From: an uncultured cyanobacterium
GTDB taxonomy: Bacteria > Cyanobacteriota > Vampirovibrionia > Gastranaerophilales > Gastranaerophilaceae
NCBI GenBank assembly: GCA_945487905.1
Contig: CALYTW010000002.1
Location: 1-64,000 of the forward strand
Reading direction: 5' to 3'
DNA: 64,000 nt
A program made the translations under genes and the position numbers. Positions 1 through 64,000 of the stretch are shown piece by piece. Position 1 is the first letter of the stretch, and each line of letters starts with the position of its first letter. The notes under the pieces are model-generated. The model was not told the origin of the DNA, searched no databases, and worked only from the letters and a program-made list of their open reading frames with translations.

Positions 1-117
1 CCGCCCCTCTTTTAATCTATAATAGCTAAATATATATTTGGAATCGGAACCTGAGATTCCTCTCTTGCAAGTTCTGTATCCATAATTTTAATAATTTGTT
101 CTTTATATATTTGCCCT

Positions 118-2577
<2,460 letters not shown>

Positions 2578-2625
2578 CTATACATTGATTGTATCACAAA
2601 AGAAATTTTTTTAAAATCAAACACA

Positions 2626-2651
2626 AAAAAAGAAGGACAAAACCTTCTTTT
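2626..2651. terminator. Hairpin AAAAAGAAGG-ACAAAA-CCTTCTTTTT, longer T-run on the minus strand
   Basis: Inverted repeat read directly; lies between divergent gyrB and ispE. Confidence 0.6.
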
Positions 2652-2794
2652 TAAAAAGCGTAAGCCGATTACAAGCATAATGCTGATTCTTTTTTTAAAA
2701 AGTCGAATACGACGATACACTAGCTGTCCCCGACTTACATTTATATTGTAACATTCGATTCATGTCCTCATAATATCCCTAAGAATTAATTCTT

Positions 2795-2803
2795 TGGTAT
2801 AAT
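2795..2803 (+). promoter_or_regulatory. Extended -10 (TGGTATAAT) immediately upstream of the ispE ATG
   Basis: TATAAT at 2798-2803, ATG at 2810. Confidence 0.55.
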
Positions 2804-2809
2804 TTACCT

Positions 2810-3655
2810 ATGAAAGATATAAAAATTAAATGTCCAGCAAAAATAAATTTGACTCTTGAAGTGGTTAACAGGAGGGCTGACGGCTTTCATAACATAAAAA
2901 GTATTATGCAGTTGATAAGCCTGTATGATTTTTTGACAATTAAAATCGGGCATGCCGATTCTAACAAAATTACACTTGACGGAAACTGCACTGAAATACC
3001 ATACAACGAAAAAAATCTTGTTTATAAAGCCTGCGATTTATTTTTAAAAGAATCCGAAATTAAAAACTGCGAAATTAAAATTTTTATAGAAAAAAATATT
3101 CCGATTTCTGCCGGACTTGCCGGCGGAAGCACCGATGCTGCAGGTACTTTGTACGGATTAAACAAATTATTAAATACTTTTGATAATCACAAACTCAATG
3201 AATTATGCGCCAGACTGGGTTCAGATTTGAATGTTTGCCTAAACGGAGGCTGTGTACTCGCAACCTCAAGAGGAGAAGTAACACAATCCATGCCGGTTAT
3301 AAACAGACCTGTAACTCTGGTTAAACCGATACATCTCGGAATTTCCGCAAAAGAAGCTTATACCAAATATTCAGAAAAAAAATTTAAACCTAAGAACAAT
3401 ATGACTGAAAAAATGATTGAAGCACTGACAAATAAACAAGATATCGAACCATATTTATATAATGACCTCGAATATGCGGTTTTTGATGACTATAAAGAGC
3501 TTCAGGAAATAAAAAAAGCCTATCCGAACGCAATTATGTCAGGCTCAGGCTCTACATACTTTGTCTTGGAAAATATTGAAAAATCAACATTAGGCAGCGA
3601 ATATATTTTAATAAACAATATTGAATTTATAAAAAACGGAGTCAATATTGCCTAA
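2810..3655 (+). CDS. ispE: 4-diphosphocytidyl-2-C-methyl-D-erythritol kinase
   Basis: GHMP kinase motifs: CPAKINLTLEV, PISAGLAGGSTDAAGTL, SGSGSTYF. Confidence 0.93.
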   Translation: MKDIKIKCPAKINLTLEVVNRRADGFHNIKSIMQLISLYDFLTIKIGHADSNKITLDGNCTEIPYNEKNLVYKACDLFLKESEIKNCEIKIFIEKNIPISAGLAGGSTDAAGTLYGLNKLLNTFDNHKLNELCARLGSDLNVCLNGGCVLATSRGEVTQSMPVINRPVTLVKPIHLGISAKEAYTKYSEKKFKPKNNMTEKMIEALTNKQDIEPYLYNDLEYAVFDDYKELQEIKKAYPNAIMSGSGSTYFVLENIEKSTLGSEYILINNIEFIKNGVNIA

Positions 3656-3656
3656 G

Positions 3657-4433
3657 TTATGCAGCTTTGTCATATTTTGAAGCATACTCAACAAGTGCCT
3701 TATAAATATCCTTGTGAATTTTACCTTCTAAAACCTCTTTATACAAAATCAAAAGCGATTCTATTTTGCTTAGTCTTCTACGGTAAACCCTTGCTTCCCT
3801 TAAAGCACTGTATTTATCCGCCGTTGATATTATTTGAACTCCTAAATCCGGAATATGCTCATCAGATTTAATCATAGGATAACCTGAGTGTTTAAGATTT
3901 TGGTGATGATATTTAACCAAATCCAGAGTTTCTTCACTTATATTCTGAGTTTTTAAAAGCTCATACCCGAGCATAGAATGAATGTTCATTATTGCCCGCT
4001 CTTTTTTGTTGAGCTTTGCAGGTTTGTTTAAAACCTTTGAAGGAATAAGAACTTTTCCTAAATCATGAAGCATAGATGCTTCTTTTATAGTATCCTCACT
4101 AATAAGAGAACGTAAATTTGCAGAAAGCTTTGAATAAATACCCATTGCGACTTTGCATGTGTCGTTCATATGACCGCCCGCCAGCTCCATTAAAGTTTTT
4201 GTATCAATGCAGGGTTTTATCCTGTATCGTTCCAAAATCCTTGATACTGTAGGATTAAGCCTTATCATTCGTCTTACCGCAGCCTTTTGAAGCTTTTCTT
4301 CTTTGCCTGATTTTAATGATATTTCCCCGTCGAAATTTTTATATACAAAAAAGCTGTGACCGCTAATTTGTACGGCACCTAAAAGCTGCATTTCGTATTT
4401 ATCTTTTTTGTGGGACTTGAACAGAAACATCAT
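3657..4433 (-). CDS. HD / HD-GYP-like phosphohydrolase domain protein
   Basis: ASMLHDLGKVLIP, H..LGYELL, YHHQNLKHSGYP. Confidence 0.75.
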   Translation of the reverse strand: MMFLFKSHKKDKYEMQLLGAVQISGHSFFVYKNFDGEISLKSGKEEKLQKAAVRRMIRLNPTVSRILERYRIKPCIDTKTLMELAGGHMNDTCKVAMGIYSKLSANLRSLISEDTIKEASMLHDLGKVLIPSKVLNKPAKLNKKERAIMNIHSMLGYELLKTQNISEETLDLVKYHHQNLKHSGYPMIKSDEHIPDLGVQIISTADKYSALREARVYRRRLSKIESLLILYKEVLEGKIHKDIYKALVEYASKYDKAA

Positions 4434-4478
4434 TTTCTCATTAAGGGGTTAGTATAAATTCATAAAACTTCACACAAC

Positions 4479-4496
4479 TTAACAATAGTTTACAAT
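4479..4496 (+). promoter_or_regulatory. HLR1-like direct repeat TTAACAAT-AG-TTTACAAT
   Basis: 10-bp-period direct repeat upstream of 3657..4433. Confidence 0.45.
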
Positions 4497-4536
4497 ATTT
4501 TTCATCAAATTGCAAGTATTAATTACATGAAAGATT

Positions 4537-5208
4537 TTATTTAGAATGAGGCTGTTTTTCCTGTTTCATAACAAGCTTTAATTCTACACGCCTGCTTTTA
4601 TCATAATTTTCTTTTCCGTTTTCAATTACAGGGCTTGAAAAACTTGCACCCTCGACAATAATCATTTTTCTCAATCTGTTGCCGTTTACTTTGTTATACG
4701 ACGTGTTTGTCATATAATTTGCGACTTCATAAGCTCTTTTAAGCGACAATTCCATATTTTTCATATACTGTTCATCGTCTGAATATTTACCTTTAAAGGT
4801 TTGAGAATCTGTGTGCCCTTGTATAATAATTTTATCTATATTCTTATCCAAATAACTATTTGAAAACAGTGAATTAAAATATGCCGGTGCAAATTTATCC
4901 AGATATTGCTTTCCTTTTTGAGAGAGTTCATAACTGTTAAGGTCAAAAAGCTCTAAATCCGAAATTTTTACAACACCTGAAATCAAATCAACCGTAGCTT
5001 TAATGGACTCATTTTTTAGCGATTCATACAGCGATTTTGTTGCATTTTCCTGAGCAAGTGTTTGTTCAAACTGTTTAATGTGTCCGGTTAGAAATGCATA
5101 GAAAAACATCACTATAAACACAAGTACCAAACCTGTCATCAAGTCTGTCATTGTAATCCAAAATATATTACCTGTTTCGTATTCTTTCGTTCTACGTTTA
5201 ATTCTCAT
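4537..5208 (-). CDS. ZorB/MotB-like protein (N-terminal TM + C-terminal OmpA-like domain)
   Basis: FWITMTDLMTGLVLVFIVMFFY TM segment; OmpA-like IIIQGHTDSQTF...SRRVELKL. Confidence 0.75.
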   Translation of the reverse strand: MRIKRRTKEYETGNIFWITMTDLMTGLVLVFIVMFFYAFLTGHIKQFEQTLAQENATKSLYESLKNESIKATVDLISGVVKISDLELFDLNSYELSQKGKQYLDKFAPAYFNSLFSNSYLDKNIDKIIIQGHTDSQTFKGKYSDDEQYMKNMELSLKRAYEVANYMTNTSYNKVNGNRLRKMIIVEGASFSSPVIENGKENYDKSRRVELKLVMKQEKQPHSK

Positions 5209-5217
5209 TTTAACCTA

Positions 5218-6096
5218 TTAAAACAGTTTATCTACAACATCTCCGTTCCCGCCGTTCTTGCCAAAGTTTTCATTCAGCTTATTCAGGCTGTAAAGTATAT
5301 TTTCAAGGTATGGTGTTGTAATCTCTCCCATTGATTTTACCACGGCTGAGGCTAAATTTTCCGGCATGGATTTCAGATATAATTCATTACTGTGAGTTTG
5401 ATTTTTTGATTCTTTAACCAAATCTATGAGGAACTGTTCGCTTGTACAAATATCAAACAATCGTATAAATTCTTTCTGAATTGCAATATAATATTTCTTG
5501 CATTTAACATTGTATAAAGTCTTTTCCAAAAACATAAACAAAAGAGAATAGCCGACCGCAAACACCGAACACAACGCTGCAACCTGAATATTTGCTATCA
5601 AAGCGTTTAAAGAAGACTCCGCCGCATTATAAGAAAGGTCTACTGCCGTAAATGCCATTGCCATTTTTAAAAAAGTAAAAAACGGCCCTAAGCCTGTTAA
5701 AATTGTAGGCATTGTTTGTATAAACCTGTAATTTAATTTCGTATTAATTAAAGATTCTTCATTAAAGAAATACGATGCATCAACCGTTAAATAGATTTCC
5801 GGCTTATAATCGGCATTTGTATTTTGAGATGCACTAAAAATCTTATCCGGAAATATCAAAGCCTTTTTCATATCCTCCCAAGATATTGAAGTATATGAAT
5901 TTCCGTTCATATATTCATCCAGTTGATTAAATCTGTAGGAAATCTCTTTTTTATTTAACGATTGTAAAAATTTGTAAACCGCACCCAAGTTTTTTTCGAT
6001 TTTTGTATAATTTACAAGAACCATAAAGACAAAACAAATAAAAATAGATGTAATTATTATAATTGCGGGCTCTGTAATTATTGATATAAAGTTCAT
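5218..6096 (-). CDS. ZorA/MotA-like membrane protein
   Basis: FFNEESLINTKLNYRFIQTMPTILTGLGPFFTFLKM resembles the ZorA core; ORF runs to 6126 but GAGGAG precedes the ATG at 6096. Confidence 0.65.
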   Translation of the reverse strand: MNFISIITEPAIIIITSIFICFVFMVLVNYTKIEKNLGAVYKFLQSLNKKEISYRFNQLDEYMNGNSYTSISWEDMKKALIFPDKIFSASQNTNADYKPEIYLTVDASYFFNEESLINTKLNYRFIQTMPTILTGLGPFFTFLKMAMAFTAVDLSYNAAESSLNALIANIQVAALCSVFAVGYSLLFMFLEKTLYNVKCKKYYIAIQKEFIRLFDICTSEQFLIDLVKESKNQTHSNELYLKSMPENLASAVVKSMGEITTPYLENILYSLNKLNENFGKNGGNGDVVDKLF

Positions 6097-6188
6097 AAAT
6101 TCTCCTCTTAAATTACCCGTATTCAATTATATCAGTTTTTGCTTTATAATGGAACAGGAATAAATTAAAAAGTTGAGATTTGAGCTGA

Positions 6189-9100
6189 ATGGAATGTCCT
6201 AAATGTCACAGCATAATAGATGATAAGCAGACTGTTTGTCCAAAATGCAGCAAAGTATTGCTTCTTGAGTGTCCGAATTGTCATTCGCTTGAAGATACTG
6301 CCACATGTAGTCAATGCGGATACAAAATTCTTATCAAATGTTCAAAATGCGGAAGAATAAACCCTTCCATTAATGATTTATGCGTTAAATGCGGATTTCC
6401 GACAAAAACTTCTCTTGCTTATCAGGAATGTGAATCTGATGACATCGCTTCTGTTGTCATAAAATTTAACAATCTCAAAAAAATAAGAAGGCTGTTACAA
6501 TCTAAAGATTTGTATGAAAAGTTTTATTTTAAACTGAAGAATCTTTTGCTTGCTCAAATTAAAAATACTGAAGGTTTGTTTATTACCTACGGAGAGACTT
6601 TTGTAGTTAATTTTAATAAAGAGCTTTCTTTCCCGACATCTTCGAATAAAGCCGTAAGATTTTCTTTAAAATTAGCTAATTCATTTACACAGCTGAACTC
6701 TAATATATTGGAGGCATTAAGAACACCTCTCGGACTTAATATAACAATTGTCAAAAAATCTGCAGAAGATTTGCAAGAACTTCATACGTTTGAAAATAAC
6801 GTAAAGCTTTTGAACATAAAAAAAGATGTAAAAAAATATCTTAAAGGAACTCAAATAATTATCGATCAAAATGTTTGGGACGAGATTAATAAAGATTACA
6901 AGACAGATTCTTTATATTCGCTGGAAGAAAACGGAACAACAACCACTTTTTACGAAATAGTCTTGGACCCCTATGTTTTACCGCCGGAAAGCGAAAATGA
7001 TAACGGTACAATAAATGCGGTACAATATGTACTTAGCAAAAAACCGCCAAAAGAAAAGGAAAATGTCGACATTTATTCTTTTAAAGTGTTTGATATTAAT
7101 GCAAAATGCAATTTTGATAAGGTTTCGGCGGTTGCTTTAAATGAAAAGCTTCGAACGCTTGATTTAAACAAAAACGGGAAAATAATATCTTTACGCTCAA
7201 AACCAGAACTTTCGGCTGATTTATGTGAAATCGCCAACTTTTATAAAAAACATGGGTTTCGAACAATTATTGTTAATTGTACAGAAGAAATGAACTATAA
7301 ACCGTGGGGATTTTTTGAAAGAATTTTCAAAGAATACTACGGATTGCCCGCATTAAGCATAAAGAATTCAGACAACATCAACCCTGAACACCGAAAAGCT
7401 TTTGGTTCGCTTTTTGATTTTTGTGCCGGAAAAGCAGTAAAAGCATCTTCTCCTGAAGATGCAAGATTCAATTATATTGAATTGTGGAGCAAGTTTTTAT
7501 CAATACTTTCAAAAACCGTAATTTTAGTTAACAACTTTGATGCTATTGACGACACGTCAATTCAAACACTTAGTTTGTATTTTGACAGGTATCTTAATGT
7601 TAAACCGAACTTTGTATTTGTTACATCAGATACTGTCTCGGTTCATTCAAAGATAAAAAGTCTTATACAAACTAAATTATACACCGAACTTACGCTTGTT
7701 TCGTCATCTTTTTCAAATTGTTTATCCTCTATAAAAGCTGATGCATCTGATTTTATAGGCTCTTTTTACTTTGAAAAAATACAGGAAAATTTTAACGGCT
7801 CATACCTTTATTTTAAATACGCACTGGACTACCTGACAGAAACAGGTGTATTGATAAACTTTGAAAATAAATTACTTGTTAAAGATTCGAAATCCGTAGT
7901 TATACCGAATGATTTAAAGGATTTATGCAAAACAAGAATAAAACATTTTGCAAAAAATTCCGATGTATATTGTATATTGGTTTATTTGTCTATGCTTGAT
8001 TCAAGGATTGATACGAAACTTCTTGAATCACTCGGGGTAAACAATCTAAAAGAAAATATTAAAGTTTTAACTGATGCAAAGATTGCATATTTATCGGGAA
8101 ATATTCTGGAGATTTATAATTACAACTTGTTAAAAGATTGCATATTATCTCTTGCTAACGACAATAAGGAAAAAGAATTTGTCAATAAACTTCTTTCTGT
8201 AATCGAAAATTCAAATGCCGATATAACAACAAAGGCACTTCTTTTAGGCAGAATTAAATCGTTTGAAGCAGAATACTTGAAACTCTGTGACAATGCTGAC
8301 TTTGCAATTCTAACAGGAGATTTTGATGCTTATTTAAAAAATTGCTTGGGATTTTTGTCATTAATAGAAAGCGTTGATTCAAACATTTCACAAATTGATA
8401 TTGAAAACAGAAAAAAAGATGTTTACAACAGTATTCTATTGTATTTGTACAGTTATGCGCCGGATAAGATTTATTTCATAGAAAACATTCTCCTTATGGA
8501 TGCAATAAATAGCAACGATGATGAAAAGATTGTTAAACTTTCCAATTTAATGCTTCAGGGAGCCTTGATATCTTCAAATTATACTGATGCTCTTGGACTT
8601 TTACACAATATTTTATCCAGAATGGAACATCCTACAATACTTGTAGACGGAGCTGTTAATACTAAGTTTTTACTGCTTTCGCTTGTTAATATAGAAATTT
8701 TGTATAATATAGGAAGTTTTAAAGAGTGTTATGAAACCGCTCTTGAGATTTTGTCCGTGATAAGAATGGATATTATTGATAAGATAAAACCGGCTTCCTT
8801 CTCGACAAATCTGTTTGTTTCTCACGTTATGGAAACTATGAGACTTGCCTGTTTTGCAAAGCTTTACCTTATGGATGATGGGCTGGAGGAATTTTTTGAC
8901 ACCATAAACAATTCTCTCAGCACAGATCTTCCGGAAAAGGATTGTATTTTGGCAATTAGAGATTATCTTGCCGGGAAAATATATAATATCGGCAATATTG
9001 AAGAATATTCCGCATTTTCAAAAGTAATCTTTTTAATATTACAGGAAATTTCCAACCTAAAAGATGATTACAAAAAATTTGCCCAAAATATTTATCAGGC

Positions 9101-9506
9101 AAAACTGCTTTCCGATGAACTTCATCAGCAGGAAATCAAGTATTTCTGCGATTTACTGATAGCTTATGCCTACTCAAAAATAGGCATTACGGTTAAAGCT
9201 GAGGCAATATATCATGATGTTATAAAAAAGTCAGATAAATCTGCAATATTTAACATTCTTATTATCGCAAAATATTTTAATGCTCTTTTATTAAAAGATT
9301 CTAACCCTGAAAAAGCATTGTCGGAATTGAGCAATTCTCTTGATTTAATAAGAAAAAATGATAATCAAGCTGTAATACTATATGTATTGCTTGAAAAGCT
9401 ATACATTAAAATTGTTAATGAACAAAATCACAGCTCAATCGACCCTGGTACCGAACAAAAAAAGTTTGAACAGTACGCAGAATCTCTTAAACTACTGGTT
9501 GAATAA
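6189..9506 (+). CDS. Zinc-ribbon protein with degenerate cyclase-like and STAND/AAA-like regions and a helical repeat C-terminus
   Basis: Repeated CxxC pairs at N-terminus; cyclase-like layout; Walker-B-like VILVNNFDAIDD without a P-loop. Confidence 0.6.
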   Translation: MECPKCHSIIDDKQTVCPKCSKVLLLECPNCHSLEDTATCSQCGYKILIKCSKCGRINPSINDLCVKCGFPTKTSLAYQECESDDIASVVIKFNNLKKIRRLLQSKDLYEKFYFKLKNLLLAQIKNTEGLFITYGETFVVNFNKELSFPTSSNKAVRFSLKLANSFTQLNSNILEALRTPLGLNITIVKKSAEDLQELHTFENNVKLLNIKKDVKKYLKGTQIIIDQNVWDEINKDYKTDSLYSLEENGTTTTFYEIVLDPYVLPPESENDNGTINAVQYVLSKKPPKEKENVDIYSFKVFDINAKCNFDKVSAVALNEKLRTLDLNKNGKIISLRSKPELSADLCEIANFYKKHGFRTIIVNCTEEMNYKPWGFFERIFKEYYGLPALSIKNSDNINPEHRKAFGSLFDFCAGKAVKASSPEDARFNYIELWSKFLSILSKTVILVNNFDAIDDTSIQTLSLYFDRYLNVKPNFVFVTSDTVSVHSKIKSLIQTKLYTELTLVSSSFSNCLSSIKADASDFIGSFYFEKIQENFNGSYLYFKYALDYLTETGVLINFENKLLVKDSKSVVIPNDLKDLCKTRIKHFAKNSDVYCILVYLSMLDSRIDTKLLESLGVNNLKENIKVLTDAKIAYLSGNILEIYNYNLLKDCILSLANDNKEKEFVNKLLSVIENSNADITTKALLLGRIKSFEAEYLKLCDNADFAILTGDFDAYLKNCLGFLSLIESVDSNISQIDIENRKKDVYNSILLYLYSYAPDKIYFIENILLMDAINSNDDEKIVKLSNLMLQGALISSNYTDALGLLHNILSRMEHPTILVDGAVNTKFLLLSLVNIEILYNIGSFKECYETALEILSVIRMDIIDKIKPASFSTNLFVSHVMETMRLACFAKLYLMDDGLEEFFDTINNSLSTDLPEKDCILAIRDYLAGKIYNIGNIEEYSAFSKVIFLILQEISNLKDDYKKFAQNIYQAKLLSDELHQQEIKYFCDLLIAYAYSKIGITVKAEAIYHDVIKKSDKSAIFNILIIAKYFNALLLKDSNPEKALSELSNSLDLIRKNDNQAVILYVLLEKLYIKIVNEQNHSSIDPGTEQKKFEQYAESLKLLVE

Positions 9507-9507
9507 T

Positions 9508-9600
9508 TTAACATTCAAACCTTTTTTCAAAAAATGCAGGCAATCCCACAAATGCCAGATAGCATAGACCTCCGAATAATATTAAGTTTAGAATTTCCAT
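9508..9600 (-). CDS. Small 30-aa predicted membrane protein MEILNLILFGGLCYLAFVGLPAFFEKRFEC
   Basis: Manual translation; AAGGAG before the ATG, one hydrophobic segment; not in ORF track. Confidence 0.55.
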   Translation of the reverse strand: MEILNLILFGGLCYLAFVGLPAFFEKRFEC

Positions 9601-9678
9601 GACAAAATCTCCTTTTCATATGCCTATATCTCTTAAATTCCACATCAGACAAAATTTATAACCATGCATTTAATATTT

Positions 9679-9696
9679 GTTACAAAAGTTTACAAC
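9679..9696 (+). promoter_or_regulatory. HLR1-like direct repeat GTTACAAA-AG-TTTACAAC
   Basis: 10-bp-period repeat between divergent 9508..9600(-) and 9755..10399(+). Confidence 0.5.
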
Positions 9697-9754
9697 TAGA
9701 AGTTTACACACATACCATTTTGAGTGTACAATCATGCTAAGGAGACTTTATACT

Positions 9755-10399
9755 TTGTCAAAAGGATACGAAAATTTTAATAATTCAGAAACTTCCTTTA
9801 GAAAATCTTCGCTTATACAAGAGCGTATAGGTCTTGTTTCTACGCATATGTACAAACAATTTCTGGATTATCAGCATGCTACCATGAATACTACCGAAAT
9901 CTTTTCGGAAATGATTGACAATTTGAAAGCAATTACGGATTCTCTTAAACAATCCTTCGCATCAAGAGGAATAACAACAGAAAATATTTTTGTAGAACAT
10001 GACAAAGAAAAAAGTGTGGCTGTAATAAATATTTTATGGCACACAATTAGTTTTACAACAAGATGCAACTATGAACCTCAGGCACTGTTTAGAGAAGGTG
10101 CATCTCCTATGTTTTCGGGGCGTATAATGGCAATCAGCGGAAATTATAACGAACTTATGGAAGGTACAAAAACAAGAAGCGACATGATGGCAAGACTTCT
10201 GGACAAAGAAGTTGCCTCCTTGTTTGTTCCCGCAGACAAAACTCAAAATTCAATATTTAAAATCAGACATTTATCCAACAGAGAATTTTTCCTAAACTCT
10301 GCCGATGCTTCAAGAGAGTTTGTATTAAAAGTTATTGAAACTATCTGTGGTGGCGGTTTGTACCACGAAGAAGGATCAAGAAAGAGTTTTAATATTTAG
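9755..10399 (+). CDS. Conserved hypothetical protein, probable TTG start
   Basis: In-frame TTG at 9755 preceded by AAGGAG at 9739-9744; ORF track starts at 9677. Confidence 0.6.
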   Translation: MSKGYENFNNSETSFRKSSLIQERIGLVSTHMYKQFLDYQHATMNTTEIFSEMIDNLKAITDSLKQSFASRGITTENIFVEHDKEKSVAVINILWHTISFTTRCNYEPQALFREGASPMFSGRIMAISGNYNELMEGTKTRSDMMARLLDKEVASLFVPADKTQNSIFKIRHLSNREFFLNSADASREFVLKVIETICGGGLYHEEGSRKSFNI

Positions 10400-12081
10400 A
10401 TTTTATTCTTTTCTGTCCTTAAAGCTTTTGACCGTAAATCTCTGTGATAAGTTATTGCAAATCTGTGGGCTTCATCACGAATTCTTTGAATCAAATACAA
10501 AGCATTTGATTCTCTTGGCAGAAGTATTGATTTTGATTGGTTTGGAAGAAAGACTTCTTCTTCACGTTTTGCCAGTGATACAAAATCTATCCCGTCCTTT
10601 CCTGCTTTTATCCCCATATCTTTGACTATTTGCATTACACTCGAAAGCTGTCCTTTTCCTCCGTCAATTATTATCAAGTCAGGTTTTTCCCACTTTAGTT
10701 CGCCTAAATGAGAAAGTCTGCGTGACAAAACTTCTTTCATTGAAAGAAAATCATCTGGTTTGCCTTCTGTCATGCGAATTTTGAATTTTCTATATGCTGT
10801 TTTTTTAGGTAATCCGTTTTGGAACACAACCATAGATGCAACCGTATTTGTTCCCTGAATATGAGAAATATCATAACACTCAATCCTGTTCGGAAAATTT
10901 TCCAGTTTTAATTTTTCAACAAGATACGAACCAACTTCATTGAAGTCATCCCTAATTTCAGCCATTTTTTTTAGCTTTGCATTTTCTAAAATATTTTCTG
11001 CATTTTTAACCGCCAAGTCATACAGTTCGCTATATTTACCCCTACCCCTGCCATAGTTTATTGTTATCTTTTTGCCGGAAATAATTTTTAGCCAGTCCTC
11101 ATATAACTCTTTTTCTCCAACTTCTTCAAGATCTTTTGAAATAATTTTGTCGGGAAACTCCAATTTTAAATTTGTATAATAATCCCTGAAAAAGGTTTCA
11201 AAGTATTCGGTTTTATCAATGTTATCAACAAAATACGTAAAGGCCTTTTTGTCTATTAGTCTGCCTTCCCGAATCATCATAATTACAATTGCCAGAATTC
11301 CGTCTTCATACAAAACGGAAAGCACATCTTCATTAAGTTTTGTATTCTCATAAACAACTTTTTGCCGCTCAAGAGTCTTTTGCAAATCCAAATAACTGTC
11401 TCTCATTTTAGCAGCTTTTTCAAACTGTTCGTTTTCGGCATATATCTTCATCTGCTCCTTAATTTGTTTCAAAAGTTCAGACTGTTTCCCGCTCAAAAAT
11501 AACTCAACTTGTTTAATCAGTTTTTGATATTCATCAGGAGTAACTTTGCCCTGACAGGGAGCAAGGCATTTGCCTATGTGATAATAAAGACAGGGTCTGT
11601 TTGAAAACTTCGGAGTTTTGCATTGTTTTAAAGGAAATATCTTTTTTAAAAAATCCAAAGTTGAGTGCATTGCCCTTATATCAGTATAAGGTCCGTAAAA
11701 TTTACCCTTATCTGGATTAAGGTTCTTTTTGCGAACTATTTGAATTCTCGGAAAATTCTCATCAGTTATTAAAAAGTACGGATATTTTTTGTCATCCTTA
11801 AGCAATATATTATATTTCGGTTTATGTTTTTTTATCAAATGTGATTCTAAAATCAACGCTTCGACTTCTGAATCCGTAATTATGTACTCCAGTTTTTCTA
11901 TCTGAGAAACAAGAACATTTGTTTTTACGCTGTCGTGCTGTTTATGAAAATAACTGTAAACACGACGTTTTAAATTCTTTGCTTTTCCGATATAAATAAT
12001 AGTACCGTCTTTGTCATAGTATATATAACATCCTGGCTGTTACGGCACAAGTTTTATTGTTTGATTCAGAATTTCGTTCAT
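10396..12081 (-). pseudogene. uvrC: Excinuclease ABC subunit C with in-frame TAA near the N-terminus
   Basis: ALILESHLIKKHKPKYNILLKDDKKYPYF and C-terminal RNase H-like part intact; GIY-YIG region (YIYYDKDGTIIYIGKAKNLKRRV) in frame but after a stop at 12040-12042; ATG at 12081. Confidence 0.75.
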
Positions 12082-12257
12082 AATGTTATTATACAACATT
12101 TGCTATATTCGTTTTAACTACTTGATTATTTTTAAAAATGTATTATAATAATTATATTCGGTTTAATTACCGTTTATTTTTATTGATTCTCATTATTATT
12201 GACAGGATTTTTAGATTAGTGAAATTTTTATTTATTGTGGTTAAGAGGCTTTAGATT

Positions 12258-13184
12258 ATGTATGTAAACAAATGCATTAAATGTGGTGCTGAATTTGAGA
12301 CAAAAAACCCCAAGCGTGTTATATGTCCTAATTGTCTTTATGCTGACAAAAGCGAATCTGCTGACGAAAAACCGGTACAGAGTTACAGCTCGTACTCGGT
12401 AGAACAGCAGCTAAGACCAAGAAGCTATGACAGACCTCAGCAGGGCGGTTACAGAAACAACTACAACCGTGACAGAAATCAGGGCGGAAACCAAAGACGT
12501 GACAACAATAACAGAGGCGGTTATCAGCAAAGAAATAATAACTGGCAAAGAGATAATCATGGATTTAGAAACAATTATGCAAGCGGAGGAAGGAACAACA
12601 ACTTCCAGCGCAAACCTAATCCGAATAAACGTCCTAGACCGCAGAAACAACCTAAACCGCTTTTAATAAGCAAAGAACAACTGGAACAAATTGAAGTTTT
12701 ATATAAGACAATGCTTCCGCTTCCGAATCCGGATGCACATGAAGTAATCGGAACACATATGGGACTTGAACCGCAAAAAGTATTTTTCGGTATAAATTTA
12801 GTCAGACAAAAAATGATGCTTCCTAAACTTCCGTTCCCAAAACGCAAGCTGGCTATATCGCCGGATCAGTTAAACGCAATAAAAATGCTTTATGAGCCAT
12901 TGTTACCGCTTCCGCCTATCGGATGCCACAAAATTATTGCAGCTCAGTTAAAAATGGATGAATGGCGTGTTCACGTAGGTATTAAACTTGTAAGAGCGCA
13001 ATTAGGGCTTGAAAGATGGAACGAAGAAAGAGCGGATAAACCTGCCGACTATATGGTAGCAAAACATACAGTGGTAAAGGGGGCTGATGTTAAAGAAGAA
13101 CCCAAGCCCGAGGCATCTGAATCCGTTGAAGAAGAAAAACCTAAACGAGGAAGAAAACCTAAGAAGAAAGAAAATGAAGAATAA
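12258..13184 (+). CDS. Zinc-ribbon / Arg-Gly-Asn-rich / duplicated C-terminal domain protein
   Basis: CIKCGAEF...VICPNC; RN/RGG-rich residues ~40-134; two ~60-aa repeats. Confidence 0.7.
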   Translation: MYVNKCIKCGAEFETKNPKRVICPNCLYADKSESADEKPVQSYSSYSVEQQLRPRSYDRPQQGGYRNNYNRDRNQGGNQRRDNNNRGGYQQRNNNWQRDNHGFRNNYASGGRNNNFQRKPNPNKRPRPQKQPKPLLISKEQLEQIEVLYKTMLPLPNPDAHEVIGTHMGLEPQKVFFGINLVRQKMMLPKLPFPKRKLAISPDQLNAIKMLYEPLLPLPPIGCHKIIAAQLKMDEWRVHVGIKLVRAQLGLERWNEERADKPADYMVAKHTVVKGADVKEEPKPEASESVEEEKPKRGRKPKKKENEE

Positions 13185-13686
13185 CTTTGTTTCAATAGGT
13201 AAAATTTTAAACTTCCATGGTGTTAAAGGCGAAGCAAAACTCGGTTATACAAAGAATCGGGAAGATTTTTTGTCGCAGGTTAAAAAAGTTTATTTAAAAA
13301 CAGGCAATGATTATAAAGAGTTTGAGATTCAAAATTTAAGATTTACCCCGAAATGTGCAATTGTAAAATTCAAAGGAATTGATTCTATAAACGACATTAT
13401 TAATTACAAGGGTGCTGTTGTTTTTGTGGAAGAAGAAATTGCAAGAAAATTTCTGGAGGAAGACGAATTTCTTATTGATGAGCTTGTTGGAATGAATGTT
13501 TATGACGGAGATAAAAGGGTTGGTTCTGTAGTGGGAGTTTCAAATAACGGTGCCAGCGATCTTTTGTCTGTCAAAACCATGAGTAAGAATATTTGTCTTG
13601 TACCTTTCGTAAAAGCTATTGTAACTTCCGTTGATATGAAAACTAAGAAAATACATATAAATAACATTGAGGGATTGCTCTCATGA
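13174..13686 (+). CDS. rimM: 16S rRNA processing protein RimM
   Basis: FVSIGKILNFHGVKGEAKL; directly upstream of trmD; start refined from ORF track. Confidence 0.88.
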   Translation: MKNNFVSIGKILNFHGVKGEAKLGYTKNREDFLSQVKKVYLKTGNDYKEFEIQNLRFTPKCAIVKFKGIDSINDIINYKGAVVFVEEEIARKFLEEDEFLIDELVGMNVYDGDKRVGSVVGVSNNGASDLLSVKTMSKNICLVPFVKAIVTSVDMKTKKIHINNIEGLLS

Positions 13687-14375
13687 GGTTTGATGTATTA
13701 ACTCTTTTCCCTGAATTAATAGAATCACATATGAACTTCAGCATAATGAAACGTGCTGTTAACGAAGGTATTATTGAAGTAAATACCGTCAATCCAAGGA
13801 ATTACACGCTTGATAAGCACAGAAAAGTTGACGATACTCCTTATGGAGGTGGTACAGGCATGGTACTGTATGCCCAACCATACGTAGACTGTTATGAAGG
13901 GGTAAATAAAGAGGCAAATTCTATTACTATTATGATGACACCTCAGGGAGAACCTTTTACAGATAAAATTTCAAACGAACTTGCTGAATTTGACCAGATT
14001 ATTATACTTTGCGGACATTATGAAGGTTTTGACGAAAGAATCAGAGAAATTATTAAACCGAGAGAAATTTCAATCGGAGATTTTGTATTAACAGGAGGTG
14101 AACTTCCTGCTCTTTGTTTAATTGACAGTGTTTCAAGAAAAATTGAAGGCACATTAGGTAAAATTGAATCCGCTCATGATGACAGCTTTTCAGATGGGCT
14201 TTTGGAATACCCGCAATACACAAAACCCAGAGAATACAGAGGTTTAAAAGTCCCTGATGTACTACTGGAAGGTAATCATAAGCTTATTGAAGAATTTCGT
14301 TTACAGCAAAAAATAGAGCGTACCAAGCTCAAACGACCTGATTTATATAAAAAATGGTCAGAAAAGAATTTATAA
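13683..14375 (+). CDS. trmD: tRNA (guanine-N1)-methyltransferase
   Basis: [42 protein letters not shown]. Confidence 0.96.
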
Positions 14376-15299
14376 TTTTCTTCTGAAATATTCTATAGTT
14401 CTTTCCAGGCCTTCTTCAATATTCACAACAGGTTTCCAGTTCAAATTTTCTGATGCAAGCGTTATATCAGGTTTACGCTTTACGGGGTCGTCACTCGGAA
14501 GAGGTTTGTGAATTATTTTAGATTTTGAAGCTGTAAGCTTAATAATCAACTCTGCCAGATTGAGAATTGTTCTCTCCGAGGGGTTACCTAGATTAACAGG
14601 GCCGGTAAAGCAGGTTGAATTCATCATCTTTGTCATACCATTAATCAAATCCGATACATAGCAGAATGAGCGTGTTTGGCTACCATCTCCGTATATTGTA
14701 ATATCTTCATTTTTAAGAGCTTGCACAATAAAATTGGAAACGACTCTGCCGTCATTGGGGTGCATATTAGGGCCGTAAGAGTTAAAAATCCTTATAATTT
14801 TTATATCAGTTCCAAACTGTCTGTGATAATCCATCATAAGAGTTTCAGCGCAACGCTTACCTTCATCATAACAGCTTCTTAGACCAATCGGATTAACATT
14901 ACCCCAATAGGTTTCCTTTTGCGGATGTTCAAGCGGATCTCCATATACTTCACTTGTTGAAGCTTGTAAAATCTTTGCATCACATTTTCTTGCAAGTTCA
15001 AGCATATTTGCCATTCCGACAACAGAAGTTCTTACTGTTTTTACTGGATTAAACTGATAAAGAGGCGGACTGGCAGGACATGCAAGATTGTATATTTCAT
15101 CAACTTTTATGTCTATATTGTGTTCTATATCCTGTTCAATAACTTCAAAATTGGAACCGCTTGCTAAACCTGATATATTATCATATGAGCCTGTGAAAAA
15201 GTTATCCAGACAGATAACATAATTTCCTTCTTCCGTCAATTTCTTACATAAATGTGAACCTATAAAGCCTGCACCGCCTGTTACTAAAATCTTTTTCAA
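14370..15299 (-). CDS. NAD-dependent epimerase, UDP-glucuronate decarboxylase-like
   Basis: [35 protein letters not shown]. Confidence 0.87.
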
Positions 15300-15315
15300 A
15301 TCGTTCCTCCAGAAA

Positions 15316-15645
15316 CTAATTATTCAGTCTGTTTTCTTCCTGTTTTATATATTCGCAATCAGAAATCAACCTTCTGTCCTCCATCGCATTAATAAGTTCC
15401 TCTATGTCTTTAATTTGCCCGAGTTCAAAACCGACTTCAGCCAGCAAAACACAATTGTTGCAAAGTCTGTAATTCCCGTACTGAACCGAACCTGCCAACG
15501 GATGAACTTCTCCGCAAGCATCACATTGAAAAAACTCATTTTCTGAATCAGGGTTTTCTTCTATATCATCAAGCCTCATCTGCTCAACAACAGCTTGCAT
15601 TTCTGCTATAACTTCTTCTTTTGATTTCACTATACCCCCTCGCAA
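15316..15645 (-). CDS. Small zinc-finger-like hypothetical protein
   Basis: [25 protein letters not shown]. Confidence 0.55.
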
Positions 15646-16346
15646 AGAGCTTTCATTTCTTTGACAGCCTGCTCCAGCCCTACAAAAATCGAACGTGCAA
15701 TTATTGAATGACCGATATTCAATTCTACCAGATTAGGAATTTCATGCATACGTTTAACATTTTGATAATTAAGTCCGTGTCCGGCATTAACCTTTAACCC
15801 AAAATTTTGGGCAAAAATAGCCGCACCTTTAAGATCATTAAAGGCTTTTTCTTCATCCTCCGTCCCGAATACTTCCGAATATCTGCCTGTATGCAGTTCT
15901 ATAAAAGGCGCACCGGTTTTTGAAACTGCTGAAATTTGATGAATATCAGGATCTATAAAGAAACTGACCTCTATGTTTTTTTCTATTAGCGGTCGAACAA
16001 ACTTTATTGCCCTATCAAGCTGTCCTTCTACATCAAGACCGCCTTCAGTTGTAAGTTCCTGTCGTTTTTCAGGAACTAAACATATCGCATGAGGACGGAT
16101 TTTTAGTGCAAACTCCTGCATTTCATCAGTCATTGCCATTTCCAGATTCAATCTTGTTCTCGGAAGCATTCTTATTGCTTCAACATCTGCATCCTTGATA
16201 TGTCGCCTATCTTCTCTTAAATGAGTTGTAATAGATTCAACTCCGCATGCTTTACATAATCTTGCAGCTGCTACGACATCCGGCTCATTTCCACCTCTTG
16301 CATTTCTTAAAGTTGCAACATGATCTATATTTACCCCTAATAACAT
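15630..16346 (-). CDS. pdxJ: Pyridoxine 5'-phosphate synthase
   Basis: LLGVNIDHVATLRNARG, THLREDRRHI, LNAGHGLNYQNV-like. Confidence 0.95.
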   Translation of the reverse strand: MLLGVNIDHVATLRNARGGNEPDVVAAARLCKACGVESITTHLREDRRHIKDADVEAIRMLPRTRLNLEMAMTDEMQEFALKIRPHAICLVPEKRQELTTEGGLDVEGQLDRAIKFVRPLIEKNIEVSFFIDPDIHQISAVSKTGAPFIELHTGRYSEVFGTEDEEKAFNDLKGAAIFAQNFGLKVNAGHGLNYQNVKRMHEIPNLVELNIGHSIIARSIFVGLEQAVKEMKALCEGV

Positions 16347-17662
16347 TTCTTCAACTCCTTTAATTTATTTATTTTTAACAATGCTGTATAAGTAGGCAGT
16401 ATTGTAATATCATTTTCCGACTTTTTACCTATATAATCAACCGCTTTTTTAATATTATCTATTATTTTTATTTTCTCGACCCCTACCCCGGCATACTTAA
16501 GCCTGAGTGCCATATCATTCGCTCTTATACCTGAAACAACAATCTCATTTTTCGCATTTTTAAGCACAGAAAAATCCGCATCCCAAAGCCACGATACATC
16601 ACGCCCGTCTGCATAATTATCGTTTATTGCTATCATTATATTTGAATTCAAATCAACCGTCTTTAAAACTTCATTAGCACCTATCGGATTTTTTATAAGC
16701 TGTATAAGCGTTTTGTGACCGTTTAAGGTTTTAATCTCGCTCCTTCCGAAAGCGACCTTGAACGTAGAAAGATTTTTCTGAATATCATTAATACCTGTTT
16801 CTAAAGCCAACGATATTGCACCTATTGCGTTATAAGCATTGAAAAGACCGACAAGCGGTACATTATATTTATTACCTTGAATATTTATAACAGAGTGGTC
16901 TTTATAAAGATTTACCACAGCTTCGTATTTAACATTAGGACGTTTATACCCACAGTCACAATAATAATGTCCCTGCTGTGCGTAAAATTTCTTTGTATAA
17001 GAAAGAGGTTTACCGCAACGACAATTGAACATTTCTTCTGTTTTTACATCTGACTGAGTAAGTCCGTCTTCATATACAACATCACTTATGCCGTAATAGA
17101 CTTTGTTTTTCGCTTCTATTCCGGCTACCAGAGGGTCATCTGCATTTAAGAAAACCGTAATATCAGGTTTTAAGTTTATACCGTTTTGTATAAACATTCT
17201 CGTTACGGCAAGTTCGCCATATCTGTCTAGCTGATCTCTGAACAGATTTGTAACAAGTATATAATCTGCATCAAAGTTTTTATAAACTATTTCTACATTT
17301 GCTTCATCCAGCTCTATAACAGAATATTCCGAGGTAATAAAGGGACTTATTTGCAAAGCCAGCGAATTTACAACTCCGTTTAGCATATTTGCTCCCATAG
17401 AGTTGTGTATTATACTTTTACCCGATTCTCTAATAAGGTGGCTGATTAATCCGGAGGTTGTTGTTTTTCCGTTTGTACCTGTAATGTTTATTTTTTTTAC
17501 TGTTATAAATTCATTTGCATATTTAAGAAAATCAGGACATATTTTTAAGGTCAAAAGTCCGATAATTGAAGTTCCTGATGATAACTTTGTTATCCGCAGG
17601 AATAAATAAGCCAGCTTTGCCAGTATTAATGATAAATAAAACCCGAATCTTCCCTTAACCAT
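16337..17662 (-). CDS. murT: MurT-like Mur ligase (lipid II isoglutaminyl synthase catalytic subunit)
   Basis: ITGTNGKTTTSGLISHLI, four-Cys insertion CRCGKPLS...YCDCGYKRP. Confidence 0.85.
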   Translation of the reverse strand: MVKGRFGFYLSLILAKLAYLFLRITKLSSGTSIIGLLTLKICPDFLKYANEFITVKKINITGTNGKTTTSGLISHLIRESGKSIIHNSMGANMLNGVVNSLALQISPFITSEYSVIELDEANVEIVYKNFDADYILVTNLFRDQLDRYGELAVTRMFIQNGINLKPDITVFLNADDPLVAGIEAKNKVYYGISDVVYEDGLTQSDVKTEEMFNCRCGKPLSYTKKFYAQQGHYYCDCGYKRPNVKYEAVVNLYKDHSVINIQGNKYNVPLVGLFNAYNAIGAISLALETGINDIQKNLSTFKVAFGRSEIKTLNGHKTLIQLIKNPIGANEVLKTVDLNSNIMIAINDNYADGRDVSWLWDADFSVLKNAKNEIVVSGIRANDMALRLKYAGVGVEKIKIIDNIKKAVDYIGKKSENDITILPTYTALLKINKLKELKKCY

Positions 17663-17744
17663 CTAAAAATAGTCCCATAATCGTATTCTATTTTTTTTAA
17701 TAATAGAATATAATTAATCATAATACAAAAATAACGGACTGAAT

Positions 17745-18116
17745 ATGGTATACAAAATTTTTACCGCTATAGTTTTTATAGCCGAAATAATCATAGCATA
17801 TACAATTTTTTCAAAATTGGTTATGCTTGATAAACTTATTCTAAAAGCAGATAAAGTTTTAACGTACTCAAAATTATCCTTGAAAGAAATAAGCCGTTTG
17901 ATAAGCCAAATTTCAGCTCAATGTGTTGAATTTGCCGAAGATTTTGCTTTGGATTTTAAAACAAAACGTGATGAAATAGCGTTAAAACAATTGAACAAGC
18001 TAATTTTAACAATTATACTTATCAAAATGAATTCTAAGTTTATAAATCGAATCAGACGTTCAAAACTCGTAAAACGCATAAGCAGGGGTTTATCACTCCT
18101 TCAACTTGTGATATAA
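17745..18116 (+). CDS. Hypothetical protein with N-terminal TM segment
   Basis: ORF ahead of the YtxH-type cluster. Confidence 0.5.
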   Translation: MVYKIFTAIVFIAEIIIAYTIFSKLVMLDKLILKADKVLTYSKLSLKEISRLISQISAQCVEFAEDFALDFKTKRDEIALKQLNKLILTIILIKMNSKFINRIRRSKLVKRISRGLSLLQLVI

Positions 18117-18150
18117 TGTGTGAAAATCAATATAGAAAGAGGTACGAATT

Positions 18151-18465
18151 ATGTGCAAAGAAAAATCATCAATAGGCTTTGGGCTGGGTCTTTTAGCCGG
18201 TGTGCTGAGCGGAATTGCTGCTGGAATACTTTATGCACCTTGCCCAGGAGAAGAAATGAGAGCGAAGGTTAAAGATACGGTTTGTGATCTTGCCGAAAAA
18301 TATTCGCCGGAAGTACAGGAAGCTAAAAAACAAGCTCTTGAATCTATAGACCTTTTAAAATACAAGCTGGAAAAACAATATAAAAAATTCGGAAATATGC
18401 TTAAATCAAAAAAAATGAGGAGAGCAAAAGAACTTGAAGATGTAAACGATTATTATTTTAACTAG
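18151..18465 (+). CDS. YtxH-domain-like membrane-anchored protein
   Basis: GLLAGVLSGIAAGILYAPCPGEEMR. Confidence 0.7.
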   Translation: MCKEKSSIGFGLGLLAGVLSGIAAGILYAPCPGEEMRAKVKDTVCDLAEKYSPEVQEAKKQALESIDLLKYKLEKQYKKFGNMLKSKKMRRAKELEDVNDYYFN

Positions 18466-18473
18466 GGGGATAT

Positions 18474-18842
18474 ATGGAATCTGTATTTCAACTAAATAAC
18501 AGCTTGACTTTTTTAGCTTATGCAACAGGAATAATGGTGCTTCTGATAGGCATAATGCTCACAAAAGTTTTATTCGATTTATCAAAACTCACAAAAAATG
18601 TCGATGAAACTGTTACAATTGCCAAAACCGAGCTTGAACCGACATTAAAGAATATAAATAAATCTGTTGAAATAATAAGTGGTATTGTTATTAATACAGA
18701 TAAAAATATCAAGAAAATTAAAGGTTTTGTCTCAAAAACCCCTCTAAAGTTATTGGGCGGACTTTCGAAACTGACAGCTAAAGCTTCAAAAGGATTTTGG
18801 TCAGGCGTTGGCACAGCTTTGAAAATGTTTTCAAAAAAATAA
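18474..18842 (+). CDS. DUF948-like membrane-anchored protein
   Basis: TM + coiled region, between two YtxH-like genes. Confidence 0.5.
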   Translation: MESVFQLNNSLTFLAYATGIMVLLIGIMLTKVLFDLSKLTKNVDETVTIAKTELEPTLKNINKSVEIISGIVINTDKNIKKIKGFVSKTPLKLLGGLSKLTAKASKGFWSGVGTALKMFSKK

Positions 18843-18916
18843 TACTAAATATTAGACAAAGTACGGATAAAAAATTTTTATACAGATTTTAAACTAACAA
18901 TGAAGGAGAAAATATT

Positions 18917-19183
18917 ATGTCAGTAACAAGATTTTTAGCAGGTTTTGCTGTAGGTGCGATTATCGGTGCGGTAGCAGGGGTTCTTCTTGCTCCAAAATCA
19001 GGAGAAGAGACAAGAGAAATGCTTGGCGATATGGCATCTGATATTGCAAAGAAAACTGATGCTCGTGTAAAAGATATCCAAAAGAAAGCGGATGATATCG
19101 TTTCTGATGTTCAGGAAAAAAGCGAAGAAATTATGTCAAAGCTTTCTGACATGCTCAGCAAAAAAGACGAAGCAGAAGCTTAA
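18917..19183 (+). CDS. YtxH-domain protein
   Basis: FAVGAIIGAVAGVLLAPKSGEETREML. Confidence 0.8.
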   Translation: MSVTRFLAGFAVGAIIGAVAGVLLAPKSGEETREMLGDMASDIAKKTDARVKDIQKKADDIVSDVQEKSEEIMSKLSDMLSKKDEAEA

Positions 19184-19200
19184 ACTGTATGTTTCAAAAA

Positions 19201-19219
19201 AAGACGGCAAAGCCGTCTT
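19201..19219 (+). terminator. Rho-independent terminator AAGACGGC-AAA-GCCGTCTT + T-run
   Basis: Perfect 8-bp stem and T-tract. Confidence 0.85.
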
Positions 19220-19223
19220 TTTT

Positions 19224-19637
19224 TTATTTTAAACTTCCTTTTATGACAACCTTTTGAAAAACTTTATTTTTAGGGACACTGCTACCCATTTTTATAAGCA
19301 AATCATACGCAAATTCTAATGCCGATTTCTTTTTTGCATTATAAACATATTCAATCGGCTTTGATTCAATGTAGTCACCATAGTTTTTAGGTAGCAAAAC
19401 AAAAGACTTTGGTTTATATCTCGTAAAAATAACTTTAGGAAAACCTTTATCTGTTTCGCCTATATCCATTTTTACTCTTATATGCATGTATGAACTTTCG
19501 ATATTCTTACGAGCTGAATTCAGCTTTTCTTCTTTGTTATGTTCAAGTGCATAATTGACAACCTGACGTAAACCTTCGCTATCTATGAATTTTGCTTTAA
19601 AACTTGTGTTGTTATTTTGTATCTGCATACTATACAT
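19224..19637 (-). CDS. Hypothetical protein with N-terminal NNNTSFKAKF tag
   Basis: ORF, lineage-style N-terminal motif. Confidence 0.55.
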   Translation of the reverse strand: MYSMQIQNNNTSFKAKFIDSEGLRQVVNYALEHNKEEKLNSARKNIESSYMHIRVKMDIGETDKGFPKVIFTRYKPKSFVLLPKNYGDYIESKPIEYVYNAKKKSALEFAYDLLIKMGSSVPKNKVFQKVVIKGSLK

Positions 19638-19640
19638 AAA

Positions 19641-20453
19641 TCACGTCAAACAATTTTTTGCTATTTCTATAAAATTCGCTATATATTTGATTTTTGGCGT
19701 GTTTTTATTATAAAAAACGTACAAAGCCGGAGCTTTTGCCTGCATTATTTCAGGTCTCAAAATATAGTATTCAAAAGAACGGGATATTAATTCCGAAACT
19801 GAATTGTAATATCGGTTTAATCTTGATATTTTTGAAGTTATTCGTTTTAACATTCTGCGTTTTGATTGTATCATTAAATATTTTTTACAAACATCACTCA
19901 TTTTAGGAAAACTTTTATCTATATCATCTATAGATAAGATTCTAAACCCGAAACCTTCAATAACTTTAACTCTGTCATATTTTAAAAGATACTTTGCAGG
20001 CTTTTGTATTTCGTTTTCTATAATCTTAAAAGGCTCGCTTATCTTAAAATCGGGGTAAATATTCTTAATAAATTTAGATAATTCGGAAATTTCCGATTTT
20101 AAAGTCTCTTTTTGATGAAACAAGGGTTTTATTGAGCATTTAGGTATAGAATCTACCGTCAGATTTATTAAATCGTCTTCATACAGATTGTAATCACTTC
20201 CGAATAAAAATTCCGCCGACTTTAAAGTCTTGTCATATTTATAGTGAACATAGTGAGCAAATTCATGCACAAGAACCCTCAAGATTTCGGTTTCATTCAA
20301 TCCGTTTGAAATATCAATTCTATAGTTATTTTTACCCACAACTTTAAAAAAGCCCTTGTTTCCACGGGCATTGTTTCTGCCTATATTAACCTCTACCCCC
20401 TGAGATTCAATATATTCAACTAATTTTGTGATGCAGTCTCTTTCGCAAGCCAT
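19641..20453 (-). CDS. Putative zinc metallopeptidase (HExxH-type)
   Basis: RVLVHEFAHYVHYKYDKT; probable start at MACERD (20453), ORF to 20474. Confidence 0.65.
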   Translation of the reverse strand: MACERDCITKLVEYIESQGVEVNIGRNNARGNKGFFKVVGKNNYRIDISNGLNETEILRVLVHEFAHYVHYKYDKTLKSAEFLFGSDYNLYEDDLINLTVDSIPKCSIKPLFHQKETLKSEISELSKFIKNIYPDFKISEPFKIIENEIQKPAKYLLKYDRVKVIEGFGFRILSIDDIDKSFPKMSDVCKKYLMIQSKRRMLKRITSKISRLNRYYNSVSELISRSFEYYILRPEIMQAKAPALYVFYNKNTPKIKYIANFIEIAKNCLT

Positions 20454-20743
20454 TTTAAATAATCTTCCGAACAATCCACTATCGGCAGGGCAATAATTTC
20501 CGGCACACTGTATGTGTGCATGTCTTCAATTACAAGCTTTATCTTGCCATAATTAGAACGTCTCGTTTTTATCATCATTAATATTTCTTTTTCTTCACAA
20601 ATTTCGCCTTCCCAAGAAAATATGGATTTTACATTTTCAACCATTGAAACACACGCTGCCAAACGATGTTTCATCAAAACAGCCGTTATTTCTTTTGCTA
20701 ATTTTTTATTCGGAACTGTACAATAAATAACGATAATATCCAT
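20420..20743 (-). CDS. cutA: CutA1 divalent cation tolerance protein
   Basis: VYCTVPNKKLAKEI-type N-terminus, RLAACVSMV, SIFSWEGEI, HTYSVPEIIALPI. Confidence 0.92.
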   Translation of the reverse strand: MDIIVIYCTVPNKKLAKEITAVLMKHRLAACVSMVENVKSIFSWEGEICEEKEILMMIKTRRSNYGKIKLVIEDMHTYSVPEIIALPIVDCSEDYLKWLAKETASQN

Positions 20744-20754
20744 CTTAACTCCTT

Positions 20755-22140
20755 TTATAACTCGAAAATCTTGTCCGGATTAAGTATATTTTGCGGATCA
20801 AAAATATTCTTAATCATTTTCATATATTCAATTGCATTACCATCAACAGTATCTTTCATATAAAATTTCTTTTCAAGACCTACACCGTGTTCTGCAGATA
20901 TCGTTCCGCCTAATAAAACAGCGGTTTTATATATTTCTGCTTTTGCATCAGTACAGTTCTTAAATTCATTTTCATTATCTAAATTCAAAGCAAATTGCGG
21001 GTGTATATTCCCGTCTCCTGCATGTCCTACCAAACACATTTTTAAATTATACTTTTTAGCAGTTTTCTGACAAACATCTGCCATTTTTGCCAAATTTTCT
21101 CTCGGAACTATTATATCATCTGTAACAACATCCGGTGCGAGTCTTGCAGCTGCGGCAAAAGCTGTTCTTCTTGCTTTCCAAACAGTATCTGCATTATTTT
21201 CATCCGATATTTTGATTTCCGATGCACCTGATTGCTCTAGAACATTAACTGCTGATTCCAACTGATAATCCATTGACGCTCGGTATCCATCTAACATTAG
21301 CAAAAGCAAGCACTCTTTATCCGTTTTCATACCGCATTTTGCAAAATCTTCAACAGCCTTTATTGCATTTTTATCCATAAAATCAATTGCCGACGGAAAA
21401 ATATTGCTGCCAATTATTTTATTTACGGCAAGCATGCCTGAATTTAAAGTATCAAAATACGCTGAAATCGCATATTTCGTTTCCGGTTTAGGAATAAGCT
21501 TCAATGTCGCCTCAACTATAACGGCAAGAGTTCCTTCACTCCCAACCATTAATTGTGCAAGATGGTAGCCAACAGAGTCTTTTGCTGTATTTGCCCCCAA
21601 TGTCATAAGTCTGCCGTCTGCTGTAACAACTTTCAGCGACAAAACATAATCCTTTGTTGTTCCGTATTTAAAACCCATTGCCCCACCTGACGATTGTGCT
21701 ATTGCCCCCCCGATTGTTGACACTGCATAATTAGAAGGATCCGGCGGGAAAAAAAGACCTATTTTTTCTGTCTCTTGTTTCAATTTGCCTAAAACGACTC
21801 CGGGTTGAACTGTAGCTGTCATGTTCGCAGAATCTATTTCCAAAATTTTATCCATTTTAGAAAAGTTTAGCACTATTCCGCCCTTATTACTGACACATGC
21901 ACCAACCATATTTGTTCCTGCACCGCGTGATATTACCGGAATTTTATGCTCATTAGCATATTTAAGGATACGTTGTACATCCTCAATCGTTTCAGCAAAA
22001 ACAACCACATCTGGAATAACATCCGGCTTTACTAAATTTGAGGAATCTTGGGCATAACAATAACATTCTTCCTCGGAAGTAAGAATATTATTGTGATTTA
22101 AAAATGATTTCATTTCTTGGATTTTATTTTTCAACAACAT
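20755..22140 (-). CDS. glcD: FAD-linked oxidase, glycolate oxidase subunit GlcD / D-lactate dehydrogenase family
   Basis: VISRGAGTNMVGACVS, GGAIAQSSGGAMGFKYG, GHAGDGNIHPQ, GTISAEHGVGLEK. Confidence 0.85.
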   Translation of the reverse strand: MLLKNKIQEMKSFLNHNNILTSEEECYCYAQDSSNLVKPDVIPDVVVFAETIEDVQRILKYANEHKIPVISRGAGTNMVGACVSNKGGIVLNFSKMDKILEIDSANMTATVQPGVVLGKLKQETEKIGLFFPPDPSNYAVSTIGGAIAQSSGGAMGFKYGTTKDYVLSLKVVTADGRLMTLGANTAKDSVGYHLAQLMVGSEGTLAVIVEATLKLIPKPETKYAISAYFDTLNSGMLAVNKIIGSNIFPSAIDFMDKNAIKAVEDFAKCGMKTDKECLLLLMLDGYRASMDYQLESAVNVLEQSGASEIKISDENNADTVWKARRTAFAAAARLAPDVVTDDIIVPRENLAKMADVCQKTAKKYNLKMCLVGHAGDGNIHPQFALNLDNENEFKNCTDAKAEIYKTAVLLGGTISAEHGVGLEKKFYMKDTVDGNAIEYMKMIKNIFDPQNILNPDKIFEL

Positions 22141-25100
22141 GTGATGCTATTTTTTCAATACTTTTATTTAATTTCGCTATTTGCCTGTCCATCCCGCCAA
22201 CTTTTTTAGTCAACTGGGCAGTATCTTTTTCATCTAACATATCAACCATTTTTTTCATTTTTGATTCTAAAGAATCAATTTTTTCCTGTTGAGTTGTTAT
22301 TTTATCTCCAATGGCGGCAAGAAATCTGTTCAAAGTTTCTTCCATTGGTTTCATATCAAACTTATCGTTTTTGCTATTTATTGTTGTTTCAACAATGATT
22401 TTGTCTAACTTTGCTTCCAGTGCCGATATTTTCTTTGCCTGTTTATCAAAAACATTTCCCAGCGCTTCGATAAGTTCAACATTGTCCGAATTATCTTCAG
22501 ATTCAGCTTTCATATCCTGAAGCATAACCTTTATCTGACCGATATCATCCAAGGTATCGACTTTATTTGATATTTCATTAATCTGATTACCAGCATTGTC
22601 AACCCACTCAGCCAGATACTCAAATACCTCGTTGAATACTTGATTATTTTTCGCACCATTTTGTATCATTGTATTGATGGCATTCAATTTTGAGTTAATC
22701 TTGTCCATCCCTGACTCCTGGGCAAAATTTCTTGTCCTTTCATCCAAGTCATTAATAACAAGTTTAAAATCATGAAGATTGTCTTTCAAAGTCTTGTATG
22801 ATTCATCCGAAGCCAAAATAAGCTTGTTTGTTCTTGTACTGATACTTACAATGTCTTCTGTTAAACTGTCAAAAGATTTTTTGTCGGGCAAATCTTCTTT
22901 GATAGATTCTACCAGTTTATACACACCTTCAGTAGATTCCATTAATTTATCAAAATCTCCACTGTAATTGTCCGTATTGTCCTTCATTTCTTTAAGAACA
23001 ATGCGCAAATTAGCTATATCTGATTCCAAATCCTGCAAGCTGTATATATAATCAACATCTCCTTCTGATGATATTATGCTTGTAATTTTATCATTTATCA
23101 GGCTGATTTCTTTTCTTACAGAATCAATCCTGTCATCTGATTTTGTAATTATATGGCTCAGAATCTTAATTAATTCATCATGTTTTTCCTGAATAAAATC
23201 AAGTATTTCTTCCTGTTCTGTTACAAAAGATATTTGGTTGAAAATATTCAAAAATTGAGTAATAATATCAGACTTAGTTTCTTTCAACGCCGTTCCGATA
23301 ATTTCTTCTACATTCTGTGCCTCTAACTGTTCGGAAAGGTTATCTGCTGTTGCTAGCAACAAATTATTTACACTCTCAAAACCTTTATTAATCTTTTCGT
23401 GTGAATCAAGGTTTTCAAGCTTTTCTGATAACTGATTCAATTTATCAACTATCGTATATTTTACCATTGTATCAAGCTCTGCTACATCCGGAAGATTCGA
23501 TGCACAGATATCATTAATATCTTGAATGTAGGACATTTGTTCTTTTATCAAAGATTCCAACGATGTAATCTGTTTGTTTATTGATGCCTGAAAAGCTTCA
23601 TCAAAAGATTTATTTGATATTTGCGAACGTAAATGTTCAAAGCAATCATTCAATTGTCTTATTTCGCTGTTTGTACTGTCAGAAGTCTGTTTGATTGTTT
23701 CAATTAAGTTGTTTATTTTGTTTTCGATTTCATTCTTAGTATCGTGAAAATCCGATAAAACATTGTCTATAGAAGCCTTAACTTCTTCAAATAGCGCATT
23801 GTGCTTATTTGAAACAAGTTTTATTTCTTCGTATTTATCTACTACCGTATCTACAAACTTCTTATCAAATAATGCCAGTTTGTCTTCAACGCTCTGATTT
23901 CCGCCGGATATCATTTCTGTGATTTTTGCAGAAAATTCGCCTATAAAAGTTCCGATTTTTTCGTTTACTCTGTCTGCCGCAGAATTTACAAGAATTTCAT
24001 TCGCTACACGAAAATCAGAAATCTCACCTTTAAACACATCAACACTTAGCATTTTGTTCAAATCAGAAATTGTATTATCCAAAATAGAAGTAATGTCTAT
24101 TTTTAGGTTATCTAACTTTTCCGAAATCATGGAAGAATCAGTCTTAACATCCAAATAAGATTTTAAATCTTCAATATTATTATAAATTTGGTTTGCTACT
24201 ACTGTTTCTATGCCGGTTGTGACCTGTATAACTATATCCTGCTGAGATTTTTTAACAAAATCAAAGTGATCTATAAGCTCCCTTATAACAGCATCCGTTT
24301 CTTTTTCTATATCTTCAGAAACTGCGTTTAATTTTTGCTGTATCACATTTGATATAAAATCTCTTATTTCAACAACCGACTGCTTACCCAATTCAATCTG
24401 TTCCAAAAGCTTGTCTGTTGAAGATTCTATTGTTTTCACCTCGTTTACGGATGTTTCCGCTGTTGTATTCATTATTTGCTGTAATCTGTCATTTGTATCT
24501 GAAATAAATCCTTTCAGAAGATCATTAGAATCCTCTACAGAACCTGTAAGCGATGCTATCTCAGCCCTTATCGCATTTTCTGCATCCAAATGTTCCCCGG
24601 ATATTGCATTTATGGTATCAAATTTTGATGTTATCTTTTCCGAAATTGATTCCAGCATATTATTTATTTCATCAGCTCTCGCTCCGGTTTCCTGAACTTG
24701 AATATCAAGAACGGAATCGACATACTTAGTCATATCATCAAGCTGGGCTTTAAGATTTTGAGTTAAAATTTCATTATTTGATTCTAATTCTTTTGTAAAA
24801 TCATCCAATCTGTCTTTTAAGGCGTTATAGTCTATTTCTGCAATCTTAATATTTTCATCTAATATATTTTTTAACCTGTCAGAAATTTCGTCAATTTGGC
24901 GAATGTTGCTCTCTGCTTGATCTGCCCATACAGTCTTCATTACGGAATTTATATCCGATATACGTTCCTGTAGATAAGATGACTGTGTCTGAGCTTTTTC
25001 CGTAAGCACATCAAAAGTTTCTTCAATTTTTGTTTTATAATCTTCCAGTTTTTGCGTTAAATTTTCATCAATTTTTTCAGATATATTTCTGTATTCATCA

Positions 25101-28100
25101 TTAATCTTATCTACAAGTGTTTGTTCGGATTTGTCATTCAGAATTGTCATCTGTGAAATCAGCGATTCAAAATTACTTTCAATAATTGAAAACTGCCTGG
25201 TTAAATCACTGTCTATATTATCGTCTATTTTACTCAATGTTAGTTTTACGGTTTCAAAACAATCTATTATAAGATTTGTTTTTGCCGAGATATCGTCAAT
25301 AGTTTTGTTGTTTAATGTTTGAGCAAGATCTCTTAATCCGTCAAAGGAATCAAGTATCTGTGTTAAGGCGTTATTTCTTGTATTTCTTGACTCATCGGAT
25401 ATTGTATCAATCTTTGATTTAAGAATTTCATAACACTCATTTACTCTTGATATAACATAATTATCGCTGTTTACATTTTCTCCTGCATACGCAGTTATTT
25501 GCTCTTTTAAACTGTTTATATGTTCAAAAATTTCGTTCAGACCCAATTTTCTGCCTTCGGTAATTCCGTCATACATATCTCTCATTGAGTTATCAAGACT
25601 TATTAAATCCGAACTTATTTTATTGAAAGCTTCTTTTCTCGCAGAACTTTCTTCCGAAAGTGTATTTGCAATCACAGTTTTCAAACTGGTATAATTTTCT
25701 TCAAAATTATTCAAAATATCCTCTTTGGAAGAAGAACTTTTTGAAGAAATATCGGATATGAGCGTTTTTACTTCATCTAATCTCGCAGTCAATGATTCCA
25801 GTGCAATACTTCTTGATTCGTTATTCGAATTTGTTAGTTCATTAATTGAATTCTTCAGCTCTTTTAATGAATCATTCAGATTGTTGACCACTGTTTCTCT
25901 TGAGGATGAGCTTGATGAAGACAAAACTTCAATCTGAGATTTTATATTTTCAAAATTTGCAAGAAGCATATCCATAGATTTTTCTCTTGACTCAATATTG
26001 AGAGCAGATTTTTCTTCAATTTTGTTTTTTATATTTTCAAAATTAGCTAATATAGTATTTAGAGCATTCTTTCTTTCGTCTCCGCTTAACAATGAAAGCT
26101 CTTGAACTGACGATTTTACGCCATTTATTGTTTCTATTAAATTATCAAGCGCTAATACTCTGGACTCTGTATTTTCTGAAAAAGAATTTTTAATTAAAGA
26201 TTTTAATTCCGTCAAATCTCCAAGCAAAGCTTCCAAGGCAGTATTTCTTGATGCTGTGTTTTCGGAATTATTACTTTCTAATTGAGTTTTTACACTTTCT
26301 AAAGAAGCATTAAGTTCTTGCAAATTCTTGTTATTAAGATTTTCTATCATAAACCTGAATTCGTTAACTTTATCTGCACTTTCACATGTAAATTCATTCT
26401 TGAACTCTGTCACACGTTCAAGTAAAGCATTTCTCAATGCAGACAATTTGCTATCGAATTCGGCATTTATATCATTGGCAGCATTTACAAGCTTTTCAAA
26501 CCTTCCGGCATTATCCAGATTGTTAACATTAATAAGTTCTCTTAAATCTTCATATGTGTTTCTTACTTCAACCAGTTTGTCATAAGAATTTCTTATATCT
26601 TTTCTTAAATTTTCCGTGCTTAATGTTACAATTTCGTTAATTTTTGCATATTGCTTTGCGTTATCGGATTCCAAATCTTTAAGATTGTTTTCAACCTGTA
26701 CTCGTATTATATCAACTATATCTCTTACATTTTCTACATAGTTAAGATTTGTCTCTTTTAGCGTATTGGCAATTCCATCTATCTTTTTATCCAGTTCCTC
26801 TGTAGGAAACTCTTTTGATTCACTTACATAAGAAATTACGTCAACAAGAGAATCAGAAATTTTTTCCATTGTTTCTTTTACATAGCTCAATGCCGAAGCC
26901 TGAGTTTTCTTAAATTCATCTTCCACGCTGTCTAATTTGCTTATTAAAAGCTCGTATTTGCCATACAAATCTTTTGTAATATTTTCCGAAAGTTCGTTTG
27001 ATGCAGAATCAATTATCGTATTTAAATCCTGTTTTGATGCATAAATATCTGCTCTTAAATCCTTAACCGTATCGACAAAATTCAATGCAAGAATACTGTC
27101 GACAGAACCCCTCAATGTTTCAAACATCCTTGTCATGTTTGAAATTTCAACAACAGATGAATCCATCTTGTAATCAAGAACACTTGAAAGATTTTTGATA
27201 TTTTCCACCTGCTCGCACAATTTAGCGGATGCTTCGGCGGTTGTAAATTCTTGAGTTTCAAGAGATTCTTTAAGAGCTGTTTCAAACAAATTTAACCTGT
27301 CTGATATATTTGAAAACATTGCATTGTTTGCTGATACATCATTTTCGTCAATTTGGGAAACTATTCTTTTTAACTCTGCAATATTTTCAAATACAGTTCC
27401 AAAACTGCTTTCACATATTGCAGAAAGTTCTGTTTGCGACTGGCTCAGTCTTGTGCTTAAAGAATCCGCACTCAGAGTAATGTTATTTATGATCTTATTA
27501 AGATTGGATTCACTTAAATTTGCATATTTTTCTGCACTGCTGTCTATATAAGCTTTTATACCGGATTCTTTTGAGTCAATCGATGCTAAGACCGAATCAA
27601 AATGGGTATTTAAGTTCAGAGAGCGAATATTTTCCAAAATAGATGAAATGCTGTCTGACGTTAAACTTATATTCTCCTTTAAATTAGAAGTTGTTTCAAT
27701 TATGTTATCTAAAACTGTCGATAAAGATGTCTTAAATTCGTCAAAAGCAGTATCGTCTTTTATTTCTTTAAGCTTTGCTTCAAGTCTGCCCAAATTATCA
27801 ATTACAGCTTGAGTATTTTGACTCTCAATATCTTCCAGTCCCGTCTTCAAGCCGGCAATTATACTTACCGAAGCATCTATTTTATCGGCAAGCACATCTA
27901 TCTTAGCATATTTGTCCCCTATTTCCTCTATGTTTTCGTTAAGACTTCGGTTCAAGAGCCTAATTTCATCAATATTTTTACTTGTCTGCTCAAAGTCCGA
28001 CTTTGTAGCAATATCTTTCAATGAATTTTCTACAGTCTCGGTTTTTTTATCTAAAAGCTGAATCGCCGATAAAAGAGCGTTTGAAGACATTTCAAGTCCT

Positions 28101-28720
28101 TGAAAATTATCTGCAAATCTGTCCAGATACTCTGTCTTATCTATGCTCGACAAAGTTTTTGCAAGTGTCTTGAAATTATCGTTTAAACTTATAACAATAG
28201 AATCAAAACCATTGTTAAGTCTTTCTAAATCAGGTTTTAAAAGTGTTATGTTTTTTATAATATCTTTCTTCTGAGAATCATCGGAACGTATGGCATCCAA
28301 ACGCAAAGTTATGTCCGTCAGTGATTCTTTTTGGGCAACAACTTCTCTTGAAAATACCGAAAGATTTGTTGCTACTATGTCATACCATTCTTTAAATTCT
28401 GAGGCTTTTGGCAATTGATTGCTATTTTTAAGAAGGTTTGAGAACAAGGCTTCTATTGCACCAAACTTGGATAATAGAACACTGTGGCGTTCTTCAAGGC
28501 TTTGTTTTAACTCTGTTAAAAATATTTTTATTAAGTCAATATCTTCTTCTGTGTTAATTTTTTCAAGCTTAGCATTTATACCGCTTAAAAGCTTATCAAC
28601 ATCCGAAGTATTCAAAATGCCCTGCGCTCTTATTGAATTTAAAAGCGTTTTTATTGTATCAAAGTTCTCATTCATCTCATTCAAATTATCAATATCTGCC
28701 ATAAACCCACTATCCCACAT
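22124..28720 (-). CDS. Giant 2198-aa predicted alpha-helical/coiled-coil protein
   Basis: Single long ORF, Ser/Asn/Glu/Lys/Leu rich, 29-aa periodicity in the middle. Confidence 0.8.
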   Translation of the reverse strand: MWDSGFMADIDNLNEMNENFDTIKTLLNSIRAQGILNTSDVDKLLSGINAKLEKINTEEDIDLIKIFLTELKQSLEERHSVLLSKFGAIEALFSNLLKNSNQLPKASEFKEWYDIVATNLSVFSREVVAQKESLTDITLRLDAIRSDDSQKKDIIKNITLLKPDLERLNNGFDSIVISLNDNFKTLAKTLSSIDKTEYLDRFADNFQGLEMSSNALLSAIQLLDKKTETVENSLKDIATKSDFEQTSKNIDEIRLLNRSLNENIEEIGDKYAKIDVLADKIDASVSIIAGLKTGLEDIESQNTQAVIDNLGRLEAKLKEIKDDTAFDEFKTSLSTVLDNIIETTSNLKENISLTSDSISSILENIRSLNLNTHFDSVLASIDSKESGIKAYIDSSAEKYANLSESNLNKIINNITLSADSLSTRLSQSQTELSAICESSFGTVFENIAELKRIVSQIDENDVSANNAMFSNISDRLNLFETALKESLETQEFTTAEASAKLCEQVENIKNLSSVLDYKMDSSVVEISNMTRMFETLRGSVDSILALNFVDTVKDLRADIYASKQDLNTIIDSASNELSENITKDLYGKYELLISKLDSVEDEFKKTQASALSYVKETMEKISDSLVDVISYVSESKEFPTEELDKKIDGIANTLKETNLNYVENVRDIVDIIRVQVENNLKDLESDNAKQYAKINEIVTLSTENLRKDIRNSYDKLVEVRNTYEDLRELINVNNLDNAGRFEKLVNAANDINAEFDSKLSALRNALLERVTEFKNEFTCESADKVNEFRFMIENLNNKNLQELNASLESVKTQLESNNSENTASRNTALEALLGDLTELKSLIKNSFSENTESRVLALDNLIETINGVKSSVQELSLLSGDERKNALNTILANFENIKNKIEEKSALNIESREKSMDMLLANFENIKSQIEVLSSSSSSSRETVVNNLNDSLKELKNSINELTNSNNESRSIALESLTARLDEVKTLISDISSKSSSSKEDILNNFEENYTSLKTVIANTLSEESSARKEAFNKISSDLISLDNSMRDMYDGITEGRKLGLNEIFEHINSLKEQITAYAGENVNSDNYVISRVNECYEILKSKIDTISDESRNTRNNALTQILDSFDGLRDLAQTLNNKTIDDISAKTNLIIDCFETVKLTLSKIDDNIDSDLTRQFSIIESNFESLISQMTILNDKSEQTLVDKINDEYRNISEKIDENLTQKLEDYKTKIEETFDVLTEKAQTQSSYLQERISDINSVMKTVWADQAESNIRQIDEISDRLKNILDENIKIAEIDYNALKDRLDDFTKELESNNEILTQNLKAQLDDMTKYVDSVLDIQVQETGARADEINNMLESISEKITSKFDTINAISGEHLDAENAIRAEIASLTGSVEDSNDLLKGFISDTNDRLQQIMNTTAETSVNEVKTIESSTDKLLEQIELGKQSVVEIRDFISNVIQQKLNAVSEDIEKETDAVIRELIDHFDFVKKSQQDIVIQVTTGIETVVANQIYNNIEDLKSYLDVKTDSSMISEKLDNLKIDITSILDNTISDLNKMLSVDVFKGEISDFRVANEILVNSAADRVNEKIGTFIGEFSAKITEMISGGNQSVEDKLALFDKKFVDTVVDKYEEIKLVSNKHNALFEEVKASIDNVLSDFHDTKNEIENKINNLIETIKQTSDSTNSEIRQLNDCFEHLRSQISNKSFDEAFQASINKQITSLESLIKEQMSYIQDINDICASNLPDVAELDTMVKYTIVDKLNQLSEKLENLDSHEKINKGFESVNNLLLATADNLSEQLEAQNVEEIIGTALKETKSDIITQFLNIFNQISFVTEQEEILDFIQEKHDELIKILSHIITKSDDRIDSVRKEISLINDKITSIISSEGDVDYIYSLQDLESDIANLRIVLKEMKDNTDNYSGDFDKLMESTEGVYKLVESIKEDLPDKKSFDSLTEDIVSISTRTNKLILASDESYKTLKDNLHDFKLVINDLDERTRNFAQESGMDKINSKLNAINTMIQNGAKNNQVFNEVFEYLAEWVDNAGNQINEISNKVDTLDDIGQIKVMLQDMKAESEDNSDNVELIEALGNVFDKQAKKISALEAKLDKIIVETTINSKNDKFDMKPMEETLNRFLAAIGDKITTQQEKIDSLESKMKKMVDMLDEKDTAQLTKKVGGMDRQIAKLNKSIEKIASHVVEK
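25469..26251 (-). repeat. Core of tandem 29-residue repeat (9 units of 87 nt) inside the giant gene
   Basis: Units SRNTALEALLGDLTELKSLIKNSFSENTE ... GRKLGLNEIFEHINSLKEQITAYAGENVN; unit 1 Ser codon at 26251, unit 9 at 25555, difference 8 x 87. Confidence 0.85.
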
Positions 28721-28801
28721 CTTAATTTAGTAATAACTTTAATAATTATATAATACTATAAACATAGTGACAAATATTAATTTTTTTTTTAAAATTATCC
28801 T

Positions 28802-29383
28802 ATGAATTACATTTTTTTCTTTTTGATAGGGATTTCTATTTTAGCCGGAGTTATTAACGGAACGCTGGGAGAACTAACAACTGCTATGCTGGATTCATGC
28901 AATACTGCCGTTAAAGTAGCATTTTCATTAATTGGAATCATGGCATTCTGGCTCGGAATAATGCGTATAGCAGAAAAATCCGGGTTGGTAAACCTTATTT
29001 CAAAACTTCTGTTCCCGATTGCTAAACTCCTTTTTAAGGATATAAAGAAGGATTCTCCCGCCATAGGAGATATTACGATGAGCATAAGCGCTAATGCATT
29101 AGGACTGACCAATGCCGCAACACCAATCGGTTTAAAAGTTATGAAAGAGCTTCAGGAAGAAAATCCCGATAAAGACAGCGCTACTGACAGCATGTGTATG
29201 TTCCTCGGGATGAATACCGCAGGTTTTCAACTTGTTCCTGCAACTGTTATAGCTATTCTAACAGGATTGGGATGCAATAATCCTTCAAAAATAATTATAC
29301 CTACTTTGATTGTAACAACTATTGCTTTTATGACAGCCATTTTGACTGCACTGATTCTGAAAAAAATATGGAGGGATAACTGA
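28802..29383 (+). CDS. spmA: Spore maturation protein A-like (nucleoside-recognition/gate domain)
   Basis: MNYIFFFLIGISILAGVINGTLGELTTAMLDSCNTAVKVA, NALGLTNAATPIGLKVM. Confidence 0.85.
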   Translation: MNYIFFFLIGISILAGVINGTLGELTTAMLDSCNTAVKVAFSLIGIMAFWLGIMRIAEKSGLVNLISKLLFPIAKLLFKDIKKDSPAIGDITMSISANALGLTNAATPIGLKVMKELQEENPDKDSATDSMCMFLGMNTAGFQLVPATVIAILTGLGCNNPSKIIIPTLIVTTIAFMTAILTALILKKIWRDN

Positions 29384-29919
29384 TGTTTGAAAAACTCTCC
29401 ATTTCGATTTTGCCCATGCTGGTAATAACAATTCTTACATTCGGATTAATAAAAAAAGTTCCTGTTTATGAAGAATTTATTGAAGGAGCCAAAGACGGAT
29501 TTAAAGTCTCAATTACAATTATTCCTTATTTGGTTGCCCTGATAGTCGCAATAGCTATGTTTAGAGCATCCGGCTCAATGGATTGGATTACTTCTGCCTT
29601 CGGATTTATTTTAGATAAACTCCGTATTTCTGCAGATATAATCCCGATTATGTTAACACGCTCACTTTCCGGTTCTGCAACACTCGGACTTTTCGCAGAG
29701 CTTGCCGAAAAAAACGGAGCAAATTCATTTACAACTTTCCTTGCCGCAATAATGGTCGGCAGTTCGGAAACTACGTTTTATGTACTTTCAGTATATTTTG
29801 GCTCTGTAGGTATAAAGAAATTCCGTTATGCAATATTAACAGGTATAATTGCGGATATTACAGGTATTGTACTAGCAATTTTGGCTGCAAGGCTGTTTTT
29901 TCTTCCCAGCATCTTGTAG
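29383..29919 (+). CDS. spmB: Spore maturation protein B-like
   Basis: GAKDGFKVSITIIPYLVALIVAI, TRSLSGSATLGLF; TGATG overlap with spmA. Confidence 0.85.
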   Translation: MFEKLSISILPMLVITILTFGLIKKVPVYEEFIEGAKDGFKVSITIIPYLVALIVAIAMFRASGSMDWITSAFGFILDKLRISADIIPIMLTRSLSGSATLGLFAELAEKNGANSFTTFLAAIMVGSSETTFYVLSVYFGSVGIKKFRYAILTGIIADITGIVLAILAARLFFLPSIL

Positions 29920-30235
29920 TTTCAAATAATTTAGTCTCCTGCTCTATTTCACGTTTTATCAAAACTGCGTAATTAATATCTATAAAATTTATCTTTGGCA
30001 GTTTTTCAACGGTGTATTCTTCTCCGCCGCAATTTGAACAGTAGTGATACTGAGGTTTAACTTCTCCTTTTATAACCATCGACTTTCGTTTTATTCCACA
30101 GCAGGAACAACGTGTAATATTCCATTCGTTTTGTATAAGTTTTCCGCAATCCGGACAATAACCCGATTCCATATCAGGAGTTATTTTTTCGTGGCAACAA
30201 TCTTTTTTTAAATTAAACAAATCAGTCAAAAACAT
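29858..30235 (-). CDS. Zinc-ribbon hypothetical protein
   Basis: CPDCGKL...CSCCGIK...CSNCGGEEY; overlaps spmB 3' end antisense by 62 nt. Confidence 0.55.
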   Translation of the reverse strand: MFLTDLFNLKKDCCHEKITPDMESGYCPDCGKLIQNEWNITRCSCCGIKRKSMVIKGEVKPQYHYCSNCGGEEYTVEKLPKINFIDINYAVLIKREIEQETKLFETTRCWEEKTALQPKLLVQYL

Positions 30236-30267
30236 ACAAACACCTCTCAGATATTATCTTTTTAAGA

Positions 30268-30301
30268 ATACTTTACAAAAAAACAACATTTTGTAAAGTA
30301 T
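30268..30301. promoter_or_regulatory. 13-bp perfect inverted repeat ATACTTTACAAAA-8nt-TTTTGTAAAGTAT overlapping an HLR1-like site (30290-30307)
   Basis: Read directly. Confidence 0.55.
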
Positions 30302-30413
30302 TGTTAAGTAAAAGAGCAATTTTTTAATGCTAAAAGCCTTTATATATACAGAGGATATAAAACAAGTTTTCAAATAAATTCATTATACAACACTTCACAC
30401 ACATTAAGTTTTT

Positions 30414-30438
30414 AGAGTCGATAAGACTCTTTTTTTTT
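30414..30438 (+). terminator. Hairpin AGAGTC-GATAA-GACTCT followed by T-run
   Basis: Upstream of the pilin-like gene; no annotated + strand gene ends here. Confidence 0.7.
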
Positions 30439-30487
30439 GCTTAAAATTAGATTATAATTACTTTAGTAATATATTGGAGGGTCTTTA

Positions 30488-31201
30488 ATGAAGAAAAAAG
30501 GTTATACTTTGGCTGAAGTGTTGATTACTATAGGCATTATAGGTATTATTTCCGCAATTATAATGCCTGCAATAGGAAATGCAAAACCGGATAAAACCAA
30601 GATGATGTACTTAAAAGTGTATGATTCATTAACAACAACAGTAATGAATTTTGTAAACGACAGTTCTATATACAGTCCTACATACAAAGTTACAATAGGA
30701 GGAAATGACACCTATTTTAACGTAGACAATTGTCCGCTTGTAAATTTCGGAAAACCAATAAACACTTCTTTTAATGCAGTTGAAGAAAATGAGTATAAAT
30801 TGGCTAATTTACTTAAATATGCGCTGGAAGATTATGGAACAGCTCCGACTATGTGTTCTAGCGGATCTAAAAATTGTTCATTTAAAACGAAAGATAACAT
30901 AACTCTTACCATTACTCCGAGTCCTGATATAAACAGCACACTGTGGAAAGCAACGTCATCTACAGCATCAGTAACTTTTTATAACACTTTGCAAATGACA
31001 ATTGACGGTAAAAACTTCAGTTTTTACATAACCGGTAACGGTGAAATTGTACCGATTGATATCCAGGGACAAGCTTATATTAAATACAGAAAGAAAACTA
31101 CAGGCAAAGATTCAACGACAGGTTTTACCGCCAAAACCTTAGCTGATATAAATAACGGAACATACACAGTAGGTGTATCCGGAGATATTATTAAACTGTA
31201 A
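30488..31201 (+). CDS. Type IV pilin / pseudopilin-like protein
   Basis: Prepilin signature MKKKGYTLAEVLITIGIIGIISAIIMPAI. Confidence 0.85.
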   Translation: MKKKGYTLAEVLITIGIIGIISAIIMPAIGNAKPDKTKMMYLKVYDSLTTTVMNFVNDSSIYSPTYKVTIGGNDTYFNVDNCPLVNFGKPINTSFNAVEENEYKLANLLKYALEDYGTAPTMCSSGSKNCSFKTKDNITLTITPSPDINSTLWKATSSTASVTFYNTLQMTIDGKNFSFYITGNGEIVPIDIQGQAYIKYRKKTTGKDSTTGFTAKTLADINNGTYTVGVSGDIIKL

Positions 31202-31376
31202 GTGATTACAACTAAAAAGTTTTTATTTGATTTTATATATTTTTATTAATTAAATTTTTATTAATTGAAACTTCCGTTTATGTACTTTTTTCTGCTTTTT
31301 TGGATGCAAAAAAAGAAGCAAGAACGGCTTAAATAATGTAGTTTATTTTAATACATCAAAATATATACAAAAAAAA

Positions 31377-31405
31377 ATACCGAACTGATAAAATCAATTC
31401 GGTAT
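31377..31405 (-). terminator. tuf terminator (ATACCGAA...TTCGGTAT + T-run on minus strand)
   Basis: Inverted repeat 23 nt downstream of tuf. Confidence 0.8.
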
Positions 31406-31427
31406 TTTTATATTCGTTATATCAAAA

Positions 31428-32636
31428 TTACTTGATAATTTTGTCTACAACACCTGCACCAACTGTTCTACCGCCTTCACGAATAGCGAATCTCATTCCT
31501 TCTTCGATAGCAACAGGAGCAATAAGTTCAACTGTCATAACAACATTATCTCCAGGCATTACCATTTCACCGTCGAACTGGATTGAACCTGTAACGTCAG
31601 TTGTTCTGATGTAGAACTGAGGTCTGTAACCAGGGAAGAACGGAGTGTGACGACCGCCTTCTTCTTTTGTCAAGACGTAAACGTTAGCTGTAAAGTTAGT
31701 GTGAGGATGAATTGTTCCGGGTTTAGCAAGAACCTGACCACGTTGAATTTCAGTCTTGTCGATACCACGAAGCAATGCACCAATGTTGTCGCCTGCTTGA
31801 CCTTGATCAAGAGATTTTCTGAACATTTCAACACCGGTAACTGTTGTTTTCTTAGTTTCGCCTAAACCAACCAATTCAACTTCGTCGCCAACTTTAACAA
31901 TACCACGTTCTACTCTACCTGTAGCAACAGTACCACGACCTGTGATAGAGAATACGTCTTCAACAGGCATCAAGAACGGTTTGTCTAAGTCACGTTCAGG
32001 AGTTGGGAAGTAGCTGTCAACAGCATCCATAAGTTCCCAAATCTTGTCAACCCACTTATCTTCGCCTCTTTGAACTTTCGGATTAGCTTGAACAGCTTCC
32101 AAAGCCTTAAGAGCTGAACCGTGGATGAACGGAATGTTGTCGCCATCAAATTCGTATGAAGTAAGAAGTTCTCTAACTTCCATTTCAACCAATTCAAGCA
32201 ATTCCGGATCATCAACCATATCGCATTTGTTTAAGAATACTACCAAGTTAGGAACACCAACCTGTCTTGCTAACAAGATGTGTTCACGAGTCTGAGGCAT
32301 TGCACCGTCAGTAGCAGCAACTACAAGGATTGCGCCGTCCATTTGAGCAGCACCTGTAATCATGTTCTTTACATAGTCAGCGTGCCCGGGGCAGTCAACG
32401 TGTGCGTAGTGCCTTGCATCTGTTTCATATTCTACGTGAGCTGTAGAAATGGTTATACCTCTTGCTTTTTCTTCAGGAGCAGCATCAATTTCATCGAATT
32501 TCTTTGCTTGAGCTTTTCCTGCTGCAGCCATAACACCTGTAATAGCTGCTGTCAATGTTGTTTTACCGTGGTCAACGTGGCCTACTGTACCAATGTTAAC
32601 GTGCGGTTTTGTACGTTCATACTTTTCACGTGCCAT
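31428..32636 (-). CDS. tuf: Translation elongation factor Tu
   Basis: [33 protein letters not shown]. Confidence 0.98.
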
Positions 32637-33035
32637 GAGATTAATCTCCTTCTTTGAATTAAATATACTACGTTAACTTACTCTCTAAGTTATACTACAT
32701 GATATTTTATAATTTCAAAATTTTTTGTCAATTAAAATATTTAATGTTATAATGTTATGCATATTATACACTGCATGATTGTACTTACCACCCTTATGAA
32801 GGCGAAAGCAAAGAGGCTGTTGAAAAAGAAATCTCCAAAAATTGTTGGAAAAGTAGTTTTTCTCTGTGGGACAAATTTGACAGACATCACAAAAATAATG
32901 AAGATTTTAAATCTGCTTATTACAACGAAACTTATGCCCCGTATGATATTACAATAATGTCTGAAGATTATGTAAAAGATGCTGCTTAAAGGCATTTTGG
33001 TGTTGCGATTGTTTCTTGAATGCGGGCAAACTCCA

Positions 33036-33053
33036 ATTGTAAAGTTTTGTAAC
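33036..33053 (-). promoter_or_regulatory. Exact HLR1-consensus repeat GTTACAAA-AC-TTTACAAT (minus strand)
   Basis: Upstream of 33131. Confidence 0.55.
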
Positions 33054-33130
33054 AAATCAATACTTTTGTGAAATTAGATATTTTTTAAATACTTTATATA
33101 TATGTAAGATGAAACAAAAGGTACAAGAAG

Positions 33131-33574
33131 ATGGCAAACACAGCAGCACAATTAGGTAATTTATTAATGACAAATGCTGACATCAACTATTATGTCCAAC
33201 AGCAAATTTATTGGAATAATAAGTATGAGGCTAACGCTGCTAAGCTGTCTAAGCAAGTCAAAGCAGAAGAAAAATGGGAAGCAGCTTATGACTCTGCAGC
33301 TGATTGTACCAGAACATCAGCATTAAAAATGAACGGAAACACATTTCTTGCAAAGGAAACTGCAGGTACTGCAGCACAATGTGAACAATGGGCTGACTAT
33401 AAGGTAGCAGAATACAATGAGGAACTTTCTTTAGAATTAGCTGACCTTGATATAGAGTATGATTCAATGAAGACAATGTACGAAACATTACTCGAAAAGA
33501 TGAGAGCAGATCAGGAAGGCGAAAAACAATCAACTTCTACAGCAGCTCAAGACACCTTAATGCTCGGCGGTTAA
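33131..33574 (+). CDS. Hypothetical alpha-helical protein
   Basis: ORF with GAAG-type upstream purines, no family recognised. Confidence 0.55.
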   Translation: MANTAAQLGNLLMTNADINYYVQQQIYWNNKYEANAAKLSKQVKAEEKWEAAYDSAADCTRTSALKMNGNTFLAKETAGTAAQCEQWADYKVAEYNEELSLELADLDIEYDSMKTMYETLLEKMRADQEGEKQSTSTAAQDTLMLGG

Positions 33575-33588
33575 TAGTTAAAAAAGCT

Positions 33589-34413
33589 TTATTGATATAT
33601 TTTAGAAGAATTAAACATCAAAGAGGCAATGGTCATAGGCCCAACTCCACCAGGAACTGGGGATATGAAACCAACAGAATCGGATACATAATCAAAATCT
33701 ACGTCTCCGGTCAGATGATTGTCGGAATCTCTAAATATACCGACATCAACAATTACAGAATTATTTTTAACCATCTTACATCTTACAATTTTTTTACCAA
33801 CCGCAGATACTACTATGTCTGCGGTTTTTATTTTGCTTTCCAAATCATGCGTATAAGAATGACAAATCGTAACCGTTGCATTTCGTTTTAAAAACATTTG
33901 CACCATAGGTTTTCCGACAATATTTGAACGTCCTATTACAACCACATCTTTGCCTTCTATCGGGATATTGTATTCATCCAAAAGCATCAAAACACCTTGA
34001 GAAGTTGCCGGATAAAAATAGGGTTCAAGACCGATTGCCAATCTGCCTACATTTTCCGGCGTGAATCCGTCAACATCTTTTTTAGGAGAAATTGCCGTTA
34101 CCACCTTGTTTTTGTCTATATGTTGAGGAAGCGGTAACTGCACCAATATCCCGGTTACGTCTTGTCTTAAATTTAATTCTTCAATTTTGTCCAAAAGTTC
34201 TTGTTCTTCTGTATCAAAAGGCATTTCTATAACAGTCGAGCGAATACCTGTCTGCCATGCAGCTTTTTGTTTATTTTTTACATATATTTTGCTTGCTGAA
34301 TCATTACCAACAAGTACAACTACAAGGTGTGGTTTTCTTTCCTGCTTTGAAACATTTTCTTTTACCTCATTCAATATTTTTTGTGAAACAGTTTTGCCAT
34401 CCAGTATAATCAT
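33589..34413 (-). CDS. folD: Bifunctional methylenetetrahydrofolate dehydrogenase/cyclohydrolase
   Basis: YVKNKQKAAWQTGI, GILVQLPLPQHID, VIGRSNIVGKPM, PVPGGVGPMTIASLM. Confidence 0.96.
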   Translation of the reverse strand: MIILDGKTVSQKILNEVKENVSKQERKPHLVVVLVGNDSASKIYVKNKQKAAWQTGIRSTVIEMPFDTEEQELLDKIEELNLRQDVTGILVQLPLPQHIDKNKVVTAISPKKDVDGFTPENVGRLAIGLEPYFYPATSQGVLMLLDEYNIPIEGKDVVVIGRSNIVGKPMVQMFLKRNATVTICHSYTHDLESKIKTADIVVSAVGKKIVRCKMVKNNSVIVDVGIFRDSDNHLTGDVDFDYVSDSVGFISPVPGGVGPMTIASLMFNSSKIYQ

Positions 34414-35166
34414 TTAACAGTTCTCCTGTGGTAAGTTCAATCTGAAATACAGCTGTTTTACCGCCTCAGTAACAATATCAGAATCTCTTGTTACAGAGCC
34501 TTTTGCAAGATTTTCGTCATAAGGTATTGCACCCAAAATTTCCATATCAGATTCTTTAGCAAGTTTATATACATCTGTCATATCCTGATTCAGAGCTTTG
34601 TTTATAACAATACCCATCTGCCCGCCTACTGCATATTTTGCCGAATATTCATCTATGCGTTTTGCCAGATTTATTGATTCAATTGTCGGATTTGCAACGA
34701 TTAGAGTCAAGTCGATATTAGTATCAACCAGCTGTATAAGATATTTCAAGTCAAATTCACAATCAAAAATTACAAAATCGTACCTTTCAATAAGTTTTTG
34801 CAAAGCATCGTTAAGCTGTTCCGTAATCGGGCATCTGCAATCTTTCACACCTGAAAGCCATGACACAATAATATCAATATTTTCTTCAATCGAAACTATA
34901 ATATCTTCAAGCGCCCATTCAATATATTCTTGTTTCGTCATGTGCTGAGGAATGCCCGTTTTGTATTCATGTTTCCCACTTCGAATACCATATATGGTAT
35001 TTCTGATATCCTTTCCGAATGAATGCCCCAGCTCTCCGGACAAATCATTGTCAAACAACAATATGTTTTTCTCAGGAAAATTTTCTCTTAATATATTTAA
35101 TAAAGCCTTGGTTAAAGTTGTTTTACCGCTTCCGCTTTTTCCAGTTACAGCAATTTTTACAGTCAA
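34414..35166 (-). CDS. CooC/MinD-like P-loop ATPase
   Basis: KIAVTGKSGSGKTTLTKALL; probable TTG start with GAGGAG upstream (ORF to 35199). Confidence 0.75.
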   Translation of the reverse strand: MTVKIAVTGKSGSGKTTLTKALLNILRENFPEKNILLFDNDLSGELGHSFGKDIRNTIYGIRSGKHEYKTGIPQHMTKQEYIEWALEDIIVSIEENIDIIVSWLSGVKDCRCPITEQLNDALQKLIERYDFVIFDCEFDLKYLIQLVDTNIDLTLIVANPTIESINLAKRIDEYSAKYAVGGQMGIVINKALNQDMTDVYKLAKESDMEILGAIPYDENLAKGSVTRDSDIVTEAVKQLYFRLNLPQENC

Positions 35167-35268
35167 ATCTTTCTCCTCATGTTTTCTCCATAATAGCATA
35201 AAATACTAAAACTTTTTAAATTGTTGTGATACAATTATTTCATAAGAAATATAAAGCGAGGATTTATA

Positions 35269-37938
35269 ATGGTTGAAACTACGATAAAAACGGAAGATTT
35301 GCCTACGGTATACAACCCCAAGGCAACGGAAGACAAGATGTACAAATTTTGGGAAGAAGGTAAATATTTTGAAGCCGATGCTAATTCAAATAAGCCTCCC
35401 TATACGATTGTAATTCCGCCTCCAAATGTCACAGGTGTTTTACACATGGGACATGCCCTTGATGAAACCTTACAGGATATTTTAATAAGATACCACAGAA
35501 TGAGCGGATACGAAGCACTTTGGATTCCGGGAACCGATCATGCCGGCTTGGCGACTCAAAATGTCGTTGAAAAACAACTTGCAAAAGAAGGTTTATCCCG
35601 TCACGATTTGGGCAGAGAAAAATTTCTTGAAAAGACATGGGAATGGACAAATGCACATAAAAGCACAATCTTAGACCAAATGAAACGCTTAGGTGCTTCT
35701 TTTGACCGTTCAAGAGAAAGATTTACTTTTGACAAAGGATGTTCGGATGCTGTTAAAGAGGTTTTTGTAACGCTTTACAACAAGGGCTTGATATACAAAG
35801 GTGCGTATATTGTAAACTGGTGTCCCAGATGCCAGTCAGCAATTTCAGACATAGAAACCGAATACGAAACAGAACATGGTCATATGTGGGAAATTTCTTA
35901 CCCGCTTGTTAACGAGCCAGGTGCGATTATAGTTGACACAACCCGTCCTGAAACAATGTTTGGCGATGTTGCCATAGCAGTTCATCCTTCTGATAAAAAA
36001 TACTCCGAATTAATAGGAAAAGAAGTTTTAATACCTTTAACAAACAGAAAGATTCCGATTATTGCAGATGAATATGTTGATAAATCATTCGGTACTGGTG
36101 CTGTTAAAATAACACCGGCACACGACCCGAACGACTTTGAAGTCGGCAAACGGCATAACTTCAAACCAATTTGGGTTATAGATGAAGAAGGTAAACTAAA
36201 ACAATGTGCTGAAGTACCACCGGAATATCAGGGTTTAGACAGGTACGAAGCACGTAAAAAAGTTGTTGAAATGCTTTCTTACAACAATTTCTTACTGCGT
36301 ATCAAAGACCACGAACACAATGTCGGTAAGTGTCAAAGATGTAATACAACTATCGAACCGCTTTTATCCGAACAATGGTTCGTTAAAATGGCGCCTCTTG
36401 CAAAAGAAGCAATTAATGCAGTAAAAGACGGAAGAATTAAATTTATTCCGGAAAGATGGGAAAAGAATTATTTAGGCTGGATGGAAAATATACGTGATTG
36501 GTGTATTTCTCGTCAAATTTGGTGGGGGCATCAAATTCCAGCTTATTACCACAAAACAACAGGGGAAATGGTTGTTGCAAAGGAAAATCCAGATCCCGAA
36601 AATTACGTTCAAGAATCAGATTGTCTTGATACTTGGTTTTCATCAGGTTTGTGGCCATTTTCCACTATGGGATTTCCTAATTCGGAAACCGATGACTTTA
36701 AGAAATTCTATCCGACAAGTGTTCTCGTAACGGGATTTGATATAATTTTCTTCTGGGTCGCAAGAATGATTACCATGGGATTGGAGTTTACTAAAAAACC
36801 GCCTTTCAGCACAGTATACATACACGGATTGATTCGTGATGAAAAAGGTCAAAAGATGTCCAAATCAAAGGGTAACACAATTGATCCGGTTGAAATTATT
36901 GATAAATACGGTTGTGATGCTTTGAGATTCACTATGACCTCTCTCTGCACATACGGAGGTCAGGATATCAAAATTTCTGACGAAAGATTTGAATATGGAA
37001 GGAATTTTGCAAATAAACTCTGGAACGCTTCCCGTTTCGTATTAATGAACCTTGAAGGAGTTGATAACAAGCCTTATGACAGAGATAAATTAACTCTGGT
37101 TGACAAGTGGATTTTAAATCAATTAAACGAAACGGCTAAAACAGTTAATGAATATATGAAAGAGTTCAGAATCGGAGAAATTGCACACACGCTATATGAT
37201 TTCTTCAGGAGCGAATACTGCGACTGGTATGTTGAAATTGCAAAGATTCAACTTGCTGACCCAGAATTAAAACTTAATACACAAAGAGTTTTAAGATACG
37301 TTCTTGATATGTCATTAAGAATGTTCCATCCGATTATGCCTCATATAACCGAACAAATTTGGCAGAGTATAAAAGGCAGATACGGATTAGGACTTGAAGA
37401 AGATCCCGGCGCTCTTATTATTGCAGAATATCCGACTTACAAGCAAAACCTCATTTATCCTCAGGAAGCCGAAGAAATGAAACAGGTATTTGATACAATT
37501 ACTTCTATAAGAAATGTAAGACAAAGCTTCAACATTCCAACTTCTGCAACTGTTGACGTTGAAATCAGAAGCGAAGGCAGAGAAAAAGAAATATTTAATT
37601 CAATCGAATCATATATCAAGAGACTTGCTAAAGTTAATACAATCACTTATGCTGATATAACAGCTCCTGTTCCGCCAAAATCCGCTACTGCCGTTGTCTC
37701 AACATCAAAGCTTATTATTCCTCTTGCAGATTTGATTGATTTGGAAGCAGAAATAAAGCGTCAGGAAAAGAAACTGGAAAAACTCTCTAATGAAAAGAAC
37801 TCGCTCCTCGGCAGAATGAAGAATGAAAAGTTCGTCGCCAATGCTCCTAAAGAATTGGTTGAACAAACAAACTCCAGAATAGAAGAAATTTCTTCTCAGG
37901 AAAAGGTTATTTCAGATTTAATAGAATCACTCAAATAA
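35269..37938 (+). CDS. valS: Valyl-tRNA synthetase
   Basis: PPPNVTGVLHMGHAL, KMSKSKGNTIDP, C-terminal coiled arm. Confidence 0.97.
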   Translation: MVETTIKTEDLPTVYNPKATEDKMYKFWEEGKYFEADANSNKPPYTIVIPPPNVTGVLHMGHALDETLQDILIRYHRMSGYEALWIPGTDHAGLATQNVVEKQLAKEGLSRHDLGREKFLEKTWEWTNAHKSTILDQMKRLGASFDRSRERFTFDKGCSDAVKEVFVTLYNKGLIYKGAYIVNWCPRCQSAISDIETEYETEHGHMWEISYPLVNEPGAIIVDTTRPETMFGDVAIAVHPSDKKYSELIGKEVLIPLTNRKIPIIADEYVDKSFGTGAVKITPAHDPNDFEVGKRHNFKPIWVIDEEGKLKQCAEVPPEYQGLDRYEARKKVVEMLSYNNFLLRIKDHEHNVGKCQRCNTTIEPLLSEQWFVKMAPLAKEAINAVKDGRIKFIPERWEKNYLGWMENIRDWCISRQIWWGHQIPAYYHKTTGEMVVAKENPDPENYVQESDCLDTWFSSGLWPFSTMGFPNSETDDFKKFYPTSVLVTGFDIIFFWVARMITMGLEFTKKPPFSTVYIHGLIRDEKGQKMSKSKGNTIDPVEIIDKYGCDALRFTMTSLCTYGGQDIKISDERFEYGRNFANKLWNASRFVLMNLEGVDNKPYDRDKLTLVDKWILNQLNETAKTVNEYMKEFRIGEIAHTLYDFFRSEYCDWYVEIAKIQLADPELKLNTQRVLRYVLDMSLRMFHPIMPHITEQIWQSIKGRYGLGLEEDPGALIIAEYPTYKQNLIYPQEAEEMKQVFDTITSIRNVRQSFNIPTSATVDVEIRSEGREKEIFNSIESYIKRLAKVNTITYADITAPVPPKSATAVVSTSKLIIPLADLIDLEAEIKRQEKKLEKLSNEKNSLLGRMKNEKFVANAPKELVEQTNSRIEEISSQEKVISDLIESLK

Positions 37939-37940
37939 AC

Positions 37941-37977
37941 AAAAAAATCTGCCGTTAAACTCCGGCAGATTTTTTTT
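37941..37977. terminator. Bidirectional terminator ATCTGCCG...CGGCAGAT with A/T tracts
   Basis: Between convergent valS and 37955..39211. Confidence 0.85.
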
Positions 37978-39211
37978 GCTCTTTTTCTATGTTGTGTCGA
38001 AGGAACTTATTTAAAATTTTTGGAAGGACAAATCCTATTAACGCCGTATTGGTTAATAATGATGCCCAATAAATACCTGCTCCTGCCTTTTTTGTCTTTG
38101 CAAGAACATCTTTGGATAAGCTTTTATCTTCTTCTAACAGACGAAAATTTTTTATGCCAAGCGAAAATCTTTGAAGAAAGTTTAAATTTTTTTCTGAGTC
38201 TTTCATTATTTTTGTACCCAAAAATTTATCAGCACATCTTCCGAGAATATTGTTAATCAGAAAGTCCCCTCCGAAGAACATTGCAAACAGCCCTGCATCA
38301 CGTAAAGCTCTGTCTTTCCTCTCATTTGAATCCCGAGCTGAGATTATTTTTGCAGGAAAACTCGATAGTATCCAAATTGATGCATAAATCAATTTTGACA
38401 TATTAGTCCCTGATACATAATTAAACTTGTCTGCATTTTTTGCTATAAACTTTGTGATAAATCCTTTATCAGAAACACCTGCAGAAAGCCCTTTTGTAAC
38501 AATTTTTGAATAAATAATTCCAGGAATTGTACAAAAAGCAATATTCCACAAAAGTTTTTTCTTTTTATTGTTTTTTGATTTTTCTTTTTCAGATTGCTCA
38601 TTAGTTTTCAGATTAAATCCTGCGGAAAAATCGGTACGCTTTGTTCTATGTTCCGTTAACTCCGTTGCAATCCATGGTATTGCAGACCAAAAAACACCTG
38701 TTGTAATAAAATCTGTCATCAATACTTTTTCATGAACCGATAGTAAATCTTTTTTTAACTTATTAGGATTGTCATATCTATTATAAATTTCTTTAAACGC
38801 ATTTGACGTATCATTATTTTTTTCTTTTTTATCAAAATTCTCAGCAGTTTTCTTTAAACCTTTTAGCAAATCCCCTTCAGGTGTCAAATATTCTTTCGGT
38901 ACTTGTATTATTCTTTCTGCTATCTTACCAAATTCTTTGATGACACCTTTGTTTTTCAAAAAATGCCTGTTATACACTGGAATAAGCATTATCGGAGTTA
39001 AATAAGATGCAACAAAATATATACCGCCCATTAAAGCCCGTTCCTGCGCCTCATATTTGTTATTTGACATTATACACTGAGGAATTGTACTCCCACCAAG
39101 AGTTGTTATTCCTCTGTTAATCAACGTATGGTCTTGAACATAAGCCGTTGCATTATACAGACTTCCACCTTTAAATAAATTTTGATTATCACATAAATTA
39201 TTACACTTCAT
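37955..39211 (-). CDS. Predicted membrane protein, lineage-specific
   Basis: Several hydrophobic segments; no family recognised. Confidence 0.55.
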   Translation of the reverse strand: MKCNNLCDNQNLFKGGSLYNATAYVQDHTLINRGITTLGGSTIPQCIMSNNKYEAQERALMGGIYFVASYLTPIMLIPVYNRHFLKNKGVIKEFGKIAERIIQVPKEYLTPEGDLLKGLKKTAENFDKKEKNNDTSNAFKEIYNRYDNPNKLKKDLLSVHEKVLMTDFITTGVFWSAIPWIATELTEHRTKRTDFSAGFNLKTNEQSEKEKSKNNKKKKLLWNIAFCTIPGIIYSKIVTKGLSAGVSDKGFITKFIAKNADKFNYVSGTNMSKLIYASIWILSSFPAKIISARDSNERKDRALRDAGLFAMFFGGDFLINNILGRCADKFLGTKIMKDSEKNLNFLQRFSLGIKNFRLLEEDKSLSKDVLAKTKKAGAGIYWASLLTNTALIGFVLPKILNKFLRHNIEKEQKKSAGV

Positions 39212-39288
39212 AACAGTATCAGAATTATGTACTTTTTGTGGTATCCCCTAAATATTAATACAACAAACACGAGAGAGATAAAAGTAAA

Positions 39289-39310
39289 GCGGTAATTTAA
39301 AAATTACCGC
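39289..39310. terminator. Perfect palindromic hairpin GCGGTAATTT-AA-AAATTACCGC
   Basis: Downstream of 39362..39616(-). Confidence 0.5.
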
Positions 39311-39361
39311 AAATTATGTGTGTGTATTATAGTATTATCAAATTGCTTATTTTTATTTCGG

Positions 39362-39616
39362 TTAAGCTTTAATATCAAGCTTTTCGTCCGTATTTTCACT
39401 GTCTGTAAGCATATGGAATGTTCTGTATAGTTTGCACCCCAATGCTACAATAGGATTAGAATCAACCGAATCAGCTTTTCTTGAAAATTCTTGACTTTGT
39501 TGAAATTTAATTGACGCATTTGCATCTCTCAGCATAAGAATAGCATCCGCTGAATTCATCTTTCTGGACAAATCATTATCTCGAAAAGTTATATTATTTA
39601 TTTTGTTAACTAACAT
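39362..39616 (-). CDS. Small hypothetical protein (N-terminal NNITFRD tag)
   Basis: ORF only. Confidence 0.5.
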   Translation of the reverse strand: MLVNKINNITFRDNDLSRKMNSADAILMLRDANASIKFQQSQEFSRKADSVDSNPIVALGCKLYRTFHMLTDSENTDEKLDIKA

Positions 39617-39864
39617 AAAAAACCTCTTTAAACTTATTAAGTGTTCTCGCTACACTTCATCTAACATTTTTATTATGTATCACGAGTTTTATTTTGTCAA
39701 TAGGTAGTTTAGAAATTTGTTAAGTTTCTTTTAATCTAGAATTAATAAGCCTTTCGGATTAAGTGTATTTTATGCACTTTATACACATGCCTTTTTGTTA
39801 AGTTTGTTTAAACATTTTATTATTGCATGTTGTTATGTTAAGATAACACAAGGGGCGAGAGCAA

Positions 39865-41580
39865 ATGAAACAAACTCAAAAACCTAATAAGAATAAAATC
39901 TTCGCTGAAAGAATTATGCTGTTACAGTATATTTTTGTAACCCTGCTTGTCTTGTTTATCATGTATTTATTTGCGGTTCAGGTTCTGGACATTAGGCATT
40001 TCCGTATTAAAGCAAAAAAACAGAGAAAAGCATACTCTTTCGTTATGCGCGGAAATATTTATGACAGAACCGGTATAAAACTTGCAACCGACACGGTATA
40101 CTACGACATTTTTGCAAGAAAAGCCGACTTTATTCATACTCCAGAAGAATTGGCCAAATTGCTTGCTCCGATTTTAAAAATTTCTCAAATGAATTTGACG
40201 GAAAAATTAAAACAAGATACGCCGATGATTCTCATAAAGAAAAATGTCGACAGGCAGACCCGTGATAGAATTGCAAAACTCAATCTTCGAGAAATACCTA
40301 TGGACAAAAAAAGCATAAGAACATATCCTCAAGGAACGCTTGCAGCGCATGTTCTTGGTTATTATAATTTTGACGCAGACATTGCTTCCGGAGTTGAATA
40401 CTCGGCAAAAGATAAGTTGGAAAGCGTTTCCAAAGGGGTTGATATTGAAATTACCCCTAAAGGAAAAATAATTTATAACCTTTCAACAGACCCAGTTGCC
40501 GCAACTACATCTATCAGAGGAAGCGATATTACTCTTACTATAGATGCAGCCGTTCAGCATGTTTGCGAAAAAGCTTTGATGAATTCAATACAAAAATTTA
40601 ACGCATTCAGGGGTGCGGTAATCGTTATGAATCCCAGAAACGGGGAGATTTTAGCTTATGCGGTTTACCCTTATTTTAACCCTAATAATTTTAAATCTGC
40701 GACAAGTTTTCAAACTAAAAACTGGACTTTGACGGATGTATTTCCTCCGGGGTCCACATTTAAAACAATTACTGTTGCCTCAGCAATGGAACTCGGAAAA
40801 ATAAACAAATATTCCAAAATTAATGACACGGGAAAAATTAAAGTCGGCTGGTGGACAATTAAAAACTATGATTATGCAAAACATCCAAATCCGGGTCTGA
40901 TAGATTTGGTATATTTATTTGAACATTCAAGCAATGTAGCCTCGGTTATAGTTGCACAAATGATGAATAAATACGAGTATCACGATATGCTTAAAAAATT
41001 CGGATTCGGAGAAAAGACCGGAATAGATTTACCCGGAGAATCTGCCGGACTATTAAAACCACCTGCAAAATGGGATACTTCAGATCATGCCTCGATGGGG
41101 TACGGTTATGGATCTTCTGTAACAGCCATTCAGATGGTTTCGGCTGTTTCTGCTCTTGCTAATGACGGAGTAAGGGTTACTCCGCACGTTATTAAGTATT
41201 CTCCTGAAGAAGAAGCAATTAAAGTTCGGAAAACGCAAGTGATATCACCTGAAAATGCAAGAATAGTAACAAGCCTTTTAACAGAAAGTATTAACAGAAG
41301 CAGGTCGCCAATAAAATCGGATTCTTACAACATTGCTGCCAAAACAGGAACATCCATAAAACCAAAAGAAAACGGTGCTGGGTTTACAAACAAATTATAT
41401 ACCTCAATTGTAGGTTATATGCCGTCAAGCGATCCACAAGTTTTAATATATGTAATAGTGGACTCGGCTCAAGGAGGAGAAATTTGGGGTAATACGGTTG
41501 CAGCCCCAATATTTAAAGAAATATCAACACAGGTCGCTCATATATTAAATTTACAGCCGGATAAAAATAAGTTAAATTAA
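39865..41580 (+). CDS. ftsI: Class B penicillin-binding protein (FtsI/PBP2 family)
   Basis: PPGSTFKTITVASAM, HSSNVASV, AAKTGTS; followed by murE. Confidence 0.85.
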   Translation: MKQTQKPNKNKIFAERIMLLQYIFVTLLVLFIMYLFAVQVLDIRHFRIKAKKQRKAYSFVMRGNIYDRTGIKLATDTVYYDIFARKADFIHTPEELAKLLAPILKISQMNLTEKLKQDTPMILIKKNVDRQTRDRIAKLNLREIPMDKKSIRTYPQGTLAAHVLGYYNFDADIASGVEYSAKDKLESVSKGVDIEITPKGKIIYNLSTDPVAATTSIRGSDITLTIDAAVQHVCEKALMNSIQKFNAFRGAVIVMNPRNGEILAYAVYPYFNPNNFKSATSFQTKNWTLTDVFPPGSTFKTITVASAMELGKINKYSKINDTGKIKVGWWTIKNYDYAKHPNPGLIDLVYLFEHSSNVASVIVAQMMNKYEYHDMLKKFGFGEKTGIDLPGESAGLLKPPAKWDTSDHASMGYGYGSSVTAIQMVSAVSALANDGVRVTPHVIKYSPEEEAIKVRKTQVISPENARIVTSLLTESINRSRSPIKSDSYNIAAKTGTSIKPKENGAGFTNKLYTSIVGYMPSSDPQVLIYVIVDSAQGGEIWGNTVAAPIFKEISTQVAHILNLQPDKNKLN

Positions 41581-41601
41581 TATTTTATACAGGAGAAAGA
41601 A

Positions 41602-43065
41602 ATGAAATTTAGAAATTTAGTTGAAACAATTGATTTTATTGAATTAGTAAACTGCGAAGATATGTCGGTTGAAATAGAAGGAGTGTCTTATAATTCAAAA
41701 AAAACGAAACCGAATGAAATTTTTATATGTCTTCCAGGAGAACATGTTGACGGACATGAATATGCGGAAGATGCGGTTAATAACGGAGCGGTTGCTTGTA
41801 TTGTAGAAAGGCAGTTAAATCTCGACATTCCGCAGGTTGTCGTTGAAAATTCGCAGGAGGCATTATCTAAAATTTCGGCCGAATATTATGCAAATCCTTC
41901 ATTAAAACTTAATATCATAGGTGTTACAGGTACAAACGGAAAAACTACCGTAACACATTTAATTCAAAAGTTATATGAAGCTTTTGACAATAAATGCGCT
42001 CTTATCGGTACATTAGGCTACAAATTCAAAAGCAATGATGAATATCAGGGGGGCGGACATACAACTCCTCAAGCACCCGAATTACAATCGCTTTTATATG
42101 ATATTAATGAAAAATGCATTAACAATGTTGTAATGGAAGTTTCTTCTCACTCGCTTGTTCAGCACAGGGTTGATTATGTAGATTTCAGAGGAGCTGTATT
42201 TACCAATTTAACTCAAGACCATTTGGATTTTCATATTACGATGGAAAATTACTTCAGAGCTAAAGCCAAACTGTTTGAAGATTTGGTTTCAGGAGATTTT
42301 GCTGTAATTAATGCTGATGATGCCTATGCGGAAAGGTTTAAAGAAGTTATTTCACCGAGTGTAAATTTGTATACGTACGGAATTGCTTCAAAAGCAGATG
42401 TAATGGCTAAAGATATAACTTTTGACGGAAACGGTGCAAGCTATACTTGCGTTATCAGAGGTAAAGAATATAAAGTTAATTTACTTATAAACGGTATGTT
42501 TTCAATTTATAATGTATTAGCCGCAACGGCTACAGCATTAGCTCTGGGGTTTGATACGGAAAAAGCTTTACATGTTTTTGAACAAATCAGAGGTGTTGCG
42601 GGACGTTTTGAAATTATTGTAAACAAGCCTACTGTTATAGTTGACTACGCACATACTCCTGACGGATTAGAGAATGTTCTAAAAGCTTCCAGAGAAATTA
42701 CTCCTAATGGCGGGAATTTAATTTGTATTTTTGGATGCGGTGGAGACAGAGATGCAACAAAAAGACCTAAAATGGGAGAAATTGCGGAAAAACTTGCAGA
42801 TAAAGTTATTGTAACAAGCGATAATCCTCGTTCGGAAAATCCTCAGCAAATAATTACTGATATTTTAGCAGGATTTAAAAGCACAGCTGATGTTATTGTT
42901 GAACCTGACAGAGAGCTTGCAATAAAAGAAGCTTACAAACTTGCAAATGCAAATGACGTAGTTTTGGTTGCAGGTAAAGGACATGAGGATTACCAGATAA
43001 TCGGAGCCCAGACTATACATTTTGATGACAGAGAAAAAGTTCGTGAAATATTTATCGGTGTGTAG
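41602..43065 (+). CDS. murE: UDP-N-acetylmuramoyl-tripeptide synthetase MurE
   Basis: GVTGTNGKTTVTHL, VDYAHTPDGLENVL, SDNPRSENP. Confidence 0.95.
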   Translation: MKFRNLVETIDFIELVNCEDMSVEIEGVSYNSKKTKPNEIFICLPGEHVDGHEYAEDAVNNGAVACIVERQLNLDIPQVVVENSQEALSKISAEYYANPSLKLNIIGVTGTNGKTTVTHLIQKLYEAFDNKCALIGTLGYKFKSNDEYQGGGHTTPQAPELQSLLYDINEKCINNVVMEVSSHSLVQHRVDYVDFRGAVFTNLTQDHLDFHITMENYFRAKAKLFEDLVSGDFAVINADDAYAERFKEVISPSVNLYTYGIASKADVMAKDITFDGNGASYTCVIRGKEYKVNLLINGMFSIYNVLAATATALALGFDTEKALHVFEQIRGVAGRFEIIVNKPTVIVDYAHTPDGLENVLKASREITPNGGNLICIFGCGGDRDATKRPKMGEIAEKLADKVIVTSDNPRSENPQQIITDILAGFKSTADVIVEPDRELAIKEAYKLANANDVVLVAGKGHEDYQIIGAQTIHFDDREKVREIFIGV

Positions 43066-43081
43066 GAGTAAATAATTATAA

Positions 43082-44002
43082 ATGGATTACGAAATAACAA
43101 CACCTTTAATAATTGAACAGCATATTCATGGGGCTTTCGGTGTCGATTTTAATAAAGCTGGTGTAAATGATATTCTGAAGGTTGCCGATTTACTTTTAAA
43201 GTTGGGGATTGGCGGTTTTTTTCCTACTCTTGTTACCGATTCTGTCGAAAATATCAAAAGACAAATTAAGATAATAAAAGAAGCATCCCTAAAATGTTCG
43301 AGAATTTTGGGTATACATCTTGAAGGAATTTTTATTAACCCTAAAAAGAAGGGTATTCATAATCCGGAGCATTTTTTACCGCTTACAATTGATAATTATA
43401 AACTTATAGAAGATGATTTTATAAGGATAGTTACGCTGGCTCCAGAGCTTGACAACGGATTGATTGATTATTTAAAAAGTAAAAATGTTAAAGTTCAAGC
43501 AGGGCATTGTGCTGGCGGAGATTTGGAAAAAGTTGACGGTGTAACACATACATTTAACGCTATGGCGGGAATAAATCACAGGGAAAAATCCACAGCTTTA
43601 ACAGCACTGATTAATGACAAGTTGTATACAGAAATTATTGCAGACGGAGTTCATGTAAGTGATGATGCGTTGAGACTTTTCTTTAAATCAAAGCCGGATG
43701 ATAAAGTGCTTTTAATAAGCGACGCATTACCTATTACCGGAAGTAACTTAAAAGAAACAGTTTTTGCGGATTCAAAAATATACTATGACGGAATTAAAGC
43801 CACCTCTGCCGACGGTACAATAGCGGGAAGCACCTCTCTTTTAAATAATATTATTAAGAGACTTGGAATACTCAACCTTATGAAAAGTCAGTATATTGAA
43901 AATACTTATAATTACCACAAAATTACCCCGCAAGGCGAAATATTTTGGGACAAAGCTTGGAATATTTCAAAAATTATTTATAAAGGACAACAAATTTTAT
44001 GA
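43082..44002 (+). CDS. nagA: N-acetylglucosamine-6-phosphate deacetylase-like amidohydrolase
   Basis: IIEQHIHGAFGVDF, GIHLEGIFINPKKKGIH, THTFNAMAGINHRE, IIADGVHVSDDALRL, LISDALP. Confidence 0.8.
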   Translation: MDYEITTPLIIEQHIHGAFGVDFNKAGVNDILKVADLLLKLGIGGFFPTLVTDSVENIKRQIKIIKEASLKCSRILGIHLEGIFINPKKKGIHNPEHFLPLTIDNYKLIEDDFIRIVTLAPELDNGLIDYLKSKNVKVQAGHCAGGDLEKVDGVTHTFNAMAGINHREKSTALTALINDKLYTEIIADGVHVSDDALRLFFKSKPDDKVLLISDALPITGSNLKETVFADSKIYYDGIKATSADGTIAGSTSLLNNIIKRLGILNLMKSQYIENTYNYHKITPQGEIFWDKAWNISKIIYKGQQIL

Positions 44003-46545
44003 CATGTTTTTTCAGAAACCAGTACGAAGCGCTATGCAACGCAACAAAGCCATATCAATATGTCGGCGGAGAATATCTTTCCTACAGCAAAGATTTTGAT
44101 TCGGCAAAAGTTAAGTTTGCGTTCGTATTTCCTGATAAATACGAAATCGGAATAAGCAATCTGGGGGTAAGAATTATTTATGACAGAGTTAATTCTGTTA
44201 ATAGATTTTTTGCCGATAGAGCCTATGCTCCGGAACCTGACTTCCAGCCGGAGTTTCTCTATGGTGTCGAATCTAAACATGCTCTAAAAGATTTTGACGG
44301 AATCGGTTTTTCTGTTCAATATGAACTTTCCTATCCGACAATCTTAAAAATGCTGGAAATGTCAGGAATAGGAGTAAAGAATTCAGAGCGTGGAGAAAAT
44401 GAACCTATTGTATTTGCAGGGGGGCCATGTACATTTAATCCGCTTCCTATCTCAGATTTTGTTGATATTTTCTGCATTGGAGAGGGCGAAGAAATGATGG
44501 TTGAGATTTGCGAAGTATTAGAACAGACAAAAAACCTCCCAAGAATGGACAGAATAGCAGAACTGTGCAAAATCGAAGGCTGTTGGAGTAAAGTTGTCAA
44601 TAACAAGGTAAGAAAAAGAATTTCTCCTCTTTTAAAAGAATACGCACCTAAAGCTTATCCCATACCGTTTTCAAGTTCTGTACACGACAGAGCAATTATA
44701 GAAATACGCAGAGGATGCGGAAGAATGTGCCGTTTCTGTCAGCCCGGACACGTTACTTTGCCTGTAAGAGAACGCTCTGCAGAAGATATAATTGAAATAG
44801 CAAGAGATCTGGTTAACAAAACCGGTTACGATGAATATTCTCTTCTTTCTTTATCTTCCAATGATTATTCAAACATAAAAGAGGTAATAAAAGAACTTGC
44901 AGTAGATTTTAACAGACGTAAAGTTTCTGTATCTCTTCCCAGCCAAAGGATTGACGGATTTAATCTTGAACTTGCGGAATTAACCCAGTCTGTCAGAAAA
45001 TCTACAATGACACTTGCTCCCGAGGCAGGAAGCCAAAGACTTCGGAACGTAATTAAGAAAAATATATCCGAAGAACAGATTATAAAAACTGCACTAACTC
45101 TTTATGAAAACGGATGGTCAAGGTTAAAGTTTTATTTTATCTGCGGGCTTCCTACAGAAACGCTGAAAGATATGGACGAAATGGCAGAACTTCTGGATAA
45201 GATTAAATATCGTGTTAGGCAGATAAAAAAAGAAAAAGGTTTAACTCATGGACTAGAAATAACTTGTACTCTTTCGATATTTGTGCCTAAACCGTTTACA
45301 CCTTTCCAATGGTGCGGACAAATGGATTTGGATATAGTCGAAGAACACATAAGATACTTAAAAGAAAAAACAAAGCACATAAAAGGTTTGAAAATTAATT
45401 ACCACGAAAAGTTTATCTCTCAAATTGAAGCTGTCTTAACAAGAGGGGACAAATCTCTTTGTGATTATATTTATGCTCTATATAAAAAGGGTTGTTATTT
45501 AGACACGTGGGGAGAACATTTTAACAAAGATACGTGGAATAAAACAGCGGAAGAAGTTGGTATTACCTTAAAATCAAAGGCTTCTAATGAATTTGACTTA
45601 ACAGAAAATTTGCCATGGGATTTTATTGACACAGGAATTGACAAAGAGTGGCTTCAAAAGGAATACGAGCTGGCTCTTATGCAGGGATGTGACTTCAATC
45701 TTCAACCGACTTGTGAACACAAGTGTGTAAACTGCGGTGTATGTAAAAATTTGACTACTCATAAAGTTTTGGCAAAGCCATATAAGGCATCGAAAGAAGC
45801 ACAGAGAGATATTACAGTCGAAAAAGTTGATCCTACGAGAGCGCATCCGGATCCTAATATTCCGATTTACAGATACAGATTAAAAATTACCAAAAAGGGG
45901 CTTTTAAAATATTTTTCTCATCTTGATTGGCAGAATACTTTTCATAAAGTTCTAGCCAGAACCGGTTTGAGAATGGCATACACACTCGGATTTAACCCGA
46001 CAATGAAAGTATCCATGGGAATAGCGCTTCCTCTTTTCTGTGAAAGCGAAGGAGAAATCGTGGATATAGAGATTCTTGATAAGAAAGAGCCTGATGAATT
46101 AATTAGAATCATAAACAAGAATCTGCCACAAGGAGCAGAAGTTATTTCTGCTAAAGAGGTAGAGAGATATTGCAATTCGGTTGAAACAGTTGCGCAATGG
46201 GCGGAATATAAAATAACGCCGTATCACAGGTCAGAAGGCGATTTTAACGTTTTACCCCTTTACAAAACGGAAGATTTCATGTATGATGTAGAAAGAGTTT
46301 TGTCTTCGGCAGAAATTTTAATGACGAAGAAAAATAAGAAAGGTTTAGAAAAAACAACAGATATTAAACGGTCTATAGGTTTATATAGATTTGAAAACGG
46401 AAGTCTGTTCATACATCTTAAAACCGGTCAAGGTTCTGAAGTTCCTGCGTTAAGGGCTGATAGTCTTATGGAATTAATCGCTCCCGAAGAAATATTTGAA
46501 GTGGTCAGGCTAAAGTTCCTAGACGAAAAATTGAGAGAATTATAG
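43999..46545 (+). CDS. Radical SAM protein (B12-binding-like N-terminus) fused to DUF2344 C-terminus
   Basis: EIRRGCGRMCRFCQPG; C-terminal RYRLKITKKGLLKYFSHLDWQNTFHKVLARTGLRMAY. Confidence 0.88.
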   Translation: MTCFFRNQYEALCNATKPYQYVGGEYLSYSKDFDSAKVKFAFVFPDKYEIGISNLGVRIIYDRVNSVNRFFADRAYAPEPDFQPEFLYGVESKHALKDFDGIGFSVQYELSYPTILKMLEMSGIGVKNSERGENEPIVFAGGPCTFNPLPISDFVDIFCIGEGEEMMVEICEVLEQTKNLPRMDRIAELCKIEGCWSKVVNNKVRKRISPLLKEYAPKAYPIPFSSSVHDRAIIEIRRGCGRMCRFCQPGHVTLPVRERSAEDIIEIARDLVNKTGYDEYSLLSLSSNDYSNIKEVIKELAVDFNRRKVSVSLPSQRIDGFNLELAELTQSVRKSTMTLAPEAGSQRLRNVIKKNISEEQIIKTALTLYENGWSRLKFYFICGLPTETLKDMDEMAELLDKIKYRVRQIKKEKGLTHGLEITCTLSIFVPKPFTPFQWCGQMDLDIVEEHIRYLKEKTKHIKGLKINYHEKFISQIEAVLTRGDKSLCDYIYALYKKGCYLDTWGEHFNKDTWNKTAEEVGITLKSKASNEFDLTENLPWDFIDTGIDKEWLQKEYELALMQGCDFNLQPTCEHKCVNCGVCKNLTTHKVLAKPYKASKEAQRDITVEKVDPTRAHPDPNIPIYRYRLKITKKGLLKYFSHLDWQNTFHKVLARTGLRMAYTLGFNPTMKVSMGIALPLFCESEGEIVDIEILDKKEPDELIRIINKNLPQGAEVISAKEVERYCNSVETVAQWAEYKITPYHRSEGDFNVLPLYKTEDFMYDVERVLSSAEILMTKKNKKGLEKTTDIKRSIGLYRFENGSLFIHLKTGQGSEVPALRADSLMELIAPEEIFEVVRLKFLDEKLREL

Positions 46546-46563
46546 CAGTAAAGGATTTAAACA

Positions 46564-48267
46564 ATGAAAGAGACAAAAGTGCCTAACAAAATTGTTATAG
46601 CCGAGCGTGATAATATTGCTGCGGTTATGGAAAACGGAAAAGTTTCGGAATTTTATGTTCACAGAGGCGAAATTATACTGGGAGATGTTTACCTCGCACA
46701 AGTTGAGAATGTATTACCAAGTATTGAAGCGGCATTTGTTAATGTCGGCTCAGACAAAATGGGATTTTTACACGCTCAGGATGTAGGTGGAAAAGGTGCT
46801 TTGCAGGACAAATTAAAACCAAAACAAAAAATTGTTGTTCAGGTAGTTAAAGAACCCACGGGGCATAAAGGTCCTCGAGTTACGACCGAAATATCTCTTC
46901 CCGGAAGGTTTTTGGTTTTAATGCCAAACGAAGCCGGAGTAAATGTAAGTAAGAAAATAACTTCCTCAAAGGAAAGAGCAAGACTTAAGTCTGTTGTAAA
47001 TCTTCTAAAGCCTGTTGGAGTTGGTATTATTGTAAGAACCGAAGCAGAGAACCAAACAGAAGCAGATATTCAAGAAGATTTGGAAATACTTTTGGAAAAA
47101 TGGAACAATATTATAACCTCTGCCGAAAGCATGACACCGCCAAATCTTTTATACAGGGATCAAGATTTGTTATACAGAGTTATTCGAGAAGCTTGCAATG
47201 AAGATACGCAGGAAATAATTGTAGATACCGGTTTTGCTCTAAACAGAGTGCAAAATCTTCTTCAAAACTGGCACATGAACAGAAATATTAATGTAACTTT
47301 ATATAAGGGTTCTGAACCGATTCTGGTTGCAATGGATATACATAAGGAAATCAAAGCAGCTTTGAGTATGAAGGTAAACCTTCCATCCGGCGGTTATTTG
47401 TTTATACAAACGACAGAAGCACTTACTGTTATTGATGTTAACAGCGGTAAGTTTACAAATTCCGCAACACAGGATGAAACAATATTAAAGACAAATATTG
47501 AAGCAGTTCACGAAATTGCCCGACAATTAAGACTCAGAAACATAGGCGGAATGATAATAATTGACTTTATAGATATGACGAGCAGAATTGACAAGCTGGC
47601 AATGATGGAAGAACTTGAACTTGCGACGGAAGATGACAAGGCTAAACCGCAGGTAGGTCAGCTGTCGGATTTAGGTCTAGTTGAAATGACCCGTCACAGA
47701 CAGGGACAAGCAATCAGTGAAATTTTTGCTAAGAGGTGTCCGCATTGCCAGGGTAACGGATATATTATGGAAGACATTAAATTTGCTTCTTCAACAGCTG
47801 AAGGCGAGTACAGAGCAAAAGCTGCAAAACTTAAACTTCCGATGAACCATAAACGAAATAACAAATTCAATAAAAACAATAATCAGGCTCAAAATGAGCA
47901 AAAACAAGAAATAATTGTTCAGGAAGAAAAACTTGAAACTATCCAAAATCCTGCAGTTGAGGCACAGACTGAAATAGCTGAAATTAAGGAAGAGAAGGAA
48001 ACTAAAAAAAGAAATTCAAGGAAACCACGTTTTGATAAAAACAAAATCAAACAAGAAGTAAAAGACGAAACAGTGGCAGTTTCGGTAATTAACGAGAATT
48101 CCGTAATTGAACCTATTTTACCGGAAATCAAACAAGATGTTAAGGAAGAAGAACCACAACAAACAGTTGAAGAGCCTAAAAAACCGACACGTTCTCGGAG
48201 ACCAAACAGAAACACACAGAGAAAATCCAGAACACCCAAAAAGAGTGTAAAACAAGATGAAGAATAA
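46564..48267 (+). CDS. rng: Ribonuclease E/G family protein with basic disordered C-terminus
   Basis: GDVYLAQVENVLPSIEAAFVNVG, LTVIDVNSGKF, GGMIIIDFIDM, CPHCQGNGYI. Confidence 0.92.
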   Translation: MKETKVPNKIVIAERDNIAAVMENGKVSEFYVHRGEIILGDVYLAQVENVLPSIEAAFVNVGSDKMGFLHAQDVGGKGALQDKLKPKQKIVVQVVKEPTGHKGPRVTTEISLPGRFLVLMPNEAGVNVSKKITSSKERARLKSVVNLLKPVGVGIIVRTEAENQTEADIQEDLEILLEKWNNIITSAESMTPPNLLYRDQDLLYRVIREACNEDTQEIIVDTGFALNRVQNLLQNWHMNRNINVTLYKGSEPILVAMDIHKEIKAALSMKVNLPSGGYLFIQTTEALTVIDVNSGKFTNSATQDETILKTNIEAVHEIARQLRLRNIGGMIIIDFIDMTSRIDKLAMMEELELATEDDKAKPQVGQLSDLGLVEMTRHRQGQAISEIFAKRCPHCQGNGYIMEDIKFASSTAEGEYRAKAAKLKLPMNHKRNNKFNKNNNQAQNEQKQEIIVQEEKLETIQNPAVEAQTEIAEIKEEKETKKRNSRKPRFDKNKIKQEVKDETVAVSVINENSVIEPILPEIKQDVKEEEPQQTVEEPKKPTRSRRPNRNTQRKSRTPKKSVKQDEE

Positions 48268-48691
48268 ATTAATAGGAATAATATTAATTACAATATTGTC
48301 ACTGCCCGCACCGATACGGGCAGTTGACGGTGCTTTACCTGCGGAGCAACCGGCATTTGAAGAAATAGCAGAGCGTGCAAATAATGCGTTAGACCAAATG
48401 GATGAAGACATAGTTCAACCGGAAGCTGTACAAAGAACAATTGCAATTCCGCACAAAGAACCTATAAGCAAACGAAAACTTATAAAAATGTTTTTAAAAG
48501 CGATGATTGCGGTCTGCATTTCGTGTGTTGCGCTTTATGCTGGTTTATCTTTATACAACAAAATCAGAGATAAAATTTCAGGCGATGCAGCTAAACAGTG
48601 CAAAAATTCTGTGTCCAAGACAAGTTTGTCTTCTCCGACCGATTTTGAAGAAGCAATAAAGTTGTTTTTGGAAAAAACGAAGTGGGATTAA
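48257..48691 (+). CDS. Hypothetical membrane protein
   Basis: Signal/TM N-terminus and internal TM segment; overlaps rng by 11 nt. Confidence 0.55.
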   Translation: MKNKLIGIILITILSLPAPIRAVDGALPAEQPAFEEIAERANNALDQMDEDIVQPEAVQRTIAIPHKEPISKRKLIKMFLKAMIAVCISCVALYAGLSLYNKIRDKISGDAAKQCKNSVSKTSLSSPTDFEEAIKLFLEKTKWD

Positions 48692-48718
48692 TCTCAAAAA
48701 CCAATTTACGGAAAGAGG

Positions 48719-48724
48719 TATAAT
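48719..48724 (+). promoter_or_regulatory. -10 element TATAAT 9 nt upstream of rsmI ATG
   Basis: GAGGTATAATCTAAGTATAATG. Confidence 0.5.
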
Positions 48725-48733
48725 CTAAGTATA

Positions 48734-49558
48734 ATGCGAGAATTTGACTTTTATATAGTTCCTACACCAATTGGGAACATACAGGATATTACACTTAGGG
48801 CGATTAACGTCTTAAAATCGGTTGATATTATTGCCTGCGAAGATACAAGAACCACCCAAAAACTTCTCAAACATTATGAGATAAAAACAAAATGTATTTC
48901 TTACCATAAATACAATGAAAAAGAGCGTGTTGATTTCTTTTTGAACACATTGAAAGAAGGGAAAAAAATTGCACTTGTATCAGATGCAGGAACGCCAATG
49001 ATTTGTGATCCGGGAGCTGTAATTCTTCCGGAACTAATTAAAAACGGTTATTCTGTTACTGCTCTTCCCGGAGCGTGTGCAGTTACGACATTTTTATCCC
49101 AAATTCCCAGAGAAAATGAAGAATTTATTTTTATAGGTTTTATTCCGAGAAAAGGAAAACAAATTGAAGAGTTGGCAACAAAATATTCCTCACAAAATCT
49201 TGTTTTTTATGATTCGCCGGAAAGAATTCTTAAAACGATTGAAGTAATCAAATTCTGCCGAAAAAACGCGAAAATTTCGCTTGGACGAGAGCTTTCAAAA
49301 CTTTTTGAAGAAGTTGTTACTGGAAGTACGGAGGAGATTTTAGAGCATTTTAAAGAGGGTATAAAAGGCGAAATTGTTTGCATGGTTTATGCCGAAAGAG
49401 ACAGAGATTCAGCGGAAATTTTACCAAAAATAAAAGCATTAAAAACAAAGGGCTATAAAGACAAAGATATCTCGGTAATTTTATCAACGTTGTATAAATA
49501 CAACAAAAATGATGTTTATGACTTGGCATTGACTGAATTACCAGGTTCGTCATCCTGA
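48734..49558 (+). CDS. rsmI: 16S rRNA (cytidine 2'-O)-methyltransferase
   Basis: FYIVPTPIGNIQDITLRAI, CEDTRTTQKLLKHY, SDAGTPMICDPG. Confidence 0.95.
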   Translation: MREFDFYIVPTPIGNIQDITLRAINVLKSVDIIACEDTRTTQKLLKHYEIKTKCISYHKYNEKERVDFFLNTLKEGKKIALVSDAGTPMICDPGAVILPELIKNGYSVTALPGACAVTTFLSQIPRENEEFIFIGFIPRKGKQIEELATKYSSQNLVFYDSPERILKTIEVIKFCRKNAKISLGRELSKLFEEVVTGSTEEILEHFKEGIKGEIVCMVYAERDRDSAEILPKIKALKTKGYKDKDISVILSTLYKYNKNDVYDLALTELPGSSS

Positions 49559-49860
49559 GGTTTTCTTGTCATCCTGAGGGAGCGAAACGACCGAAGGATC
49601 CCTTAAACAATTTGTCATCCTGAGGGCTTTTTCCTGTCATCCTGAGGGAGCGAAGCGACCGAAGGATCCCTTTAACAATTTGTCATCCTGAGGGCTTTTT
49701 CCTGTCATCCTGAGGGAGCGAAACGACCGAAGGATCTCTTTAAAATTTAACGAGATTCTTCGCTTCGCTCAGAATGACGGGAAGTTAACGAGATTCTTCG
49801 GGGGTAAATAAAACTTCGCTCAGAATGACGTGGAGAAGCCTCAGAATGACGTGGAGGAAT
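49549..49860. repeat. Array of GTCATCCTGAGG.../...CAGAATGAC palindromic repeat units (left array)
   Basis: Repeated GTCATCCTGAGGGAGCGAA(A/G)CGACCGAAGGATC units plus opposite-orientation GAGATTCTTCG...AGAATGAC units. Confidence 0.9.
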
Positions 49861-49889
49861 CAGAATAATCAATTTTGGATAATTTTCGA

Positions 49890-50043
49890 GTTTGCGGAAA
49901 AACTTCGTTTTTCTTCGCAAACTTCGGGGTACGGTTTCGAGTCAGGCTATGTGCTATCCCACACCTAGCCTGACTCTCACACACCTTGGGTCGGATGCGG
50001 AAAAAGTTCGAAAAATTGTCATTTTTCGACTTTTTCCGCATCC
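49890..50043. repeat. Three consecutive hairpins (49890-49922, 49939-49976, 49993-50043)
   Basis: GTTTGCG/CGCAAAC; GAGTCAGGCTA/TAGCCTGACTC; GGATGCGGAAAAAGT/ACTTTTTCCGCATCC. Confidence 0.85.
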
Positions 50044-50046
50044 TCA

Positions 50047-50064
50047 TTTGTTAAGTTTTGTAAA
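50047..50064 (-). promoter_or_regulatory. HLR1-like repeat TTTACAAA-AC-TTAACAAA (minus strand)
   Basis: Upstream of 50144. Confidence 0.5.
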
Positions 50065-50143
50065 AAATATGTTATATTCCCTAAAGTTTACGAAAAAATA
50101 GCCGATATATAGAATATATAAATAGATGAATTTTGGAGGGAAT

Positions 50144-51694
50144 ATGTCAACCGTAAACATGGCACAAGCTTTATCATCTCCGTCATACGCAAAATCGTTA
50201 TGGATTGATTATTATAAAAACGGGAATACAAAAGGTATAACGGCAGAAGAGATTGGTCAAATTGAAGCACAATGGAAAAGTAAACTTGCTTCGTGGAAAG
50301 CGAGTGTTGCGACTGATGACAACAAATATATAATTGTTGATTCAAGCTGGGATGCAGATATTGAAGCAGGTAAACAAGAAGGCAGAGACCTTACGGGATA
50401 TGAAGGTTCGAAAGGACAAAAAGGTTGGCAAATTACACGCAGCGTCGGAGATGGGGTCGTGTCAGTCGGAGGTGCTGTTTGTAGAGTAGTCTGTAAGGAT
50501 GCTATGCAAAAAGCCAGAGAATGGATGGCTAAAAGCGCCATAGAAAAAATCGGGGAAGAAGCCAGCGAAGACGTTTTAAAGAATGCCTTAGCAACTAGCT
50601 TAGTTAAGATCGATTATTCAAAGTTACAACCAGATCAAATAGCCTCTGAGACAAAAAAGGCCATTGATGATGCCACGAAATCCGCCCAACCAAAGGCCGA
50701 TCAAGCTGCCAAAGAAGCAAAAGATAAGGCAGCAAAAGATACCGGCGTTTTGATTGCTTGTGCTTTTGATGCACTTACCGCAGGTGCCTATTATATAAAG
50801 AAACCCAACAAAACACAACACGAAGCTATTATGAAGATAAACGAAGATTTGCCGAACCAGCAGGAAAAGACAATGGAAACAAGTGCATATATCGATACAA
50901 TGGACGATGAGGTTATGACCCTGAATGATGATGCCAATGGGCATGTAGAGGATGCAAATGAAACTATGGCAGAAAACAAAACCGAGTATGATTTCTATCG
51001 ACAATATATAGATAATCTTGAACATAGAAAAACCTCCGGAGAAGCAATCAGTCAAGAAGAAGCCGATATGTACAAAGAGGCGATTTTGTATATGACAGAG
51101 TCAAGCGAAAATGTTCTAATGACAGAAGCAGAAGGTACAGAAGCCGTCAATGAAATATACGACACAATGGGCGAATATCAGCAAGGCTATGACGAATCTG
51201 CTGAAAACATTGCAAATGTCGAAGGCATTACCACATACGCTGAAAATATGGATAAATCTACCAGAACTATGTGTTATGTTGAAGCCGGAGCGCAAAGTCT
51301 TAATGGATTACTTGCCGGAAAAGATGCGTTTAAAGCCGGACAACTGGCTATTGAGACGGGCTGGTGCGGATTGGGTATAGCATACGGTGGTGCAGCTATT
51401 CTTGCAGGTGGAGCAGCGGTATCAGACGGATTCGCCGCTAAAGAGCAGTTCACATGGGCTGGCGAAATCGGAGGCGAAATCGAAAACAGAAAAGCTACTC
51501 AGGAAATGAACGATGCAACTATGCAAAACTATAATGAAAAAGTAGACAACTATGCTGCTAATATGGAAGATGTCGAAGGTCTGGAAATGGAAGTACCTGA
51601 TGACATAGAAGTACCTACAGAGACTGAAATTCCTGCTACAACTCCTGGAAACGAAACAGATGATGAAGAAAACAAGAAAAAAAATAAAAAATAA
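50144..51694 (+). CDS. Lineage-specific hypothetical protein, possibly secreted or membrane-active
   Basis: GGAGGG ribosome-binding site before ATG at 50144 (ORF track 50126); Ala/Gly-rich hydrophobic stretch, acidic C-terminus. Confidence 0.65.
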   Translation: MSTVNMAQALSSPSYAKSLWIDYYKNGNTKGITAEEIGQIEAQWKSKLASWKASVATDDNKYIIVDSSWDADIEAGKQEGRDLTGYEGSKGQKGWQITRSVGDGVVSVGGAVCRVVCKDAMQKAREWMAKSAIEKIGEEASEDVLKNALATSLVKIDYSKLQPDQIASETKKAIDDATKSAQPKADQAAKEAKDKAAKDTGVLIACAFDALTAGAYYIKKPNKTQHEAIMKINEDLPNQQEKTMETSAYIDTMDDEVMTLNDDANGHVEDANETMAENKTEYDFYRQYIDNLEHRKTSGEAISQEEADMYKEAILYMTESSENVLMTEAEGTEAVNEIYDTMGEYQQGYDESAENIANVEGITTYAENMDKSTRTMCYVEAGAQSLNGLLAGKDAFKAGQLAIETGWCGLGIAYGGAAILAGGAAVSDGFAAKEQFTWAGEIGGEIENRKATQEMNDATMQNYNEKVDNYAANMEDVEGLEMEVPDDIEVPTETEIPATTPGNETDDEENKKKNKK

Positions 51695-51736
51695 TGTAAC
51701 TGTATAAATATTACAGTAAATTATTGTTTAACAATT

Positions 51737-52000
51737 CGTCATCCTGAGGGGTTTTTCTGTCATCCTGAGGGTTTTTTGCCATCCTGAGGGAGTGAAACGA
51801 CCGAAGGATCTCTTTAACAATTTGTCATCCTGAAGGAGCAAAGCGACCGAAGGATCTCTTTAAAAGTTTACGAGATTCTTCGGCTAAAGCCTCAGAATGA
51901 CGGGAAGTTAACGAGATTCTTCGGGGGTAAATAAAACTTCGCTCAGCATGACGTATTTTGTCATCCTGAAGGAGCTAAGCGACCGAAGGATCCCTTTAAA
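51737..52000. repeat. Right array of the same palindromic repeat units
   Basis: GTCATCCTGAGG/GTCATCCTGAAGGAG... units and inverted units; 64-nt segment shared with left array. Confidence 0.9.
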
Positions 52001-52002
52001 AG

Positions 52003-53061
52003 TTAAACTTCTTCTGTTGAAAGCCCAAGGGATATTCTTTTATCTTTCGGATTAAATTTGATAATCTTGGTATCAATTTTATCTCCGACTTTAAGAATTG
52101 TCCCTTTTGAATTTTGAAGTTCAGAAAGCACAGATTGAGGAAGAAGCGCCTCAACTCCGGGAATTACCTCAACAAAAGCTCCAAACGCTTTGATTCTGGT
52201 AATTATACCCTCTTTAACATCTCCTTCTTTCAATTCTTCTTCTGCTTTAATCCACGGATCAGGCTCGGTATTCTTTAAACTCAAACTTATTCTTTGCTTG
52301 TCATAATCAATGTCTATTATTTCCACATTAATTTCCTGTCCAACAGAAAGCAAATCTGTCGGATGTTCAACCCACTTCCATGAAATCTGTGAAAGCGGTA
52401 ATAAGCAGTCTACACCACCTATGTTTACAAAAGCACCAAAATCGGTAATTCTTACAACTTCGCCTTTTACAACCTGTCCTACTTCTATTTGTGAAAAAAC
52501 GCTCTTTCGAGTCTCTGCCATATTTGTTTCATATACTTTTTTATTTGATAAAATTAAATTATTTTGAGCTTTATCAATTGTCAAAATCTTGACGTCAATC
52601 TTGTCTCCTGGATTGCATATAGCTTCTCTCGCACATAACTGACCTTGCGGAATAAAGCCCTGAACTCCCGATACATCCACAATAAGACCGCCTTTGACGT
52701 GCTGGGTTACTGTAGCTGCAATCGTTTCATCCGTTTCTTTAACACTCTCGAGTTCTGCCCAAGTATGAGCCAGATGCACCTTTTTATACGATAGCATGAA
52801 CCTTCCGTTTTCATCACAGTCTTGAGTAATTAAAAATTCATACTCTGTTCCTTTTTCCAAAACTTCTTCCGCTTTTGCTTTCCTGTCCGACGAAACTTCA
52901 TACGATGGAACAAATGCAGTGCTTTTTGAACCTATATCGACAATTGCACCGTCTGATTCATAAGCACATACAACACCTTTTACTATATCCCCCCGTTTAA
53001 AAGTATAGTCGTATTTAGACAGAAGCGCCTCAAAATCTTCGTCTGTATACTTCTCAACCAT
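52003..53061 (-). CDS. rpsA: 30S ribosomal protein S1-like (four S1 domains)
   Basis: Repeated S1 motifs GEVVRITDFGAFVNIGGVDCLLPLSQISW etc.; start refined to MVEKY (ORF to 53091). Confidence 0.9.
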   Translation of the reverse strand: MVEKYTDEDFEALLSKYDYTFKRGDIVKGVVCAYESDGAIVDIGSKSTAFVPSYEVSSDRKAKAEEVLEKGTEYEFLITQDCDENGRFMLSYKKVHLAHTWAELESVKETDETIAATVTQHVKGGLIVDVSGVQGFIPQGQLCAREAICNPGDKIDVKILTIDKAQNNLILSNKKVYETNMAETRKSVFSQIEVGQVVKGEVVRITDFGAFVNIGGVDCLLPLSQISWKWVEHPTDLLSVGQEINVEIIDIDYDKQRISLSLKNTEPDPWIKAEEELKEGDVKEGIITRIKAFGAFVEVIPGVEALLPQSVLSELQNSKGTILKVGDKIDTKIIKFNPKDKRISLGLSTEEV

Positions 53062-53187
53062 TGGGCTTTCTCCTTCTACTATAATAAACACTGCTTAATT
53101 ATAACATATTTGGCAAAATTCGGCAATAGGTTCGTTAATAAAGCGTTACGGTAGAGTTTGCGGAAAAACGACGCTATTAAACTCTCT

Positions 53188-54039
53188 TTAAATAAAAACC
53201 TTATCCGGCTTAAATATGCCTCCTAAAACCTTACCTATGGCTACAATACTTCCGTTACATGTTAATATTGTTATTCCGTCTTTACTAACAAGAGAAATTT
53301 TACCCCCGTTTGAAATAAGCTGTTTTTCCCTTTCATTGATTTCAAAAACAGGGTAATCAAGCTTTTTCAACGGATTTATAAGATGTTTTTCAATATCATC
53401 AGCCGTTTTGAATTCCTCAAGTTTTATTGAATCCAAAATTTCAAAAGCACCCGCCTTTACTCTGATAAGCTTTATCAAATGTCCGAATGTTCCGAGTTTC
53501 TCCCCTAAATCATTCGCTATTGACCTGATATATGTGCCTTTTGAACATTCTATATAAAGTTCGAGCTGTCTGCTTTCTGAGTCATACTTCAAAATATCAC
53601 ATTTATAAATATTAACCTTTCTCGGCTCAATATTTACCGCCTCGCCTTTTCTTGCATATTCGTAAAGCTTTTTCCCATTTACTTTTATCGCCGAATATAT
53701 AGGAGGTAACTGTTTAATTTCACCTCTGAAAGTCCCCAGCTCAACTTCAATCTCGCTTTCTGTAACCGATTTTTCGGAAGTATTTACAACATCTCCTTCT
53801 ATATCATAAGTGGTTGTCGAATTTCCAAGCTGTATTGTACCTATATAAGCTTTTTCATCATTTAAGTATTCAATAAGACGAGTTGATTTTCCTGTACATA
53901 TTGGCAATACCCCCTCCGCAAAAGGATCAAGCGTCCCCGTATGTCCGATTTGTTTAACTTTTGCTATTCGTCTTAAAATTGCAACAACATCATGAGAAGT
54001 TTTGCCTTTTGGTTTGTATATATTTAAAAAACCAAACAT
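53188..54039 (-). CDS. truB: tRNA pseudouridine(55) synthase
   Basis: GFLNIYKPKGKTSHDVV, GHTGTLDPFAEGVLPI, RSIANDLGEKLG. Confidence 0.95.
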   Translation of the reverse strand: MFGFLNIYKPKGKTSHDVVAILRRIAKVKQIGHTGTLDPFAEGVLPICTGKSTRLIEYLNDEKAYIGTIQLGNSTTTYDIEGDVVNTSEKSVTESEIEVELGTFRGEIKQLPPIYSAIKVNGKKLYEYARKGEAVNIEPRKVNIYKCDILKYDSESRQLELYIECSKGTYIRSIANDLGEKLGTFGHLIKLIRVKAGAFEILDSIKLEEFKTADDIEKHLINPLKKLDYPVFEINEREKQLISNGGKISLVSKDGITILTCNGSIVAIGKVLGGIFKPDKVFI

Positions 54040-54389
54040 TACTTAATTTCGCCCTTAGAAATTTTTTCAATCAAATCAAGCACCCTTGAACCTTGTTCAA
54101 GTCCGTCACTGTATATAAATTTAATTTCCGGAGTAACCCTCAGACGAATGCGCTTGCCTATCTCGTAACGAACCCTTCCGGTATTCTTCTCTATTATCTC
54201 TTTATCTTTTTCAACCTGTTCCTGAGAACCCAAAACACTGTATATAACTTTTGCAAAAGAATTGTCGTGAGAAACTTCTACGTCAACCACGGATACAACT
54301 CCCTCCAAACCTCTGATTTCTTTTCTTAAGATATCCGAAATATCCCGCATAAGTTCTTTTCTGACCCTTTCGTTTCGTAAAGTTGACAT
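54039..54389 (-). CDS. rbfA: Ribosome-binding factor A
   Basis: R.ERVRKELMRDISDILRKEI; adjacent to truB. Confidence 0.92.
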   Translation of the reverse strand: MSTLRNERVRKELMRDISDILRKEIRGLEGVVSVVDVEVSHDNSFAKVIYSVLGSQEQVEKDKEIIEKNTGRVRYEIGKRIRLRVTPEIKFIYSDGLEQGSRVLDLIEKISKGEIK

Positions 54390-54527
54390 AATTTTCCCTC
54401 CGATTGCACCATTATTATAGCATAAATTTAAGAGAAATCTTCGTTTTCATTGTCATCAATTACTCTGCAAAAACAATAAAGTCTGAAGTCTTCATAAGTA
54501 TAGCCGATTAAAATCTTTAAAATCATT

Positions 54528-55958
54528 CTAAGCAATGAGATTTACCCCCTTTTTAGCTGCTGTATTATCATTATTATTTTCACTTTGTTTTGAAGAAAGT
54601 CTGTATTTATCAATACCGCTTCCTACTAAACTCAGTATACCGCCTGTTCCGACCCCCAGCAGCATACCTTTTACCCCTGAAAACAGCATTGAAGTCAGTG
54701 CAATATTCGTACCTATACCTGCAACAGTCGGAATAATACCGGTTATTAAACGAGAAATTCTGTCATCTTTGTTATCAGCTGTAGCAAGTGCTATACCGCC
54801 CATCGATAAACCTACAACAGCAGTTACAATATCAGTAGGCGCACTTCCTAACATCAAATCTCTTTTCTTATTAAAATACTTTCCGTATTCCTGATGTCCG
54901 GCATTATGTAAGCTTTTTTCAGTCTTCCTGAATGCTTTTTCAAGTGCCTTGTTTTCTTCTGCGCTTAATGAATTAGAAATAAATTCCAATATCTCTTGAT
55001 ATTGACCCTTTGTGCCGTTTTTATTACCGACAATACTGTCTACAACCTTTAATCCTTCTGCCTCAAGTTTATCTCGTTCAGGCTTTACAATATCTTCTGC
55101 CCAGAAAGAAAGATTTTGGTTAAAATGCTCGGTGCTTTTTACATTCTTGTCTAAAAAACCGTGTGCATAGTCACTCCACTTTTTCCTAACATCCGCATTT
55201 ATATTCTCAAGCAGATTTTCTTGATTTATAAATCTTTGGTTCAAATTTCCTTCAGTAAAATAATTCCTCTTAGCGTGAATCTCACGTAATTTTTCTTCAA
55301 CAATCTGTTTTTTATCTGCAGGCAGTTTTTCGATATATTGTCTTATTAGAGCTTCCAGCTTGTCCATTTTCCTGCCTGCAGTTTTATATCCGTTTCTTAC
55401 AGTACGTTTTGCCAGCATATCCCCCCATTTCGTAAGAGTTTCATGCTGACCTTTCATAAGCTTTCGAAAAACTTTGTCAAACTTCTGGAAAGATTTTCTG
55501 GTTTCAATGTTGTGAATACCGTGAAAAGATTTTTCCTCGGTGCAAAGTTTTTTGTAATAAGTATCCTTAACCGAATTGACATTGTTCGTCCACGATACAA
55601 AATCCGTAAGCCATTTAGCTGTTTTTGAAACAGTTTTGTGGAACTTTCCGGAGGCACTGCCCCCCCCAGCTCTCTCAGCCTTTTTCCAGCTATTTAAACG
55701 CAGCTTTTTCAGCTTTTCCATAAGCTTAGAGGAGCTTCTGGGGTTCAATATTGCAACAAAAAGTGACAGCCCTAAAACGCTTCCTCCAACGGCCATTGCA
55801 GTTTTATTGTGTTTCTTTTTCTTTTCTTCCTCAACTCTGTTAGCAAGTTTTTCTATTGAGTCTTCGAGGTTTTGCACAGATACGGATTGCGCTCTAAAAT
55901 TGGGATTAGAGTACATATAGGGAGTTGTATTTAAGTTGTTTAAATACCCGAATGACAT
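54528..55958 (-). CDS. Lineage-specific hypothetical protein with TM segments
   Basis: N-terminal NPNFRAQ tag, hydrophobic C-terminal segments. Confidence 0.6.
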   Translation of the reverse strand: MSFGYLNNLNTTPYMYSNPNFRAQSVSVQNLEDSIEKLANRVEEEKKKKHNKTAMAVGGSVLGLSLFVAILNPRSSSKLMEKLKKLRLNSWKKAERAGGGSASGKFHKTVSKTAKWLTDFVSWTNNVNSVKDTYYKKLCTEEKSFHGIHNIETRKSFQKFDKVFRKLMKGQHETLTKWGDMLAKRTVRNGYKTAGRKMDKLEALIRQYIEKLPADKKQIVEEKLREIHAKRNYFTEGNLNQRFINQENLLENINADVRKKWSDYAHGFLDKNVKSTEHFNQNLSFWAEDIVKPERDKLEAEGLKVVDSIVGNKNGTKGQYQEILEFISNSLSAEENKALEKAFRKTEKSLHNAGHQEYGKYFNKKRDLMLGSAPTDIVTAVVGLSMGGIALATADNKDDRISRLITGIIPTVAGIGTNIALTSMLFSGVKGMLLGVGTGGILSLVGSGIDKYRLSSKQSENNNDNTAAKKGVNLIA

Positions 55959-56021
55959 AATTATTCCTACAATTTAAACCTGCTATATATATAAAGTTCT
56001 AAAAGAAGGCAAAATTGCCTG

Positions 56022-56039
56022 TTTGTAAAACTTTGTAAA
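56022..56039 (-). promoter_or_regulatory. Exact HLR1-consensus repeat TTTACAAA-GT-TTTACAAA (minus strand)
   Basis: 64 bp upstream of 54528..55958. Confidence 0.6.
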
Positions 56040-56069
56040 GATTTGTTGCAGCGACAGCAAATAATTATG

Positions 56070-56222
56070 TTAAAAAGCTTCGTCTAGTTTTGTTTTAATC
56101 ATTTTCATTTCTTCTCTTGTAAGAAACGGAATAAATCTGACAAATTCACACATAGCATCCTCATAAGAATACTGGCCTCTTTTAACTCTATCAAGCCATT
56201 CTCTGACTTCACGGGTTAGCAT
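56070..56222 (-). CDS. 50-aa small protein MLTREVREWLDRVKRGQYSYEDAMCEFVRFIPFLTREEMKMIKTKLDEAF
   Basis: Manual translation; overlaps upstream stop codon (ATGCTAA); below ORF-track cutoff. Confidence 0.6.
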   Translation of the reverse strand: MLTREVREWLDRVKRGQYSYEDAMCEFVRFIPFLTREEMKMIKTKLDEAF

Positions 56223-56419
56223 AAGGTAAACCTCAGAGTACCTTTGTCATCAACGACTTCGTTCCACATGGACTTTGGACGAACCCAAAGCGTATTATTT
56301 CCCAGGGATTCATACACAATCATATCTTCCAGTGTCTCGGAATGCTTTGCTAATCCAACAACTTTGTACATATTCCCTTTAAAGTGCTTGTACGTTTTTC
56401 CGATAATTATTTCCTGCAT
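56216..56419 (-). CDS. DUF1653-like protein
   Basis: GKTYKHFKGNMYKVVGLAKHSETLEDMIVYESL. Confidence 0.75.
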   Translation of the reverse strand: MQEIIIGKTYKHFKGNMYKVVGLAKHSETLEDMIVYESLGNNTLWVRPKSMWNEVVDDKGTLRFTLC

Positions 56420-56440
56420 AAAAGATTATTCTATTTCCCT

Positions 56441-59377
56441 TTAACTAAGTATTTCACCAAATGGAGATTGTTGTTTTTTCGGCTTGTCGGCTAAACCCTG
56501 TTTCAATTTGTAAATATGATATTCCACTGTATTTTCTTTCAGATTTCCTTCCATTTTTTGCTGTTGGCGTCTTTCTGCTACTGACATATTACGTAAGTTT
56601 TCTTTTTCCTGAGCTTTTTCCATGTTCCGCTTAATTTGCATTAAGAATGAACTGTCACTTGCACCCTCAGTACGGCCAAACATTGTTTTAAAGAGATTGA
56701 AGTTTGCCAATCTGCCATCTAACAAACCTTTTACCAGTGCTTCATAAGAGTTATTAGCAGATTGTATTGCTTTATTCAAATTCAATTGAGTATCATTTGG
56801 TACAATACCGTGTTTTTTCATAATATTAGACGTTAATTTCAAAAGATTATCTGTTGTCATAACTTCAAGAGAAGTTGTTGTATCAGTAAAACATGCTTTT
56901 AATTGGTCTGAAATGATTTTTGTAGCTTCTTCTTTTGTCCGACCGCCCAAAGCTTCTCCTTCAACCCCTTGCATTACGTATTCAGCAATCTTCTGATAGT
57001 TGCCGTGTTCTATATATGATGAAAGGTTGAGCAGGCTTATAGATTGTTCTTTGCTGAGTTCAATTACATTACCTGTATCAATAAGAGTAAATATGCCATG
57101 GTTTTTACGATTTACTTTACCTGTAACATTTGTCCAAATTTCCTGTGCTTTATTAGGTTTAGACATATTTTTCAACGCATCTATATCTATAAAGATGTTA
57201 CCCGGGTGAATATCCCCATGAACAACCTTGCCGTCCACACCAATTCTGTTATATTGTTCAACAAGTACTTGTTGATACTCACTAATCAGATTTTTGATAT
57301 CTTCCGGTTCAAGTTTTATATTTCCGTGCGACGGAGTTTTTGCTTCTATTTTGTCAATAAATTCGTTAATTTTGGCAAGTTTTTCTTCTTTTGTCAATGT
57401 GTAATCCTTAATTATAGCTTGCAACGGAGAGCCCTTCATTTGCATTTCAGCTAAGTCTGCACCAATTGCACCATTTAGATTATCTAAGATGTTACCCGCG
57501 CCATCATTTATCGTTTTTAGCAGATTTTCTCTGTATGAATATGCTTCGTTCAAGTTCATTAATGATTCAAGACTTATACCTTGTGCACGTTCCATTACAT
57601 AGGCACTATTATCATCGCTGACCTTAATACCTTTTACAACCTTTGCATATTTTGTCTCTTTAGCAAGCTTTTCTGCCGCACGCATTTCATTTGCAAGATC
57701 AATTTCCTTTAAAACACCTTCCATAAGGTTATCAATGTTTTGCTTATAAATATTCTTTTCAGCATCTGTATAAGGTTTGTTTGTTGCCGGATTGATTGTT
57801 AATTTATCAATTATTGCCTTAAATGCCTCCGCATCTCTTCTGATTTTGTCCGCATTAATGCCTTCTTTGATAACTTTTATACAAACTTCTTTTCCGTCTT
57901 TACCTTTTGCAAAGTAAGTCTCAGCAACAGTACCAACACCCAAGCAGTAGTGATCTTTAACTAATGTATATTCGCCTTCTCCAAATGCTTTATCAATATA
58001 TTGCTGAGCTTTGTCGATTGTTCTTGTAGGTTTGAGATCTTCTTTCAAGACTCTTGCAAGAGAAGAACCGTCATTAGATATCTGTTTCATTTTTGCTGCA
58101 AAGAAGTTCGTATCAATTAATTCTTGTGCCAAGGCTTGTAATTCCTCTTCTGACAAGGCTTCATAATTCCATCTATTCAATGATGCATCTTTTTCAATTA
58201 TCTTTGATATAGCCTTATCATTTAACAAGATTTCGCTTAGTTCTTCATAATTGGACTTTCCGTTAAACATATTTTCAGTAAATCTTGTATTTTCTAATTT
58301 TTTAACAGCTTGTTTGGAATATTTTTCAAACACTGACATCCTATGAGTCTTGATTGCAACCGGAATACCGACACCAAGGGCAAGAGTTGCACCTAAAATA
58401 CCGTTATTCTTGATGTTTTCAAAATATTTAGAGAACGATTTGTCTTCATCTGTGTGATTTCCGATAAAGAATCTGTTCAAGCTGTTAATTGCAAAGTACA
58501 GAGGAACACCGACTATACCGCCGACAAGGCCTAAAAGCGGTACTGCTGCACCATTGATTGCACCTGAACAGAAGTTTCTAAAGTTTGCAGCACGTTTATC
58601 TCTTCTGTCTTGCTTACGAACTTGGCTGTACATCGACTTATCATAAGGTGTTTTTGCTCCGTTAAATTCATTCTTATCCGTAACAAATTCTTTAGAACCA
58701 ATTCTGTTAATTATTCCGAATAACAACTTAGCTGTACCGGCACCTGCAAAGGTAAATAAAGCAAGCTTTAAATTTACCCCCTTTCTGCTCTTAAATGCTT
58801 CTACCAATTGGGATTCAGAAAGTTTCAAACCTTTATTTTTTTTGCTAAATAAAGATAGCATGTCTTGCGAAGATTTTTCTCCTTTTTCCTTAACAATTCC
58901 ATGTTGTTTGCGTAAATATGCTTTTGGCGCCTCTTCTACTATCTGTTTATTAGTGTACAGATATGTTGTAATAGCACCTGTCATAGATATTGCATCACCT
59001 ACGACCTGTGCGGAATTAGCCTGTGAACTTCTGTATTTTTGTATTTTTTCTCTTGCCTGTTCTTCCGAAATTTCTCCGTTTTCATATTTCTTCACAATTT
59101 CTTCAGTTTTCTTGGAACCCAAGCCTAAGCCTGTAAGGTTCTTTATACCGTTATATAATCTTTCAACAAGCCCGTTTTTCTTATGCTGAGAAACAAACTC
59201 ATCCCTTACGGACAATTGAGACTGAACAGGCATTTGTTGATATCCATACGGATATTGCGGCTGAGTGTATCCGCCATTTACCCCTGTATTTACCCCTGCA
59301 TAAGGAGCTCCTTGTTGATACTGAGTTTCATAATTTTGATTAATTTCCGGCATAGAATCCCCCAATAATTTTTCCAT
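56441..59377 (-). CDS. ABC1/AarF/UbiB-like kinase-fold protein with long membrane-associated N-terminal extension
   Basis: GVGTVAETYFAKGKDGKEVCIKVIKEG, EIDLANEMRAAEKL, YVMERAQGISLESLM, VVHGDIHPGNIFID. Confidence 0.75.
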   Translation of the reverse strand: MEKLLGDSMPEINQNYETQYQQGAPYAGVNTGVNGGYTQPQYPYGYQQMPVQSQLSVRDEFVSQHKKNGLVERLYNGIKNLTGLGLGSKKTEEIVKKYENGEISEEQAREKIQKYRSSQANSAQVVGDAISMTGAITTYLYTNKQIVEEAPKAYLRKQHGIVKEKGEKSSQDMLSLFSKKNKGLKLSESQLVEAFKSRKGVNLKLALFTFAGAGTAKLLFGIINRIGSKEFVTDKNEFNGAKTPYDKSMYSQVRKQDRRDKRAANFRNFCSGAINGAAVPLLGLVGGIVGVPLYFAINSLNRFFIGNHTDEDKSFSKYFENIKNNGILGATLALGVGIPVAIKTHRMSVFEKYSKQAVKKLENTRFTENMFNGKSNYEELSEILLNDKAISKIIEKDASLNRWNYEALSEEELQALAQELIDTNFFAAKMKQISNDGSSLARVLKEDLKPTRTIDKAQQYIDKAFGEGEYTLVKDHYCLGVGTVAETYFAKGKDGKEVCIKVIKEGINADKIRRDAEAFKAIIDKLTINPATNKPYTDAEKNIYKQNIDNLMEGVLKEIDLANEMRAAEKLAKETKYAKVVKGIKVSDDNSAYVMERAQGISLESLMNLNEAYSYRENLLKTINDGAGNILDNLNGAIGADLAEMQMKGSPLQAIIKDYTLTKEEKLAKINEFIDKIEAKTPSHGNIKLEPEDIKNLISEYQQVLVEQYNRIGVDGKVVHGDIHPGNIFIDIDALKNMSKPNKAQEIWTNVTGKVNRKNHGIFTLIDTGNVIELSKEQSISLLNLSSYIEHGNYQKIAEYVMQGVEGEALGGRTKEEATKIISDQLKACFTDTTTSLEVMTTDNLLKLTSNIMKKHGIVPNDTQLNLNKAIQSANNSYEALVKGLLDGRLANFNLFKTMFGRTEGASDSSFLMQIKRNMEKAQEKENLRNMSVAERRQQQKMEGNLKENTVEYHIYKLKQGLADKPKKQQSPFGEILS

Positions 59378-59449
59378 ATCATGATAAAGTCATATATAAT
59401 CCAAAAATTGCTATTATTTCGGAAATACATTAAGAAATGTAAATATTGT

Positions 59450-60577
<1,128 letters not shown>

Positions 60578-60612
60578 TTAGCCTAACATCTGCTTAAGCT
60601 GCATAGCTGTCT

Positions 60613-61101
60613 TTACAGACCTTGCTGATTATATCTTTCTTCGTCATAAGCAATCAATTCCGACATAGACTGCCAATTGTCATAAATTTCTTCGGGTTTA
60701 AAATAGATATTAATTTCTCTTTCCGCACTCGGTAAAGAATCAGAGGCATGCACAACGTTGTATTCCATAAGCTGTGCAAAATCAGCACGAATAGTTCCTA
60801 CATCTGCTTTTAAAGGATTCGTTGCACCAACAATGTGACGGACACTTTCTACTGCATTGTATCCTTGAACAACCATTGCTACAATCGGTGCGCTAGTAAT
60901 ATAGTATATCAAGCGGTTGTAAAAAAATTTCTCCTTGTGTTCTTCATAGTGTTTGGCAGCCATATCCTGTGTAACTTGCAAAAGTTTCATCCCGACAATT
61001 TTAAAGCCTTTATCCTCAAATCTTTGAACGATTTTTCCTATTATTCCTCTCTTTACACCATCAGGCTTAATTGCCACAAAAGTTCTTTCTTCAGCTTTCA
61101 T
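60613..61101 (-). CDS. ndk: Nucleoside diphosphate kinase
   Basis: ERTFVAIKPDGVKRGIIGKIVQRFEDKGFKIVGMK, NVVHASDS. Confidence 0.95.
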   Translation of the reverse strand: MKAEERTFVAIKPDGVKRGIIGKIVQRFEDKGFKIVGMKLLQVTQDMAAKHYEEHKEKFFYNRLIYYITSAPIVAMVVQGYNAVESVRHIVGATNPLKADVGTIRADFAQLMEYNVVHASDSLPSAEREINIYFKPEEIYDNWQSMSELIAYDEERYNQQGL

Positions 61102-61205
61102 AACCTCTCCTCTATATTATCAATTAACCCTATAACTAAATTAGACCATAGATAAATGTAAAAGTAAAGGTTTAAGTGCTCTTAACAAAATATATATTTC
61201 GTTAA

Positions 61206-61652
61206 TTATGATCTGCCAATTTCAGTAGCTCTATTAGCCATTGAACGGGATATATTTATAAGAGCAAGGTTGGCTTCGTAAGCTCTTTGTGCCATTATAG
61301 CATCCGCCATATCGACCATCGCATTCACATTTGAAGCTCTTATATAACCGTTTGCATCTGCATCAGGATGACCCGGAGAATAAATTTTTTCCCCTACCGT
61401 AGGATCTTCTACGCATCCGTTAAATACTACCCCTCCCTGTAAATAAGGCAATGTTCCGGTTCCGAATACGTCATTCTTCATTGTGTTCATCAAGCCGTGA
61501 AACGATATATCCTCAGAAGCATTCAACACTGGGATTCTTCTCACATAATTCGGAGTATCAATATTAGCAATGTTTTTTGCGTGAATATCAAGTCTTAAAC
61601 CATGTGCTCTTAAAGCATTTTGACCTATATTCATTGACTCTAAAATACTCAT
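61206..61652 (-). CDS. flgC: Flagellar basal-body rod protein FlgC
   Basis: NALRAHGLRLDIHAKNIANIDTPNYVRR; C-terminal NVNAMVDMADAIMAQRAYEANL. Confidence 0.9.
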   Translation of the reverse strand: MSILESMNIGQNALRAHGLRLDIHAKNIANIDTPNYVRRIPVLNASEDISFHGLMNTMKNDVFGTGTLPYLQGGVVFNGCVEDPTVGEKIYSPGHPDADANGYIRASNVNAMVDMADAIMAQRAYEANLALINISRSMANRATEIGRS

Positions 61653-61659
61653 AAAGCAC

Positions 61660-62010
61660 CTACTTTCCTACGTTAATTACTGTCTTCATTTGTGTAATTA
61701 TGTTGGACATTCTTCGTGTCGCCATTGTATACATCAAAGAATTATTCTGAATTTCCGATAATTCTTTCGCTACATCAATTTCTTCTTCCTTTCTGTCTTC
61801 AATCATGCCTGAAGGCCCCAGAGCGGTCGAAAGTTTTGTTTCTATAGGACTGTTCATTGAACCCAAATATTGTGAAAAATCGATATCTCTGCGAACATAC
61901 CCCGGAGTGTCGACATTTGCAATATTTGAACCCAAAGCTCTTTGTCTTTGTGAAATCAAATCCATCATCAATGTTGTTTTGCCCAGTGAATCTAAACTTG
62001 TAAATGTCAT
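61660..62010 (-). CDS. flgB: Flagellar basal-body rod protein FlgB
   Basis: SQRQRALGSNIANVDTPGYVRRDIDF; adjacent to flgC. Confidence 0.85.
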   Translation of the reverse strand: MTFTSLDSLGKTTLMMDLISQRQRALGSNIANVDTPGYVRRDIDFSQYLGSMNSPIETKLSTALGPSGMIEDRKEEEIDVAKELSEIQNNSLMYTMATRRMSNIITQMKTVINVGK

Positions 62011-62022
62011 CTTATATCATCC

Positions 62023-62736
62023 TTATTGATTTAAGTTAATTGCCTTGTTATACATATCGTCTGCAACCTTCATCAGATTCAAACTTGCGATTACCGACGT
62101 ATTCATTCTCATCAAATCATTTAATTCGTCATATATATTTGTGTTTGAAACTTCTGTTGCATATTGTCTTATATTTTCTTCGTTTTTAACTATTCTTGGC
62201 ATTCCTGAATCTTCTGTTATAACCATTTTGTTATTATGACCCTGCTCTAAAGATTCCGGAGAATCGAACTGTACAATAGGAATTGTACCTATTTTTTCAG
62301 GTAAAGATCCGGCGTTGTCGTAATTCATAACATCTCCGTTCGGTCTAATTTCAAATTTATAAGAGTTTGCAGGAATTTTTATTCCATCGCCTACCATCCA
62401 ATCGTCAACAGTGAGTAAATATCCGTTTGCACCTCGTTTAAAAGAACCATCACGGGTATATTGAACTTCTCCGTCAGGAGAAACTACAGGTATATAACCT
62501 TCGCCGTTAATAGCAACGTCATAAGGATTTTTGCTTATTCTTATCGAACCCTGTAAAGCATTTGTCCTTATAGCACCGTCTACATAACCGTCTTCACGAA
62601 GTATTTGCTCAAAACGATTAGTTTTATAGGCTACTGTATTGTAGTTTGCAAGATTGTTTGCAATATAACCCAGTTTTTCAAACTGTATTGATGCGTTATT
62701 TATGTTTTTTCTAACTACTGCCTGCATATTATACAT
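62023..62736 (-). CDS. Flagellar rod/hook-basal body protein (FlgF/FlgG family)
   Basis: LGYIANNLANYNTVAYKTNRFEQIL, NPYDVAINGEGYIPV, YTRDGSFKRGANGYLLT. Confidence 0.85.
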   Translation of the reverse strand: MYNMQAVVRKNINNASIQFEKLGYIANNLANYNTVAYKTNRFEQILREDGYVDGAIRTNALQGSIRISKNPYDVAINGEGYIPVVSPDGEVQYTRDGSFKRGANGYLLTVDDWMVGDGIKIPANSYKFEIRPNGDVMNYDNAGSLPEKIGTIPIVQFDSPESLEQGHNNKMVITEDSGMPRIVKNEENIRQYATEVSNTNIYDELNDLMRMNTSVIASLNLMKVADDMYNKAINLNQ

Positions 62737-62748
62737 AATTCAATTCTC

Positions 62749-63447
62749 CTATGAAGATGAACCTAATTGCTGAATAACTTTTTGAAGATTTTGGCTTTCC
62801 ATTAAAAATATCTGTCTGTTAGCTTCAAAATTTCTTACAACCGGTTTTATAGCCAAAAACTCGTTTTGAAGAATGACATTGGAATGCTCGTTGTATCCCT
62901 GCTTTACATCTGGATCAAGAACCGCCAATCCGTTCGAATCAACTATTCCCAAATATCCTGCTTCAAGCATTTCATTTGTCTTTTTATCGTATACACTAAT
63001 CTTACCTTTTGAATTAACAACTACTTCTGAAGGGTTTCCCGGAACTACAGGAAGTTTTATCGGCATGCCGGCATCCGAAAGAACAGGGTTATCTTCAAGA
63101 TTGAGAAGGTTGCCGAGTTTATCGAATTTAAACCTTCCGTCACGGGTAAGTTTTACACCTTCCGGGGTTTGGACTTGAAAATATCCCCTGTTTGCCATAG
63201 AAATATCAAGGGGATTTTTGGAAACCATAATACGACCGAGCTGATCATCTATTGTACTTGAAAGCCCATGGATTCCTATATATTCCGTAAATGCAGAAAC
63301 AACAGGCTCTCGTCTTTGAAACCCAATTTTATCAAAGCCTGTAATATTTTCGTTAATCATACCGAGAACTTCGCTTTGAACATGCATTGCCCTTATTGAA
63401 GCCTTAATACCTTGTTCGCAAAATCTTACACCGCCGTTTATTTGCAT
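62749..63447 (-). CDS. Flagellar rod/hook-basal body protein (FlgF/FlgG family)
   Basis: NPLDISMANRGYFQVQTPEGVKLTRDGRFKFDKLGNLL. Confidence 0.85.
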   Translation of the reverse strand: MQINGGVRFCEQGIKASIRAMHVQSEVLGMINENITGFDKIGFQRREPVVSAFTEYIGIHGLSSTIDDQLGRIMVSKNPLDISMANRGYFQVQTPEGVKLTRDGRFKFDKLGNLLNLEDNPVLSDAGMPIKLPVVPGNPSEVVVNSKGKISVYDKKTNEMLEAGYLGIVDSNGLAVLDPDVKQGYNEHSNVILQNEFLAIKPVVRNFEANRQIFLMESQNLQKVIQQLGSSS

Positions 63448-63559
63448 AGTTGCTACCTCATTTCTCCCATGCTAATCGTCAGAATTTCAGGCTGTCTTTA
63501 ATAATTTTTGCTAAAATCATCCAATTAAGGGAGTCTGGCATGGTTATAATGATTTTTTT

Positions 63560-64000
63560 TTATAAGTCAACTTCTATTTCAAATTTTCTGTTCCAAGGGT
63601 GGGTAAATGTAACCGTAGAATAATCTATTTTATAATTAAATACCTCGGACAATCTCTCTATATAAGGTTTCATCATGGCTTTTATATCACAAGGCTCGTC
63701 AATTTGCTCCCTTACATTTGCCTGATAAGCCCAATCGTCAAGGAATCGAATCATCTGTAATCTTTTAAAAGCCTGTTCGTTATATTTTTCAGCATTATAT
63801 GCGACTTTTACACCTGCAAGTAAACTTCCTATTGTATTTGCAGAAGTATTCCAGCCTGCATATCCTAAAAAGGGGTAAATATTTTTATTCTTGAATGTAT
63901 TTAGCAACTTCTCTGCAAAATCATTGTCTGCACCATTTGCATTTCGAACATCTGCAACAGCAAAGGGCTTTTCCTGTATTATAGAATTAAAGGAATAATC
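63560..64000 (-). CDS. DUF4127-like protein, 5' part beyond window edge
   Basis: Reading frame continues through 64000 (AVADVRNANGADNDFAEKLLNTF); LGYAGWNTSANTIGSLLAG. Confidence 0.7.
   Translation of the reverse strand, partial: DYSFNSIIQEKPFAVADVRNANGADNDFAEKLLNTFKNKNIYPFLGYAGWNTSANTIGSLLAGVKVAYNAEKYNEQAFKRLQMIRFLDDWAYQANVREQIDEPCDIKAMMKPYIERLSEVFNYKIDYSTVTFTHPWNRKFEIEVDL

Follow-up and report, generated by a model that had tools for sequence, protein, structure and literature searches.

The window analysed here, a 64,000-nt stretch of DNA from a non-photosynthetic gut cyanobacterium, contains a giant gene (22124..28720, minus strand) in whose 2198-residue product a 29-residue unit is repeated 14 times without a gap, forming an array (aa 795-1200; 25121..26338, minus strand). 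Comparison with relatives, in which the single long frame is also kept, revealed that this tract has changed in length in steps of whole turns of the helix, in many cases of complete 29-residue units. We lean modestly towards the view that these units form a segmented coiled coil within the central rod of a giant, single-copy protein of the cytoplasm, and that this protein acts as a structural rod, scaffold or ruler.

The 29-residue array within the giant protein

The array was delimited by autocorrelation, shuffling and a cyclic profile. BLOSUM autocorrelation over aa 795-1085 gave z scores of 11.2, 10.5, 10.0 and 9.7 at lags 29, 58, 87 and 116, while the next-best lag reached only 4.2. The first-pass annotation had proposed an exact 29-residue period and had staked it on an autocorrelation peak at this lag, which is indeed present. 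The array score (1.07) lies about 10 SD above that of 5000 shuffles keeping the hydrophobic/polar pattern (0.27±0.08, maximum 0.56), indicating that the repeat exceeds helix periodicity or amphipathicity. In addition, a cyclic 29-column profile tracked 14.2 units with zero register shifts (510 bits vs a shuffled maximum of 33), a result of which the absence of shifts is the sole informative part, as the profile was trained on the units that it scores.

The nine clearest units (aa 824-1084; 25469..26251, minus strand) lie exactly where the first-pass annotation had placed them, and the further units that it had suspected, one upstream and four downstream, complete the 14. Hydrophobic residues occupy positions 6, 9, 13, 16 and 20 in no fewer than 8 of the 9 central units and position 23 in 10 of all 14; 8 of the 9 retain R2 and K17, positions 24-29 are rich in Ser, Asn and Glu, and Gly is present in several of the Ser/Asn-rich inter-unit segments. 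The 3-4-3-4-3 spacing of the core is that of a heptad stripe, with a polar fourth heptad and one residue left over after 28, so that 29 can be described as four heptads and a skip residue, or just as well as 7+11+11. In a coiled coil, each unit would thus contribute a core at positions 6, 9, 13, 16, 20 and 23 followed by a polar heptad and the skip residue, and eight turns per 29 residues would give a nearly straight rod. Provided that the helix is continuous, one unit would span ~4.3 nm and the 14 units ~60 nm.

At the DNA level the units share on average 41% identity, against an in-frame background of 31%, and TRF detected no tandem array in the array region. Together these data indicate that the array is old, and a recent DNA tandem duplication was rejected as its origin in the window. 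Elsewhere in the window, tandem repeats of the 'GTCATCCTGAGGG...CGACCGAAGGATCCCTTTAACAA' type are found at 49549-49748, 49820-49866 and 51738-51863 (68-nt unit, three copies, plus shorter copies flanking both sides of the 50126-51694 ORF), and a 24-nt tandem repeat in two copies is located at 58122-58170, within a 978-aa ORF (56441-59377, minus strand).

The whole protein (P0001) has a calculated mass of 247 kDa and a pI of 4.5, counted from the MAD start, and contains 6 Pro and 7 Cys. It had been suggested that all of it might be built from about 76 such units, but only about 14 true 29-mers are present: outside the array lag 29 falls from z 8.8 to 3.4, and outside aa 795-1209 lags 7, 11 and 18 dominate the autocorrelation. 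The proposed value of 3.625 residues per turn stands for the array, and a similar period (3.62-3.67) extends over aa ~300-1650, where windowed Fourier analysis of the window protein gave mostly 3.61-3.70; it does not stand for the first 300 residues (3.41-3.47) nor for aa ~1650 to ~2100 (3.42-3.51). When relatives were pooled, the N-terminal 300 residues peaked at 3.43-3.47 and the middle at 3.62-3.65, and the C-terminal heptad-like stretch of the window protein was not confirmed. The helical pitch is therefore common to the whole middle rod, of which the 29-mers make up one part. Judged from the sequence, a little-supercoiled rod would be consistent with the helical period of aa ~300-1650.

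Length changes of the rod in relatives

Array length in relatives was gauged from two conserved anchors, the left one at aa 741-790 (26351..26500, minus strand) and the right one at aa 1161-1220 (25061..25240, minus strand), which includes DLTRQFSIIESNFESLISQ and overlaps the last array units. Anchor-to-anchor spacing in 47 members of the genus (L092 and L098, with no clear left anchor, were left out) took 16 values that fall into just six residue classes modulo 29, namely 0 (14 members), 22 (21), 18 (7), 25 (3), 3 (1) and 4 (1). Class 0 comprises tracts of 4, 5, 6, 8, 10 and 14 units, the window having the longest, and the other classes are offset from it by 7, 11, 4 or 3 residues, that is, by about whole turns. 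Mapped by unit-cost parsimony onto one tree, built from the conserved ends with FastTree, the spacings required 19 length changes; at 3.625 residues per turn, every one deviates from a whole number of turns by no more than 0.24 turn. Eight, among them all five in the window's clade, were exact multiples of 29 (binomial P 1e-7 vs 1/29), and single-unit gains (4 to 5 units) were found. This quantised change suggests an adjustable molecular spacer or scaffold.

Indels along the gene point in the same direction. Between disjoint close pairs they favour sizes of 4, 7, 11, 18, 29 and 58, and the test of their phase gave z 5.2 with all gaps; under strict flanks, which leave the aligner less freedom over gap size, the effect was modest (n=76, p ~0.004-0.015) and not significant at sizes of at least 12. 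Only disjoint pairs were used for this test, as opposed to overlapping nearest pairs, which gave a stronger-looking result. Furthermore, among all lags, lag 29 showed the largest excess over pattern-preserving shuffles within the rest of the genus (z 27) and ranked third across other genera.

These data bear on whether 29 has any meaning of its own. It could be one near-whole-turn length among others, with any in-frame, in-phase duplication of the rod tolerated and no function linked to length, a neutral scenario that we regard as rather unlikely. It would account for the strong divergence of the array units, for the span of family lengths (771-2870 aa) and for the many duplication lengths in relatives, since rods elsewhere in the family hold recent tandem arrays, visible in the DNA, with units of 18, 19, 24, 25, 26, 29, 30, 58, 59, 62 and 63 aa. 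It does not readily account for the retention of R2 and K17, or for exact multiples of 29 far outnumbering equally in-phase lengths both among all changes (8/19) and in the window's clade (5/5). This dominance of 29 suggests that the unit itself matters, for example for lateral register between rods.

According to the coiled-coil reading that we favour, the length of the rod between its conserved ends would be set by the number of units together with other in-phase insertions (4, 7 and 11 residues). The rod could hold the two ends apart, or it could bundle into filaments; the conserved N- and C-terminal ends would likely be functional heads, and the rod would set the distance between them or the repeat of an assembly.

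Fold predictions and homology searches

The giant protein has no transmembrane segment (Kyte-Doolittle 19-residue mean, maximum 1.05), and 116 of 119 family members lack a strongly hydrophobic, transmembrane-like 19-residue window. In addition, the full protein contains no domain at curated cut-off. A cytoplasmic structural rod is thus the simplest reading, within which we infer a continuous helix that may pair as a parallel dimer.

AlphaFold2 modelled six array units (two sequences) with low confidence (pLDDT 49, pTM 0.32). An alignment of array orthologues proved too gapped for structure prediction. In the six-unit model the helices (2-21, 28-52, 58-82, 87-112, 115-140 and 145-171) correspond to one per unit, with a break in every unit at the Ser-rich segments. 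Each unit could accordingly consist of a single amphipathic helix, 20-26 residues long, and a polar turn, with the units folding back into helical bundles or a solenoid. The Ser/Asn/Gly-rich segments at every unit boundary would suit such an arrangement, as would the Pfam match of the array to a helical-bundle family (V-SNARE N-terminus), which at 37 bits exceeds the cut-off of 25.9. However, this match persists at 28.8 bits after within-column permutation and therefore reflects the period and not homology, and Foldseek with the low-confidence model returned nothing at E ≤ 0.001. Moreover, the tract has accommodated gains of an odd number of units as well as in-phase changes of 4, 7 and 11 residues, the one-unit gains counting against an up-down helix hairpin fold, which would tolerate them poorly, and the identical helical period continues for more than 1000 residues beyond the 29-mer tract. 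For these reasons we consider a bundle or solenoid unlikely.

An amphipathic helix coating a membrane or inclusion in the manner of apolipoproteins or perilipins, with the 29-mer as a membrane-binding eight-turn repeat, is suggested by Pfam matches to apolipoprotein A1/A4/E (PF01442; 65.6 bits at aa 1196-1369 and 23.9 bits on the array). The former falls short of the curated cut-off (90 bits), arrays permuted within columns match as well (17.5 bits), and the stripe of hydrophobic residues is narrow, covering the a/d positions with few additional ones, which makes this idea very improbable, and PF01442 was rejected. The same applied to an SMC-like protein (archaea-specific SMC-related protein, ASRP, 28.2 bits vs a cut-off of 300), with no match to an SMC head domain in the giant protein, and to the SpiroCoCo giant coiled coils (SpiroCoCo_C 18.6 bits vs 125; SpiroCoCo_N 20.0 vs 75). 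When the C-terminus and the array were each used for profile searches of the PDB, coiled-coil or helical chains alone were retrieved, at E 0.004 or worse, and these matches were taken as period-driven. AlphaFold2 predicted the conserved C-terminus (nine sequences) as helix at pLDDT 44, with no usable fold.

Distribution, genomic context and known systems

Of the 58 genomes sampled from the genus, 57 contain a relative of the giant gene; in the family one is present in 127 of 146 genomes, covering 37 of 41 genera. Weak matches extend to a small number of further families within the order, and the wider class yielded just two marginal matches beyond the family; named relatives are MAGs from gut or faeces. 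The gene is found once in its genome. Across 119 members the protein ranges from 771 to 2870 aa, which would correspond to 114-426 nm if the helix were continuous, and the N-terminal ~420 aa and C-terminal ~390 aa are conserved around a variable middle rod. In the window protein, the conserved N-terminal region (aa 1-420; 27461..28720, minus strand), heptad-like over its first 300 aa, gave profile matches in other genera with E down to 1e-125, and the most conserved C-terminal region (aa 1810-2198; 22127..23293, minus strand), predicted to be all helix, shows 63-85% identity across the genus.

Gene order is also kept in the genus: spmB-spmA (divergent), the giant gene, glcD, cutA and a further conserved downstream gene. 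In the window, the upstream divergent gene is a Gate-domain (SpmA-like) gene (28802..29383, plus strand), the downstream partner is a GlcD-like FAD-linked oxidase (20755..22140, minus strand), whose longest frame shares 17 nt with the end of the giant gene, and cutA follows (20420..20743, minus strand). glcD is likewise found downstream of the giant gene in many further genera, one of them with a protein of only ~770-805 aa. Some relatives (G103, G130, G167, G087, G115 and G179) have 1-3 stop codons within the match and are possibly pseudogenes or assembly errors. L075, a protein from a different genus, shows a larger internal duplication, with the beginning of the conserved C-terminal module (LKxDIITQxxxxxNQISF) present three times, at aa ~1144, ~1553 and ~1831. 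Recent tandem expansions of the gene (79-96% DNA match; 59-, 62-, 63- and 24-residue units) are seen in other species, in L033 (aa 1239-1448), L083 (aa 604-848) and L086 (aa 667-824 and 2295-2483).

With regard to the cytoskeleton, FtsZ is present in the window's genome (G000), no DivIVA match was found there, and its sole MreB_Mbl match is DnaK. A search for true MreB in 37 genomes of the genus and order (G000 plus 36) gave essentially just 60-82 bit matches, mostly in frames of ~610-640 aa, with identity read for the window-genome hit alone. A coiled-coil skeleton would fit such a lineage, the giant protein being a candidate only. That it forms a lineage-specific skeleton, a cytoplasmic ruler or shape scaffold tuned over evolutionary time in whole 29-residue units in an order of gut bacteria where no MreB was found, is a speculative and improbable extension. 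In the libraries searched, the protein family has neither a curated name nor a relative of solved structure, although nearly all complete genomes from a common gut family carry it. It offers a natural series in the same genomic place (4-14 units in the genus, 771-2870 aa in the family), which makes it testable how strictly a coiled-coil rod keeps helical phase when its length changes and whether the length of a bacterial rod is selected as a ruler.

SF-assemblin and beta-giardin are eukaryotic proteins of ~30 kDa with a rod of ~240-250 residues that assemble into 2-nm protofilaments. Weber et al. reportedly described the SF-assemblin repeat in 1993 as four heptads plus a skip residue. In these proteins of protist striated fibres, the rod is predicted to be a segmented coiled coil with a 29-residue repeat (PMC6070942). 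The array shares this period, the 6/9/13/16/20/23 core and the one-residue skip, whereas the giant protein is bacterial and far longer (2198 aa; orthologues 771-2870 aa), and the SF-assemblin model PF06705 was rejected at 11.5 bits on the array (cut-off 30.6). SF-assemblin is thus the best structural parallel and not a homologue.

Among bacterial proteins, FilP/Scy and crescentin are long coiled coils with non-heptad (hendecad) stretches, and rod lengths vary strongly among FilP/Scy relatives (PMC9858780). These IF-like rods resemble the giant family in their non-heptad period and, for FilP/Scy, in variable rod length, but the unit is 11 there and 29 in the giant protein, in which the DivIVA-like motif that is N-terminal in FilP/Scy had no match. 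Within the same phylum, Fm7001, Slr7083 and HmpF are coiled-coil-rich proteins, some of them filament-forming (PMC7002697), although by description these candidates have ~280-650 aa. Lastly, in HMW2 of Mycoplasma pneumoniae, an engineered coiled-coil length alters the length of the organelle (PMC8191905). HMW2 is likewise a giant bacterial coiled-coil rod, one whose length sets that of a cell structure, and although organelle and lineage differ it is, by analogy, the best functional parallel, from which we propose that the giant protein may act as an HMW2-type ruler.
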